Positions 1 to 64,000 of a DNA stretch of 64,000 nt are shown piece by piece. How positions within the stretch are numbered: the first letter of the stretch is position 1; every line of letters begins with the position of its first letter. Both the position numbers and the translations under genes were made by a program. The DNA is from Methanomicrobia archaeon (GTDB lineage: Archaea; Halobacteriota; Bog-38; Methanoflorentales; Methanoflorentaceae). A model generated the notes under the pieces. That model worked only from the letters and a program-made list of their open reading frames with translations, was not told the origin of the DNA and did no database searches. The stretch covers positions 1-64,000 of the forward strand of contig JACTTZ010000004.1 of NCBI GenBank assembly GCA_015660915.1, written 5' to 3'.

Positions 1-473
1 CCTTCTGAGGAGACGTACTCCCAGCCGGCGTTTTTGAGTGATTGGAAGTAGGGGCCAAAGGTGGTGATCGGTGTGCTCTGAAGCGCTCCCGCCTGCCAGA
101 TGACTTGTTCGACGTCAATAATTGGCGTCATGCCGAGCGATTTAATCTTGTTGAGTTCCGTCTGGTACGTTCCGGCGTCAGGAACGACCAGGTGCACGGC
201 GGTGAATCCGTGGGCTTTAAAATAGTCAAGTGAGCCGTCATCGACCATTGAGGGGGGACAGCCAATGTGATACTCTATGGGGTGGGTCGTGACCCCTACT
301 GATGACTGCGTCGTGCTCTTGACCGCCAGGGAGGGGCTAGGCGTAACCGCTGCACTGGCCGTCACCGCCATGAGAGAGATCAAAGTGACAGCTAGAAGGA
401 AGAGAGTCACGAGTTTTTTGCCGCGCGCGCTCCAGCGTTGCGTGCGGACGCGCGTTTTGTGAAGAGGCGACAC
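1..473 (-). CDS. Secreted protein of unknown function, 3' end truncated by window edge; signal peptide followed by HIGCPPSMVDDGSLDYFKAHGFTAVHLVVPDAGTYQTELNKIKSLGMTPIIDVEQVIW (TIM-barrel-like flavour)
   Basis: Translated by hand on the minus strand from GTG (473-471); open through position 1. Basic N-terminus then hydrophobic LVTLFLLAVTLISLMAVTASA. Not in the supplied ORF track because it runs off the window. Confidence 0.7.
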   Translation of the reverse strand, partial: MSPLHKTRVRTQRWSARGKKLVTLFLLAVTLISLMAVTASAAVTPSPSLAVKSTTQSSVGVTTHPIEYHIGCPPSMVDDGSLDYFKAHGFTAVHLVVPDAGTYQTELNKIKSLGMTPIIDVEQVIWQAGALQSTPITTFGPYFQSLKNAGWEYVSSE

Positions 474-1241
474 AATGTTCCCCGGCTGTTCGTTCGAAAA
501 AGCTGCAGCCTAAACGGCGAAAAGTGAAATTACAGCTTCTAGACAGGCTACTGAGTTTTTTTGCGATGTTACTTAGTCTTTGTTATTTACCTCTGAGTTA
601 GAGAACTCTGCAGTGCGAACAGCGGCCTCAGATTGCATCGATTTCGCTGCACAATGGGCGGAGTGGGGAGAGCGCCCACCCCCTGCCGCTAGTCAGTTTG
701 CATAGTTAGAGCTCTAGCGTGCTCTCGCTGCTCGCCACCCGCTCAATCGATGGGTTCTCAGGCTCCCGCCACGCAGCACTGCTCTTCTTTAGGGTTGTCT
801 AAAAGTAGACGACTTTCGGTAGTTGGCCATGGCGAAGCCTTTCAGGTAACTTCTATCGAACACTGAGCGGACCATATTTCAAATATAAACAATGGTTTCA
901 TTTGTTGGTGCCGACGACGAGAGCACCCTGAGCATAACCCCTAAGCACAGAAGATGTGGTACGCACTGATTCTCGTAACAAGCTCACAGATGGAAAGCTC
1001 AAATTCAAAGGAGCGTTTCCTGATGTCGAATTTGCGGACGAATGATAAAAAAAGAGAGCGGCGTGCTAGACTGCCCAGAAGTTCAACTGTCCGGTAAAAG
1101 AGCTCAATACCTGTTTGAGACGGTTATTAGTTGAGCTACGCTGAGGCTCCGCAGCTAATGCACGTTGATCATGACATCGCTCGTTGCCCCCCTATACCTC
1201 GACTAGTAGTGTACTACCCAGAGCAGGAGCGTGGTGACGCG

Positions 1242-3353
1242 TTACATACCGCCGAGAGAGGTCCAGCCCCCCCATCCGCCGTTGGAATACTCCATCTGCC
1301 AGAGGCCGCCGTCGGTGCCGCGCACAAAGACGTCGATCTTACCGGAGGCCGGTGAGGCCGCCGCGGGTGACGAGGTGAGGATCCCGCCGAGGGATTCCCA
1401 GCCGGACCACGCGCCGTTATACCCTTGATGCCACAGGCCGTGGTCCGTGCCTACGACAAAGACGTCGAGACGGCCTGAGCCCCATGAGCTGGCTGCTGGT
1501 CCGGTGCCGGAGTACATGATCCCGCCGAGAGAGGTCCAGGAATGCCATCCGCCGTTGCTATACTCCATCTGCCAGAGACCGCCGTCGGTGCCGCGCACAA
1601 AGACGTCGATCTTACCGGAGGCCGGTGAGGCCGCCGCAGGATCTGACGTCAAGATACCGCCGAGGGACGTCCACGCTGACCAGGTCTGGCCATTCCAGTG
1701 TTTCCAATAGAGGGCGCTGTCGGTGCCGCGCACAAAGAGATCGAGGCTGTTTGCACCCTGCGCGCACACGGCAGGCGCTGAGGCGACGCCGACCGGAGCG
1801 GCGGTCGTTGCAAACGCCTTTATGTTATTGCTGACGACGTAGGCGTTACCGTCATAGTTGTACCAGTCTGACCACGAAGACCCGTCTCTGCTGTAGTAAC
1901 TCTGGCCGGGACTATTGATCACGTTGCTGCTGTACCCCTGTATATACTCCTGCGTGGGGAGCGGTTTGGGGTACCCCGGAGTGGTGAACTCGATCACGAC
2001 GGCGAACTTGTGACCGGACGTGAGCGGGACCGTCGTGCCCAGAGGAATGGTGTAGTATCCAGCATACGTTTCGCTCCCCGATTGTGTCGCTACCAACTTG
2101 CCATCTGTCGGAGTATTGGTCGGGTCGGTGTAGATCTGTATCGTGTACTGCATATTTGGAGCCACGGCGTAGAGGCCCACCGCTTTTAGATTCCCTGTTT
2201 GAGCGGTGAATACATTCGCGCCCCACAGCGTCGAGCTGCCGCCCGAGCCCCAACTGCCAACCCACCCAAGAGGGTCGTACTGATAGTTGGCGGCGTAGTT
2301 GGTCACTGGCTCAGCGGTAACAACCGCGTTTTCAGTGGAGCCCATGTTCTTATCATAATAAGAAACGTAGAAGTACCCTGATTGGCCCCACGACGTACCC
2401 CAGCTGTTCTTGCAGATCCACGCGCCGTTCCCAGGAGGCGCTGTAGAGAAGCTCGTCGCGGGGAAGTTGTCATCCCAGCCGACGATTGTCACCGCGTGAT
2501 TCCCGCCCTGCGTTGCGTGGTCATAGTACGCCGCAGTCGACGGGTTCCAATAAGTGGTCTGCGCTCGCATATCCCCCAGCCAGTCGAAGGCGGAATATAC
2601 GCCGCCATACGTCATTAAGGCGCTCTTTATGGCGTTGTTATCCATTGGTGACTGCTTGAGCGGCAGGAAATACACGTTTTGCACGTGTTCTTGAATGGAA
2701 CAGGATGTGGTGTCAGAGCACGAGGCCGTGTACGGGTCGCAGGCCGTGGCCACCGGCCCGCTTTGCATCGTGCCGCCCCACCGGGCGAGGTATGCCGTCG
2801 ACATCACCATATCTCCTCCGTTGCAGCACGGCGTATCAAATCCGTGCGCGTTATTCAAATTGTTCTCTGAGAAGCTCGAGAGCTGTGCCGGCAGCAGATA
2901 CGATTCAAGCGAGCCGTACGTGGCAAATGTCCAGCAGCTGCCGCACGAGCCTTGATCCTCCACCGGGCTTACCTTACCCAAGGCGCGAAGATCATACGAT
3001 GTGGGAAACGCGGACGCTCCAGCAAGCGCAACGGTCTGCTGCTTAAGGGGGGAGAGATCTACAACAGGTGGGATCTCGCCGAGACCGTGGGGGAGAACCG
3101 CTTGCTGCGCTACATTTCCCGTCGCCACGTTTTTTTGATACTGCGTCCAAGCGGGGTTGATCGGTGCCCTGCTTAACGAGCTGGCTGACGCTGTAGTGGT
3201 AAGCGCCGCCTGAGCTGATACGACGCCGGCATTACCTTGTTCCGCGCTTACCGCGACCGCTCCTAACGAACCGATAAAGAGAAGCACGAGAGTAAGCGCG
3301 ATTAGCTTGGTGCGTAACCGCATGGATATCGCCTCTGAGAAGAGACATGGCAA
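1242..3353 (-). CDS. Secreted papain-like (C1A) cysteine protease with C-terminal PLL/tectonin-like beta-propeller repeats
   Basis: 703 aa; signal peptide; catalytic motif QGSCGSCWTFA, GGNHAVTIVGWDD, NSWGTSWGQSGYFYVSY; tail of near-identical units SPAAASPASGKIDVFVRGTDGGLWQMEYSNGGW. Confidence 0.9.
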   Translation of the reverse strand: MPCLFSEAISMRLRTKLIALTLVLLFIGSLGAVAVSAEQGNAGVVSAQAALTTTASASSLSRAPINPAWTQYQKNVATGNVAQQAVLPHGLGEIPPVVDLSPLKQQTVALAGASAFPTSYDLRALGKVSPVEDQGSCGSCWTFATYGSLESYLLPAQLSSFSENNLNNAHGFDTPCCNGGDMVMSTAYLARWGGTMQSGPVATACDPYTASCSDTTSCSIQEHVQNVYFLPLKQSPMDNNAIKSALMTYGGVYSAFDWLGDMRAQTTYWNPSTAAYYDHATQGGNHAVTIVGWDDNFPATSFSTAPPGNGAWICKNSWGTSWGQSGYFYVSYYDKNMGSTENAVVTAEPVTNYAANYQYDPLGWVGSWGSGGSSTLWGANVFTAQTGNLKAVGLYAVAPNMQYTIQIYTDPTNTPTDGKLVATQSGSETYAGYYTIPLGTTVPLTSGHKFAVVIEFTTPGYPKPLPTQEYIQGYSSNVINSPGQSYYSRDGSSWSDWYNYDGNAYVVSNNIKAFATTAAPVGVASAPAVCAQGANSLDLFVRGTDSALYWKHWNGQTWSAWTSLGGILTSDPAAASPASGKIDVFVRGTDGGLWQMEYSNGGWHSWTSLGGIMYSGTGPAASSWGSGRLDVFVVGTDHGLWHQGYNGAWSGWESLGGILTSSPAAASPASGKIDVFVRGTDGGLWQMEYSNGGWGGWTSLGGM
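1287..1638 (-). repeat. Intragenic near-identical DNA repeat encoding propeller blades (copies about 1287-1365 and 1560-1638)
   Basis: atactccatctgccagag[g/a]ccgccgtcggtgccgcgcacaaagacgtcgatcttaccggaggccggtgaggccgccgc present twice, 273 bp apart. Confidence 0.9.
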
Positions 3354-4033
3354 AGAGGGCGCTTAATAGTTAAAGGTTGCGCTAGTGTGACGCAGTGTGC
3401 GATAACGATGAAGAAGTGCTGCGGTTGTGCTCATTTGCTTCGCAAAAAGAAAACGTACAATTATTCGCCCTAAAACGAGCGCACTGAGGTGAAAAATGCG
3501 GCGCGTGGGAATGCCATATCGAAATAACTATATCTGAGAATGAATAAAAAGCGCCTTCGCGCGCATCTGCGTGCAGGGCAACGGGGTAGTGCCACGTCAC
3601 CACGAAACACATACACTTGTTGTCCTCCCCCTCATTACATACCTTGCGTCCCTTTGCTTTTTCGTTGAGTGCAATCGCGCTCTCCTGCTGCTCTCGTGCT
3701 TTTCAAAAGCCGTTTTGTCTGCAATTTGGCGACTTACAGCAGGCTCCGACGGCACGTGTAGCTACAGCGACAATGTCCACGGTGTTTTCGTATGCGTTTT
3801 CGAGCCCACGGGCTTGTGAAACGTTCAGCGCCCCGCACATGACCGTTTCAACAGCATCGCTTCCCAACAAACTTGACGCTTAGACTTCTCGGCAGACAAC
3901 GCAGAGCGATGAGAGATCGCACCATAATTTCAGTACGAGTAGTCCTTCAGCTTATTGCTCTATGGCTTTTCTCGTTCAGTGTGACCGCTGCGGGCGGTTG
4001 CAAAGCTGCTGAGCTCTGCAGATAACAAAGCGT

Positions 4034-5329
4034 CTATCGGCCCCGGCCCGTTTCTGAAAACCGCTCTTTCACTGCCGATCGCAAATCACTCAGGATCTCG
4101 CTACTCTTCTTGCTAAAAGAGGACGATTGCTCATTTTGAGCCACACGCGCCTCAGTTTCGAGTCTGGCTCGGGCTACGTCGTTATCGCCTTTGAACAGTT
4201 TGTGGTACCCCTCCACAGCACGCTCCCACGAATATGCCGCTGTCCGCTCGTACGCATTCCAGCGAAGCCGCGAGGCGCCTTCCGGGTTTTGCTCGGTTGA
4301 CGCGACCAAATTGCTCACGTCAGCACTCGTCGAGAAGAAATGTGCGGAGCGATCGCACACTTCCCTATTAAAGGAATTATCGTGTGCTATGATGAGATTC
4401 TTTGATATCATCGCCTCTAAGAGGCTCGGATTGGTACCGCCGACGGAATGCCCGTGGATGTACGCCAGGCAGTGTTGCCGCAACATCCAGAGGGTTTCCG
4501 AATCGTAGATCGCTCCCAAAAAGGGTATGGCGGCCGAGCTGCCGCTTGATGCCTGCTCGCGGACCCGATTCCTGTATCTATAACTGGTGAAATCGCCAAC
4601 GACGACTAACGGGTATTTCGGGTTCGCTTCAACGAATCCTTTGACGATCAGGTCGACGTTGTTCTCAGGCTCGAGACGCGATACGAGCAACCAGTACTTC
4701 CCGGGTTTTATCGCTCCCGCTCCTTGCTTCTCAGAGATGTAGTGACCCAGTTTGGCCGCGTCCCACGGTTGCGGTTGTTGGTGTTCGACCCCGTACGGAA
4801 TGTAGGAGATCTTGAAGTGATGTTTTGCACCAATGAATCGCTTCAACTCTTCATTGTCGACCACGATCTTAGTCGCGAGGTTGAGTGAAACGGCGAAGTA
4901 CAGAATGATGATACTGCGCTCCACCACGTTGTATTTGGCGCGCTTCCATTCCAACCCATCGGTGTTGACAACGACATCCCTCCCGAGCACTCTCGGAACA
5001 AGCAGAGCAGCTCCGCCGTAGATGCCGAGCACGTAAACCACATCACAAACCAACGCATACTTAAGAACGAAGAAAAAATCATAAACAAGCTCGAACGCTT
5101 TTCGCAAGACGTAGTTGGCGGGAGGTTTAAGCGCGAAGTAATCAAGGGTAGCCCCTTTGTAGTCAACGATAGGCTTTCCACGAGCCGGTTTCTCGCAGCT
5201 GCAACGAACGCCGTACCCTTTCTGCACGAGGCGCGGCACGAGATCTGCGAGCATACGCTCAAATCCGCCGTAATTGTTGATGCCTCGCGCACCAACGATT
5301 CCGACGGTCCTGCCCCGCACGCTAATCAC
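4034..5329 (-). CDS. Glycosyltransferase with DUF1972-type N-terminus (rhamnosyltransferase-like)
   Basis: 431 aa; VGIVGARGINNYGGFERMLADLVPRL N-terminus; GT4-like GGTNPSLLEAMISKNLIIAHDNSFNREV. Confidence 0.85.
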   Translation of the reverse strand: MISVRGRTVGIVGARGINNYGGFERMLADLVPRLVQKGYGVRCSCEKPARGKPIVDYKGATLDYFALKPPANYVLRKAFELVYDFFFVLKYALVCDVVYVLGIYGGAALLVPRVLGRDVVVNTDGLEWKRAKYNVVERSIIILYFAVSLNLATKIVVDNEELKRFIGAKHHFKISYIPYGVEHQQPQPWDAAKLGHYISEKQGAGAIKPGKYWLLVSRLEPENNVDLIVKGFVEANPKYPLVVVGDFTSYRYRNRVREQASSGSSAAIPFLGAIYDSETLWMLRQHCLAYIHGHSVGGTNPSLLEAMISKNLIIAHDNSFNREVCDRSAHFFSTSADVSNLVASTEQNPEGASRLRWNAYERTAAYSWERAVEGYHKLFKGDNDVARARLETEARVAQNEQSSSFSKKSSEILSDLRSAVKERFSETGRGR

Positions 5330-5814
5330 CGCGTCTCATAAGTATTTTTTCGCGATTCAACCCTTTGATGTTCGTTGTCCTCGTATCTTCACGCGACGCT
5401 CGCTCATCCGCCAGCCTGATTCTACGCGATGAGATGCTTTTTAATAGCCACGGTTAAAGCCTTGTGACACTTGAGTGTAACACACGTTTACTCGTGCACG
5501 TCTCCCGTTCTCCGATGCCGAAAAAAAAGGGGTGCTTCAGGGAGTCTGTGGCCTTTCGTGACCGCAATGCTTGTTGCTGCGCACGCTTTTTGAGAGTCGA
5601 CCCCACAATAATGCTTAGATATTATTAAATTGATTTAACAATTTTACTCAATGATATGGCATGCCGATCCGCTACCTAGACACGTCTAGACAGGCGAATC
5701 TCGTCTGAGCCAGATCCAGCATCACCGCGCGACCCTCGCGACGACTCGACTCGCGCCGTTTTACGCAGGCAACAGAGCCGCCGACAACCAGCACCAATGA
5801 TGGCGGTGCCTTGC

Positions 5815-6087
5815 TTAATCACCATGGCGTGACCGTTTTCGTCCGTTGTCACTTTCTTCGGATCCAAGCAGCAGCGTGGTATCGCCCCCGGGCCACAGCA
5901 TAGTCTTGTCAATCGACGTTCTCGCGGACTTCGCCCCCTTGAGCTCCCCCTCACTGCGGATGTTGGGCTCAGCAAACTCTCTGGCAAGCTCGGCGCGTGT
6001 CTTCAGCTCCAGCTCCATGAGCTTCGCCGTCGGGACATCGGAAAAGTCACGTTTTTCCAGCTCCGCCGTGATGTGCTCGAGCCTCAA
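5815..6087 (-). pseudogene. C-terminal fragment of an HTH/terminase-small-subunit-like protein (putative)
   Basis: LRLEHITAELEKRDFSDVPTAKLMELELKTRAELAREF; no good start codon context (TTG; frame open upstream as VVVLRLEH). Confidence 0.4.
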
Positions 6088-6171
6088 TACAACAACAAAA
6101 ATCTTATAAGTGTAGTGCTTTTCACATTAGTTAATCTGTATCTGTTGCTTGAGTTACCGCAATGAGGTCCC

Positions 6172-6936
6172 GTGTCATCTTCTGTAAACGAAAAAAAGAC
6201 CAAAGGATCGTTTAAATCGTTCAAATTGTACGTGGCCGTCCGGACGGGGCGCGCAATAAAGCGCATTGTTGGAAAGAACACCACATTACCAATCGTGGCA
6301 GGTCGTTTGAAGGGAAAAAAATGGATTGTCGGGGGTGGTATAACTCAGGTATTGGGAAGGTGGCAAGAAAAGTACACGGACAAATTCGCCGAGTCGATAT
6401 ATCCATCAAGCGTAGTGTACGACGTAGGTGCTAACGCGGGCTGGTACACGCTTCTGGCTTCGGAGTTGGCAGATCCGCGGGGCAAAGTCGTCGCCTTTGA
6501 ACCATTACCTGCAGCGCTACGCATCCTAAAAGGGAATGTTAAGATTAACCATTGCACCAACGTTCAGATTGTAGAGGCGGCCGTTTCAGACAGCGAAGGC
6601 ACGGCTACGTTCTTTTCCGTGGCAGATAGTACATTAGGCTCCCTTTCGTCCCTCTACGGCCCCGCCCCCAATACCACGACGGTGAAGACCGTCAAGATTG
6701 ACTCGCTTGTAAAAAAGGAGATAATCCCCGCCCCTGATGTTGTCAAGATGGATATAGAGAGAGGCGAGCTCGCAGCCCTCAAAGGAGCTGCGTCAACGCT
6801 TGTAGAGCCTGCTCCGATGATTTTTTTGGCGACACACGGCTTCGATATGTATGTCGATTGTTGCCGCCTGTTAACCTCTCTCGGCTACGCGGTGGAACGG
6901 GTCCACGGCTCAGATTATGTGGTTGCCCACAAGTGA
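6172..6936 (+). CDS. FkbM family methyltransferase
   Basis: 254 aa, GTG start; VVYDVGANAGWYTLLASELA, VVAFEPLPAALRILKGNV, VVKMDIERGELAALKGA. Confidence 0.88.
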   Translation: MSSSVNEKKTKGSFKSFKLYVAVRTGRAIKRIVGKNTTLPIVAGRLKGKKWIVGGGITQVLGRWQEKYTDKFAESIYPSSVVYDVGANAGWYTLLASELADPRGKVVAFEPLPAALRILKGNVKINHCTNVQIVEAAVSDSEGTATFFSVADSTLGSLSSLYGPAPNTTTVKTVKIDSLVKKEIIPAPDVVKMDIERGELAALKGAASTLVEPAPMIFLATHGFDMYVDCCRLLTSLGYAVERVHGSDYVVAHK

Positions 6937-7558
6937 CGCACGATTTGCGTAGTGACGCGGCGAAAAAGAAGGAAAACCACGCATCCGAATTGGTAAAACG
7001 AGTTTTGATACTTAGCTGTGCTACGGGTTTCTGCGCCTAACGGAACTCAAGGGGCCCGTTTTAAGTACCCTTTTAAACATCTTACTTGAATCAGACTATG
7101 GTGCTGAGGCAGTCCGATATTTTCTGACTTAATCTAAAATTTCATTTTGCGTACTCCGCAACGCAGATGTCACTCCAGCCGCTGGCGGAACAGTCGTTAC
7201 CCCCAAGAAGATGATGGTGGGATTTTCTCGCGTCGCTGCTCTTTTAGCTTTGATCAGTTCCCCGCTGGCATATCCGCAAAAGCAAATGTCCTGCTTCGCT
7301 ACTTTTTCAGTTACATATTCTCATTGAGTGATGGCATCTTTTTATTAAGGCTTAGTATTCCTTCCATACCTCATCGTAGCACCTTTTCAAGGAGTGATGC
7401 TTGAAGCCCGGTACGCCGCATTTCAGCAGAGCGATTCGAGCTAGCGATGCACAACCGGCGGTGCCAAACGACAGGCGTATAGGTAATCACCCTTGGCTAT
7501 ATGAACGGCGCACTTGGATCCGAATCTCCGTCTGCAGGCCGCTTCTCTACCCGATCGT

Positions 7559-8329
7559 TCAATCGTTGAATCGCTTGTACAGGTAGTTCGCAATCAACTG
7601 GAAGAGCAGGATGAAGACGATGAGCATCGCGACGTCAACAATCGGGTGGAACATCATTTTACCGTTATATCCACCCTGGATGAGATCGTTCGCGTACGTG
7701 AGCGGCGAAATATAGGCGATCATCTGCCCTACAGAGGGCAGTGTCGCGATCGGGATGAAGACACCTGATATGAATATGAGGGGGAACCTCACGACGTTCA
7801 CCATCGAGATGATATCGCCGGGGTTCTCCGTCGGATATGCCGCGAAAAGGGTTCCCAGCGTTGCAAAGCACAGTGAACTGAAAAGGATCCCCAGCACAAT
7901 GAGGGGTATATTCGTGATGGGCGTCATCAGGATGACCAGCGCGGCGACAAACACCACAACCGCAATAAGAAGGCTATAGATAAGACCGCTGAGGCTCTCG
8001 CCCAACACCAGCGCGTTTAAGGAGATAGGGGCGGCGAGCAGCCGGTCAAAGGTCGCCATTCTCCGTTCGATCGGGACGGATACCGGTTCTATCGATGAGG
8101 CGGAAAAGAGCGTCGTGATCCCGATGAGTCCTGGGACCAGCGCAACGGGCGTCGCGAGCTTCCCTGCCGTAAACGCGAGGAACATAAAAAGGGGAAAGAG
8201 CACCCCGCCGACGATGACGCCTGGCCTGAGGTAATAGATGAGGACGTCTTTTTTCGCAATCGCCCACGCGGCGACAAGCTCGCGGGAAAGGCGGTCCTCG
8301 ATCCCCGAAAGGCTAATCGATGGCACCAA
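7559..8329 (-). CDS. ABC-2 type transporter permease
   Basis: 256 aa, about six hydrophobic segments; coupled to the ATPase gene (overlap 8313-8329); VVRFPLIFISGVFIPIATLPSVGQMIAYISPLTYANDLIQ. Confidence 0.88.
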   Translation of the reverse strand: MVPSISLSGIEDRLSRELVAAWAIAKKDVLIYYLRPGVIVGGVLFPLFMFLAFTAGKLATPVALVPGLIGITTLFSASSIEPVSVPIERRMATFDRLLAAPISLNALVLGESLSGLIYSLLIAVVVFVAALVILMTPITNIPLIVLGILFSSLCFATLGTLFAAYPTENPGDIISMVNVVRFPLIFISGVFIPIATLPSVGQMIAYISPLTYANDLIQGGYNGKMMFHPIVDVAMLIVFILLFQLIANYLYKRFND

Positions 8330-9269
8330 CCCCGCCTCCTCGCTGCAGCCCGGTTAGCTTGACAAAGACGTCTTCAAGGCTCGGACCGAGCGTCGTCATG
8401 CTTATCACCCGTGTGTGGTGCGTCTGCGCGTACGCCATCACGCCGCCAATGACCTCTGTGGGGTCCTCTGTGAAGAGCTTGAACTTGTCACCTTCCTTGC
8501 GGGCGTTGTTCACCATCGGAAGCCTGCGCAGCTCGTCAAGCCGCTCAGGCGACGTGCCGTCCAAAAAGGCGACCTCGACAGACTGGACGCTCTGAATCGT
8601 CTTTTTCAGCCGTTCGGGCGCGTCGATGGCGGCGATGTGCCCCTTGTCGATGATGGCCACCCGGTCGCAGAGGATGTTCGCCTCCTCGATGTTATGGGTC
8701 GTTAGGAACACAGTGACCCCCTCGCTAATAAGGTCGCTAATCATGTCGCGGATGATGAGGTTGCTCTCCACGTCCAATCCGGAGGTCGGTTCATCAAGGA
8801 AGAGCAGACGCGGGCCGTTGACGAGGCCCATGGCGATGGTCAACCGGCGCCTCATTCCCTTGGAATACCCGTGTACCTTGTCACCTCGCCGTTCATACAG
8901 CTCAAAACGCTTCAGAATCTCGCTCGCGTTCTTTTCCCGCTCGCTTCTCCCGATACGATAGAGCTGCGCGGCGAGCATCATGTTCTGCCATCCGGTCAGG
9001 TCTGTGTACACGTTGGAGATCTCTGATACGATGCCCATCGATTGCCGTGCGGCAACGGTCTCGTGCATGATATCGTGACCAAAGATGGTCGCCTTTCCTG
9101 AGGTCGGCGGTGAGATCCCAGTGAGCATGCGGATGGTGGTCGTCTTGCCGGCGCCGTTAGGGCCTAAGAACCCGAAGGTCTCCCCGACCGGCACCGAGAA
9201 ACTGATGTCGTTGACGGCGGTGAGGTCGCCGAATTGCTTGACCAGGTGAGAGACTTCGATCGCTTCCAC
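8313..9269 (-). CDS. ABC transporter ATP-binding protein (DrrA/CcmA type)
   Basis: 318 aa; GPNGAGKTT Walker A, YSKGMRRRL signature, LLFLDEPTSGLD Walker B. Confidence 0.95.
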   Translation of the reverse strand: MEAIEVSHLVKQFGDLTAVNDISFSVPVGETFGFLGPNGAGKTTTIRMLTGISPPTSGKATIFGHDIMHETVAARQSMGIVSEISNVYTDLTGWQNMMLAAQLYRIGRSEREKNASEILKRFELYERRGDKVHGYSKGMRRRLTIAMGLVNGPRLLFLDEPTSGLDVESNLIIRDMISDLISEGVTVFLTTHNIEEANILCDRVAIIDKGHIAAIDAPERLKKTIQSVQSVEVAFLDGTSPERLDELRRLPMVNNARKEGDKFKLFTEDPTEVIGGVMAYAQTHHTRVISMTTLGPSLEDVFVKLTGLQRGGGVGAID

Positions 9270-9601
9270 GGGTGCTCCACCAGATGTTTTTTTACCAGTA
9301 TTTAGTTTGTTCGCATCGCGCCGCCGTATCCGGCGCTTGTCCGGTCAACGCCGAACGGTCGCGCCTCGAGGGGTGACCCGTTCCATTCCTGGGCTGTTCT
9401 GAACGCTTTAATATCAACGCTTAGATAGCAACGCGCGACCTGTCGGTAAGGGGAAAAACCACTCAGCGCGCATTCCGGCGCTGCCGCGCCCACCCATCAG
9501 GTGCAGCGGTCGCTTGCCGTCTTCGACATCGCCTATGACACCGTCTGGTCCTGAGCGACCTTCGCGACTTCATCAGTGAACAGCCGTGGGTGCGTAAAGA
9601 A

Positions 9602-9826
9602 TTATCTCGTTTCCGACTCTTTTTCTGGCTCTTCGTCGGCGAACTCTACGAGCTTCAGCAGGATTATTCCCTTTTCCGGCTTTGCCTTCATGATGAAGTA
9701 CTCGCCGCCGTCCAGTTTGAAAAGTTCCCTGATCTTTTTGGGGATGACGACGTAGTAGGACGTGCCGTCAGGACGCATGTACCCCTTGACGAGCACACGC
9801 TTATGTTCTGATTTTTCCTTGTCCAT
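9602..9826 (-). CDS. AbrB/SpoVT-like DNA-binding domain protein
   Basis: 74 aa; GTSYYVVIPKKIRELFKLDGGEYFIMKAK swapped-hairpin AbrB pattern. Confidence 0.7.
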   Translation of the reverse strand: MDKEKSEHKRVLVKGYMRPDGTSYYVVIPKKIRELFKLDGGEYFIMKAKPEKGIILLKLVEFADEEPEKESETR

Positions 9827-9899
9827 TGACGATCGGGATCTGCTGTAGCAGCGCAGGCCTCGCGCCGTTAGAATAGTTGTTCAAAGGAGGTGAGGGCGC

Positions 9900-10118
9900 T
9901 CACCGCTCGATCGAGCCCTTGAGCAAGCGCAAGGTCTCCAGTTTGTGCTCTACGAGCTTAACTTTAAACTCCTTCTTCATGATCTTCTCATCCAGCTTGC
10001 GAAGCACATATTGCTTCTTGGCATCATCGTCCAGCTGTTCCCAGATCATCTTTTTCATCATCCACTTCTGTCCCATGTCGTGATGCATTCCCATCTCACC
10101 ATAGCGTTTTTCGTGCAT
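9900..10118 (-). CDS. Small charged protein with Met/His-rich N-terminus, unknown function
   Basis: 72 aa, MHEKRYGEMGMHHDMGQKWMMKKMIWEQLDDDAKKQYVLRKLDEKIM; same strand as and adjacent to the AbrB-like gene. Confidence 0.6.
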   Translation of the reverse strand: MHEKRYGEMGMHHDMGQKWMMKKMIWEQLDDDAKKQYVLRKLDEKIMKKEFKVKLVEHKLETLRLLKGSIER

Positions 10119-10377
10119 TGTTTGTTCGCTCCTTTTTTGTGTTAAGTATGTTAAACAGTTTGAACATCTCCATACTTATACTTATGTTTGACCACGGTTA
10201 GCGCTTATACTCTTCGTCGGCGGCCTCTTGATAGTTGACGTGCTCCCCGGCGCATATCCAGGACTTACGGTTGGGTGGCATCTCCCCGAAAAATCCTTGA
10301 GCGCTCATCCGGTCGACCGCTCGCGCCTCGGGGGTGACCCATCACGCTCTTAAGCGGGTGCCGCATAAAGCACAGGG

Positions 10378-10863
10378 ATGAAAACACTCGTAGCCTATTA
10401 CTCGCGAACGGGAAACACGAAAAAAGTCGCCGAAGCGCTTGCTGCAAACCTCAACGCCGATATTGAACCGATCGTGTCTTACTTGAAAGACAAGAGTATG
10501 GCCAGTTTGGCGATGCAGGCATTCATGCGGGTCCGCGCAAAAATCGGCCCAACGACCAAAGACACCGCATCCTATGACCTGGTCGTCATCGGCAGCCCTG
10601 TGTGGGCGGGGAAGATTTCGAGCCCGATACGAACGTATCTTGCACAAAACAAAAAGAAGTTCACGAGCGTCGCCTTCTTTTGCACGCACGGGAACCCCAG
10701 CAGCGAGGCCAGCGCAAAGATGCTCGAAAGCATGGAAAAACTTGCCGGAAAAAAGACGGCGGGTATGCTTGACGTTGCGGCTAACGACGTTGAAAGCGGG
10801 GCGTACGCTGAGAAGGTCACTCGCTTTGCGACGGCACTTCTGGAATCACCTTCTTCGCCGTAG
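10378..10863 (+). CDS. Flavodoxin family protein
   Basis: 161 aa; MKTLVAYYSRTGNTKKVAEAL FMN-binding loop; VIGSPVWAGKISSPIRTYL. Confidence 0.92.
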   Translation: MKTLVAYYSRTGNTKKVAEALAANLNADIEPIVSYLKDKSMASLAMQAFMRVRAKIGPTTKDTASYDLVVIGSPVWAGKISSPIRTYLAQNKKKFTSVAFFCTHGNPSSEASAKMLESMEKLAGKKTAGMLDVAANDVESGAYAEKVTRFATALLESPSSP

Positions 10864-11025
10864 TCGGACGCTCGGGCCCTTGTTGTATCGATTGTGTCGG
10901 CAGAGCGACACACGCGGCTCGGCCCTCGACTACAACTGGTATTGGGGGACTTGCACGGATGTTTGTGAGTTTGACTCTGATCGATCTTGACGCTCCTGGC
11001 GCTGTTCTTCGATCAGCGCTAAATT

Positions 11026-11112
11026 CTAGAGCACGCCGTATAGTTTCAGCACAATAAGCACCAAAGCGACGGCACCCCACCACTTGAACAGATCGTCAAA
11101 TAAAGGCTTCAC
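11026..11112 (-). CDS. Putative 28-aa single-pass membrane microprotein downstream of feoB
   Basis: GTG start; VKPLFDDLFKWWGAVALVLIVLKLYGVL*; amphipathic start then TM-like segment; same strand as feoB. Confidence 0.45.
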   Translation of the reverse strand: MKPLFDDLFKWWGAVALVLIVLKLYGVL

Positions 11113-11185
11113 AGCTCTAGATTACCTGTCTAAACAAAAAGGCTTGGGGCGATGCAGTGCTAAAGCCCCCCACCACCAATCATCA

Positions 11186-13135
11186 CTACCACGCGAAGGT
11201 GAGCACCCGAAAGGCAATCCCGCCGACGATGAGCGCCAAAACGATCGTGAAGATTGCGATGCCCACCGCCCACCGCGCGTTGAGCTCCCGTGCTATGACG
11301 CCAAACGTCGCGATGCACGGAACGTAGAGGGTGACGACGAGGCAGAACACGAATATTTGAACCGGTGTCATCACCGCGCTAAAGATAAACGTTCCCGACG
11401 CGATGGCAAGCATTTCAACGGCCATCTCCTTTCGCAGCACGCCGTAGATGAGGCAGATGGCCGTAAAGGCAGGAAGTCCCAGAATGCCGACGGTGATCGG
11501 CGCCATCGGCGCCTCGACAAATCGACTCAGGCCAGTCAGTTCCAGCCATCCGAACACGATGCTCCCCACGACGAGCAGAGGCACAGCGATGCAAAGGAAC
11601 TCCTTCATCCGCAGCCACGTCTTCTTTAAGATCGGGACGAGCGCCGGCCTCCTGATGAGCGGAATTTCGAGCACGAGCCCCGCCGTCCTTCCCGGCACCG
11701 TTGATCGCAGGAGCCGCCCTACCGCAATGATGAGCACGAAGGAGATGAGGTAGATGGCAAGCGCGTAGGGGATCCCTGCGTAGGTCGCCGCGACGCCGAG
11801 GATTATCGCGGTGCGCGCCGAGCACGGAATGAGCGTGATGAGAGCGGTGGTAATTATCCGTTCCTTTCTCGTGGGTAGGGCCCTCGTCGCCATAATCGCG
11901 GGCACGCTGCAGCCGTAGCCAAACAGCAAGGGGATGACAGATCGGCCGTGCAGGCCGATGACGTGCGCTTGCCTGTCGAGCAGCAGCGCCACTCGCGAGA
12001 GGTAGCCGACGTCCTCGAGGATCGCCAGGAAAATGAAGAAGATCAGGATATATGGAACGGCGATGGCGAGTGCCGCCGCTAAGGCGAGCAGGGTGGAGTG
12101 GACGGCGGACGTGATGAACGGATTGGCAACCTGCGCGTTCACCGCCCCGTAGAGCGGCGGGAAGACGGTTCCCTCGAAGAACGTGGTGATCAGGCGGCTC
12201 AGATAGCCGCCGACGAAGAAGATGAGTGCCAGCATGCCGCCGACGAGCGCGAAGAGCAGGGGGTATCCCGTGCGAGGACGCGTCGAAACCTCTCCAAACT
12301 TCTCGCCGAGCGTCGGTTTGTGGACCCTCCTGACCAGGACGGCACTCGCGATGAGGTCGGCGGTCGAGTGTTGCCCCCGCGCGATGGTCACAGCGACCTC
12401 TTCACCGTGGGCCCGCTCCACATCATCCTTGAACTCTCTGACGCGCGCGAGCGTGCGCTCATCCACGCGCGACTCAAAGTCCTTGTCGCCCCCGAGGAGC
12501 CGCACCGCAAAACCCCGTTTTGGGATGCTCGTTTCGGGAAGCAGCGGGATGATCGCTGCCAAGGCGCGTTCGACGTGGTCGTCATAGCTCACCTGACGGT
12601 GTGTCCGTTTCGAGGGCTGGTCGGCGTAGTGATAGGCGGTTTCCAGCGCCGCGTGCACCCCTTCTCCCTGGGTAGCGATGGTCGGCACGACCTGCACGCC
12701 GAGCTCTCTTTCGAGGTCAGCGACGTCGATGTCAAGGTCAAGCGTCTTTAACAAGTCGACCTGGTTGAGCGCCACGACGACGGGGAGGCCGAGCTCGAGG
12801 AGCTGCAACGTCAGATACAGATTTCGTTCGAGGCGCGTCGCGTCGACGATATCAAGGACGGCGTCTATGGGGGTGCTCAAAAGGAAGTCCTTTGACGCCG
12901 CTTCGTCTTCGGTAACCGCGGTGATGGAGTAGACCCCGGGCAGATCATACACCATGACGTTATGCTCGTCAAGGTGCGACAGCCCCTGCTGCACCATTAC
13001 CGTCGTTTGCGGGATGTTGGAGATGATGACGTTGACGCCCGTCATCTGGCTGAACATCGCGCTTTTGCCCGCCGAGGGGTTCCCGATGAGCGCGATCCTT
13101 TTGGGTGCGTTCCTTGTTACCGTCGTCTCATGCAT
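11186..13135 (-). CDS. feoB: Ferrous iron transport protein B
   Basis: 649 aa; GTPase G1 GNPSAGKSAMF, G3 DLPGVYS, G4 NQVD; Gate-type membrane domain (SVIPLLFGYGCSVPAIMATRAL; IPCSARTAIILGV). Confidence 0.96.
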   Translation of the reverse strand: MHETTVTRNAPKRIALIGNPSAGKSAMFSQMTGVNVIISNIPQTTVMVQQGLSHLDEHNVMVYDLPGVYSITAVTEDEAASKDFLLSTPIDAVLDIVDATRLERNLYLTLQLLELGLPVVVALNQVDLLKTLDLDIDVADLERELGVQVVPTIATQGEGVHAALETAYHYADQPSKRTHRQVSYDDHVERALAAIIPLLPETSIPKRGFAVRLLGGDKDFESRVDERTLARVREFKDDVERAHGEEVAVTIARGQHSTADLIASAVLVRRVHKPTLGEKFGEVSTRPRTGYPLLFALVGGMLALIFFVGGYLSRLITTFFEGTVFPPLYGAVNAQVANPFITSAVHSTLLALAAALAIAVPYILIFFIFLAILEDVGYLSRVALLLDRQAHVIGLHGRSVIPLLFGYGCSVPAIMATRALPTRKERIITTALITLIPCSARTAIILGVAATYAGIPYALAIYLISFVLIIAVGRLLRSTVPGRTAGLVLEIPLIRRPALVPILKKTWLRMKEFLCIAVPLLVVGSIVFGWLELTGLSRFVEAPMAPITVGILGLPAFTAICLIYGVLRKEMAVEMLAIASGTFIFSAVMTPVQIFVFCLVVTLYVPCIATFGVIARELNARWAVGIAIFTIVLALIVGGIAFRVLTFAW

Positions 13136-13198
13136 GTGCGTGGTGAGCTATCCGCTCCGCTCCTTTTGTGACCAGTGCGCGTTGCACGTGACGGAGGC

Positions 13199-13927
13199 CT
13201 AGCCCGGCGTGGCCGCAGACGGGGCGCCTCTCCGTCTTCGTCTTCTTCTTCCTTCTGTTTCCATCGCTTCCGGGCTCACGAGGAGGGACTCTGCGACGTC
13301 CCTGCCGAGCGCGATTTGCGTATCCTTCGTCTCGATGACAAGAGGGCCCTTCGAGCTCGTCCGCTGGACGCGCACGGTAAGCCCGGGGATAAGACCGAGC
13401 GAGCACAGCCGACTGATCGTCTCCGGTTCGGCAGATGTCAAAAACCGTATCGTGTACGACCCTTCTTTGACTTCAGAGAGCCTTGAAACATCAGTTTCGT
13501 CCTCGCTGTCGCTCTCGGGTATGGCGCTTCCGCCGGGGCACGTCGACGGGTGTCCCAACTGGGCGGACAGGGTATCGATTGCCTTATCTGAAATGACATG
13601 CTCGATTTCGCACGCCTGCTTGTGGGACTCGTGCGTGTCGATCCCACAGATGTCCACCAAAAAGCGCTCGAGAAGCCGGTGCTTCCGCTTCACCTTCGTG
13701 GCGATCTTGCATCCGGCCTCGGTGAGCATCGCCCCACGGTACGGCGTGTAGTTGATAAGCCCTTTTTCGCTCAGTTTCTTGAGCATTTCCGTGACGCTCG
13801 CGTCCCTTACGCCGAGACAGGCAGCCAACTCTCGCGTGGTAGCAACTCGTGCTTTCCCCTCCTGCGTCGTGTAAATGGCCTCGAGATATTCCTCTTCTGA
13901 AGAGCTGAGCTCGTATTTCTGTGACAT
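13199..13927 (-). CDS. DtxR/MntR-family metal-dependent regulator with C-terminal FeoA (SH3-like) domain
   Basis: 242 aa; SSSEEEYLEAIYTTQEGKARVATTRELAACLGVRDASVTEMLKKLSEKGLI; CGIDTHESHKQACEIEHVIS; C-terminal SRLCSLGLIPGLTVRVQR. Confidence 0.93.
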   Translation of the reverse strand: MSQKYELSSSEEEYLEAIYTTQEGKARVATTRELAACLGVRDASVTEMLKKLSEKGLINYTPYRGAMLTEAGCKIATKVKRKHRLLERFLVDICGIDTHESHKQACEIEHVISDKAIDTLSAQLGHPSTCPGGSAIPESDSEDETDVSRLSEVKEGSYTIRFLTSAEPETISRLCSLGLIPGLTVRVQRTSSKGPLVIETKDTQIALGRDVAESLLVSPEAMETEGRRRRRRRGAPSAATPG

Positions 13928-13940
13928 TGTTCTCTACGTT

Positions 13941-13959
13941 ATATTTAGGCTAACCTAAT
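13941..13959 (-). promoter_or_regulatory. Predicted DtxR/IdeR-type operator upstream of the dtxR-feoA gene
   Basis: tatatttaggctaacctaa matches the IdeR/DtxR consensus TTAGGTTAGGCTAACCTAA at 15 of 19 positions by hand count; just downstream of an AT-rich TATA element (revcomp ttttatata, about 13961-13970). Confidence 0.7.
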
Positions 13960-14177
13960 ATATAAAATTTAGTCACACCGAAACTGCCCTGCGACGCTGC
14001 GCTTGGTCGCCCGTTCTTACGATCGCTCGCTGGTTCGTTCCGAAAGGCCTTGCGCGAACCGTCGTTCAACGCCGTCAGCCGTAGCCCTCGCGAAGGTTGA
14101 TCCACCGCACTGCGACTATTGGCGCCCACCGGCGTTGTTCATGGCGACTCGCCTAACAACGGGTTCTAGCTAAGCCG

Positions 14178-14828
14178 TTGGCTGTCCAGATGCAACACCA
14201 ATTCGTCAACTATATTACGGAAACACGCCATTCCCTCTTAACAGGCCGTTACGCCGCAGGAGACGCACCCGTGTTAAGCAGACTCAAAAGCTACGCTGAT
14301 CGACTCCTCGCACGACCGGCCAACTTCCTCGCCGGCCGCGGCATCACGCCCAACGTGTTGACCCTCTGCGGCTTGGCGATCGGCATCTTCGCTGGCATCG
14401 TTCTTGCCCTGGGATTCTTTTTCGCAGGCGGCGTTCTAATCCTCTTGACGGGCTTGGTTGACATGCTCGACGGGGCGGTGGCACGCAACGGACGCGCCAC
14501 AACAACCTTCGGTGCTACCTTTGACTCGATATCAGATCGCTACGTTGACTGCATAGTTCTGCTTGGTCTCGGCGTGGCTGGCGTCAACTGGCTCTATGTC
14601 GGAGCGGCCTTGATGGGCTCCTTACTCGTAAGCTACGTCCGCGCCAAGGCTGAAGGATTGGGAATCCCGTGCACTGTTGGGATCGCAGAGCGAAGTGAGC
14701 GTCTCCTTATCCTCGCCATAGGATTGCTCGTTGGGTTCGTCGAGCCTGCGGTATTGCTCGTCGCCATCCTCGCGCAGTTCACCGCACTCTGGCGAATAGG
14801 CCTCCTGCTTCAAAGGGCAGCCAGCTGA
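14178..14828 (+). CDS. CDP-alcohol phosphatidyltransferase family (archaetidylinositol-phosphate-synthase-like); start may be downstream
   Basis: DMLDGAVARNGRATTTFGATFDSISDRYVD matches the DGxxAR-x8-GxxxDxxxD signature. Confidence 0.88.
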   Translation: MAVQMQHQFVNYITETRHSLLTGRYAAGDAPVLSRLKSYADRLLARPANFLAGRGITPNVLTLCGLAIGIFAGIVLALGFFFAGGVLILLTGLVDMLDGAVARNGRATTTFGATFDSISDRYVDCIVLLGLGVAGVNWLYVGAALMGSLLVSYVRAKAEGLGIPCTVGIAERSERLLILAIGLLVGFVEPAVLLVAILAQFTALWRIGLLLQRAAS

Positions 14829-15242
14829 ACGCGACAGGCACTGTTTTTGCGTAAGCCTAACGCGTTTTTGTTGGATCGCTCGACCGCTCAACTCCGCTCA
14901 GGCCGGAAGATTGCAGTCGGTGACCGAATACACCAATAGGAAAGTGCGCGCAACGTGGGATCCGATTTTGTCTGTGTATCAAGAGGCAAGGCCACGAGCG
15001 AACGGATAGACGAACTGAGCCACAGACGTGATCCCGTCCACAGAGGATCTTTGCGACCTGCTGACGTGACAATTGGACAAACCGACCCGTTGCCGCCGAC
15101 TGGAGGCAGCGTGCTTGATCGGTGCTAGGCATTAGAACATCGCGATTTTCTCTCTCAGCGTTTGCTTTTAAGCGCCCGTTATGAGATGAACGGCTGCCCG
15201 GCTGCAGAACATATATATCCGAACGACTGACACTTCGGGTGC

Positions 15243-15719
15243 ATGCGGCGAGCGATCATAGCGGTGGCGCTCATCTGTGCGTTCATTGTCCTCGCGGCGT
15301 ACTACCAGGCAAATGTCACGCAACACCTCGATTACCCGAGCGAAGCCCAGGTAAGTGCGAACTACGCAAAGTACATCGGACAGAATGTCGAGATATCGGG
15401 CGTGGTCGCCGCGACGGGCGTTGGGTCGTTTCAGCTCAACGGGGTCCACGGCACCTACACGATCCTCTCAACAACGGCGGTGCAACGAGGAGATGGGGTC
15501 GATGTCATCGGTACGCTCCAGCCCGGGCAGCAGGTACGCAGTGTGGCGATGAATGTGTCACCACAGCTGCTGGGCGAGCTCGTCTACGTCCGCTCGTTTG
15601 TTGCGTTCGTCGTTCTAGCGGTGCTCTTTTTCATGAGCTGGCGGTTTGATTGGCGGGCGTTCGTTATTAGGCCGCGGGAACCGAGTCGGGATACACACAG
15701 AGAGGCGAGGGGCGAGTAG
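15243..15719 (+). CDS. Small membrane-anchored protein with OB-fold-like region, unknown function
   Basis: 158 aa; N- and C-terminal hydrophobic segments; YIGQNVEISGVVAATGVGSFQLNGVHGTYTILST. Confidence 0.7.
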   Translation: MRRAIIAVALICAFIVLAAYYQANVTQHLDYPSEAQVSANYAKYIGQNVEISGVVAATGVGSFQLNGVHGTYTILSTTAVQRGDGVDVIGTLQPGQQVRSVAMNVSPQLLGELVYVRSFVAFVVLAVLFFMSWRFDWRAFVIRPREPSRDTHREARGE

Positions 15720-15721
15720 CC

Positions 15722-16219
15722 GTGGACTGGATGGCACACATCGCGTTTGCCTTTATTCTCTGTGCGCTCCTTGCGCTCAGGTGGCCCGTGTTTGGCGGGC
15801 GCAATATCGTACTCGTGATGATTGGTGCGGTGTTGCCGGACATCTTCAAGTTGTACCTGCCGTTGCAGCTGCTCGGCATTTATGCGCAAGATTCTCTTGC
15901 GCTCTTCCATATCCCGATCGGCACGCTCCTCGTATGCGGGCTCGGTGCCCTGCTGTTCGAAGGAGGGACGCGCGTGCGCGTGTTCCTGTTGTTCACCTTC
16001 GGGATGACCACGCACTACGCGCTCGACGTTCTGTTGATACACGTAAGTGGGGGGCTCAGGTTGCTGTACCCGCTAAGCTGGGAGACGTGGCAGCTCCAGC
16101 TGGTGCGGCCGGACAATTGGCTGGAGACGACCATCTTGACGGCGGCCGCAGTCCTCGTGTACGGCGTGTTGAAGGTCCGAAGCGATCGCCGTCGGGCAAG
16201 CGGAGCGCACGCAAGATGA
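15722..16219 (+). CDS. Integral membrane protein, YdjM-like metal-dependent hydrolase type
   Basis: 165 aa; MDWMAHIAFAFILCALL, PDIFK, FHIPIGTLL, THYALDVLL. Confidence 0.65.
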   Translation: MDWMAHIAFAFILCALLALRWPVFGGRNIVLVMIGAVLPDIFKLYLPLQLLGIYAQDSLALFHIPIGTLLVCGLGALLFEGGTRVRVFLLFTFGMTTHYALDVLLIHVSGGLRLLYPLSWETWQLQLVRPDNWLETTILTAAAVLVYGVLKVRSDRRRASGAHAR

Positions 16220-16475
16220 AACGAGCAGTGACGTCTAGCTCTCGCTCGCAAACGCGATTGCACCCCCCAAGCAGTGTGAGCGCGGCTGTTTGTGCCAAGA
16301 CCGAAAAGCGTATACGTGCATGTCCCCCAGAGCGTCCTTCGGGCACCAATGTCGTCACGGCGTCTGTGTCGTGCACGAGGGAAGGATCTGACTGCGCGGG
16401 GGTCGCACATTAGATCTGAGTCGTCATTCGCGCATAAGTGGACGTATAAAAGATAAGCAGACGAAAGGGCGTTTT

Positions 16476-16652
16476 ATGGAGTTACGGGGTCAAGGGCTCC
16501 CGCTGGCAAAGATAGCTGCTGAAATCGGGGTCAGTAGACCCTCGATCAACTGGGACTTGAAAGAGGAGATCGACAATCTCCAGGCGGTGGAGCTTGGGGC
16601 GCTTTACGACGAACTCTACCTCTCGACGCGCAAGCAAGTCAAGTTTTTCTAG
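16476..16652 (+). pseudogene. N-terminal HTH fragment of a terminase-small-subunit-like protein (58 aa)
   Basis: Hand translation MELRGQGLPLAKIAAEIGVSRPSINWDLKEEIDNLQAVELGALYDELYLSTRKQVKFF*; shorter than the ORF-track cutoff. Confidence 0.5.
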
Positions 16653-16767
16653 CAGGGAGACGCACGACCTATGTTCTTGCGGCGACGCTTCCGTCGGGCC
16701 GGTCGGCTACACTATAACTACGACCGTTTATTAAAAGATGCGCCGCAACGACGGCCTGACTGAGCTA

Positions 16768-17466
16768 TCAGTGCAATATTCGCTTCGCTGCTTCTTCGTA
16801 CGCGGTAATCAGGTCGCCGCGCTCGTAGCGGAAGACGTCCTTATCGACTGACTGGCCGGACTCCTTCAACCATAAGCGACACGTATCGCAGCTAATCTCA
16901 TCAGCAACGAGGATCTTCCCGTCCCGTGCTTTTCCGAACTCCAACTTGAAATCGGGAAGGAGCAGCCCTCGTTTGTTGAGGTAGTCCTTCAGGATCGCGT
17001 TCACGCGCAGTGTGAGCTCGCGCACGGTCGCCAGCTCCTCTTCGGTGGCGAGGCGAAGGGCGCGTATCAGGTCGTCGTTGAGCATCGGATCGCCGTACGC
17101 GTCAGACTTGAAATCGATAACGAGCACAGGTGGAATGAGTCGCTGCCCCTCCTTGAAGGGATACTTGCGGACAACGGACCCGGCGGCGATGTTTCGGGCG
17201 ATTATCTCGAGCGGGATGATTTCAACGGCTTTTACCAGCATTCGTCCATCGCCCGCCAAGGCTTTGTAGTGCGTGGCGACCCCGTGCTGCTCCAACAGCT
17301 CGAAGAGCCGCGCGGAAATCTGTGCATTGTACCGTCCTTTGTCTGGCACGGTCGTTTTTCGCTTCCCGTTGAACGCCGTGACGTCATCGCGGAACTCCAT
17401 AAGGTACTCGTCGCGGTTCTCCGTCCGGTACACGGTTTTTGCTTTCCCAATATGAACGATGTCCAT
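16768..17466 (-). CDS. purC: Phosphoribosylaminoimidazole-succinocarboxamide synthase; start at MDIVHIGKAKTVY
   Basis: IIPLEIIARNIAAGSVVRKYPFKEG, LLLPDFKLEFGKA, DEISCDTCRLW; the ORF-track start at 17529 would overlap cofG. Confidence 0.95.
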   Translation of the reverse strand: MDIVHIGKAKTVYRTENRDEYLMEFRDDVTAFNGKRKTTVPDKGRYNAQISARLFELLEQHGVATHYKALAGDGRMLVKAVEIIPLEIIARNIAAGSVVRKYPFKEGQRLIPPVLVIDFKSDAYGDPMLNDDLIRALRLATEEELATVRELTLRVNAILKDYLNKRGLLLPDFKLEFGKARDGKILVADEISCDTCRLWLKESGQSVDKDVFRYERGDLITAYEEAAKRILH

Positions 17467-17470
17467 AGCG

Positions 17471-18553
17471 CTACCTGTCCCCCGTTTCAGCTCTCTTTTT
17501 GCGGAACCCATCCTTATCCGCCAGCTCACCGATGAGCGGCGCGAGCGCCTCGCTGTACCATCCGGCGCGCACGTACTGGGGATAAATGGCCAGCCGCTCC
17601 GTCAGCGCCACGCCGAGGTCGGCGACATCCGGCCACGCGTGTTCCGGATTGATGTAGTCGACTGTCACCGTCGAGATACCGCCCAGATCAGACGCCCCCG
17701 CACTGAGCAGGGGTGCGATTTCGACGAGGTTGGGCGGCACTTGGATCGCGACGTCGTCAGGGAGAAGATGGCGCGCTAGTGCGACGGTGCGCAGCAGTAC
17801 CTCACTGCTCGGGCTTGCGACGTCCGCCATGCGCGTGCCCGGTTTAGGCGCGAACGGCTGGATGATGACCTCCTGCAAATGCCTGTATCGGCGCTGGAGA
17901 TCAGCGAGGAGTTTGAGCGACCGGATGCGATCCCCCCACCCCTCCCCGATCCCGACGAGGAGTCCTGTCGTGAAAGGCACGCGCAGCTTGCCGGCGTCTT
18001 CGATGGTCCATACCCGAAGTTCTGGCTCTTTACCTACGCAGCCCTGGTGGGCGTTCACCGAGGCCGTTGTCTCGAGCATCAACCCCATACTCGCGTTAAC
18101 GGGTTTCAACCGCTCGAGCTCGTCAAAGGTAAGGACGCCCGGGTTGCTGTGCGGGAGCAGTCCGACAGCGATCGCCACCTTGCAGAGGTCGTAAAGATAG
18201 TCGAGAAAGCTCGCATAACCGAACGCCTCGAGCTTCTCGAGAAAGCCCGGGACCTCGTACGGGCGTTCGCCGAAGGTGAAAAGCGCCTCGGTGCAATCCG
18301 CGTTCTTGGCCTGCTGCAGGAGCGTTTCCACCTCGTCCGGCCCCATAAGATGCGCCTCAGCGTCGCCGATGTCCCGGCGAAACCCACAATAGCCACACGC
18401 GTTACGACAGATATTGGTCACCGGAACAAAGACGTTGCGGGAGAACGTTACCCGTGCCGGAAGGACAAACGATAACGTCTCTAAAGGGGCAGCGACGATA
18501 TCTGCGGTGCTCACGTCCTCAAGCGACATAAAAGCGAAGCCGTTTTTAGCCAC
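17471..18553 (-). CDS. cofG: 7,8-didemethyl-8-hydroxy-5-deazariboflavin synthase subunit CofG
   Basis: 360 aa radical SAM CRNACGYCGF; TGLLVGIGEGWGDRI; HLQEVIIQPFAPKPGTRM; GGISTVTVDYINPEHAWP. Confidence 0.93.
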   Translation of the reverse strand: MAKNGFAFMSLEDVSTADIVAAPLETLSFVLPARVTFSRNVFVPVTNICRNACGYCGFRRDIGDAEAHLMGPDEVETLLQQAKNADCTEALFTFGERPYEVPGFLEKLEAFGYASFLDYLYDLCKVAIAVGLLPHSNPGVLTFDELERLKPVNASMGLMLETTASVNAHQGCVGKEPELRVWTIEDAGKLRVPFTTGLLVGIGEGWGDRIRSLKLLADLQRRYRHLQEVIIQPFAPKPGTRMADVASPSSEVLLRTVALARHLLPDDVAIQVPPNLVEIAPLLSAGASDLGGISTVTVDYINPEHAWPDVADLGVALTERLAIYPQYVRAGWYSEALAPLIGELADKDGFRKKRAETGDR

Positions 18554-18602
18554 TACATGACCGCGGTAATATATAAATAACGGGGACGCTTACGCCACCG
18601 GT

Positions 18603-19232
18603 GTGGCGACGATGCGAGCGGTAAAGGCGGTCGTGCCGTTCAAGACGCGCGGAGCGAAGACGCGGCTCGCGCCGTTTCTCTCTCCCGAAGAGCGCATGGC
18701 CTTTTCAAAGGCGATGCTCCGAGACGTGTTGCGCAGCTTACAGGGCATCGACGTGACGATCCTCGCGACCGAGGACTTCGACCCGGGGTGCGACTGGGCG
18801 CACGTGCAGCTTAACCACCACGACTTGAACACCGCCATCAACGCATACATCAGGCACGAACGCGACCCGGCACTCATCGTGATGTCTGACATTCCGCTGA
18901 TCCAGGAGTGGCACGTCCGCGAGATGTATTCTGAGGGCATCACGCTCGTCCCCGGACGCGGCGGCGGCACGAACGCCATCTTCATGCGCGATCCTTCCCG
19001 CTTTAAGGTCGACTTTTACGAAGTGAGCTTTCTCAAACACGTCGCCATCGCCAGAGAGCGCGGGCTTCCCCTCAAAATTCTCGATTCATTCTACATGAGC
19101 ACCGACATCGACAAACCTGAGGATCTGGCCGAGGTGCTTGTCCACTGCCCCAGCGACTCGTGCGCGTACTTGCGCTCTTTAGGCGTCCGGCTGAGCTATG
19201 GAAAGAGTCGCATCTCCGTCGAACGCGGCTAA
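18603..19232 (+). CDS. cofC: 2-phospho-L-lactate guanylyltransferase
   Basis: 209 aa; VPFKTRGAKTRLAPFLSPEER; SDIPLIQ; GRGGGTNAIFMRDPSRF; divergent from cofG. Confidence 0.92.
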   Translation: MATMRAVKAVVPFKTRGAKTRLAPFLSPEERMAFSKAMLRDVLRSLQGIDVTILATEDFDPGCDWAHVQLNHHDLNTAINAYIRHERDPALIVMSDIPLIQEWHVREMYSEGITLVPGRGGGTNAIFMRDPSRFKVDFYEVSFLKHVAIARERGLPLKILDSFYMSTDIDKPEDLAEVLVHCPSDSCAYLRSLGVRLSYGKSRISVERG

Positions 19233-20143
19233 AAAACGGGCGTCAGCCACCGGGTATAGTGCGGATCGTTGCCGCGCGCCGCGTTGAAATACGCCTCTTT
19301 AAGCTCCTGCGTAATCGTACCGACTGCACCGTCGCCGATGACGATGCCGTCGACGCTCGTTATGGGGGCCACTTCTCCTGCGGTACCGGTAAAGAAGAGT
19401 TCGTCCGCGGCGTAGAGTTCTGAGCGGCTGATCCTCCGCTCGCGCACCTCGTATCCGCGATCCGCACAGAGCGTGATGATCGCATCGCGGGTAATCCCCT
19501 CGAGAATGTCATCAGAAACCGGCGGCGTAAGGACCGTACCGTTGCGCACGACAAACACGTTTTCGCCGCTCCCTTCCGAGACGAACCCGTCTTTGGTCAG
19601 CAGAATCGCCTCATCGTACCCGTCTTGCACCGCCTCGACCTTTGCGAGCACGCTGTTGACGTACGCTCCCGCAAACTTGCCCGCCGGTGGGAGCGCGTTG
19701 TCTGAGAGCCGCGCCCACGAACTAACGCACACTTTAAGGCCGGCGTCGATGTCGTCGAAGTACGCGCCCATCGGTTCGACGTAGATCGCGTAGTCGTTTG
19801 CCCTGCCGTACGGATAGAGACCGACAGTGCCGGCCCCCCAATAGACGATCGGTCGTATGTACACGTCCTCCTTGAGCGCGTTTTCGCGCACGACGTCGAT
19901 GATCGCGTCTGCGAACTCCTGCTTGGTGACCGGCAGCGTAAGTCTGAGCACGCGCATGTTGCGATAGAGCCGCGCGACGTGCTCCGTCAGTCGAACGATG
20001 AAGCTTTGGCCTTTTCCATCGTTATAGTAGGCCCGTATACCTTCAAAAACAGCAGTACCATAATGGAGGGCGTGCGTGCTTATGTGGACCGTGGCGGCAC
20101 TCCACGCCACGTACGCCCCATTCATCAGAACTTTGCGACTCAT
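19229..20143 (-). CDS. ilvE: Branched-chain amino acid aminotransferase (start probably MSRKVLMNGAYV)
   Basis: HALHYGTAVFEGIRAY; DEAILLTKDGFVSEGSGENVFVVRNG; DELFFTGTAGEVAPITSVDG. Confidence 0.94.
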   Translation of the reverse strand: MSRKVLMNGAYVAWSAATVHISTHALHYGTAVFEGIRAYYNDGKGQSFIVRLTEHVARLYRNMRVLRLTLPVTKQEFADAIIDVVRENALKEDVYIRPIVYWGAGTVGLYPYGRANDYAIYVEPMGAYFDDIDAGLKVCVSSWARLSDNALPPAGKFAGAYVNSVLAKVEAVQDGYDEAILLTKDGFVSEGSGENVFVVRNGTVLTPPVSDDILEGITRDAIITLCADRGYEVRERRISRSELYAADELFFTGTAGEVAPITSVDGIVIGDGAVGTITQELKEAYFNAARGNDPHYTRWLTPVF

Positions 20144-20284
20144 CCAAGACTCCTTTTGTAAGCTCACGATCGCCGGTATTTGGTTTGGTGTGTTCCCCAA
20201 TGCGCAACTATCCATTTAAACCTTTTTTTCTCGGGCTGCGCTATCAGATGAGTTATATAGCGGCCGCAGCAACTAGTAGTCCAC

Positions 20285-20358
20285 GGGCCTGTAGTATAGT
20301 CTGGATAGCACAGCGGCCTCCGGAGCCTCAAACCCGGGTTCAAATCCCGGCAGGCCCG
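20285..20358 (+). tRNA. tRNA-Arg(CCG)
   Basis: 7-bp acceptor GGGCCTG/CAGGCCC; T arm CCGGG-TTCAAAT-CCCGG; anticodon loop CTCCGGA; TATA-like agttatatag about 25-30 nt upstream. D and anticodon stems each contain one mismatch. Confidence 0.85.
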
Positions 20359-20465
20359 CTTTTCCTCGCCGTGCCAGTATTACCCTCCGCGCGGTTCTAC
20401 GCACGTGCCGTTACCATCGGAAAGCAAACCGATTGGCTTGCACCACCGTTTTTTCGAACCGTTTC

Positions 20466-21179
20466 CTACCTGAAACCATCGAGAACGCGACGCGTCACTT
20501 CGAGTCGCACGACGTTAAACGGCACGTTACAGAAAGGAAACAGTCGAATTTCGATAATGTCACCCGTGAACGGATCAACAACGAGTGGGAAGTCCGCACA
20601 GACCATCGGTCGATCCGCATAGACGCGGCAACGATCATCCTCGCCAAGAAACTCACACGGCTTTGCTTTTTTGAGTGTGTGCGTATAGCGACGGTCTTGG
20701 GCGTCGACGAACGGCATGCAATGCTGTGCAACGAACTCCTCGAACGACAGCTTAAAGTGCGTGCTTAAGCGCGCCACGTCAGCAGACGTCAGCCTGACGA
20801 TATCAAAATAGCAACAGCCGGGAAGCGCACAGTCAGCGCATAAAAGTGCCGACGCAGCGTCTGCACGAAGATTGTTTTTGGACAATCGCTCGGTCGGCAA
20901 TGCAAAGTGCCATCCCCATTCGCGTTCAGCGATGACTTCGTCAACGGCACGCTGTATGCTTTCGATAGCGCCTGCATCCAGCGCCTGCATCCCCGCGCGC
21001 ACCTTCGCAGTCAGCGCGCGGCGTAGCTCGTCCTGTCGTCCCGGCTCAAACAGACGGCCGTAGGAATCACTAGAAGCCCAACGAGCATCATGCTCTTTGG
21101 CCACGCGACGTGCGTCGCCTCTTCTGTGCCGTTTGGTCACCACTCGTTCATTGCTCCTGCTCTCCTTTGCCGCAGTCAC
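20466..21179 (-). CDS. YkgJ-family cysteine cluster protein
   Basis: CADCALPGCCYFDIVRLT ... CEFLGEDDRCRVYADRPMVCADFP ... FPFC. Confidence 0.88.
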   Translation of the reverse strand: MTAAKESRSNERVVTKRHRRGDARRVAKEHDARWASSDSYGRLFEPGRQDELRRALTAKVRAGMQALDAGAIESIQRAVDEVIAEREWGWHFALPTERLSKNNLRADAASALLCADCALPGCCYFDIVRLTSADVARLSTHFKLSFEEFVAQHCMPFVDAQDRRYTHTLKKAKPCEFLGEDDRCRVYADRPMVCADFPLVVDPFTGDIIEIRLFPFCNVPFNVVRLEVTRRVLDGFR

Positions 21180-21382
21180 GGTCTCTCACCGCACCCTTAT
21201 AGAGCTTCCCGCGCCCCGTGTTGGCGAACGCCGCTGCACGCTGAAGCAGCTGCACTTTTGCACAGATGGCCGATGCACGTAGGCGGCGAATACGTGGCAG
21301 GCGCAGGAGCGACGTAAATAAAGGCTGGCTTTCAGTCCCTTTTTCACAAGAAACCTATTAATGCTAGGATGCGTTCTTTAGA

Positions 21383-22444
21383 ATGATGTCAGACAAGCTA
21401 GACGGTTTGCGGAACTTGCTTGAGCGACTATCAAATGCTCACGGCGTTTCCGGACACGAGGGAAGCTCCCGTGACATACTCACGCACGAGCTCACGCCCT
21501 ACGTCGACGAGATCAGGATTGACGCGTTCGGCAATCTGATCGCCACTAAGAAAGGAAAAGGGCCGTCTGTTATGCTCTCAGCGCACATGGATGAGGTGGG
21601 CCTTTCGGCGAAGTACATTGACGAAAACGGATTCATCTACTTCATCGGCATCGGCGGTTGGTTCGACCAAACGCTGTTAAACCAGCGCGTCAAACTCCAC
21701 GGAATCAAAGGCGCCGTCCCGGGAGTGATCGGTTCAAAGCCGCCGCATATCCTCGAGGAGGAGGAAAAGAAGAAACCGATCCCGATGAAGGACATGTTCA
21801 TCGACATCGGTGCCGCAAGCGCAGAAGAGGCAGAAAGCCTCGGCGTGACAATCGGCACGCCGGTCACGATCGATCGCCAGTTTACGCCGCTTTCGAACAA
21901 CCTCGTTACCGGAAAGGCGCTCGACGATCGAGCAGGGTGCGCGATGATGATCGAGGCAATAAAACGCACGAAGACGACGACCACCGTATTTGCGGTCGGA
22001 TCGACGCAGGAGGAGGTCGGCTTGAAAGGCGCCAAGACGGCGTCATTTGGACTAAATCCCGACGTCGCCATAGCCACCGAGACCAATATCGCGGGCGACT
22101 ATCCCGGAATCGAAAAGAAGATGGCGCATTTGGAGCTCGGTAAGGGCCCCTCCGTCACCGTCGTTGACGGGGGCGGCCGCGGGCTCATCACCCCCGACTC
22201 GGTACTTCGCTGGACCGAAGAGACGGCGGCGAAGGCTCAAATCGCTTACCAGCGCGACGTCAGCTCGGGCGGTACCACTGACGCTACGGCGATCAACCTT
22301 ACGCGGGCCGGGATCCCCGCCGGCGTGGTGAGCGTCGTCACGCGGTACCTGCATACCCCCGTCGAAGTACTTAACCTCGAAGACCTTGATGCCGCCGCCG
22401 AACTGGTTGCCCGAATGCTTGAGACCGTCGGCGACTACTTTTAA
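21383..22444 (+). CDS. M42 family metallopeptidase
   Basis: 353 aa; MLSAHMDEVG, LDDRAGCAMMIEA, STQEEVGLKGA, ETNIAGDYPG. Confidence 0.95.
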   Translation: MMSDKLDGLRNLLERLSNAHGVSGHEGSSRDILTHELTPYVDEIRIDAFGNLIATKKGKGPSVMLSAHMDEVGLSAKYIDENGFIYFIGIGGWFDQTLLNQRVKLHGIKGAVPGVIGSKPPHILEEEEKKKPIPMKDMFIDIGAASAEEAESLGVTIGTPVTIDRQFTPLSNNLVTGKALDDRAGCAMMIEAIKRTKTTTTVFAVGSTQEEVGLKGAKTASFGLNPDVAIATETNIAGDYPGIEKKMAHLELGKGPSVTVVDGGGRGLITPDSVLRWTEETAAKAQIAYQRDVSSGGTTDATAINLTRAGIPAGVVSVVTRYLHTPVEVLNLEDLDAAAELVARMLETVGDYF

Positions 22445-22483
22445 CGTTCTGGAGCGGTTCAAGCGACCGACGCCGCGAGCGTG

Positions 22484-22500
22484 AGAGCTTATATATAGTG
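22484..22500 (+). promoter_or_regulatory. TATA-box region upstream of leuA
   Basis: gagcttatatatagtg, about 25-30 nt before the GTG at 22519. Confidence 0.6.
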
Positions 22501-22518
22501 ACGGCTTCATTTTACCGC

Positions 22519-24022
22519 GTGGAAGTGACTACCGTGAGGGATCGCTTTATTTAACGATATCAAGTTTTTCGACACGACCCTGCGCGACGGCGAGCAGACT
22601 CCTGGTGTGTCGCTCACGGCCGAGAAGAAACTGTGGATTGCTAAGGCCCTCGACAAGCTCGGCGTAGATGTGATCGAGGCGGGATCCCCAATCACGTCGG
22701 AAGGCGAGCGTACTGCCATCAGAGGCGTGACGCACGAAGGATTACGTGCTGAGATCTGTAGCTTTTCGCGTGCCCTTACGGGGGATATCGATTACTGTCT
22801 TGCGTGCAACGTCGACTCGGTGCACCTTGTCGTGCCCGTGTCGGACTTGCACATCGAAAAGAAGCTGCGCAAAGACCGAGCGGCCGTGCTTCGCATGGCT
22901 GTGGATACGACCGCATACGCCGTCGATCATGGCCTCATAGTGGAGCTCAGCGCCGAAGACGCGTCACGAGCCGACGCTGATTTTTTGCGCGAGTTCTATC
23001 GCCAAGGCGTCGCCGCGGGCGCGCAACGGCTCTGCTACTGTGACACCGTAGGCGTGCTCGTTCCCGATCGCGCGGCAGCGCAGTTCGCCGACCTCGCTCA
23101 CATCGCGCCCATAAGCGTCCACTGCCACGATGATTTTGGCCTCGCTACGGCCAATTCCATCGCGGCTCTTGGCGCTGGCGCAACCCAGGTGCACGCAACG
23201 GTGAACGGTCTGGGCGAACGGGCCGGAAACGCGTCGCTTGAAGAGCTCGTGATGGCGCTCGAATCGCTCTATGGCTACAAGACACGCCTAAAAACGACCG
23301 AGCTCTATCTTATTTCGAGGCTCGTCAGCCGGCTGACCGGGGTGCCCGTTGCCCAAAACAAACCGATTGTCGGGGAGAATGCGTTCACTCACGAGTCGGG
23401 TATCCACACCCACGGTTTGCTGGCAGATACGCGGACGTATGAGCCGATCACCCCGGAAATGGTGGGCCGAGAGCGACGAATTGTGCTCGGAAAGCACGCA
23501 GGCAGCGCGTCGGTGCACCTCGCTCTTAAGGAGCTCGGCCTCGACGCGAGCGACGAGCAATTAGGCGGCATATTAAAACGCGTCAAGGAGCTCGGTGACA
23601 AGGGAAAACGCGTTACCGACGCGGATTTGCAAGCCATCGCCGACGCCGTGCTCGAGATCAATCGTGAGGCGCGGATAAAGCTGCAAGAGCTGACAGTGGT
23701 GTCGGGAAACATCGTGACGCCGACGTCGTCAATCAAGCTCTTGGTCGACGACCAGGAGGTCGTCGAAGCGGGTATTGGCCTGGGACCTGTCGATGCCGCG
23801 ATAAACGCCCTTAGGAAGGCGATAGGAAAGCTTGCAGATATAACGCTCGAAGAATACCACGTCGACGCCATCACCGGGGGGACCGACGCACTCGTTGAGG
23901 TGTGGGTAAAGCTCAGCCGAGACGGACACATTATAACGGCCCGCGGGGCGCGCACTGACATCCTGATGGCGTCGGTTGAGGCGGTTGTTGAAGGCGTAAA
24001 CAGACTACTAACGTTGAAATAG
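22519..24022 (+). CDS. leuA: 2-isopropylmalate synthase (LeuA/CimA/homocitrate synthase family), 5' end apparently frameshifted; in-frame start in the track is 22607
   Basis: [26 protein letters not shown] lies upstream of the 22607 GTG in the same frame but has no start codon; [24 protein letters not shown]-terminal LeuA regulatory domain. Confidence 0.9.
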
Positions 24023-24035
24023 GTGGTGAGAAGCA

Positions 24036-25709
24036 ATGAACCTGACCGGTGCCAAGGCACTTATCAAAAGTCTCGAATACGAACACGTTGACACTATTTT
24101 CGGCATCCCCGGTGGCGTCGTCATTCCCATCTATGATGAACTTTATCAGCAGGATGCCATTACACACTACCTCGTGCGCCACGAACAAGCAGCAGCCCAC
24201 GCGGCTGACGGCTACGCGCGAGCGACCGGCAAAGTAGGCGTGTGCATGGCGACGTCGGGTCCCGGCGCCACGAACCTTGTCACGGGGATCGCGACCGCCT
24301 ACATGGATAGCGTGCCGATGATCGCGATCACCGGTCAGGTGACCACTGATCTCATCGGCAACGACGCCTTCCAAGAGGCCAACATAACGGGCATCACGCA
24401 GCCGGTCACTAAACACAACTACTTGCTTCACGATGCGAGCGAGATCCCGCAAACGATAAAAGAGGCGTTTCACATCGCGTCCACCGGGCGGCCAGGTCCC
24501 GTCCTAATCGATATCCCGAAGGACGTGCAGACGATGACTGCACCGTTTGATTATCCGAAAAAGGTGCACTTGCCCGGGTATCAGCCGACCTACGAAGGGC
24601 ATCCCGGCCAGATCAAGCGAGCGGCGAAGGCCATTTCGGAGGCCCACCGTCCCGTCATCTACGTCGGCGGCGGCGTCAAGATCAGTGGAGCTTCCGAGGA
24701 GGTCCGGGCTCTCGCTGAGACCATTCTGGCGCCCGTGACGATGACGCTCATGGGCATGGGGACGATGCCCGCTGACCACCCGCTGTCATTGGGGATGCTC
24801 GGCATGCACGGCACACGGTACGCGAACTACGCTGTCACCGAATCAGATCTCATCATAGCAATCGGGGCACGCTTCGACGACCGCGTGACGGGCAAGATCG
24901 CGAGCTTTGCGCCGAACGCGAAGATTATTCATATCGACATAGATCCTGCCGAAATCGGCAAGAACGTCAGAGTCGACATACCGATCGTCGGCGACGTGAA
25001 GCGAGTGCTCCAAAAACTCATGCCGATGCTCAAGCAGACGCGCACGAAAGAGTGGATGGAAAAAGTGCACACGTGGAAACGTGAATATCCGCTTGAGTTT
25101 GAGGTGACAGGTTTGCGGCCGCAATACGTCGTGCGAGAGATAAGCAGACTGTGCCCAGACGCGGTTGTCTGCACCGAGGTCGGGCAACACCAGATGTGGG
25201 CGGCGCAATACTTCAGCCATCGGCACCCGCGAAACTTCATTTCTTCGGGCGGCCTCGGGACGATGGGGTACGGGTTCCCCGCATCCATCGGAGCGAAGAT
25301 CGGTCGACCGGACGAAACCGTCTTTGATCTCGCAGGAGACGGCAGCTTCACCATGAACTGTCAGGAGCTTGCAACAGCCGTCGCCTACGACGTTCAGGTC
25401 AAGGTGGCGATCTTCAATAACGGTTACCTCGGCATGGTCCGGCAGTGGCAAGAACTCTTCTACGACCGCCGGTATTCCCAGACAAAGCTCTCAGAGATCA
25501 ACTTCGTGAAGCTCGCAGACGCGTTCGGCGCCCACGGAATACGCGTGGATTCGGCGAGTGAAGTCGCGCCGGCGATCAAAGAGGCGCTTGCGGTGCCAAA
25601 GCCCGTCATCATCGACTTCAGAATCGAACCCGAGGAGTGCGTGTGGCCCATGGTCCCAGCAGGGGCGGCTCTTAACGAAATAATCGACGCAAAGAGCGGG
25701 AAGGTGTAG
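24036..25709 (+). CDS. ilvB: Acetolactate synthase large subunit
   Basis: 557 aa; [41 protein letters not shown] motif [29 protein letters not shown]. Confidence 0.97.
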
Positions 25710-25713
25710 CCCT

Positions 25714-26214
25714 ATGAAACACACCCTATCGGTCCTCGTCCAAAATAAGCCTGGCGTGCTTGCGAGAACGGCTGGCCTTTTCAGCAGACGAGGGTACAAC
25801 ATCGAGAGCCTTACCGTCGGCGTGACCGAAAACGAAAACGTTTCCCGGATGACCATCGTGGTGACCGGCGATGACACCGTGGTCGAACAAGTCACCAAGC
25901 AGCTTAACAAGCTCATCGAAGTCATTAAGGTGAGCGATCTCACGAAAGAGTCGTACGTAGACCGAGAGCTCGTGCTCATTAAAGTGACTGCAGACGGTTC
26001 AAATCGAGGCGAGATTATGCAGCTCGTCGACGTGTTCAGGGCGCGCATCGTTGACGTAGCTGCCAAGAGCCTTATCGTCGAGGTGACTGGTGATGAGGAA
26101 AAAATTGTGGCACTCATCGCCATGCTCAAGCAATTCGGCATCAAGGAGATTGTAAGGACGGGCACCCTCGCCCTAGGAAGGGGACCGAAGGTGATACAAA
26201 GCGGCAAAGACTAG
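25714..26214 (+). CDS. ilvN: Acetolactate synthase small subunit
   Basis: 166 aa; [39 protein letters not shown] domain. Confidence 0.96.
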
Positions 26215-26399
26215 CGTTGCTACGTTTGATGATGAATCGCTGAACGGCTGACGCGGTGTATCGCCTCGTCGATATACGCGAAGGGCGTGGTGCGCAAACG
26301 GTTCTGAACCAAGGTGATGAAACGCTCGAAGCGCCGCAAGCTATTTTTGTGCCTTCACACATTAAACAAGCCAAAGCGGCAAAGCGGAGGGGTTAACAA

Positions 26400-27386
26400 A
26401 TGGTACAAATGTTCTACAACGAAGACGCTGACTTGAAAAATCTGAGCGACAAGAGAATCGCAATCTTGGGTTACGGCAGCCAAGGACACGCGCAAGCACA
26501 GAACCTGAAGGACTCGGGATTAGACGTCATCATTGGTCTGCGCAAGGGGCGATCGTGGGACCAGGCGCAAAAGGACGGCTTTAACGTCATGAGCGTCCAA
26601 GAGGCGGTAAAAAAGGGGGACATCGTGCAGGTGCTCCTCCCCGACGAGCGGCAAGCAGCTGTCTACGCAGCTGAAATCGAACCGCACCTCGAAGAGGGGA
26701 ACGCGCTTTCGTTTTCCCACGGCTTCAACATTCACTATAACCAGATCGTTCCCCCTGCATACGTTGATGTAGTTATGATTGCGCCAAAAGGACCGGGAGA
26801 CCTCGTGCGCCGTGTATATACGCAAGGAGAGGGCGTCCCCGCGTTAGTGGCTGTGTGGCAAGATTACACAGGGGCCGCATTCCAAACGGCGCTGGCCTAC
26901 GCCAAGGGCATCGGTGCCACGCGAGCGGGGGTCCTTGAGACGTCGTTTAAGGAAGAGACGGAGACTGACCTCTTTGGAGAACAAGCCGTCCTTTGCGGCG
27001 GAACAACTGCACTGATCAAAGCCGGCTTTGAGACGTTGGTCGAAGCAGGATATAAGCCGGAAATTGCCTATTTTGAATGTCTACACGAATTAAAGCTTAT
27101 AGTCGACCTTATCCATGAAGGTGGTCTTTCTTGGATGCGCCATTCAATCAGCGATACGGCGGAATATGGCGACCTCACGCGAGGCGAACGCATTATCAAT
27201 GACGCCACACGTGAAACCATGCGAGGGCTCCTCAAAGACATTCAAACAGGAGAGTTCGCACGCGAATGGATACTTGAGAACCAAGCTCACCGCCCTGTGT
27301 TCAACGCCCTCACACAAAAAGAGCGAGAGCACCCGATAGAAACAGTGGGTAGCAAGCTCCGCGCCATGATGTCGTGGCTCAAGTGA
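26400..27386 (+). CDS. ilvC: Ketol-acid reductoisomerase
   Basis: 328 aa; [51 protein letters not shown]. Confidence 0.98.
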
Positions 27387-27799
27387 TTTACCAACCGATT
27401 GGCTACGGCTGTTGCCCACCATTCCTTCCGCCTCAGCGCTCAGCGCGAGGTACAGCAGGATGGCTATGTACTATCGTTTGCGACGGCAGCCGCCTTTACT
27501 CAATCAAGGACTCCTCCGTACGAGACGGGGACAAGTCACCAAGCGCCTCTAAAATGGACGGCGATTGACCCGCGGAAACTGAATCAGCGACAAAAGCAAC
27601 GACTTTTTGAACTGTGAAGCTTTGAGTAGCATACCGTTGTAGCAAAGACTTATGAATGCTTTAGCCGCTGTGTAAGGGCCGTTTCGCGTTCGCCGCTCTT
27701 TCTCCAGCAGAACAACCACGGTTCGTGACGAGTCGGGGCGCGTAAAGACTCTTATACTCGCGTGAAGAAGGAGGAAGCAATAAACGGGACAGCAGTCCT

Positions 27800-28369
27800 A
27801 TGACGCACTTCACGCGCAACTTTCACGTCGGAGCGGCATTCGCTCTAGCTTTGCTCATGCTTGCGCTTTCAATTTGCGTCGTGGCAAGTCCTAGCAGTGC
27901 TTCGCTTGCAGCGACACGTGCAATGCCCGCCCAAGCCGTGCCCCAAACACGGTTGTCTGCTGCTTATACGGATGAAGGATTCCCTGTTGTGGCGATGCCG
28001 TATCTAGGCACAGTTCGCCTTATAATTGCTCAAAGCGAAATTCCTGACGTTTTGGTGCCCTCTGTAGTGCCTTCAGCCGAGCCAACGCTTCCCCAAGGGA
28101 ACCCAACTCCGCAATCGCCCAGCGTCTCAACGAACGTCAGCAATAGCGCGACGCTGAGCAGCACCGGAAATGGCTTCAGTCTCGACAAGATTGTAGGCAG
28201 TATCTCACCCTTCTTAATCATTGCACTAATTCCGCTTCTTTTCGTCATCGGAGCCTTATTCTATTTCTTTTTCATGGGCGACCAAGATCGCGGAACTCCC
28301 GATGAGGATCAAGAGGCCGACGCGGGACTAAGCAACGCTGACGAAGACACTGGGTGGAGGGAGCTCTAG
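27800..28369 (+). CDS. Secreted/membrane-anchored protein, unknown function
   Basis: 189 aa; N-terminal signal, Pro/Ser/Thr-rich linker, C-terminal TM FLIIALIPLLFVIGALFYFFFM, acidic tail. Confidence 0.7.
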   Translation: MTHFTRNFHVGAAFALALLMLALSICVVASPSSASLAATRAMPAQAVPQTRLSAAYTDEGFPVVAMPYLGTVRLIIAQSEIPDVLVPSVVPSAEPTLPQGNPTPQSPSVSTNVSNSATLSSTGNGFSLDKIVGSISPFLIIALIPLLFVIGALFYFFFMGDQDRGTPDEDQEADAGLSNADEDTGWREL

Positions 28370-28664
28370 CGACGCTCGATGTGAAGTGCACATGGCTGTT
28401 GTGCTCGAGTCGCAACGTTTCCAAACCCGTCAAGCGCGATACCTCGGAAAGCCGCAAGCCTCAAAATGTGAAAAAGCGCGCACTCGCGAATTGGCCTGAA
28501 CACGCGTGAACAGCTTCTGCAAAAACTGCTTAATATCGATTCAACGGTTATTTCTCGCCCAAAACGGGCCAACTAATAAAACGTTATATATTGTGCGGAT
28601 CATCAGAGGGGTGTGCACGAATGCCTGCCGCGCGTAACGGCCGCATTGAACGCAGGGTGATTCA

Positions 28665-28934
28665 ATGTCGGACAAAGAGGGTATCTTAAAGCAAAGCATC
28701 GAAATTCTCTCCCGCATTGTCGGCGATGACTCGGTGCCAAGAAACATCCGTCGCGCTGCAGACGAAGCTAAGACTCGGTTGCTTAATCGAGAGGAATCTG
28801 AGACGGTACGCGCTGCATATGCGATTTCAATACTCGACGATATAAGCAACGATCCCAACATGCCACTCCATACAAGGACCCTCATTTGGAACGTAGCAAG
28901 CCAGCTCGAGAAGGTTTCGATGGGGGGGCAATAA
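28665..28934 (+). CDS. UPF0147 family protein
   Basis: 89 aa; [27 protein letters not shown] ... [35 protein letters not shown]. Confidence 0.93.
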
Positions 28935-29236
28935 CGGAAGTGAGACAGCTCTTGAAGTGTAGACGCGAAAGCGCTCAACAGGGACCCGCCTGCTTTTTGC
29001 GCACTGCGTGAATAGATTCTCCCCCCTTTATCGCAGACGCTTAAGCGAGGGGACGCAGTCATCTGATCATAGCTATTTACTAATATTAGAAAACAACAAA
29101 CAGGTCATTTTTTCGGATTTAGAGCTGGATATGGGGTGCAAAAACCTGAACGTACAGGCGAAAGAGGAATAATAATATATTATAACATACGAGTAGTTTT
29201 GCGCTCCTCCAAGCGGGAGCAACGCGCGGTGACCTA

Positions 29237-29518
29237 ATGGACGTCGACGAACAGGCCAAAAAGATAAAAAACTGGGCCAAACGATACGCAGAAAAAAAAG
29301 GCATCGAACTCAATCCCGACGAAGGCCGGGTCGATGAGGTCGCAAAGGGCCTAGCTGTCAGGCAAGAAAAGTTCGGAAAGCGTTACTGTCCTTGTCGCAT
29401 CATGACGGGAGACGCAGAAGAGGACAGAAAGATAATTTGCCCGTGCGCGTACCACGAAGAAGAGCTCAAAGAACACGGCATGTGTCATTGCAAGCTTTTT
29501 AGCACAAAAGAACAGTAG
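29237..29518 (+). CDS. Ferredoxin-thioredoxin reductase catalytic subunit-like protein
   Basis: 93 aa; YCPCRIMTG ... ICPCAYHEEELKEHGMCHCKLF (CPC/CPC/CHC). Confidence 0.92.
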   Translation: MDVDEQAKKIKNWAKRYAEKKGIELNPDEGRVDEVAKGLAVRQEKFGKRYCPCRIMTGDAEEDRKIICPCAYHEEELKEHGMCHCKLFSTKEQ

Positions 29519-29527
29519 AGGGAGTCA

Positions 29528-29965
29528 GTGATGAATCTAAAATCTAGCATACGGTATTTTGCGATTGTTGCCGCGTTATGCCTGCTGTGCGTTGGGATGA
29601 GCGGGTGCACGTCCATCTCGTCAGGCGGCTACGAGTTTAAAAGCGGAATAACGCCTCCTAAAGCAGTTAGCGACTTAATGAAGAACGGAACGGTCATCCT
29701 ATTCATCACGCAGAACAACTGCCCTGCTTGCGAGCAGGCACGACCGTTGATAACGTCTCTTCAATCGCAGTACAATGGCACGAACGTAACATTTGTAGAG
29801 TTCAACATCGACAATAACGTTACGTCAAGGATCATAGGCCAAACGTATGGCGTGACCTCGACTCCGACAACCGTTGTGTTGCGCAAGGACGGGGCTGCGG
29901 CGATCTTCGTTGGTGTCTTCGACTCGAACACGGTGAAAAGCGCCATTGAAGATGCGCGCAAGTAA
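29528..29965 (+). CDS. Thioredoxin-fold lipoprotein
   Basis: 145 aa; lipobox MSGC; CPAC active site in ITQNNCPACEQARP; GVTSTPTTVVLRKDG. Confidence 0.9.
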   Translation: MMNLKSSIRYFAIVAALCLLCVGMSGCTSISSGGYEFKSGITPPKAVSDLMKNGTVILFITQNNCPACEQARPLITSLQSQYNGTNVTFVEFNIDNNVTSRIIGQTYGVTSTPTTVVLRKDGAAAIFVGVFDSNTVKSAIEDARK

Positions 29966-29990
29966 CACAGGTCCCTGAGGACGCGCGCAA

Positions 29991-30653
29991 ATGGAAGTAA
30001 ATCCACTAATTGCATTTGGAGCGGGGCTTATTAGCATATTTTCTCCCTGCGTGTTACCCTTGCTACCGGCCATCGTCGCCTCATCAACGAATCGCGGCAA
30101 GCTCAGGCCAATCGCCATCGTTCTTGGTCTAAGCATATCATTCACGACCATGGGCCTCGTCGCATCAGCTTTTGGGGCCGCTTTTACAGCGTATAGCTCT
30201 TATCTCTTCGCAGCGGCAATACTACTGATTATTGCAATGGGGTTCTGGATGCTCTTCGATCTCCATTTACCCTACAACACACCAAGATTGGGCCTTATAG
30301 ATAGGGTGTCAAAAAAGACTTACGATATTCCGACCGAGGGCGTAGCCAGCGGGTTGGTTTTAGGGCTAGCGTTGGGGATAGTGTGGCTTCCATGCACCGG
30401 GCCGGTCCTCGCTACGATATTAACATGGGTGGCTGCAAACGGCAACATTATGACAGGCGGACTACTGCTCCTGACCTATTCTCTCGGCTTCGCCGTTCCT
30501 ATGCTCGCTATTGCCTATTCAGCTCGCCTGTCGTCGTCTCTCGCTGGTAAATCGTCCAAGACCATTTGGATTAAGCGCGTCGCTGGCGTAGTGCTCATTG
30601 CAGTCGGCGTATACTTGGCCCTACCATACCTACCAATGCTTACGCAAATTTGA
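29991..30653 (+). CDS. CcdA/DsbD-like cytochrome c biogenesis/disulfide transport membrane protein
   Basis: 220 aa; GLISIFSPCVLPLLPAIV; LGIVWLPCTGPVLATIL. Confidence 0.92.
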   Translation: MEVNPLIAFGAGLISIFSPCVLPLLPAIVASSTNRGKLRPIAIVLGLSISFTTMGLVASAFGAAFTAYSSYLFAAAILLIIAMGFWMLFDLHLPYNTPRLGLIDRVSKKTYDIPTEGVASGLVLGLALGIVWLPCTGPVLATILTWVAANGNIMTGGLLLLTYSLGFAVPMLAIAYSARLSSSLAGKSSKTIWIKRVAGVVLIAVGVYLALPYLPMLTQI

Positions 30654-31005
30654 TGCAGCTTCTCCGTAGAGTGACACGCCTTAACACGCATCGCCTCGTA
30701 CAAAAGAAAGAAATCGCTCCGTCGAACTACGCAATAAAAGTCGATGCACCCCTAATCGCCAGAAAGGCGAGGGCAGGTCAATTCGTCGTCGTGCGAGTTA
30801 ACGAACGAGGAGAGCGAATTCCGCTCACGATCGTCGAAACCTACCCTGATGACGGGCTCATCAAGATTATTAAGCAAGACGTGGGGCTCACCACGAAGAA
30901 GCTGCGGTGCATAGGCAAGGGGGGGGGCAGATCGCAGATCTCGTAGGCCAGCTCGGCATGCTAAAAACGTGAGAAAATGGGGGCCGTTGTTCTTGTTTCC
31001 GGCCC
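30650..31005 (+). pseudogene. SudB/NfnA-like (dihydroorotate dehydrogenase electron-transfer type) flavoprotein, 5' remnant, frameshifted in a G9 tract
   Basis: APLIARKARAGQFVVVRVNERGERIPLTIVETYPDDGLIKIIKQDVGLTTKKLRCIGKGG; another frame continues QIADLVGQLGMLKT*. Only about 110 of an expected 270-290 aa. Confidence 0.8.
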
Positions 31006-31191
31006 CGGGCGTTGGCTACGGGAAGAGCGACAATGTCCGATGACAAGATGATGCGATTCGGGCACGGAGAGGCAGTCCCGGTGCGTAAGGTAAAAAGGGT
31101 ATAGGTCCAACTAGTAGGATACATTGCAGACCATCCATAGAATGAAAAGGTTGTTCCGTATCGAAAACGCCGGACAGGCAGGGTCGGAGTT

Positions 31192-32364
31192 ATGAGCACC
31201 CCTACCGTTGCACCCAAAACAAACGGTATCGTGATCGCCGTTGTAAAGGAGCAGGCCCGGGGTGAACAGCGCGTTGCGACCGTGCCCGAGGTGGTCCAGA
31301 CACTCACCAAGTCGGGGTACGAGGTCCTGGTCGAGCACGATGCTGGAGCAGGAGCGTTCTACTCAGACGACCTCTATGTTGCCGCCGGTGCGAAGATCGC
31401 GCCAGGTCGGACCGAACTGCTGGATGGTGCAACAATCGTGCTGTGCGTACAGCCCCCGACCATAGCCGATGTCGAGATGCTCGCAGAGGGCACGATCGTC
31501 ATCGGGTTCATGAACGCAGCAAACAACCTGCCAACCGTTGCACGGATGCGCGACCGCAAGGTCACCGCCTTTGCCCTCGAGCTTGTCCCGCGGATCACCC
31601 GCGCTCAGAGCATGGACGCGCTCAGTTCCCAAGCAACGGCCGGGGGGTACGCAGCAGCGATACTCGGCGCCGACAACTGCCCCAAGTTCCTTCCGATGCT
31701 GACAACGGCCGCGGGCACGATCCGACCGGCAACGGTGCTTATCCTTGGTGCGGGCGTTGCCGGCCTCATGGCGATCGCCACAGCCAAGCGTCTTGGCGCT
31801 ATGGTCGAGGCATACGATGTTCGGCGTGCAGCAGGCGAACAGGTCCGAAGCCTCGGCGCGAAATTCCTCGAGCTTGAGATCAATGCAGAAGACCAAGACG
31901 GTTACGCTCGCGAGCTCACGTCGGAAGAGAAGGTGAAGGAACAACAGATGGTCTCCGCCGCGCTGGCACGGGCTGACATCGTTATCACGACGGCCAGCAT
32001 CCCCGGCAGGAAGGCACCGGTCCTGATCACGAAAGAGACCGTGGCACAGATGCGTCCGGGCGCCGTCATCATCGACCTTGCTGCCGAATCTGGCGGCAAC
32101 TGCGAGCTGACACAAAGTGAAAAGACCGTAGAGGAACACGGTGTCACGATTGTGGGCCCGCAGAACCTCCCGGCCCGGGTCGCGATTCATGCAAGCCAGA
32201 TGTACGCAAAGAACGTCCAGTCGTTCCTCTCGCTCCTTCTTAGTAAGGACGGGGCGCTTACCCGTGAGTTCACTGACGAGATCCTGGCATCAAGCCTCCT
32301 TGTGAACGCAGGCGAAGTGCGGCATAAACCCACGCTTGACCTCATCAGCGGGGGGAGGTTATGA
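31192..32364 (+). CDS. pntA: NAD(P) transhydrogenase subunit alpha, part 1
   Basis: 390 aa; VVKEQARGEQRVATVPEVVQTL; RITRAQSMDALSSQATAGGYAA; VLILGAGVAGLMAIATAKRLGA. Confidence 0.96.
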   Translation: MSTPTVAPKTNGIVIAVVKEQARGEQRVATVPEVVQTLTKSGYEVLVEHDAGAGAFYSDDLYVAAGAKIAPGRTELLDGATIVLCVQPPTIADVEMLAEGTIVIGFMNAANNLPTVARMRDRKVTAFALELVPRITRAQSMDALSSQATAGGYAAAILGADNCPKFLPMLTTAAGTIRPATVLILGAGVAGLMAIATAKRLGAMVEAYDVRRAAGEQVRSLGAKFLELEINAEDQDGYARELTSEEKVKEQQMVSAALARADIVITTASIPGRKAPVLITKETVAQMRPGAVIIDLAAESGGNCELTQSEKTVEEHGVTIVGPQNLPARVAIHASQMYAKNVQSFLSLLLSKDGALTREFTDEILASSLLVNAGEVRHKPTLDLISGGRL

Positions 32365-32672
32365 TCGAGATCACTGCGTTCTGGACCGCTATCTACATCG
32401 CGATGCTAGCGGCATTCACCGGCTACGTTGTCATCAGCCGTGTCCCTGCTATCCTACACACGCCTCTGATGAGTGGCTCGAACTTCATCCACGGGATCGT
32501 GCTCGTTGGGGCGATGGTAGCGCTCGGCCTTGCCACAACGCCTACAGAGCAGGCGATCGGGTTCATCGCAGTCGTTCTCGGGGCAGCGAATGTGACCGGC
32601 GGTTATGTTGTCACGGAACGAATACTCCAGATGTTCAACCGCAGCGGAAAGAAGCCCGGCAAGGGGGCGTGA
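32361..32672 (+). CDS. NAD(P) transhydrogenase subunit alpha, part 2 (membrane)
   Basis: 103 aa; GYVVISRVPAILHTPLMSGSNFIHGIVLVGAM. Confidence 0.94.
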   Translation: MIEITAFWTAIYIAMLAAFTGYVVISRVPAILHTPLMSGSNFIHGIVLVGAMVALGLATTPTEQAIGFIAVVLGAANVTGGYVVTERILQMFNRSGKKPGKGA

Positions 32673-32673
32673 C

Positions 32674-34059
32674 ATGGCTGACCTCTCCTTTGCCATCGAG
32701 CCCGTATACATTGCGACGATCTTCTTCTTCATCGTCGGCCTGCAGCGGATGAGCCATCCGCTCACGGCCCGGAGCGGGATCGTCTGGGCCGGCGCCGCGA
32801 TGCTGATCGCAACTCTCGTCACGTTCTTTACTCCGAATCTCAACAACATAGCCCTGATCGCCATCGCGATCGTGATCGGCGGCGGCTTCGGCTATGTAGC
32901 GGCCAAGCGCGTGGCGATGACCAACATGCCCCAGATGGTCGCATTCTACAACGGCATGGGGGGCGGCGCGGCAGCCGGGATTTCAGCAGTTGCGCTCCTA
33001 GGCCCCACCACTGCCACCACCGGCTCGCTTGCAGCCGTTGGTGGTCTGATCGGGGCTGTCTCGTTTTCCGGCAGCCTCATCGCCTTCCTGAAGCTTCAGG
33101 GCTGGATGCCATCGCGGCCGGTTACCTTCCCGGGCCAGCAGATCGTCAACATGGCAGTTCTTGTCCTCGCCATCGTTTCCGGTGTGTTCGTACTCCAGCA
33201 GCCCTCATGGATGCCGCTTTCGGTAAGCATGGGCCTCCTGCTCTTCTTTATTCTCGCTCTCGGCTTCGGGCTCCTCATGACGCTCCCGATAGGCGGGGCC
33301 GACATGCCTGTCGTGATCTCGATGTACAACGCCTTCACCGGCCTGGCCGTAGCGCTTGACGGGTTCTCGTTTGCCACCCCCAACTATGCGATGATCATAG
33401 CAGGCGTCATTGTCGGTGCTGCGGGTTCGCTGCTCACGCTCAAGATGGCTAAGGCAATGAACCGCTCACTCACAAACGTCTTCTTCGGAGCGTTCGGCGC
33501 AACGGAGGAGCAGGCGGCGCAGGTATCGGGCAGCATGAAACCGATCGAGGCCGACGACGTTGCAGTCATGCTCGCCTACGCAGACCGGGTTATCATCGTC
33601 CCCGGTTACGGCATGGCAGTCGCCCAAGCCCAGCAGAAAGTGAAGGAGCTGACCGACCTGCTCGAGAGCAGAAGCGTGCAGGTGAAGTTCGCGATCCACC
33701 CGGTTGCCGGGCGGATGCCCGGTCACATGAACGTCCTGCTTGCCGAGGCAGGGGTTGCCTACGACCACCTCTTCGACCGCGACGAGGTGAACCCTGAGTT
33801 TCCCAGCACTGACGTCGTCCTTGTTATCGGGGCCAACGATGTCGTGAACCCAGCGGCGCACCGGCAGGGCAGCCCGCTCTTCGGCATGCCAATCCTTGAT
33901 GTCGAACAGGCAAAGAATGTGATTGTCCTGAAGCGCGGGCAGGGGAAGGGCTTTGCGGGAATTGAGAACGACCTGTTCTACCTGGACAACACGCGGATGC
34001 TCTACGGCGACGCGCAGGAGACGGTCAGCAAGCTTGTACAGGCCCTCAAGAAACTATGA
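32674..34059 (+). CDS. pntB: NAD(P) transhydrogenase subunit beta
   Basis: 461 aa from MADLSFAIEPVYIA; VPGYGMAVAQAQQKVKEL; HPVAGRMPGHMNVLLAEAGV; VLVIGANDVVNPAA. Confidence 0.96.
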   Translation: MADLSFAIEPVYIATIFFFIVGLQRMSHPLTARSGIVWAGAAMLIATLVTFFTPNLNNIALIAIAIVIGGGFGYVAAKRVAMTNMPQMVAFYNGMGGGAAAGISAVALLGPTTATTGSLAAVGGLIGAVSFSGSLIAFLKLQGWMPSRPVTFPGQQIVNMAVLVLAIVSGVFVLQQPSWMPLSVSMGLLLFFILALGFGLLMTLPIGGADMPVVISMYNAFTGLAVALDGFSFATPNYAMIIAGVIVGAAGSLLTLKMAKAMNRSLTNVFFGAFGATEEQAAQVSGSMKPIEADDVAVMLAYADRVIIVPGYGMAVAQAQQKVKELTDLLESRSVQVKFAIHPVAGRMPGHMNVLLAEAGVAYDHLFDRDEVNPEFPSTDVVLVIGANDVVNPAAHRQGSPLFGMPILDVEQAKNVIVLKRGQGKGFAGIENDLFYLDNTRMLYGDAQETVSKLVQALKKL

Positions 34060-34254
34060 ATCCCACGGGGATCTACGAGACCGATCATACGGCGATGCTA
34101 GGTCAACAGGTTATTGATGATGACTGTCTCACCTTTTTGCAACACGTCGTTGGCGGCGAAGATGTTGCTACGAAAGCGGCAACCGGCATCCTTACAATGA
34201 GGCCTCAAAGAGGGCAGCCCGGGCGATCGACGTATTCATAAAGCAAGACGTTTG
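34060..34254 (+). pseudogene. 3' remnant of a SudA/NfnB (glutamate synthase small-subunit-like) gene, frameshifted
   Basis: HVVGGEDVATKAATGILTM then, one frame over, EASKRAARAIDVFIKQDV*; resembles the family C-terminus (V[FY]AGGDVxTGAATVIxAMxxGKxAAxAIDxFI). Confidence 0.7.
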
Positions 34255-34391
34255 AGGGCGATAACAGCGCAAAAAAAGACTAAGAGGGTTGCTTTCAAGA
34301 TAACGCGTCTGAATCGAGTTACCTTGCAGAAAATATTTAATTAATCAACGGGATACTACCAATAATAAGTAGACGGAGTGTTTTTTTCAAG

Positions 34392-36326
34392 TTGTCCCAA
34401 GCGGAAGAGGTCGGCAACGACAAGACGGCAGACGCAACTGAACACAAAGCGTCGGCTTTGCTCGGCGGCATGGACATAGCGGTCACTGAAGAGATCGCCG
34501 TGCCCCCAATGCTCGTCGATCAAGTGATCGGACAAGAACAGGCCGTTGAGGTTATAAAAAAGGCGGCAAAGCAACGACGCCACGTGATGCTCATTGGCTC
34601 TCCGGGAACCGGGAAGTCAATGCTCGCCCGCTCCATGGCAGAGCTCCTCCCTAAGGAAGAGCTGCAGGATATCCTCGTGTATCACAACGCTGAGGACAGC
34701 AACAGCCCCAAAGTGCGTGTGGTGCCATCAGGGAAGGGTCGGCAAATCGTTGATGCACACAAGCGGGAAGCGCAAAAGAAGATCCAATTTAGGAATATGC
34801 TTTCGATGGTGATGGTTTTTGCTATCGTTGGCTATAGCTTTGCGATTAATCAGCCGATAATGGGCATCATTGCCGCTGCTATGCTCTTCATCGCGCTGCG
34901 CTATATTACGCCCCGCGAAGATGTGCTCATACCTAAACTCCTAGTCGCGAACGAGGGCAAAGAGACAGCGCCCTATGTCGACGGTACCGGAGCGCACGCA
35001 GGAGCGCTTTTAGGTGACGTCAGGCACGACCCGTTTCAGTCAGGGGGGCTCGAGACACCGGCGCACGACCGGGTCGAGGCAGGAGCGATCCACAAGGCAA
35101 ACAAGGGGGTGCTCTTTATCGATGAGATTAACACGCTCAGAATCGAATCGCAGCAAAGCCTCCTGACCGCTCTCCAAGAGGGAGAGTATTCCATCACTGG
35201 GCAATCCGAGCGCTCAAGCGGCGCGATGGTAAAGACTACCCCTGTGCCGTGCAACTTTGTGATGGTCGCCGCCGGAAATCTCGACTCCGTAAAGGGGATG
35301 CATCCGGCGCTCCGCTCGCGCATTCGCGGTTACGGTTACGAAGTGTACATGCGCGACTCAATGCAGGATACGCCAGAAAACCGTCGAAAAATCGTGCGCT
35401 TCGTCGCCCAAGAGGTGAAAAAGGACGAGAAGATTCCTCACTTCGCTGCTGACGCCGTTGAAGAGATCGTCCGCGAGGCACGACGAAGGTCGGGAAGAAA
35501 GGGACATCTCACGTTGATGCTCAGGGATCTTGGCGGCCTTATCCGCGTCGCAGGAGACGTTGCCCGGGCCGAAGGGGCTGAACACACGACCGCAAAACAC
35601 GTTGTCGACGCAAAGAAGATGGCACGATCGGTCGAGCAGCAGCTCACTGATCAGTACCTCGAACGCCGCCGTGACTACCAGATGTTCCGGAACACCGGCG
35701 CAGAGGTTGGTCGTGTCAATGGTCTCGCGGTCATGGGTGATGATTCGGGCGTCGTACTGCCCATCGTGGCGGAGATCACTCCGCCACAATCCAAAGAGGA
35801 GGGTCGCGTGATTGCGACCGGCTTGCTCAAAGAGATCGCTCTTGAGGCCGTCCAGAACGTCTCAGCGCTCATTAAGAAGTTCTCAGGAGAAGATATCACA
35901 AACAAGGATGTGCACATCCAGTTCATCGGCACCTATGAGGGGGTAGAGGGCGATTCGGCGTCAATTTCAATCGCAACCGCCGTGATCTCGGCACTCGAGA
36001 ACGTTCCAGTGGATCAATCGGTAGCAATGACCGGATCCCTTTCGGTTCGGGGAGAGGTGCTGCCCGTTGGCGGCGTCACGCCCAAGGTTGAGGCAGCCGC
36101 TAAGGCAGGCATTAAGCGTATACTCGTTCCGAAAGACAACGAAGGGGACGTCATGATCGAGAAGCATTACAGGGACATGGTGGAGGTTATCCCTGTCAGT
36201 TCTATCGGTGAGGTTCTTGAAAACAGCCTCATCGGTCGAAAGCGCGACGGGTTGCTCGAGCATCTCAAGAAATTCACGATTAACTCGCACGATCGCAAGG
36301 GCTACGCGAGCGCTGCCCCTCAGTAA
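34392..36326 (+). CDS. lonB: Archaeal membrane-anchored ATP-dependent Lon protease (LonB)
   Basis: 644 aa; GSPGTGKSMLARSMAELLP; two TM segments in the AAA domain; GDSASISIATAVISALENVPVDQSVAMTGSLSVRGEVLPVGG. Confidence 0.97.
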   Translation: MSQAEEVGNDKTADATEHKASALLGGMDIAVTEEIAVPPMLVDQVIGQEQAVEVIKKAAKQRRHVMLIGSPGTGKSMLARSMAELLPKEELQDILVYHNAEDSNSPKVRVVPSGKGRQIVDAHKREAQKKIQFRNMLSMVMVFAIVGYSFAINQPIMGIIAAAMLFIALRYITPREDVLIPKLLVANEGKETAPYVDGTGAHAGALLGDVRHDPFQSGGLETPAHDRVEAGAIHKANKGVLFIDEINTLRIESQQSLLTALQEGEYSITGQSERSSGAMVKTTPVPCNFVMVAAGNLDSVKGMHPALRSRIRGYGYEVYMRDSMQDTPENRRKIVRFVAQEVKKDEKIPHFAADAVEEIVREARRRSGRKGHLTLMLRDLGGLIRVAGDVARAEGAEHTTAKHVVDAKKMARSVEQQLTDQYLERRRDYQMFRNTGAEVGRVNGLAVMGDDSGVVLPIVAEITPPQSKEEGRVIATGLLKEIALEAVQNVSALIKKFSGEDITNKDVHIQFIGTYEGVEGDSASISIATAVISALENVPVDQSVAMTGSLSVRGEVLPVGGVTPKVEAAAKAGIKRILVPKDNEGDVMIEKHYRDMVEVIPVSSIGEVLENSLIGRKRDGLLEHLKKFTINSHDRKGYASAAPQ

Positions 36327-36370
36327 TTCTTTTCGCGCGTGTTCACCGGCACGCGATTGAGGCGGTCTTC

Positions 36371-37345
36371 ATGCAAGCGGAGCTGTTGCCGCTCTATCGA
36401 AAGGCACAACTGACTGAGACACACGCCGACCTCAGCGCGTCGACTGAGGAACTGTGGCAGATTCACGATCGTTTTGCAAAAGGAGATCGGCACAGCGATT
36501 TCGTTAGCACCTCCTCCCTTCTCGATCTCAAGATCGAAATCGCGCAGCGCATGTTTCACAACTGCCATTTCTGTGAGCGCCGATGTCAAACCAACAGAGC
36601 CGAAAAGCCTGGATTCTGTGGCGTTAGGGAGTCGAAATACTCATCAGAGTTCCTTCACTATGGCGAAGAACGAGAACTCGTGCCATCGCATACGATTTTT
36701 TTTACGGGCTGCACCTTCAAATGCGTCTTCTGCCAAAACTGGGATATCGCACGACATCCGAACGCCGGTACTATCAGCGACCCGCAGGCACTTGCACGGA
36801 GAATATACGCGCGATCGGTCGCGGGCTCACGCAATGTGAACTGGGTGGGGGGAGATCCGACCCCTCACATCGGTAAGATCCTAGAAACGATGCGTGGCCT
36901 CGCCATGCTCGAGCGAGAGAGCATGGTTGATGCACGATTCTTGAATATTCCGATGGTTTTCAACTCAAACGCCTACTATTCAGCGGAAGCTTGTAAACTT
37001 CTCGATGGCGTGATTGACGTGTATTTGAGCGACTTCAAATATGGCAACGACGCTTGTGCACACCGGTATTCGAACGTTGAAAATTACGTGGAGACCGTCA
37101 CTCGTAACCTGCTCGTTTCAAAAGATCGGCTTATGATGCGTCATCTGGTGATGCCTGGACACATTCGGTGCTGTACAGAGCCGATCGTCGCATGGGTTCG
37201 CGAGAATGCACCGGACGTCAAGTTCAACCTCATGTTTCAGTACGCTCCACACAACGTCGTTGACTACCCGGAGATCAATCGGTTCGTGAGCGACATCGAG
37301 CGACGCGAGGCTCTGAACATCGCAAAGAGTTTAAACCTCATTTGA
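36371..37345 (+). CDS. Radical SAM protein (PFL-activating-enzyme-like)
   Basis: 324 aa; NCHFCERRCQTNRAEKPGFCGV; FFTGCTFKCVFCQNWDI; NWVGGDPTPHIGKIL. Confidence 0.92.
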   Translation: MQAELLPLYRKAQLTETHADLSASTEELWQIHDRFAKGDRHSDFVSTSSLLDLKIEIAQRMFHNCHFCERRCQTNRAEKPGFCGVRESKYSSEFLHYGEERELVPSHTIFFTGCTFKCVFCQNWDIARHPNAGTISDPQALARRIYARSVAGSRNVNWVGGDPTPHIGKILETMRGLAMLERESMVDARFLNIPMVFNSNAYYSAEACKLLDGVIDVYLSDFKYGNDACAHRYSNVENYVETVTRNLLVSKDRLMMRHLVMPGHIRCCTEPIVAWVRENAPDVKFNLMFQYAPHNVVDYPEINRFVSDIERREALNIAKSLNLI

Positions 37346-37359
37346 CGTTATCTTGCACT

Positions 37360-38115
37360 ATGGGGATCGTAACCCTCATTTCTGACTACGGCGCCTACTA
37401 CCCGGCGGTCATGAAGGCAACTATTCTCGGCATAGCCCCAGAAGCGACCATCATCGACGTGACTCACGAAATCTCACCCCAGAACGTACGCGAGGCAGCT
37501 TTCATTCTCCGCGAGACTGTCAAATATTTCCCTCGAGGCACCGTGCATATCGCCGTTGTTGACCCGACTGTCGGCACGGACAGAATGGGCCTCGTTATAG
37601 AGGCGGGAGGACACTATCTCGTCGGCCCTGACAACGGCCTGTTAATCCCCGCCGCGCGCTCCTTAGGCGATTTCGAGGTGCTGCGTATCGAAATGGAAGC
37701 GAAGTCACGCACGTTTCACGGACGAGACGTCTTCGCACCCGTAGGAGCACACATCCTTATGGGACGCCTGCGAAACCTTCAGCCATCGACGACGTATGTC
37801 GATCTTCTGCTTCAAGAACCGCGCTCGTCTGAAAATGCCGTTTCAGGCACCATTTTCTATATCGACAGGTTTGGCAACTGCGTGACGAATATCCCTGGAA
37901 CGCTTATGATACAGCGCTCGAGGCATAATAGCACCCATTTGCTCAACGGTGCTACAGCAATCCGGTTTGTGCAGACGTACGACGAAGTGGCTCAAGGGCA
38001 CCCGCTGCTCACCGTTGGGAGCTTTGAGTTGGTAGAGATCGCCGTCAACAAGGGTAGTGCCGCAACAGAGTTAAATCTAAAGTTGGGCGACAGTATCTCG
38101 CTGGAGAAACCGTAA
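37360..38115 (+). CDS. SAM hydrolase/SAM-dependent halogenase family (DUF62)
   Basis: GIVTLISDYGAYYPAVMKATILGIAPEATIIDVTHEI; VVDPTVGTDRM; VGPDNGLL; FYIDRFGNCVTNI. Confidence 0.93.
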   Translation: MGIVTLISDYGAYYPAVMKATILGIAPEATIIDVTHEISPQNVREAAFILRETVKYFPRGTVHIAVVDPTVGTDRMGLVIEAGGHYLVGPDNGLLIPAARSLGDFEVLRIEMEAKSRTFHGRDVFAPVGAHILMGRLRNLQPSTTYVDLLLQEPRSSENAVSGTIFYIDRFGNCVTNIPGTLMIQRSRHNSTHLLNGATAIRFVQTYDEVAQGHPLLTVGSFELVEIAVNKGSAATELNLKLGDSISLEKP

Positions 38116-38173
38116 CGCAGCTCAACAAGAATCGACGATTGACGCTTGTGCAAAGCCTAGTGACCGATTACTC

Positions 38174-38692
38174 TCAGATTGACGACTGCACGCCCTCAAG
38201 TTGAAGCAGTTTTCGCTTCGTGTCGAGTCCCCAAGAAAAACCACCCAGGCCAGATACCCTTACCACTCGATGACAGGGGATAAAGAGCGGAGCGGGGTTA
38301 CGATGCAACACATTCCCGACAGCTCGCGCCGCTCGGGGGCTGCCTACCTTCGCTGCCAGTTCTGAATACGTCGCTACGCTCCCTCTCGGTATTTGCCGCA
38401 CACATTGCAGCGTAGCTCTTTCGAAAGCTGAGCGGTTTCCAAGATCGACGGGGAAGACGCTGAGGTCAACGTTCGCCCCTCGCAGGTATTTGTCAAGAGC
38501 TTGCACGGCTGGTGTCGCATCCTGCACGTCACTGGGCCGGGCGTGCGGTTGGAGCGTGACCCGTTGCACGGCCTCGTCTTCAAGCACGACCGACACGAAT
38601 CGCGCGAGATATTCAGAATAAAAAGACGCAGTTTCTTTCATCGTTGTTGAGTGTCTCACATCGTTGTCAAAGTAGATACCAATCGTTATCAC
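38174..38692 (-). CDS. ogt: Methylated-DNA--[protein]-cysteine S-methyltransferase
   Basis: 172 aa; IPRGSVATYSELAAKVGSPRAARAVGNVLHRNPAPLFIPCHRVV. Confidence 0.95.
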   Translation of the reverse strand: MITIGIYFDNDVRHSTTMKETASFYSEYLARFVSVVLEDEAVQRVTLQPHARPSDVQDATPAVQALDKYLRGANVDLSVFPVDLGNRSAFERATLQCVRQIPRGSVATYSELAAKVGSPRAARAVGNVLHRNPAPLFIPCHRVVRVSGLGGFSWGLDTKRKLLQLEGVQSSI

Positions 38693-39347
38693 CTAACGTC
38701 TTTTCCAGCCTTTCTAAGCGCACATCTTGTGGAGAAGTCCCGGAGATCGAGAGTAAGGCACCCCTTAAATCAGCCAAGTATTGAACGTTGCTCAGACCTC
38801 CATACTCAAACTTCCTGCCCCGTACCCTGCAGCGCTCGAGCGTTTCCTCGTGCGGGACGATGGTGACGTCAAGGTCCGTCTTGGTGCACGCCCTCTGCAT
38901 GGCTTTCCTAAAGTCACCCGTGCAGTAGGCAATCCGATGTCTGTACGAGCTTCGCGTCTTTTCTAGGTATCGATAAAGCCGACTGCTCTCGAGCTCGACG
39001 AATCTCTTCTTAACCGACAGGACGTTGCAATTGCCGAGCACGAAATCGTAGTTAGCAAAGGGATATTCAGTATCGAGTTCCCGCGGCGTTACGCCGCACG
39101 TGCCAAATGCAACGACGTGCACTTCTTCTGGAGCCAACACGTTGAAAATGACTTCGTCATAATTCCTGTGACTAGGACTCGTGTGATACGGCTTCACCTT
39201 AGCACACGGCACAAAAACACAAACGTCGCGCACGGGTGCGGTATATTCGCACAGCACGTACTCATTTGCCCTGACCATGTCAGGATGGGAGAAGACTTTT
39301 TCGCCAACCAGCGGCGCGGCTGAGCGTTCTGATTCAGGAATAATCAT
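38667..39347 (-). CDS. DUF5591 (archaeosine-synthase-associated) domain protein
   Basis: 226 aa; VFVPCAKVKPYHTSPSHRNYDEVI; FGTCGVTPRELDTEYPFANYDF. Confidence 0.75.
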   Translation of the reverse strand: MIIPESERSAAPLVGEKVFSHPDMVRANEYVLCEYTAPVRDVCVFVPCAKVKPYHTSPSHRNYDEVIFNVLAPEEVHVVAFGTCGVTPRELDTEYPFANYDFVLGNCNVLSVKKRFVELESSRLYRYLEKTRSSYRHRIAYCTGDFRKAMQRACTKTDLDVTIVPHEETLERCRVRGRKFEYGGLSNVQYLADLRGALLSISGTSPQDVRLERLEKTLGDNDWYLL

Positions 39348-39367
39348 TAAGCGGATGCCTGAGTAAC

Positions 39368-39925
39368 CTATAGAAGGCTCAGGCTTTTAAGCTCCTTGAC
39401 GATTCGATCGACCGCATTGGCCGCATCTTCGGGCTTTCGCCCGCCCGTGACGACCAGTTTGCCGGAACCAAACAAAAGAACGACCACTTTCGGCTCCGAC
39501 AAGCGGTACACGAGACCAGGAAACTGTTCCGGCTCGTACTCAATGTTTTCAAGCCCGAGGCCGATGGCAATTGCGTTTAGATTCAAAACCGAATGAAGAT
39601 CTGCGGAAGCGACGATGTTTTGTACCTTGATCTCCGGCGTTCCCTTGACGTCGATTCCGATATTTCTTAGACTTTGAAACACGTTTTCCAAGCCCTTATA
39701 CACGTCATCGATGCTTTTTGCGCCTGTACAAACAATCTTTCCCGATCGAAAGATGAGTGCAGCGGTCTTCGGGTCTTTTGTGCGATAGACAAGCCCTGGA
39801 AACTGTTCAGGATCGTAATCTGCGCCTTCTAAAGCAAGCGTTATTTGCTTCAGATTTATTTCTTGCCCAATCCCGGTGGACGCAACCACATTTTCAATCT
39901 TAATAGTGTCCCGCGGTTCTACCAT
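39368..39925 (-). CDS. tbp: TATA-box-binding protein
   Basis: 185 aa; two direct repeats of [57 protein letters not shown]. Confidence 0.98.
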
Positions 39926-40216
39926 AACTTCCCCTTTCCTTGTTGCTTTATAAAGGCTTTATATATATAACGTTACGGGGCGCTGTTACTATTCTGAAAG
40001 CAAATCGGCCCAAAATTTCGCTTGTTTGGCAATTACACGTGCACAGCAATTTTATCTACCTCGGGCGTCAAGTGACACCCAAGACGGAGCACGGCTAGGT
40101 CAGGGAGACCGTTGAGAGGCACATAACCGACCAAGGCTTGAGCTGCACGAACCGGAGAAAACGCGCGCGATGCGAAACAGCGTTTCGCGGAACGGCCGGA
40201 TCACCGAGATAACAAC

Positions 40217-41197
40217 ATGAGACTTGCATTCGAGCTGTCTGGAGAGAGTAAGAGCATTCCAAGAGCTGAGGTTCTCGCCATCTTCCGAGGCGTTGTGGTG
40301 CGAGAGGTAGAGCGCGTGCTGGTTATGGATGTCGAAATCTACGACCAAACGCTGGGTAATCGACTAGCAATGACGCATACTGTAATCGAGGTAAAGAATG
40401 TGTGTGAACAAAGGCTCGCGTCTATTTATCAGGCGGCCCAAAGCATTGAGCTGCCTCGTGTCAGCGTCGCAGTGCGCGCGAAGCGAATTGGACACGGTCT
40501 AAGAAGCGTTGATGTGGAGGCCACGATCGGGAAGGCGCTTGCTGAACGCGGATATGAGATCGACCTTGCCCACCCACAGCTTCTTGTAAGGGCATTGCTC
40601 AGCGAAGACGTTTGCATAATCGGTAAAACACTAACAATGATCGATCGCTCTCGTTTCGAATCGCGGCGCCCCCGTCTTCGGCCTTATTTCTATCCGGGCG
40701 TGCTGCTACCTCGGATCGCACGAGCCGCAGTAAACCTCACTGGCATAAACCCAAATGCGCTCCTATTCGATCCCTTTTGCGGCACCGGAGGTTTGCTTCT
40801 TGAGGCGGGACTCATCGGGGCAACTGTCGTCGGTTCAGACATTGATAGTAGGATGGTGTTCGGAACAAAGATGAATCTCGATTATTATGATGTCGAGAGT
40901 GCTCTGCTCGTTCAGGACGCTCAGCGATTGGCGTTGAGAGATGAATGTGTGGACGCCGTGACCACCGATCTCCCATACGGGCGTTCTGTCAGCATACGCG
41001 CCCGGTCGCTAAATCAACTAACAGTCACAGCGTTAGATGAGATCCTTCGCGTGCTCAAATGCGGCGCGCGTGCGGTTTTGATAGCGCACAACCCGATTGA
41101 GCGTGAGATTTCAGATGCAGGTTTCACGATTGAGGAGCGTCACGCTCAATACGTGCACAAGAGTCTCACGAGGGAAATCGTTGTGGTGCGCAAATGA
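40217..41197 (+). CDS. tRNA (guanine10-N2) methyltransferase-like (TIGR01177 family)
   Basis: 326 aa; THUMP-like N-terminus; DPFCGTGGLLLEAGLIG; TDLPYGRS. Confidence 0.93.
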   Translation: MRLAFELSGESKSIPRAEVLAIFRGVVVREVERVLVMDVEIYDQTLGNRLAMTHTVIEVKNVCEQRLASIYQAAQSIELPRVSVAVRAKRIGHGLRSVDVEATIGKALAERGYEIDLAHPQLLVRALLSEDVCIIGKTLTMIDRSRFESRRPRLRPYFYPGVLLPRIARAAVNLTGINPNALLFDPFCGTGGLLLEAGLIGATVVGSDIDSRMVFGTKMNLDYYDVESALLVQDAQRLALRDECVDAVTTDLPYGRSVSIRARSLNQLTVTALDEILRVLKCGARAVLIAHNPIEREISDAGFTIEERHAQYVHKSLTREIVVVRK

Positions 41198-41374
41198 TTA
41201 CCTGCAATAGGTGACGGTGCAGAACGGTCATCAGAGTCTCACGTCTGGGTCGCCTCCCACGAGACGCTTTCCAGACGCAGCTGCGTAATTTTGAGGCGAG
41301 GCCACGCCCGACCTTCCCACGACGATTCCTAACAAAAATACGCACAGACTGAAGATAAGAAAAGCAAAATCTGC

Positions 41375-41665
41375 CTACACGCGATGCATGTAGCGGAAGA
41401 TGTCTTCGTGCTGGGCGGTGATGCGCACCCCCTGTGCTGCGCCAATCGATTCCAGTCCTTTTTTTAACTCCTCAAAGTTTGCTGAGCCTATGTTGACGAT
41501 CATGATCATCGTGAATACCCCAGACACCACGGTCTGGCTGATGTCTTCGATGTTGGCATTGGCAGTCGCTAGCAGGCTTGTCAAGGCTGCGACGATCCCA
41601 GGATGGTCAGAGCCTGTTACCGTTATGACGATCCGCTCGTTACGCTTGGAGCTGGCCACGTTCAA
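41375..41665 (-). CDS. ACT domain protein (UPF0237 type)
   Basis: 96 aa; [37 protein letters not shown]. Confidence 0.93.
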
Positions 41666-41674
41666 TCTACCTTC

Positions 41675-43669
41675 CTACCTAATTCTAGTGCCTGAAGGTA
41701 CCTTTTGCGACGGTCGAATCAGTACTGCTCTACCCTCGTATTCAGCGGCAAGGAGCATGCCGTGAGATTCCACACCCATCAAATTCGCAGGTCGGACATT
41801 CGCAAGAACGAGGACGTCAGTGCCAATGAGTTCCTCAGGAGGGTAGTCTCTGGCAATTCCTGCGACAATCTGCCGGGTCTCATCGCCCAATTGCAACGTG
41901 ATTCGCAGGAGCTTGTCGGATTTCTTGACCGTTTCAGCCTCTACGATACGAGCGATCCGCAAATCCATCTTCTTGAAATCTTCGAGCTCGACCGTTGCTT
42001 CTGTTGCTCGAGCCTCGTTCGCGGGAGCTTTCTGAGACCCCCCCGCCATTCTCCTGCCGAGCGTTATCTCTAGTTCCACGATCTTTTTCTCATCGATCTT
42101 GGTGAACGGCAGCGCCGGCTGGCTAAGCCGCAACGGTTCAACCTCGACCGTGGCATCAGAGAAATAGGTCGACGTTAGGCCAAGCTGTGCCTGTACTCTT
42201 CTCATAGTCGACGGCATGACTGGTTCCAAAAGCACCGCTAAGGCCTTAACGAGCTGAATGCAGTTCTTGACTTCTCGCGCACATGCTGCTTTATCAGATT
42301 TTACGAGGTTCCAAAGCTCTTTAGACTGGAAATAGGCATTGCCAAAGTCTGACAAAGACATCGCCGCATCAACGAGCTTCTTAAACTCATATTCCTTTAA
42401 CGCACTCACCATCTTCTCGCGTGTCGCCGCTATGCGCTCGATTATCGCGCCGTCAACAGGGGCTTCTGGAACGCGACCGAAATTCTTGTACGCAAAAAGA
42501 AGGGTTCGATAAATGAAGTTGCCGAGTGACCCTACGAGTTCACGGTTCACTTTCTCCCCAAATACCTTCCACGAAAAATTCAGTTCCTTCGTGTGTGAGG
42601 TGTAGCCCGCGAGATAATAGCGAAGCAGATCAGGGTGGAACCCGTGGTCGAGGTAATCATCATCGACCCAGACGACGTGCCCGCGGCTTTTAGAAAAAGT
42701 CTCGCCATCGACTTTGACCATTCCTGAGGCGACAACGGCCGCGGGCGTTGTGTAGTTTGCGCCTTTCAGCAGCGCCGGCCAGAAGACGGCGTGGTGGTAG
42801 ATGATGTCCCCCCCAATAAAGTGAATTATATTCGATTCCTTCTTCCAGTAGTCTTCCCAAGTGCTCGTCGCCTCCTCGGTAAAAGAAACGTACCCGATAG
42901 GAGCGTCGACCCAGACGTAGACGACGAGATCGGTTCCCGGAAATGGCACCCCCCACGAAAGGTTCCGCGTAATACACCAGTCTTTGAGCTCATTTGTCAC
43001 CCATTCTCGCGCATAGTTGCGAGCATTAGCAGTGCCTCCGAGCGTCTCAAGATACGTCGACAAGAAGTCCTTAAACGCAGACAGTTTGAAGAAGAAATGC
43101 TTCTCTTCCCGGTATTCCGCGCTGGCTCCGCACGTTTTGCACTTCGGATCGACGACTTCTCCCGGTTCGAGATGACGCCCACACCCTTGATCGCACTCGT
43201 CGCCGCGCGCCGGCATGCCACAAAAAAGGCATACCCCCTCTACATATCGATCGGGGAGGAAGCGATCGCATTCGGGGCAGTAAGCCAGCCTAATGACCAG
43301 CGGATAAATATAGCCGTTCTCTTGAAGCGCTTTTACGATTTCCTGCGTTCTAAAGTAATTTGTAGGAGCATCAGTATTTCCATAATGGCTGAAGTCAACT
43401 GATAATGCCTTGAAAGTGTCCTTCCAGTAGCGGTGATAGTACGCGGCAAACTTCTCCGGCGTGGTCCCCTGCTGTTCAGCGTTGATGACGATCGGAGTTC
43501 CGTGCGTATCAGAACCACAAACGAAGAGCGGACTCTGCCGGAGCTTCTTGAGGCACCGGACGTAGATGTCCGCCGGGATGTACGTCCTCAGGTGACCGAT
43601 ATGGCATGGGCCATTCGCATACGGCAAGCCGCACGTAACAAGAAGCGGCCTATTCGTTACTGATGTCAT
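41675..43669 (-). CDS. metG: Methionyl-tRNA synthetase
   Basis: 664 aa; LPYANGPCHIGHLRTYIPADI; two zinc knuckles; FSKSRGHVVWVD; C-terminal tRNA-binding domain. Confidence 0.98.
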   Translation of the reverse strand: MTSVTNRPLLVTCGLPYANGPCHIGHLRTYIPADIYVRCLKKLRQSPLFVCGSDTHGTPIVINAEQQGTTPEKFAAYYHRYWKDTFKALSVDFSHYGNTDAPTNYFRTQEIVKALQENGYIYPLVIRLAYCPECDRFLPDRYVEGVCLFCGMPARGDECDQGCGRHLEPGEVVDPKCKTCGASAEYREEKHFFFKLSAFKDFLSTYLETLGGTANARNYAREWVTNELKDWCITRNLSWGVPFPGTDLVVYVWVDAPIGYVSFTEEATSTWEDYWKKESNIIHFIGGDIIYHHAVFWPALLKGANYTTPAAVVASGMVKVDGETFSKSRGHVVWVDDDYLDHGFHPDLLRYYLAGYTSHTKELNFSWKVFGEKVNRELVGSLGNFIYRTLLFAYKNFGRVPEAPVDGAIIERIAATREKMVSALKEYEFKKLVDAAMSLSDFGNAYFQSKELWNLVKSDKAACAREVKNCIQLVKALAVLLEPVMPSTMRRVQAQLGLTSTYFSDATVEVEPLRLSQPALPFTKIDEKKIVELEITLGRRMAGGSQKAPANEARATEATVELEDFKKMDLRIARIVEAETVKKSDKLLRITLQLGDETRQIVAGIARDYPPEELIGTDVLVLANVRPANLMGVESHGMLLAAEYEGRAVLIRPSQKVPSGTRIR

Positions 43670-44075
43670 TTTTTAGTCCTTGGGGCGTGATAGTACGTTA
43701 CGTATTGGCAACCACGGCAATCAGACTAGCGTACGATTGACGATGAGCCCTCCAAACCGAGGCCACTGCGAAGCATCACCTAGTTCCTCTGTTGGGATTG
43801 CGGCGCAGCGCGTCTGCAAAGGCTAGTTGCAAGTGCATTGTGGTAATGGCCCCCTATTTTAACTCTTCGAGACCACTGCGTTTACTACTTCGTTGCGACC
43901 TCAGCCAGCGAGTATTTCGCTGCACACTTCGCATTGCACGTTACAAAAAGGCATGTGTGACCGGCGTTCGGCCGCACCTCAACCGGCGCACTCGAAAAGG
44001 TTTAAGCCTTAGCAACTGGCTATCAATGTGCAAAGTATTTCGCTTGTCTATCAAGACACAGAAAGGAGGCTATTT

Positions 44076-44552
44076 ATGAGCGAAGAAGAGTCCTGTAAAG
44101 CTTGTGGTGCTCAGCTACCCCCAAATGCACAGTTCTGCATTCAATGTGGAACCGGAGTGCGTGAGGCCAGTTCCGAAGCTGGCGTAAGTGGAGAGGCATC
44201 GGTGCCACCGTCCCCGATTACGATAGACGGGGTGTTGGTAGTCAGTTCAAACTGGGTCCCAGGATACAACATCTTAGAGACACGAGGATTTATTTACGGC
44301 CTTACGGTAAGGAGCAGGGGGCTTGGAAGGAATATTACAGCTGGACTGCGTTCTATCGCAGGAGGAGAAATCCGCGAGTACGTCGAGATGATGCAACACG
44401 CGAGAGACGAAGCGCTGTACCGGCTGGTGGAGCACGCCAAATCAGTCGGGGCAAACGGCATTATCAGCGCTTATTTTGACTCGTCAGAGATCTCTGACTA
44501 TATGCAGGAGATCTTAGCATACGGAACAGCTGTGGTGATAGGGAAGAAATAA
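44076..44552 (+). CDS. Zinc-ribbon + YbjQ-family domain protein
   Basis: CKACGAQLPPNAQFCIQCG; VLVVSSNWVPGYNILETRGFIYGLTVRSRG; GANGIISAYFD. Confidence 0.85.
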   Translation: MSEEESCKACGAQLPPNAQFCIQCGTGVREASSEAGVSGEASVPPSPITIDGVLVVSSNWVPGYNILETRGFIYGLTVRSRGLGRNITAGLRSIAGGEIREYVEMMQHARDEALYRLVEHAKSVGANGIISAYFDSSEISDYMQEILAYGTAVVIGKK

Positions 44553-44760
44553 CGGCGGGCACTACCTTAAATTAATCTTCGGAAAGTGCAAGCACGTAAT
44601 GTGACGTGGGCGAGACCCCTGTAGTTTCGAACGCAACGACTTTCACGGGCAGCAGGCGAATCGAGTTAACAGCTAGCTACTGGTACGAGCTAAGCCTAAC
44701 AGCAACCTGCTGTAGTGACACGTAGAAAGAAACGAAACAAGGCAACGAGTAGTCCGGAGA

Positions 44761-45395
44761 TCATTCACCGAGAAGATCAGGTCGGACCTTGCTTAAATAA
44801 TCAACAACAAAGCCCGTCACGACCGCCTCGACGACTGCTACAATCAGGTTAAGTATTACAATTTGGATCAAGTAGGGGAGCAACGCGACGCCGTGTAGTT
44901 CAATTCCTTGGATGCCTGCAACTACTAAAACGACAAGAAAAACGACGTTGCCGACGAGCAGTCCTGAGATCGCAGCGACTGCGCCTCTCGTGAACATCTC
45001 AAGTCGGCCTCTTGTCATTCTAAAGACATAGAAAGCTACCGCGATCTCACTCATGTTTCACAATTGTGTTAGCCCCTACGAGCCCCCATCCTCCGACCGA
45101 CGGCGGCGCTTAAGAGGTTCACAATGAAGATGACTAGCGATCCGATGCCCGGCCCTACTAAGATTCCTATCAGCGGAGTGAGGGTCATGTGAACCCCGCC
45201 TGCAAATGGGATATTGATTTGGAAGACTGCAAAAGAGACCGCTGCAAGCATCCCTGCGATAGCTAGCCGCTGAATTGCAATCGTGCGCCTTCTCGTTGCG
45301 ACGAGGGCAACGACAAGCAAAGCAAGAGCTAGCAACCACCAAAATAAGACCCATTGGATAGGGAGAACGCCGTCCGGAAGATGAATGTGTGCCAT
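44761..45395 (-). pseudogene. cbiM: CbiM-like cobalt/nickel ECF transporter component, split into two ORFs by two indels
   Basis: MAHIHLPDGVLPIQWVLFWW ... HMTLTPLIGILVGPGIGSLVIFIVNLLSAAVG | (frame 2) GGWGLVGANTIV | (frame 3) NMSEIAVAFYVFRMTRG ... . Confidence 0.82.
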
Positions 45396-45504
45396 TGCAA
45401 CGATCGGCCAAATCTAACGAACCACTAGCTCAATTTGTACAAGTAGCATTCTGTATTACGGTGGCCGATGTTTGGTGTCCGACGAAACCCCAGAGGTCCG
45501 TTGA

Positions 45505-47547
45505 TCACAGCCCGGGTAAAACTGTATCGAACGCCAAAGCACCGTGATTTTCTAAATCCATCGGTTCCATATTCAGCGTTCCAAATCGATGATATGGCCG
45601 TTCGTAAATGATGACTGGATTGGCAAGTGCCCTTTCGCCCCTCCCGAAAAGCGATATTCGTGCGTAACTGCGGGTTGCCTCATCCAAGGGATGATCGCCT
45701 TCCGCCTCGTCAAAAAGCCGATCTATGTCCCCTCGAGATCGAGGGTAGTGCATTTTATACCACTCTCGGGCAAGATCAAGCTGATTAACTTTTTTTTCGG
45801 ATGTTGTGCCCCTCACCATTATTTGTTTTGATTGGAGCGTTAGCGTGTAATCGGCGGCTGGTAATCCCCCCTCGTTGTTATGAAAAAGCGCTGTGTTTGC
45901 TTCATCTTTTTCGAATTGCGCTTCTCCCGCTGTCACACTTCTCGAAAAGGTCGCTATTATACCCACTGCAGGATCTTGCATCTGGCGTTTCAAGCGTTCG
46001 AATTGTGAGTTTTCGTAGAAAGGGACTCTTTTCCGAACAGAGTCCACGGGTTTCCCGCTATCGGACGACGGAAACGGCAACTGATCAAAGATTAGCAATA
46101 TCGGCCGATCATTATCCGCGCCAACTCGATCCTGCGCGGTGCGCACGGCACTTCTCACGTCTGCAACGGTCATTTCTGAATCTGCCTCGATGACCATAAG
46201 ATGGCGGGCTATTCGCCGGCTCAATCGTTCTCCTGCTTCAACCACACGCCTCAATATCGTTGCATCCGTCTCCGAGTCAAAGCCATTTTCGCGATACCGG
46301 GAGAGCTCCTCCCTATCGAAGCCGCAGTGTCGTGCTAGCGCGCGCTCCGTAAAGTCGTCCTTGCTTATTTCGCGACTCACGAATAATGTGGGGAAACAAC
46401 GTTGTGCGGCAAAGTCAGCACACCACGCACTGAAGTCCGTGGCCTCCGCGGCGGACGATGCATTGACTACGTATAACTTGCCTGGCTTCCAACCGCCTCC
46501 CAAAGAAGCGTTTAGCCACTCTGAGCGGGTAGGTATGACGCCGCACCTCTTAGAGAAAAGGTTCGTCATAAAGTCATCGAGATCTTGCTCAAAGAGGTGA
46601 TTTTTGTCGCATGCCGTGATCGACAAGGTGCTTAATTGCTGCCCGAGAGTTCTCAAGACGATATCAAGTGGAAGCGCGCTCGATGCCAATGCGATCTCTG
46701 CTTGACGGACGAGCTTTTGAGCTCGCAGCCGTGCTCCACGCGCCTCAATGATGCTCAAATACTCGATAAATCGGCCGTGCCGGCACGATGGGTGGCTTTT
46801 CAGCCGCTGCACGTATCGTTCTATCTCATCCACGTGCGGTCGCATTTCAGGGCTTCGAGAGAGGCTGGCCAAAATCGTGTTGCATCGAATCGGTCGGTCG
46901 TGATAGGCGAGGTAACGACATACGTGCCAGAGCACGCGATTGAGCGGCAAACAAGTGCCATCTCCGCATCTATACTCATCGACAAACCCCTCAGAACGGA
47001 GCCCCCGCCTTAGCCCTTCGCTGATACGCTCCGGATTGTTGAACAAATATGTGAGGGCATCCTTCTCCATCTGGGCCTCACCACTTTGGTGACTCGATTC
47101 GCCACACGGCTCTGGATAATAGTACTCACAGCTCCAGCCAGTGCACGCCCCACGCTCTCGGAGTTTCTTGCTGGACCAAATTTCCTCACAGCTCCAATGG
47201 TTCGCTTTAGGGTTATCTCGAGTTTGTGAAAGGCATTCCGCAAACTTCTGAACGTCACGTGCCCCCCGCACGCCACCCAAAGAGACGGCGTGCTTTGTCA
47301 TCGTCTGTGCCATTTTTATTCCTTGCACGTCGTTCAGCCCTTTCGTCACCACATACCGTACGAGGAGTGCGTGCGCCTTATCGTACGCCATATCAGAAGG
47401 CATACCGTAACGCAAAAGGTAACGGATACACGGCGGATGACGAATCCTTTTGCGAAAAGACTCCTGAAGCGGAAGTCCCATTTCTTCACTGGACACGTTT
47501 CTCACATCCTCGATCGCTAACGCACTCTCGAGCACGTACGACGCCAA
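45505..47547 (-). CDS. Putative primase-helicase-like protein: Cys-rich (Fe-S primase-like) N-terminus, DnaB-N-like middle, DnaB/RecA-like C-terminal core with degenerate Walker A
   Basis: 680 aa; HPPCIRYLLRYGMPS ... HWSCEEIWSSKKLRERGACTGWSCEYYYPEPCG; YLFNNPERISEGL; GGGWKPGKLYVVNASSAAEATDFSAWCADFAAQRCFPTLFVSREISKDDFTERALA; PILLIFDQLPF. Confidence 0.6.
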   Translation of the reverse strand: MASYVLESALAIEDVRNVSSEEMGLPLQESFRKRIRHPPCIRYLLRYGMPSDMAYDKAHALLVRYVVTKGLNDVQGIKMAQTMTKHAVSLGGVRGARDVQKFAECLSQTRDNPKANHWSCEEIWSSKKLRERGACTGWSCEYYYPEPCGESSHQSGEAQMEKDALTYLFNNPERISEGLRRGLRSEGFVDEYRCGDGTCLPLNRVLWHVCRYLAYHDRPIRCNTILASLSRSPEMRPHVDEIERYVQRLKSHPSCRHGRFIEYLSIIEARGARLRAQKLVRQAEIALASSALPLDIVLRTLGQQLSTLSITACDKNHLFEQDLDDFMTNLFSKRCGVIPTRSEWLNASLGGGWKPGKLYVVNASSAAEATDFSAWCADFAAQRCFPTLFVSREISKDDFTERALARHCGFDREELSRYRENGFDSETDATILRRVVEAGERLSRRIARHLMVIEADSEMTVADVRSAVRTAQDRVGADNDRPILLIFDQLPFPSSDSGKPVDSVRKRVPFYENSQFERLKRQMQDPAVGIIATFSRSVTAGEAQFEKDEANTALFHNNEGGLPAADYTLTLQSKQIMVRGTTSEKKVNQLDLAREWYKMHYPRSRGDIDRLFDEAEGDHPLDEATRSYARISLFGRGERALANPVIIYERPYHRFGTLNMEPMDLENHGALAFDTVLPGL

Positions 47548-47917
47548 CGGCGACTATCCACGAATCATCTCGTGCTACGTACAGCTACGACGAGTTCTTG
47601 CTCTTTTTAGTGGGTCGTATAGCTTACCTAAGCGATCAGCGAAAGTGTCCGGCAACTAAACAAAAGAACCACGTTTTTTCCGTAGGTTGACCCCCGCACA
47701 AATCGGCGAACGTTCTTCTGGCGGCTCAAAGTCATTTCGGCTCCTAACAACTGCGCAAAACCTGCCGCGTCTCCCCGCCCCCTTCACTCCGGATACTCTT
47801 TTGGAAACGCGTGCGCCAGACAACTTTCCTCAGCTGCGTCCAGACGCAAACCTGCGTCTAAACAGCGAACAATGAAATTATTTAAATAGGCCCAAACACC
47901 TAAAATAACGTGGTTTA

Positions 47918-48661
47918 ATGAGGGAGTCCTACGACAGCTCAGCCCCATACGGGAGACTTGACCAAGACGACTCGGTGCTCGGTCTTTCAGATCTTGCGAG
48001 CTTGCCCGCTTTTATCTACCTTCTGTTCTTTCTTTTTGTACTGGTCGTGTACAGCGCCAATCCTCTCGATCCCCAAGCATTTGGATTCTACAAGCTCTCC
48101 GTCTTCTTTAAAATCGTGTCGTTCTTCGGCATCTTTTTTGTTCCGACGTTACTGATCTATTTCGCTCTCGATCTTACAAGGAACGTCGCGCACACGTTTA
48201 TCGTGCTGCTATATCCAGTGCTCGCACTCGGCGGAGTGATCATTCTCAACGTAGCAGATTTGCCGCTTCTGGCAGCGCTGAGCGGATTTGTCCTCTTTGC
48301 ATTCTATTTTCTCCTCGGGTTGAGCTATTCCGCGACCGAACGACGGCGACGCACCGCGCGCGCCCGGCGCGTTGTCCGTCCGAGTCCCGTTACGCGAGCG
48401 CCTCTCCAGATGCCGCCACAACAACGGCTGCAGGATGAGCGCGCTGCTATTCACAGACCGCGCGCGTCACAATATGTGCCACCGAGCCGTCCTCAAGAAT
48501 TCAGACGGGAGAGCCGGCCTCAATATGGGACTTCTGATGGATTTCTATCTCGGCTCGATCGATTTCTCGATCGATACGACTATGTCGAGGGCGAGGCAGT
48601 GAGAAAGGGTTCGAGGCGCGATGTGAAATACCCAAGGGATCGGCGGCGAGGCGGGCGATAA
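47918..48661 (+). CDS. Integral membrane protein with basic cytoplasmic tail, unknown function
   Basis: 247 aa; about four TM segments then Arg-rich C-terminus. Confidence 0.75.
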   Translation: MRESYDSSAPYGRLDQDDSVLGLSDLASLPAFIYLLFFLFVLVVYSANPLDPQAFGFYKLSVFFKIVSFFGIFFVPTLLIYFALDLTRNVAHTFIVLLYPVLALGGVIILNVADLPLLAALSGFVLFAFYFLLGLSYSATERRRRTARARRVVRPSPVTRAPLQMPPQQRLQDERAAIHRPRASQYVPPSRPQEFRRESRPQYGTSDGFLSRLDRFLDRYDYVEGEAVRKGSRRDVKYPRDRRRGGR

Positions 48662-48689
48662 GCCTCAGCAGGGACTCTCGTTTCTTAGC

Positions 48690-50516
48690 TTACGACGCAA
48701 TTGCGGCCATGACGATGCGATGGATAACCTCCGCCAGTGGGAGCATCATCCCGGGACGGGGAACGCCTATGGGGGTCTTTTGCCACACCCAGGACGCGAT
48801 AACCAGCCAATATGAAGACACGAACGTGGCAAATCCGACGAGGATCGCCAGCTCTTTCACTCGTTTCCTGTAGCCAACGAAGTACGGCACAAAGAGGGCC
48901 ATCAGGACTGCAGTTACGACTCCGAGCGTCCCAATAAACGGGAAACTCAACTCGCTTATCAGACCGCTTATCGCTGGCGCGGATAGCGCGGCATACCCGA
49001 GCACTGCGCCAACGAAGATAATCCAGGCAGCGGCAAACGCGCGACCGATACGTGCCTCATATACGAGAACTTCACGGATGCTCGCGAGCGTAAAGAAGAC
49101 GAGGGGGATATAGAGGGGCAAAAAGAACCGCATATCAAGGCCAAATCCTTGCTCTTGGAACGGTGCGTAGATTATGAGGTGCGCGATTATATAAATGAAA
49201 AATGTGACGGCGATCGCGCGTTTCTTATCTATCCTCAGGCGCACCACATTCCTCTTGTATCTTGCGAGCTTTTGCGCGACGTACGGGACTGCAGCAAAGA
49301 GGGGAATTATCAAAAGGGGACATATCTGGAATATGGCGAGCGTCACCGGCATGTTAACGTAAAACAGCACGTGATAGAGGTGCTCTGGCCAGCTTGGAAT
49401 CGTTTGCCAATTCCACGTGGCAAAAAAGAGCGTTGGGAGCCGTTGGATCGTGGTGAAGAATGCTGAGCCGGTATTTGCAGTGCCGCTCGACGTTTGCTGA
49501 GCGATATCAGGGTGCGCACTCAGGTAGACCGGCGACAGGAAGGGGTTGCCAAACAGCAAGTAGTTATTGATAAAGTACGGGATCATCCCGAGCAGGACCG
49601 TTACCGCGGCCGTGATTAACGCTCTGATCCTCCCTTTTGACGTGAACAAATCCGTCAAAATGATCGCTATGAGGAGTGGAACCGCGTCAAACACCCGTAC
49701 CCAAAAACTCACGCCGACGAGAACGTAAGAAAGATAGCGGTAACGCTTCCGTCCGTCCTGAAGATACGTGTAGAGGCTCCAAATGCTCGCCACGATCAGC
49801 AACACTGACGCGGTGTGATCCTTCGCCGAAACCGCCCAGAATGTGAGCGGCGTGGCTATGAGTATAAACGCTGCCCCGAACGCGGCAACGCGGCCGTCGG
49901 CGAAGTATCGCGTGAAGATGCGCAGTGAAAGGAGCACGATGGTCGACATTGCTAAGATATTGAACAGTTGGATAGCCATGAGAGCGCCCCACTGGTCGAA
50001 GACAAGCGGCGGCAGCCGCGTCGCAACGTAGCCGTTGATAATGAGCAGGACAAGCGCGACTAGCGCGCCGAGGTTGCGGCCCAGTCGTGGCCTGCCCCAA
50101 AGCCTTCCCAAGAGCAAGCTGACCATGAATATGCTAAGCGACCACACACAAGCGAAGAAGAGCCTGATCCCAACGGTGACGCTAATGAGGTATAAGAGGG
50201 CGTAAAACGGCGCTGCAAAGACAGCGATGGCGTGCGTATAGAAGCCATACATGTGGCCTTGAAAGGTAAATCCGAGGATCGGAGCCGACGATCCGAAACT
50301 GAGGCCCTCGTAGAGCCTCGTCGGCGTCGTTTGTATCGAAAGAGCGCCGTGTGCGAGATTGTAGAGCTGTGCCGCGAGCGTGACCTCGTCATTAATGAAG
50401 ATGTTGACGTTCCAGATCGCGATGCAAATAGCGATGGACGCATAGAAGAGTAGCGCAGCCGTATCGTTAGGCAAAACGCATCTGTAGAAGCTCCGGAGCT
50501 TGGTGAGGTTCATCAC
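48690..50516 (-). CDS. Multi-pass membrane protein, GT39/GT-C-like glycosyltransferase
   Basis: 608 aa, more than ten hydrophobic segments; immediately downstream of a GT4 gene. Confidence 0.65.
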   Translation of the reverse strand: MMNLTKLRSFYRCVLPNDTAALLFYASIAICIAIWNVNIFINDEVTLAAQLYNLAHGALSIQTTPTRLYEGLSFGSSAPILGFTFQGHMYGFYTHAIAVFAAPFYALLYLISVTVGIRLFFACVWSLSIFMVSLLLGRLWGRPRLGRNLGALVALVLLIINGYVATRLPPLVFDQWGALMAIQLFNILAMSTIVLLSLRIFTRYFADGRVAAFGAAFILIATPLTFWAVSAKDHTASVLLIVASIWSLYTYLQDGRKRYRYLSYVLVGVSFWVRVFDAVPLLIAIILTDLFTSKGRIRALITAAVTVLLGMIPYFINNYLLFGNPFLSPVYLSAHPDIAQQTSSGTANTGSAFFTTIQRLPTLFFATWNWQTIPSWPEHLYHVLFYVNMPVTLAIFQICPLLIIPLFAAVPYVAQKLARYKRNVVRLRIDKKRAIAVTFFIYIIAHLIIYAPFQEQGFGLDMRFFLPLYIPLVFFTLASIREVLVYEARIGRAFAAAWIIFVGAVLGYAALSAPAISGLISELSFPFIGTLGVVTAVLMALFVPYFVGYRKRVKELAILVGFATFVSSYWLVIASWVWQKTPIGVPRPGMMLPLAEVIHRIVMAAIAS

Positions 50517-51548
50517 TTAGATAGCCGAGCGCTTGGCTTCACGTTCCATGATCGTATCGTAGACTTTGACGTACCCGTCTACCATACGATCCACGTCAAA
50601 GTGCTGTGCGCGTCTCCTGCAGTTCTGCCTTCGAATGCCGCGAACCTGCCCCACTTTTTCGACAGCTTCGTTCAGGCTCTCAACGATAAATCCGGTCTCG
50701 CCGTCAACGAGTATCTCTGCGACGCTTCCTTTGTTTGTAGCGATGACGGGCGTGCCACACGCGAGAGACTCCACGAGGGTGAGGCCGAACGGTTCCGCAA
50801 ACGAAATCAGGTGCAAGCTGCAATACGCATGCTTAAAAAGCTCGTTTCTCGTTTCTTCGTTTACCATTCCGAGATACTGTATCTGCTCCCCGTCAATCTC
50901 AGGCTTAACGCACTTTTCGAAGTAGGCGCGATGTTCGCTGGCAACGAGTCCTGCAATCTTGAGCGTCATACCGGTTTTCTTTGCCACCTCAATCGCTCGA
51001 TGGGTGCCCTTGTCAAAAGATATGCGCCCGAAGAAGAGGAGATAATCATCTGGAGCGTCGCTATAGTCGAAGGAGTCGACGTCGATCCCGTTGTACACGG
51101 TGGCCACGTAGTTTAAGCCTTCAGCTCGGTCGGCGTCGCTGATGGACACGTAGTAACTATCCCTGTACTTTCTGTACACGGGAAGAATGCGTTCCGAAGA
51201 GAATCCGTGTATGGTCGTTAAAAGGGGGGTTGCCGTGAGTCGTGAAAACGTCAACGGATAGAAGTCATAGTGACTGTGAAGGATGTCAAATTCACGCGCT
51301 TTTTCAAAAGCGTTTGAGATATGGAGCCATTGACAGACGCCAGCGTCAAGTGATTCATCCTCATAGAAGCCGTGCGGACACACCCACTCAAGCTTCGCCT
51401 TCGTTATGGAATCGCCGGTTGCAAAGAGTGTAACGTCGTAACCTCGCTCGACCAGACCCTCAGTGAGGTGATAAACAACGGTTTCCCAGGGCCCGTAGTG
51501 GCGTGGCGGGGTCCTCCACGATATGGTCCCCAACACCCCTATCTTCAA
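50517..51548 (-). CDS. Glycosyltransferase family 4
   Basis: 343 aa; RTPPRHYGPWETVVYHLTEGLVERGYDVTLFATGDS; FAEPFGLTLVESLACGTPVIATNKGSVAEIL. Confidence 0.93.
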   Translation of the reverse strand: MKIGVLGTISWRTPPRHYGPWETVVYHLTEGLVERGYDVTLFATGDSITKAKLEWVCPHGFYEDESLDAGVCQWLHISNAFEKAREFDILHSHYDFYPLTFSRLTATPLLTTIHGFSSERILPVYRKYRDSYYVSISDADRAEGLNYVATVYNGIDVDSFDYSDAPDDYLLFFGRISFDKGTHRAIEVAKKTGMTLKIAGLVASEHRAYFEKCVKPEIDGEQIQYLGMVNEETRNELFKHAYCSLHLISFAEPFGLTLVESLACGTPVIATNKGSVAEILVDGETGFIVESLNEAVEKVGQVRGIRRQNCRRRAQHFDVDRMVDGYVKVYDTIMEREAKRSAI

Positions 51549-51608
51549 TCGATCATTCCCCTGAGAACGTTCTCTACTAGATGCCGCCTCGCCCCAACCG
51601 AACCTCAG

Positions 51609-52880
51609 CTACGTGCTAGATGCTTTCAGCGCAGCTTCAGCCGCGAGTGCGTCGCTTTGGAGTACCCCCGCACTGTCGGTGCGCTCCCACGGCAGGTCAA
51701 GATCCGCTCGCCCAAAGTGCCCGTAGGCAGCGACTTGTCGGTAGATCGGCCTCCTAAGACGAAAAGTGTTGATTATCCAGCCTGGGGTGAGTGCAAAACG
51801 TCGCATAATAATCTCAGAGATTGACGCTTCGGGTATGTGGGCCGTGCCAAACGTATTGACGTAAATCGCGATTGGTTGCGCTACGCCGATTGCATACGAG
51901 ACTTGGATTTCACACTTGTCAGCAAGGCCCGCCGCGACGACGTTTTTTGCGATATATCTGGCGGCGTACGCCGCTGACCGATCGACCTTTGTCGGGTCCT
52001 TCCCCGAAAAAGAACCACCTCCATGTCGTGCCATCCCCCCGTACGTGTCAACGATGATCTTTCGTCCTGACATTCCGGCGTCGCCCTTGGGCCCGCCTAT
52101 GACAAACCGACCTGTGGGGTTGACGTACACCTTCGTGTCCTTATCCATCATGTGGGGTGGGATGATAACGTCAATAACCTTCGCCTGAATGTCACGCCTA
52201 ATAGTTTCAAGCTCGACGTCGGGAGCGTGTTGTGAAGAGATGATGACGGTGTCGACACGTGTTGGCGCGTTGTCTACATATTCTACGGTAACCTGCGTCT
52301 TGCCATCGGGTCCGAGATAGCTTATTTCTCCAGACTTCCTGACCTCAGTGAGCCTTAGCGCGAGCTTGTTGGCAAGCAGTATGGGCATCGGCATGAGCTC
52401 CGGCGTCTCGTTCGTCGCATAGCCGAACACCATCCCCTGATCGCCGGCGCCTAGCTCAGCGTCCTCGGTGACGTCCGGGGGCGATGGTTTGCACTCAATG
52501 TCCGTGGCGTCCTCATTGACGGGCGTGGTACGGCACTCGAGTGACTTGTTGACCCCCTGCGCGATATCGGGCGACTGCTCTTTGATCGACACCACGATGC
52601 CGCAGTTGTCGGAATCGAAACCAAATCGCGAATCGATGTAGCCTATGTCGCGGATCGTATCCCGCACCACGCTTGGTATGTCCACGCTACACGTTGTGGT
52701 GATCTCTCCGATTACGACCGCAAGTCCTGTCGTCACCGCCACTTCGCACGCCACTCGGGCGTTCTTGGGGTCGTGCTCTATGATCGCGTCAAGTATCGCG
52801 TCCGCGATCTGATCACAGACCTTGTCTGGGTGCCCTTCCGTCACCGATTCGGAGGTAAATAAAAAGTTGCTATCAGACAT
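51609..52880 (-). CDS. metK: S-adenosylmethionine synthetase, bacterial type
   Basis: 423 aa; [81 protein letters not shown]. Confidence 0.97.
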
Positions 52881-52981
52881 TGTATTTCGATTTGCCCCGC
52901 TACTGACAACCTTTTTGCCCGTTGGCTTTATAATCGGTATCTATATAAATCGTATGGTTGCTTCAGGCGATTGCGTAATAC

Positions 52982-54250
52982 ATGAGGAATTTTACGATGA
53001 GGAGCATGATCAAGGATATAAACCTCGCTGATGCTGGGGAAAAACGGATTGAATGGGCACGCAGGCATATGCCTGTTCTTGAGAAGATTAAGACTGAGTT
53101 TGCGCGCGACAAGCCGCTTGATGGCATAAACGTCACCGCGTGTCTGCACGTAACGGTCGAGACGGCAAACCTCATCCGTACGCTGCACGCCGGAGGAGCG
53201 AATGTTGCGCTTACCGGCTCGAATCCCCTCAGCACTCAAGATGATGTCGCGGCCGCTCTCGCAAAGAGCGGGATTGTCGTCTGCGCCTTCCGCGGCGAAA
53301 GCGATGAAGAGTACTACACTTGCATTGAGGAGGCGCTCAAAATCGGACCACAGGTCACGCTTGACGACGGCGCCGATGTCATCGCCACGGTTCACGGCGA
53401 GCACACAGAATACCTGAGCGCGATAATGGGCGGCTGCGAGGAGACGACGACCGGCGTGGTCAGGCTGAAGGCAATGGCGGCCGAAGGCGCGCTCAAATAT
53501 CCCGTTATCGCTGTCAACGATGCAGAAACCAAGATGATGTTTGACAATCGGTACGGGACCGGGCAAAGTACGCTTCACGGCATCATGAATGCAACGAATT
53601 TCCTATTTGCTGGAAAAACCGTCGTCGTCGCTGGTTACGGATGGTGTGGCCGAGGCCTCGCAGCGCGCGCGAGAGGTCTTGGGGCGAACGTGGTTGTTGT
53701 GGAGGTCGAGCCGCGAAAAGCCCTTGAGGCGGCTATGGACGGCTTTAGGGTGATGGCGATGCCCGAGGCAGCGAGGATCGGAGACCTCTTTATCACGGTG
53801 ACCGGAGACGTCTCCGTCATTCGAGGGGAACACTTTGCTGTCATGAAAGACCAGGCCATCGTCTGCAATTCTGGCCACTTTAACGTAGAGCTCAACTTGG
53901 AGGAGCTCAAGGGGATGGCGACTGGCACGGCGAACGTCAAAGAGAACGTGGACGAGTATCGAATGGCTGACGGCAGGACGCTCTACGTGCTCGCGGAAGG
54001 GCGGCTCATCAACCTCTCAGCAGCCTTCGGGCACCCCCCAGAAGTCATGGATATGAGTTTTGCAAATCAGGCACTGTGCGTCAGATACATCGTAGAAAAT
54101 CACGCACATCTCGAAAATGCCGTGCACAGCGTACCAACTGCTATCGACAAACGGGTCGCCGCTCTAAAACTCGACGCAATCGGCATTGATATTGAGCAAC
54201 TCACCGCGGAGCAAGAGGCCTACCTCCACTCGTGGACGCTCGGCACGTAG
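52982..54250 (+). CDS. ahcY: Adenosylhomocysteinase
   Basis: 422 aa; CLHVTVETANLIRTLHAGGANVALTGSNPLSTQDD; VVAGYGWCGRGLAARARGLGANV; NSGHFNVELN. Confidence 0.97.
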   Translation: MRNFTMRSMIKDINLADAGEKRIEWARRHMPVLEKIKTEFARDKPLDGINVTACLHVTVETANLIRTLHAGGANVALTGSNPLSTQDDVAAALAKSGIVVCAFRGESDEEYYTCIEEALKIGPQVTLDDGADVIATVHGEHTEYLSAIMGGCEETTTGVVRLKAMAAEGALKYPVIAVNDAETKMMFDNRYGTGQSTLHGIMNATNFLFAGKTVVVAGYGWCGRGLAARARGLGANVVVVEVEPRKALEAAMDGFRVMAMPEAARIGDLFITVTGDVSVIRGEHFAVMKDQAIVCNSGHFNVELNLEELKGMATGTANVKENVDEYRMADGRTLYVLAEGRLINLSAAFGHPPEVMDMSFANQALCVRYIVENHAHLENAVHSVPTAIDKRVAALKLDAIGIDIEQLTAEQEAYLHSWTLGT

Positions 54251-54305
54251 TCCGTCCGTTTGGGCGTCGCGGCACGTAGCGGGAGCTCTTAAGGAATCGT
54301 GAACT

Positions 54306-55376
54306 ATGACAGCGATCGATGATTATATCAAAGAGGTTTTTGGACGAGACGCAAGCGTTGCACAGGTTAGTGAACTTGGACAGGCGGCGGCGGAGCTCAA
54401 AGGCTTTGGCTATGGAAAGCCCTATCTAATCACGTTTTCGTTGGACGGCGTTCTCAAGTCAGTCGTGCTGTCGTCGATGCGACGAGAGGGTGGGTTTGGT
54501 CACGATCACTTTTCCGATCGCGCTCAGATACTCATCTGGCAGCACGCCACGTTTGGCTCACTGCCCCGGCACGTGCGCGCCTTCGACGTAGGCTACTTTA
54601 CTCGTGAGGGGCGAATGCGGTCTGCTCGCGACGCCGACGAGTATTTCATCCTCATGGACTTAGTCGCAGGGACTGAATACTTCTACGACCTCGACCGCGT
54701 CAAGGATGCGGGGACGCTCACCAAGCTTGACGTTGCCCGCGCTCAGGCGCTCTCAGATTATCTCGTAGAAATCCACGCCGTGAAACGCACTGACCCCGTC
54801 ATTTACACGCGCCGTATACGCGACCTCGTAGGTCACGGGGAGCTTATTATGGGCCTGATCGATAGCTATCCTCGAACGTTCGACGTGTTTTCGCAAGATG
54901 ACTTCCGTCTGCTCGAAAAGCGATGCATAGACTGGCGCTATGCCCTCAAGAACCGCGCACATCGACTTTGCATGGTGCACGGCGATTATCACCCGTGGAA
55001 CATCATGTTCAGCGATGGTACTGATTTTACGGTTCTCGACAGGAGCCGCGGAGAATTTGGAGAGGCAGCTGATGATGTCACGTCGTTGAGCGTGAACTAC
55101 CTCTTTTATTCAATTCAAAAGTACGGGAAGTTGGCAAAGGAGTTCAAAACGTTATTTGACCTGTTCATTAGCAACTACCTTGACAAGACGCAGGATCATG
55201 AACTGCTTGAAGTAATACAGCCGTTCTATGGGTTCAGGGGGCTTGTCGTCGCAAGCCCAATATGGTATCCGCACATCGATCAGCAGGTACGACAGAAGCT
55301 ATTCAACTTCGTGCGGAACGTGCTCGAAGTTGAGACGTTCGACTACCGGAACGTCAACGCGCTTCTCAAGGATTGA
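54306..55376 (+). CDS. Aminoglycoside-phosphotransferase-fold kinase family protein
   Basis: 356 aa; LCMVHGDYHPWNIMFSDGTDFTVLDRSRGEFGEAADDVTSLSVNYL. Confidence 0.88.
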   Translation: MTAIDDYIKEVFGRDASVAQVSELGQAAAELKGFGYGKPYLITFSLDGVLKSVVLSSMRREGGFGHDHFSDRAQILIWQHATFGSLPRHVRAFDVGYFTREGRMRSARDADEYFILMDLVAGTEYFYDLDRVKDAGTLTKLDVARAQALSDYLVEIHAVKRTDPVIYTRRIRDLVGHGELIMGLIDSYPRTFDVFSQDDFRLLEKRCIDWRYALKNRAHRLCMVHGDYHPWNIMFSDGTDFTVLDRSRGEFGEAADDVTSLSVNYLFYSIQKYGKLAKEFKTLFDLFISNYLDKTQDHELLEVIQPFYGFRGLVVASPIWYPHIDQQVRQKLFNFVRNVLEVETFDYRNVNALLKD

Positions 55377-55402
55377 TGACGGGCGAGGAGTGACGCGTAG
55401 AC

Positions 55403-55939
55403 GTGACTTGGGCGATCTGGATCACGGGACTGCCGGGGAGTGGCAAAACCACCATTGCACGCGAAGTGGCAAAGAGACTCGCAGGCGAGAAGCTGCGGAC
55501 GCTGCAACTTGATGAGATTCGGACTATCGTCACGCCCCGTCCAACATATTCCGAGCAGGAACGCGATATCGTCTATGCGTTTCTCGCGTACACGGCGAAG
55601 GTGCTTACGGAGTGCGGCGTGAATGTCATAATCGATGCGACCGCAAACCGCAAACGCTACCGGGACCTCGCCCGAGCGCTCATACCCCGCTTCGTGGAAG
55701 TATATATTAGCTGCTCACTCGAGACGTGCAGGCAGCGAGAGGCGCATCGTAGCGCGGAGTTCGCTCCAAAAAAGATCTACGAGAGATCGCAGGCACCTGA
55801 CGCCGTGGTGCCGGGAGTCAATGTACCGTACGAGGCGACAAAGAGTCCCGAGTTGACCATAGACAGCGACAGCGTCGCACCAACAGAGGCAGCTGAAATC
55901 ATCATGCGAGAGATAAGGCGGCGATTAAATGGAGCTTGA
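55403..55939 (+). CDS. Adenylylsulfate-kinase-like P-loop kinase
   Basis: 178 aa; WAIWITGLPGSGKTTIAREVAKRL; IIDATANRKRYRDLAR; YERSQAPDAVVPGVNVPYE. Confidence 0.88.
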   Translation: MTWAIWITGLPGSGKTTIAREVAKRLAGEKLRTLQLDEIRTIVTPRPTYSEQERDIVYAFLAYTAKVLTECGVNVIIDATANRKRYRDLARALIPRFVEVYISCSLETCRQREAHRSAEFAPKKIYERSQAPDAVVPGVNVPYEATKSPELTIDSDSVAPTEAAEIIMREIRRRLNGA

Positions 55940-56762
55940 AAGCGTTATCGTTATGGCTTCCGGGGCGATGGAGTCCGTCCTTGCCTTCATCAGAACGACA
56001 GGAGACTTCTCGGCGATAACAAAGTACAAGGAGCGCGATGTAACGAGGAGGTTCGACCTCGTTGCAGAGCAGAAGCTGCAAGATCAGTTGTTCGAAAGGG
56101 GCGTTAGCGCGCGTATCGTCTCAGAAGAACGCGGCGACCGGATTATAGGCGACGATCCGAGCTGTACGTTCGTGTTTGATCCGATCGATGGATCAAGCAA
56201 CGCCGCGATCGGCTTTCCCTACTTTTGTTCGTCACTCGCCTATGCGCCAAAAATCGACGACGTTTCGCTCAGTGACATCAGTATAGGCGCGGTCGTAACG
56301 AACTCGTTAGATGTGTATGCAGCAGAGAGGGGCCAGGGGGCCCGCCTCAACGGAGCACCGCTCGTGACACGGAAAGCACCGCGCTATAAGCCCGTTGTTG
56401 CTGGATACGCCTATGGCGTGTCGCACGTCCCGCGCGGACTCATCGAATTCGAAAAAGACGCTAAGGTGCGGATTTTCGGCAGTATTGCGTACGATATTTG
56501 CCAAGTCGCAACAGGAACGCTCGATGCAGTAATCGACACTAGAGACCGCTTGAGCAGTTACGACGTAGCTGCCGCGCTCCTAATTTTATACGAGTCTAAC
56601 GGGATTATAACAACGGGTGACGGCAACCTGTTGGATGCTCCAGTAACTGCTTCTAATCTATCCCTTGTATGTTCTATAGACCGAACCCTACACGACAGAA
56701 TTCTTGAGACGTTGGGCCAATTCTCGAATGATGAGACAGAAACGCCGAATAGGACCTCTTAG
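55929..56762 (+). CDS. Inositol monophosphatase/FBPase-family phosphatase
   Basis: 277 aa; IVSEERGDR; FVFDPIDGSSNAAIGFPYF; overlaps the upstream kinase gene. Confidence 0.9.
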   Translation: MELESVIVMASGAMESVLAFIRTTGDFSAITKYKERDVTRRFDLVAEQKLQDQLFERGVSARIVSEERGDRIIGDDPSCTFVFDPIDGSSNAAIGFPYFCSSLAYAPKIDDVSLSDISIGAVVTNSLDVYAAERGQGARLNGAPLVTRKAPRYKPVVAGYAYGVSHVPRGLIEFEKDAKVRIFGSIAYDICQVATGTLDAVIDTRDRLSSYDVAAALLILYESNGIITTGDGNLLDAPVTASNLSLVCSIDRTLHDRILETLGQFSNDETETPNRTS

Positions 56763-57357
56763 CTAATGACGCGCCTCATGATTCATAATCGCGTTCACGG
56801 CAAAGACGCCACGCCTACGTGCGATGCGCTAGCAACGCTAAATAATCAAAAATTCAACGGCCACACTCTTTAGAAATAACGTTCGATCTTGTATGCACGG
56901 CCAAAGAAACGGCCGATGGCGGCCCTTCGAGGGCCCTGTGGTCGGGTTAGGTCGTGCGATGTCGCCACGCGAGAAAGTTCTGCTGGAGAGTGTTTACAGC
57001 AAGGGGGAGAACGAATTTCCTCCTGAGGTTTTTTTTGGAATTCAACATCATGCGGCTCAACGGTCGTGAGCAGGTTTCACATATGACGCTTTCAGAAATG
57101 GTAGCTGAGGGGAGTTGTACAACCAAGTTGAAGTTGAGCGGAAAGGACGCTTGGGGGTGGCTTTGATTTCCACATCCTCCAACTGAGTCAGTCGAACAGA
57201 AGGGGCTATTTGACGCGCTCAAAAACTTAGTGCTATAACGAAAGGGTGCCTAGAGGCTTCACGATTTGGAGCCCAAGCCCAAGAGATCTTGGGGGGATCA
57301 GATCACGGCACGTTAGCCTAGCAGCTTTATATATGTGAGCCCCTCCAATATCGCGTT

Positions 57358-57960
57358 ATGATAAAAAAGGCCTTAGCTATCATCGCGCTTGTCATGATCG
57401 CTTCGCTGTCCGTAGCGGGTTGCACGCAAAGCTCCCCTACATCATCACCGACACCAACTCCGATCACCTCAAAGGAAACGGTCATTGGCAACAATATGAC
57501 GTTTTCTAGCTCTACTGGCTTCAATATCACGTATCCGAAGACACTAAAAATAGACTCAAACAATAGTACTGACAGTCAAAACAGGGTATACATTTACTTA
57601 GTGACAAACAACACACTCGACAGCGTGAACGTGGCGACCGCCGACCTCACCCCGAACGCAACACTTTCGGATTGGGCAACCTACGTTCGCGACTCAGTTA
57701 ATGATTTCCCGAATTGGCAGCTAATTTCAAACCAGAGCACGACGTTAGGTGGCAAGCCAGCATATACCATCGTTTGGCAAGCGACAGTTCCCGTTCAGAA
57801 TGACTCGAACGTTCAAAATACGACGCTTAAAGTGATGCAAACTACTCTGATAAACAACAACACGGGATATATCGTAACCTACAAAGCCACACTCGACGAC
57901 TATAACACGTACCTGGCACAGGCACAGCGAATAATGAACTCGTTTGAGCTGACGTCGTGA
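57358..57960 (+). CDS. Lipoprotein, PsbP-like fold
   Basis: 200 aa; lipobox SVAGC; FNITYPKTLKIDSNN ... GYIVTYKATLDDYNTYLAQAQRIMNSFEL. Confidence 0.75.
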   Translation: MIKKALAIIALVMIASLSVAGCTQSSPTSSPTPTPITSKETVIGNNMTFSSSTGFNITYPKTLKIDSNNSTDSQNRVYIYLVTNNTLDSVNVATADLTPNATLSDWATYVRDSVNDFPNWQLISNQSTTLGGKPAYTIVWQATVPVQNDSNVQNTTLKVMQTTLINNNTGYIVTYKATLDDYNTYLAQAQRIMNSFELTS

Positions 57961-58284
57961 TTCGAGTTTGTGAGTGCTGGCTTATCCATTCCAATTTGAG
58001 CGGGTGGCGCTTACTACGCCACATCGTTCTTTTTTAGGACGGGCAAAAGCGGATTCTTAACGGTAATTAGACCTGTTATTTTGGCGATTTCCTTTGACCT
58101 ACGCTCGGTTCAAAAGTTGAAGCGACACGCGTTCGTGTCCAAAATGTGTCTAGCAATTGATCGGCAACTGCGATCTAGCGAATGATCGACACAAGAAAAG
58201 GGGGGGCGGCCCGGAATGGCCGCCATCCTTGTCTTTTTCCCTGAGATATCCATCAGAGGCGCAACTAATAGTGGGGCTCGCGTG

Positions 58285-58575
58285 CTATGCCTTTTCGTAA
58301 CAACTCCACATCTTGAAAAAATCGGTCCTGCTCATTTGCAACTCGCGCAAGACGGCGTGCAGCAATCCCGCGGGAAGCTGGCGATGTGCGTGAATCGGTA
58401 TTGTGGTCGCTCGACCGTCCTGAGAGACTAAACGAACGTGTGAACCTCGCGTTCGAGTGAGGCGAAAACCGATAGATTCTAAGAACTTCACGAGCTCGCT
58501 CCCGCTGATCAATGGGAACTTTTCGGCGCGCGCTGCAGCGGCGCCCGTTTGCTCACAGCTCGACGTCAGCTTCAA
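58285..58575 (-). CDS. HicA-like type II toxin (mRNA interferase)
   Basis: 96 aa; SGSELVKFLESIGFRLTRTRGSHVRLVSQDGRATTIPIHAHRQLPAGLLHAVLRELQMSRTDFF. Confidence 0.9.
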   Translation of the reverse strand: MKLTSSCEQTGAAAARAEKFPLISGSELVKFLESIGFRLTRTRGSHVRLVSQDGRATTIPIHAHRQLPAGLLHAVLRELQMSRTDFFKMWSCYEKA

Positions 58576-58817
58576 TTACGTCCCCCCTCCTCAAGCTCCT
58601 CCTGACAAAGCTGTATGCACTCCTTAATGTTATCGAGTGCCTCCTCGAGTGTTACACCATAGGAGTGACAGCCTTTCAACGACGGGCACGAAGCAATGAA
58701 ATAGCCCGCATCATCTTTCCGAATTACTATTTGACGTTCCTCCACGAAGTGCCCCCTAAATGGGCTTCTCCTCCATGTATATGAATACATCCCGTTGATG
58801 AGCGTCTGCGGGCGCAA
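58572..58817 (-). CDS. HicB-like antitoxin
   Basis: 81 aa; IVIRKDDAGYFIASCPSLKGCHSYGVTLEEALDNIKECIQLCQEELEEGG; overlaps hicA by 4 nt. Confidence 0.9.
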   Translation of the reverse strand: MRPQTLINGMYSYTWRRSPFRGHFVEERQIVIRKDDAGYFIASCPSLKGCHSYGVTLEEALDNIKECIQLCQEELEEGGRN

Positions 58818-59009
58818 ACAAGCCCCGTGTGTTAGCTCAACAGAGTGGCAGCGTTACAGCGCCGCGCGCGTCGATATGGTCAGAACGAGACTTTAAACAC
58901 ACGGGGATGCCGGACAAAGACTTAAGTCGGCAAACACTCGTGTGTACTGTATCTAAGTAGATCAATTAATCCATTTTACATCATCCAAAGCACGCGAGGA
59001 TGTCCAATC

Positions 59010-60089
59010 GTGTTGAACGAAGGGCAAGACAATCGAAAGCTTAACAGGGTAGGCGAGGGCCTCAGGTCTCGCGTAGCTCGAACGGGCGATGCCGCTTCCA
59101 CACAGAGCGCGGATTCCTCTCAGTTCATCTCGGGGCTGCTCTACGCCCAGGGCCAAAATGACTTCGCACAAGCCCTCGCACTCAAGCGAGCTCTTATTAA
59201 AGAGCACGAAGGAGATGTGCTCGAAGAGATGATCCCCGGGAGCGAGCTCGTAAATGAGCGAGGGACGTGTTACCAGATAGAAACGGTAGAGAGGGTAAGC
59301 TTGCAGACGATACCCTCACTGAGGGCAAAAGAGAGCTTATTATCAGATTTCAAGCTCCTTAACGGCGTGAGAGAGGTGACCGAGAGCGCCTTGAAGGAGC
59401 GTGGCTACCACACCATCGAAGATCTCGTCGGTCATAACCGCTTTGGGGGGCAGGCGCGCCGTTTCCTAGGACTTGTCGAAGCGCTCGACACGGCCGAGAT
59501 TATGGAATGGATTGGAAAAAGGTTCTCAAAATCGCATCCGCTTGCATTACGTGCCTCGGGCTTCCACGCGCCGGACGAGTTGCTCTTCGTCGACATCGAG
59601 ACGTTGGGGCTTTTCTCCAGCCCGATCATAGTTATAGGGCTGGCTAATTCGATCGGCGAGACCCTTAACGTGCACCAATTTGTTCTCAGGGATGTGCATG
59701 AAGAGCCCGCGGCGCTAACTGCATTTCTTTCTCACGTTGACGCACGTAGTGCGCTCGTCACGTTCAACGGGCGAACTTTTGACGTTCCTTATCTTGAGCA
59801 ACGTCTCGCCTACTACCAAATACGCGGCGATTTGCAGAGAACGCACTTCGACGCGCTCCATTTCGCGCGAAGAAAGTGGCAAGGGATGATGCCCGACTTT
59901 CGGCTATTCACGCTCCAGAAGCATCTCCTCGGCGCTCGCGAAACAGACATTCCCAGCGCCTTAGTTCCGGAGTTCTATGAGACGTACTTGCGGACACAAA
60001 ATGTCGGGCCGTTGCTCGCCGTGATTGAACACAACAGACAGGATCTCATCGCGCTTGCACACATTTTTTCGATGCTTTGCGAGGGATAA
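59010..60089 (+). CDS. RNase H-like 3'-5' exonuclease (MrfB/YprB-like)
   Basis: 359 aa; LLFVDIETLGLFSSPIIVIGLA; ALVTFNGRTFDVPYLEQRLAYY; HFDALHFARRKW; VIEHNRQDLIALAHIF. Confidence 0.88.
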   Translation: MLNEGQDNRKLNRVGEGLRSRVARTGDAASTQSADSSQFISGLLYAQGQNDFAQALALKRALIKEHEGDVLEEMIPGSELVNERGTCYQIETVERVSLQTIPSLRAKESLLSDFKLLNGVREVTESALKERGYHTIEDLVGHNRFGGQARRFLGLVEALDTAEIMEWIGKRFSKSHPLALRASGFHAPDELLFVDIETLGLFSSPIIVIGLANSIGETLNVHQFVLRDVHEEPAALTAFLSHVDARSALVTFNGRTFDVPYLEQRLAYYQIRGDLQRTHFDALHFARRKWQGMMPDFRLFTLQKHLLGARETDIPSALVPEFYETYLRTQNVGPLLAVIEHNRQDLIALAHIFSMLCEG

Positions 60090-62373
60090 GCACGTCTGTC
60101 GAGGCTATCCTCCGAAAGCTGCAGAGCGATCCCTCGTACTGCAACCAAGTCGAACATATCGAAGTGCTGCCCGCTAGAGAGGCAGTTTTCGGTGAGGCCA
60201 GCGATATAGCCCCAAAAGTCGATGCGTACCTGCAGCTAAAAGCCATTCAGCTGTACCGGCACCAAACCGATGCTCGCACGGCGTTGCGTGCAGCGAAGAA
60301 TGTAGTAATCACTACCCCCACGGCGTCCGGAAAGACGCTCGCTTTCAACGTTCCGATCTTCGAAGAGCTCGAGCGCGACCGGAGCGCGACCGCACTCTAC
60401 CTCTTCCCGACAAAAGCTCTGTCGAATGACCAGTTGAAGGTGCTTGAGGAGCTCGAGCGCGTCTGTGGGATACCCGTCAATCCTAGTGTTTACGACGGAG
60501 ATACGCCCTCACACAAACGGCCGAAGATTCGAGCGACGGCGAGGATCGTGATCAGCAACCCGTACGAGCTCCATCATGTCTTGCCATGGCACTACAAGTG
60601 GCAGCGATTTTTAGCGCACTTGAAGTTCATCGTACTTGACGAGGCCCACGTGTATCGCGGCGTATTCGGGTCAAACGTTGCTCTGCTGATGAGGCGACTG
60701 CGCAGGCTTTGCGCGTATTATGGATCAAAGCCGCAGTTTGTCATCTCCACCGCCACCCTCGCAAATCCGATTGAATTCGGTGAGAGACTCACAGGCGCGA
60801 CGTTCGCCCTAATCGAACGAGACGGATCACCTAGAGAGCGTAAGTATTTCGTTCTGTATAACCCGTACGCGAATGGCATTGGCACCCGTTCCGCTCATCG
60901 AGAGGCTGAGAGCTTGTTTCTCCTTTTCATCCGAAACAACCTGCAGACGCTTTGTTTTGCGCCGTCCCGGAAGATGGCCGAGCTCATTGCCCTTTGGGCT
61001 CGAAATGATGTCAGAGACTTCGCGCCCTCTCTCGCCGGCCGCATTGCAGCCTATCGTGCGGGCTACTTGCCTGCGACGCGGCGGCAGATCGAGGCGCGCT
61101 TGAAAAGCGGCAGCTTAGCCGGCATAACGTCAACGACGCGCTTGAACTTGGCATTGACATCGGTAGCTTGGATGCCGTGATCATGGCGGGCTATCCTGGC
61201 ACGATCATCTCGACGATGCAGCAAGCGGGAAGAGCGGGCCGGGGTAAGGGCGAGTCTATCGCGACCTTGGTTGGATTTCACGACCCCCTCGATCAGTACT
61301 TCATGAAGCATCCGGACGCGCTGTTCGGTGGGTCCCACGAACACGCCATCATCGATCTTTCGAACGAATATATTAGCGCAGGACACGCTATGTGCGCGGC
61401 GGCCGAGTTACCGCTGCGGCTCCCTGACGATGAAGCATATTTCCCGGCGCTTCTTGCAGAATCGCTCGCGGCTCTCGAGCACCAAGGCTTAGTGAAGAAC
61501 ACCGCGAGCGGGTGGGTTTACTCAGGCAGAGGCAGGGCAACCGAGGCAGTGCCCCTGAATGCGCTCTCCTCGCAGGTGTTCAAGATGCCGTGCGAAGGGC
61601 GACTGCTCGAAACCCTCGACAGGACCCGCGCGTACCGAGAGGCCCATAAAGGGGCGGTGGTGCTTCACGAGGGCGAGACCTACATCGTCGAGCAGCTCAA
61701 TTTGAGTAGCGGCATCATATCCGTGAGCAAAAAGCCCGTCGACTTCCATACGGAGCCGATCAAAACCGTTGATCTTCGCGTGATACAAGAGCTAGAGACC
61801 CAGCAGAAAGGCGCGTTGACCGTGTCTTTCGGCGCTGTCGAAGTCGTCGAGCAGTACGTCGGATACAAAACGCTGCGCTACGATCAAGTCGTCGGAACTG
61901 AGAGCCTCGACCTGCCGCCCCTCCGCTTCACGACGACGGCGCTGTGGCTCACCGTGCCAGAAGCTGCCGTGGAACGCGTCGTAGCGAAGCAGCTTGACAT
62001 CGCTGGTGGCATCCACGGCGCAGAGCACGCTTTAATTGCAGTGATGCCGCTGCACGTGATGTGCGATCGGTGGGACATCGGCGGCGTTTCGACCGCGTGC
62101 CATCCGGATACAGCACGACCTACGATCTTCATCTATGACGGTTTCGAGGGCGGGATTGGTCTCGCCGAAAAAGCGGTCGAGCTCATCGCCGACATCGTCA
62201 CAATGACACGTGAGCTCGTCAGAGGCTGCTCGTGCGACGTCGGATGCCCGGCATGCATCTACTCGCCTAAGTGCGGGAATGATAACAAGCCTCTCGACAA
62301 GGAGGCTGCAATCGTTCTGTTAGACGAGCTCGTTGCACATATGGCCAAAGCGAATCGATTGAACGCTTCTTGA
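60077..62373 (+). pseudogene. DEAD/DEAH-box helicase with DUF1998-type C-terminus (MrfA/YprA-like), split by a -1 frameshift near 61134
   Basis: ORF1 TTPTASGKTLAFNVPIFEEL, VLDEAHVYRG, ISTATLANP; ORF2 GTIISTMQQAGRAGRGKGESIATL ... RGCSCDVGCPACIYSPKCGNDNKPLDKEAA. Confidence 0.9.
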
Positions 62374-62610
62374 TGCACGTCACGACCATTTCGCAAGACG
62401 GACGCCGAAGGCCTCTGGGTCTCTGCGACTAACCTGCACGAACGCGGTGATGCGTGCTATTCTCACTTTGAACCACCAACGTCTGTCTATAAAAGGTGGG
62501 GTCCTATTTTCCAAAGTGCGGAGGCGCAGACGCAGGCAAGCCACAAACGATTAATACGCTGACGAAGCACATCGAACGTATCGTTGCGACTTAACGAGGT
62601 GCTTATCGTG

Positions 62611-63330
62611 GCCTTCGACGTTATTCCCGCTATTGATATTAAAGATGGTCGATGTGTCCAGCTAGTAGGAGGGGCACCGGAAAACGTCCTTGTCTCGTTA
62701 GAGGACCCGGTATCCGTGGCGGAACACTGGATTGACAGCGGTGCCACCAGCCTCCACGTCATCGACCTCGACGGCGCTTTTGGGAAGCCTCGAAATCTTA
62801 AGATTGTCTACAAGCTGGCAAAACTCGACGCGTTCATTGAGGTCGGTGGCGGGGTTCGCTCGCGGGAACACGTTGCTGACCTTCTCCAGATAGGCGTCGA
62901 CCGGGTGATTTTAGGTACCGCCGCCGTCCGAAACCCAACGATCGTCCACATCCTGAGCGCCGAGTTCGGTAGTGCGTCCGTCATGGTGTCAGTCGACGCG
63001 CGAGGGGGCGAGGTCCTGATTGAAGGATGGACGCGAAGCTCGGGCTTGCGGCCTGAGGAGCTGGGTTTGCTCTTTCAGGAGATGGGTGCGGGTTCGCTGC
63101 TCTTCACGGACGTGGAGGTAGAGGGGAGGATGAGCGGGATACGCGCCGACGTAATTCGCGGTCTCGTTGAATACGTCAACGTGCCAGTTATCGCGTCTGG
63201 CGGTATAGGATGCTTAAGTGACATACGAGCAGTCGCCTCGACCGGAGCCGCCGGCGTCGTTATCGGCTCTGCGATATACACGGGGAAGATCACGCTTAAC
63301 GATGCGTTTAAAATAGTACGCGACCTCTAG
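62611..63330 (+). CDS. hisA: 1-(5-phosphoribosyl)-5-[(5-phosphoribosylamino)methylideneamino]imidazole-4-carboxamide isomerase
   Basis: FDVIPAIDIKDGRCVQLVGG; LHVIDLDGAFG; IEVGGGVRS; VIASGGIGCLSDIRA. Confidence 0.96.
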   Translation, partial: AFDVIPAIDIKDGRCVQLVGGAPENVLVSLEDPVSVAEHWIDSGATSLHVIDLDGAFGKPRNLKIVYKLAKLDAFIEVGGGVRSREHVADLLQIGVDRVILGTAAVRNPTIVHILSAEFGSASVMVSVDARGGEVLIEGWTRSSGLRPEELGLLFQEMGAGSLLFTDVEVEGRMSGIRADVIRGLVEYVNVPVIASGGIGCLSDIRAVASTGAAGVVIGSAIYTGKITLNDAFKIVRDL

Positions 63331-63345
63331 GGTACGGAGTAAAAC

Positions 63346-63909
63346 ATGCGGACGGCCAACGTTCAGAGGCAAACCAAAGAGACCGAGATTGATCTGCACC
63401 TCAATCTCGACGATCCGTCAGAAACGGCAATTGAGACCGGGGTACCGTTCTTTACGCACGTTCTCGAGGCTCTCTCCTTGCACGGCGACATCGGAATACG
63501 CATCGTTGTGCGTAGCGACGGCAATCCGCATCACGTAGTTGAAGACGTCGGCATCGCACTCGGGATGGCGCTGAAAAGCGTGATTGCGGGGACGGCGGGC
63601 ATCAGACGATTCGGAAGCGCCTCCATTCCAATGGACGATTCGCTTGCCACCATCGCTGTCGATGTAGCAGGGCGGAGCTACGTCGTATTCAATGCCACGA
63701 TCGCCTCTGGCGTCGACGGCATCGATGCCAGCTTAGTGAGACATTTCATCCAATCGCTCGCGTCGCACGCCATGCTCACGATTCACGTCAACGCTTATGG
63801 TTCAGACGATCATCACACGATCGAAGCAATCTTCAAAGCGCTCGGCGTCGCACTCAACGAAGCACTACAGCCTCGAGAGGGAGTCCGCAGCACAAAGGGA
63901 GTGCTATAG
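63346..63909 (+). CDS. hisB: Imidazoleglycerol-phosphate dehydratase
   Basis: 187 aa; GVPFFTHVLEALSLHGD; HHVVEDVGIALG; GSDDHHTIEAIFKALGVAL. Confidence 0.97.
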   Translation: MRTANVQRQTKETEIDLHLNLDDPSETAIETGVPFFTHVLEALSLHGDIGIRIVVRSDGNPHHVVEDVGIALGMALKSVIAGTAGIRRFGSASIPMDDSLATIAVDVAGRSYVVFNATIASGVDGIDASLVRHFIQSLASHAMLTIHVNAYGSDDHHTIEAIFKALGVALNEALQPREGVRSTKGVL

Positions 63910-64000
63910 ACTGTTTCGGCCGCTTGCAGACTGATAAGGGCTGCCAGCACTCATTTTCTCGACGAGCCTGGCAGTATAATCAACGGTCGGCGTTGCCCTC

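Follow-up and report, generated by a model that had tools for sequence, protein, structure and literature searches.

A chromosomal PriL-DnaB-like protein of one archaeal genus with a putatively dead motor, probably domesticated from a plasmid replication protein

The window analysed here, a 64,000-nucleotide stretch of an archaeal contig, carries a gene whose product derives, with high probability according to the sequence comparisons, by domestication from a plasmid replication protein in which an AEP primase, a PriL-like domain and a DnaB helicase are joined. This reading follows from plasmid-borne relatives which share the order of the parts over 93% of the archaeal protein and possess an intact motor where the archaeal protein does not; both the primase and the motor appear to have been lost before the genus radiated, that is before its last common ancestor. 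As an overall explanation, covering this descent, activity that does not depend on ATP and an accessory role in the host cell, we give it a compromise probability of about 0.5. Domestication of a viral or plasmid protein had been one suggestion of the first-pass annotation of this DNA, and its plasmid version is upheld by the cyanobacterial plasmid homologs and by a motor loss that became fixed under purifying selection.

The open reading frame of 680 codons described in that annotation lies where it had been placed and on the same strand (Table 1). In the ortholog from genome G001 the open frame can only be started at the GTG equivalent to position 47496, and the protein of the window therefore probably also begins at this codon, which would shorten it to about 663 residues. 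Pfam family PF03796 (DnaB_C) matches residues 349-474 with 28.5 bits against a cut-off of 27 (E 1.2e-6), and the DnaB-like helicase family phrog_19 of PHROG matches residues 166-490 (E 3.1e-11), while NCBIfam gave weak DnaB matches alone, far under their cut-off. These matches bear out the proposed DnaB/RecA-like core and the proposed DnaB-N-like helical middle, the latter being covered by the phrog_19 span, and the protein can be described as a predicted DnaB-N-like region followed by a RecA-type C domain. In a profile search of the PDB the best match was the DnaB structure 4zc0 (E 4.7e-21, for a mixed profile that includes the plasmid proteins). A full-length AlphaFold model, of low confidence (mean pLDDT 41), was matched by Foldseek to whole DnaB chains over about 400 columns with E of about 1e-8, at TM-scores of only about 0.2-0.38 and an rmsd of about 20 A or more; owing to these low scores the matches are consistent with a DnaB fold rather than proof of one, and they add little beyond the sequence. 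Neither Pfam nor a reading of the frame located an AEP domain in the protein, which opens directly at its cysteine-containing head.

Table 1. Positions of the features discussed, in the window unless a plasmid locus is named
Feature	Position	Strand	Basis or remark
Whole open reading frame, motor-dead PriL-DnaB-like protein without AEP (predicted)	45505..47547	-	680 aa from TTG
Probable coding sequence from the conserved GTG	45505-47496	-	~663 aa
PriL-like four-cysteine head (putative), residues ~36-146	47110..47442	-	invariant cysteines, PF04104 in one relative, hhalign
C40 codon, HPPC motif	47428..47430	-	sequence and alignment
C120 codon	47188..47190	-	alignment
C135 codon	47143..47145	-	alignment
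C140 codon	47128..47130	-	alignment
DnaB N-terminal/linker-like helical middle, residues ~157-325	46573..47079	-	phrog_19 span; Foldseek on low-confidence model
DnaB-type RecA core, residues ~337-600	45748..46539	-	PF03796; PDB profile search
Degenerate Walker A, NASSAAEATD for G-x4-GKST	46435..46464	-	alignment
Walker B-like strand PILLIFDQL, aspartate kept	46078..46104	-	alignment
Lost KNR arginine-finger region, FGRGERALA opposite VKNRGGKLG	45613..45660	-	alignment
Plasmid AEP-PriL-like-DnaB proteins adjoining PolA	L009 5214-7829; L010 2706-5333; L011 5122-8127		annotated only as DnaB-like helicases

The gene was sought by protein search in 60 genomes, seven of the genus and 53 from the rest of the phylum. 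It is present in six of the seven genus genomes, i.e. in that of the window and in five of the six others, with long matches at 57-59% identity; the ortholog of G003 is partial and lies at a contig end, and G005, with a completeness of 61%, is the only member of the genus that gave no match. No ortholog was found in the 53 other genomes, and when 394 genomes of the phylum were searched with a profile, only two partial matches to the core came up outside the genus. PriL sequences in the phylum sample have a haloarchaeal and methanogen-like appearance, which points to Halobacteriota, and the genus may belong to the GTDB class Bog-38. We read the genus as one of peatland archaea known from metagenome samples (SPRUCE, fen_3).

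Since the closest relatives over the full length are encoded on bacterial plasmids, the contig might be suspected of being misbinned or of being bacterial contamination. The neighbourhood makes this possibility practically negligible: in the window and at two further loci of the genus (L042 and L043) the gene lies in the chromosome between MetRS and zinc-ribbon genes on one side and genes for a membrane protein, an AdoMet synthetase and an adenosylhomocysteinase-like protein on the other, this order being conserved in separate assemblies, TBP and other archaeal housekeeping genes lie around it and GC contents match (0.525 vs 0.551). Among its neighbours no cas genes were seen.

In a plasmid search, all relatives extending from the head into the core were cyanobacterial plasmid proteins. 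The best of them is encoded on plasmid NZ_CP084099 of Cyanobacterium sp. Dongsha4 (93% coverage, 24.6% identity, 2e-29), and others are found on NZ_CP149438, NZ_CP138349 and NZ_AP014819 (C. aponinum, Geminocystis). The three plasmid genes that were read encode proteins of 871-1001 aa in which an AEP-TOTE domain (3e-14 to 5e-7) is joined to the segment with the four cysteines and to a DnaB_C domain that is intact (6e-32 to 1e-36), and each is directly followed by a gene for a 3'-5' exonuclease/DNA polymerase (PolA). Together with PolA, this AEP-PriL-like-DnaB protein may form a replication module of Geminocystaceae plasmids that is so far undescribed; around three other cyanobacterial plasmid PolA genes no AEP-helicase partner was detected. 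The archaeal protein begins where the AEP of the plasmid proteins ends. PF22548, the AEP of the plasmid type, is absent from all seven genus genomes, and no remnant of AEP or PolA was found in the window or at L042 and L043. Phage matches are limited to the DnaB part, and the viral contigs searched held no full-length relative.

A second AEP and a PolA located together on one contig were considered as the missing part of the plasmid module and rejected, the loci being a bacterial-type NHEJ cluster (Ku, LigD ligase and LigD primase; L056 on G000:C25, L057 and L058) and the link being unsupported. The 3'-5' exonuclease/PolA on the same contig as that cluster has cyanobacterial proteins as its best plasmid matches, at about 40% identity; the PolA of the genus sits on another contig beside Ku/LigD and not beside the gene studied here.

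Of the five cysteines that the first-pass annotation had compared with those of Fe-S primases, C40, C120, C135 and C140 are invariant in an alignment of five genus orthologs and three cyanobacterial plasmid proteins, whereas the fifth, C148, is not conserved. The four follow the order known from PriL, PPC...C...C...C. Domain PF04104 did not match the head of the window protein itself; it was detected below threshold (E 0.0085) in one cyanobacterial plasmid counterpart. Comparison of the head with archaeal PriL by hhalign gave E 1.7e-4 with a probability of 49%, confined to the N-terminal 45 columns. The AlphaFold model of the head, being of low confidence (mean pLDDT 52.6), matched no PDB structure with E below 6, and a PDB search with the head profile yielded chance ankyrin matches alone. 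The order of parts in the plasmid relatives, the cysteine pattern, PF04104 and hhalign together make a modest case that the head is related to PriL. Its four cysteines could bind either a 4Fe-4S cluster or zinc. In archaeal PriL, the histidine and arginine of the motif NISHSARF contact the 5' triphosphate of the primer; neither is kept in the window head, and DNA binding by it is therefore not assured.

In another genus of the phylum, locus L044 (2418-5021, minus strand) encodes an 867-aa PrimPol-PriL-like protein (PF09250 5e-16, PF04104 1.6e-7), the C-terminal part of which is probably a helicase. It is likely to be the replication protein of a mobile element, and it indicates that PrimPol-PriL fusions do exist among archaea of this phylum.

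With regard to the motor, the motifs are named below as in DnaB helicases. The P-loop of the plasmid proteins (e.g., GAPPASGKST) is opposed, in a gap-free alignment, by NASSAAEATD in the window gene, and other orthologs have TASCDTEATD-type sequences at this place, one of them with a one-residue gap. The loss of Walker A that had been noted for the window (ASSAAEATD) is thus general, GKST being replaced by EATD in all five genus orthologs that cover the site. Alignment with the plasmid proteins indicates that the sensor SDINK, the RDSFKIAHSAD loop (L2, DNA-binding) and the KNR finger have also been lost in the genus. A canonical Walker A in close, well-characterised homologs had been named in advance as evidence against an unusual protein; it is absent within the genus and occurs only in the distant, uncharacterised plasmid relatives.

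These losses agree with the inactive ATPase that had been put forward as one option, and the protein very probably works without ATP. The rival reading, a host helicase or primase that is still functional and independent of a P-loop, could draw on the preserved DnaB scaffold and Walker B aspartate, yet appears highly improbable given the missing P-loop lysine and serine, sensor, L2 loop and KNR finger, and given that the catalytic-glutamate position (SYEMS), still E in the window copy, is G in four of the five orthologs. Each of the seven genomes of the genus moreover encodes PriS and PriL, and MCM was found in all but one of them. The gene does not, therefore, replace these proteins, and a role as the primase or helicase of the host was ruled out.

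Over the whole gene, pairwise dN/dS is 0.27-0.37 for all pairs within the genus, at dS of up to about 1.0. In comparisons with the window gene, the segment with the former P-loop ranks among those under the strongest constraint (0.13-0.15). Neutral simulations (n = 200, no indels, d = 0.86) accumulated at least 16 stop codons in every run; the window gene and two complete orthologs (G001 and G002) contain none. Purifying selection keeps the reading frame, and the gene is more than a chance frame. The motor loss is common to all orthologs covering the site, which means that selection acted after it. The constraint is weaker than on the housekeeping neighbours, the value of 0.31 being the highest of nine genes compared (neighbours 0.07-0.21).

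Directly adjoining the gene is a cbiM-like cobalt-transport gene (window 44758-45395, minus strand) split by a frameshift. Frameshifts or stops interrupt it in the window, G002, G004 and G006; it gave no match at L043 and is apparently a pseudogene across the genus, so that an intact frame and a decaying one can be usefully contrasted in a single neighbourhood. In G004 (L002) the ortholog of the gene under study has an in-frame TGA at its residue 499, where the sister genome G006 encodes arginine; either the gene is truly decaying there or the assembly is at fault.

The TGA of G004, the relatively high dN/dS and the neighbouring cbiM pseudogene would all fit a slowly decaying relic, that is an integrated plasmid gene whose function is weak or was recently lost. 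We regard such a relic as unlikely: the window, G001 and G002 have kept an open frame at dS of up to about 0.9, every pair gives a dN/dS of about 0.3, and conservation is unusually high at the four cysteines and in the former P-loop segment.

The main alternative is also unlikely. It holds that the protein is a dominant-negative factor, a dead subunit that poisons the replication of incoming plasmids or viruses of the AEP-PriL-DnaB type, or occupies their origin, and so provides immunity. Descent from the protein of such a replicon, with catalysis lost and the scaffold kept, would suit this role, as would the fastest evolution among the nine genes, which is expected in conflict. However, neither the genomes of the phylum nor the viral contigs searched yielded such a plasmid or virus, no defence family model of PADLOC matched the protein at E up to 1, and the gene lies among housekeeping genes rather than in a defence island.

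Under the reading preferred here, domestication into a host accessory protein, the product would neither prime nor unwind. Its head would keep a metal centre and bind single-stranded or primer-template DNA, and its DnaB-like part would be a platform for oligomerisation or for partners, the whole assisting the host in priming or in fork repair without enzymatic activity, in a role resembling that of PriX. An accessory role of this kind is proposed tentatively, at somewhat less than even odds. More doubtful is the specific proposal that selection maintains a host protein which, having lost both enzymes, uses its metal-binding primase head to recognise primer-template junctions or to block replicons of the ancestral type; such a protein would be a class of pseudo-helicase undescribed in archaea.

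What makes the case worth attention is that an archaeal lineage appears to have domesticated a replication protein of the bacterial plasmid type, the enzymatic parts of which are gone while the scaffold and the cysteine head are under selection. If the proposed role is true, it would offer a clean system for studying the function of a primase accessory domain, or of a hexameric helicase with a dead motor, in the absence of catalysis, and for testing whether cells turn replication proteins of mobile elements into exclusion factors. It also draws notice to AEP-PriL-DnaB plasmid proteins so far annotated merely as helicases.

Among known systems, archaeal PriL (DNA_primase_lrg) has in common with the protein the PPC...C...C...C pattern in a helical domain; sequence similarity is otherwise weak, and the host encodes a genuine PriL besides. 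Bacterial and phage DnaB share the DnaB-type C-terminal domain (DnaB_C, phrog_19) and the DnaB-N-like middle, but of their catalytic motifs those examined appear lost in the genus, apart from the Walker B aspartate and, in the window copy only, the catalytic glutamate. As to the CRISPR-associated primase-polymerases (CAPP), the AEP and head of a plasmid relative match the PrimPol model of PADLOC (3e-16), and the PriCT-like domain of MpCAPP has conserved cysteines (PMC8211822); the archaeal protein differs in having no AEP domain and no cas genes beside it.

In PolpTN2 an AEP is fused to a PriL-like domain for which a 4Fe-4S cluster is predicted, and in some PrimQH proteins an AEP and PriCT or zinc domains are fused to RecA-type helicases including DnaB, with zinc-binding domains at the position of the head described here (2018 survey, PMC5862659). 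In the part of that survey drawn on here these are catalytic primases of mobile elements, and a motor-dead, AEP-less, chromosomal form such as the archaeal protein, which does not have the AEP catalytic domain of the PrimPol-PV1 supergroup, is not described there. In the literature covered, which is incomplete, no description of an archaeal protein with this architecture was found: its parts are known, and it is their AEP-less, putatively motor-dead and chromosomally fixed combination that was not encountered.

The nearest known proteins remain those of the Geminocystaceae plasmids (pDongsha4a, pAL20118a and pGM04), whose sole annotation is 'DnaB-like helicase C-terminal domain-containing protein'. 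Homology to the archaeal protein begins at the HPPC motif and extends almost to the C-terminus, the four cysteines and the DnaB-type core being common to both. The plasmid proteins possess in addition an AEP at the N-terminus, a Walker A, sensor and KNR finger that are intact, and a PolA neighbour, all of which the archaeal protein does without.
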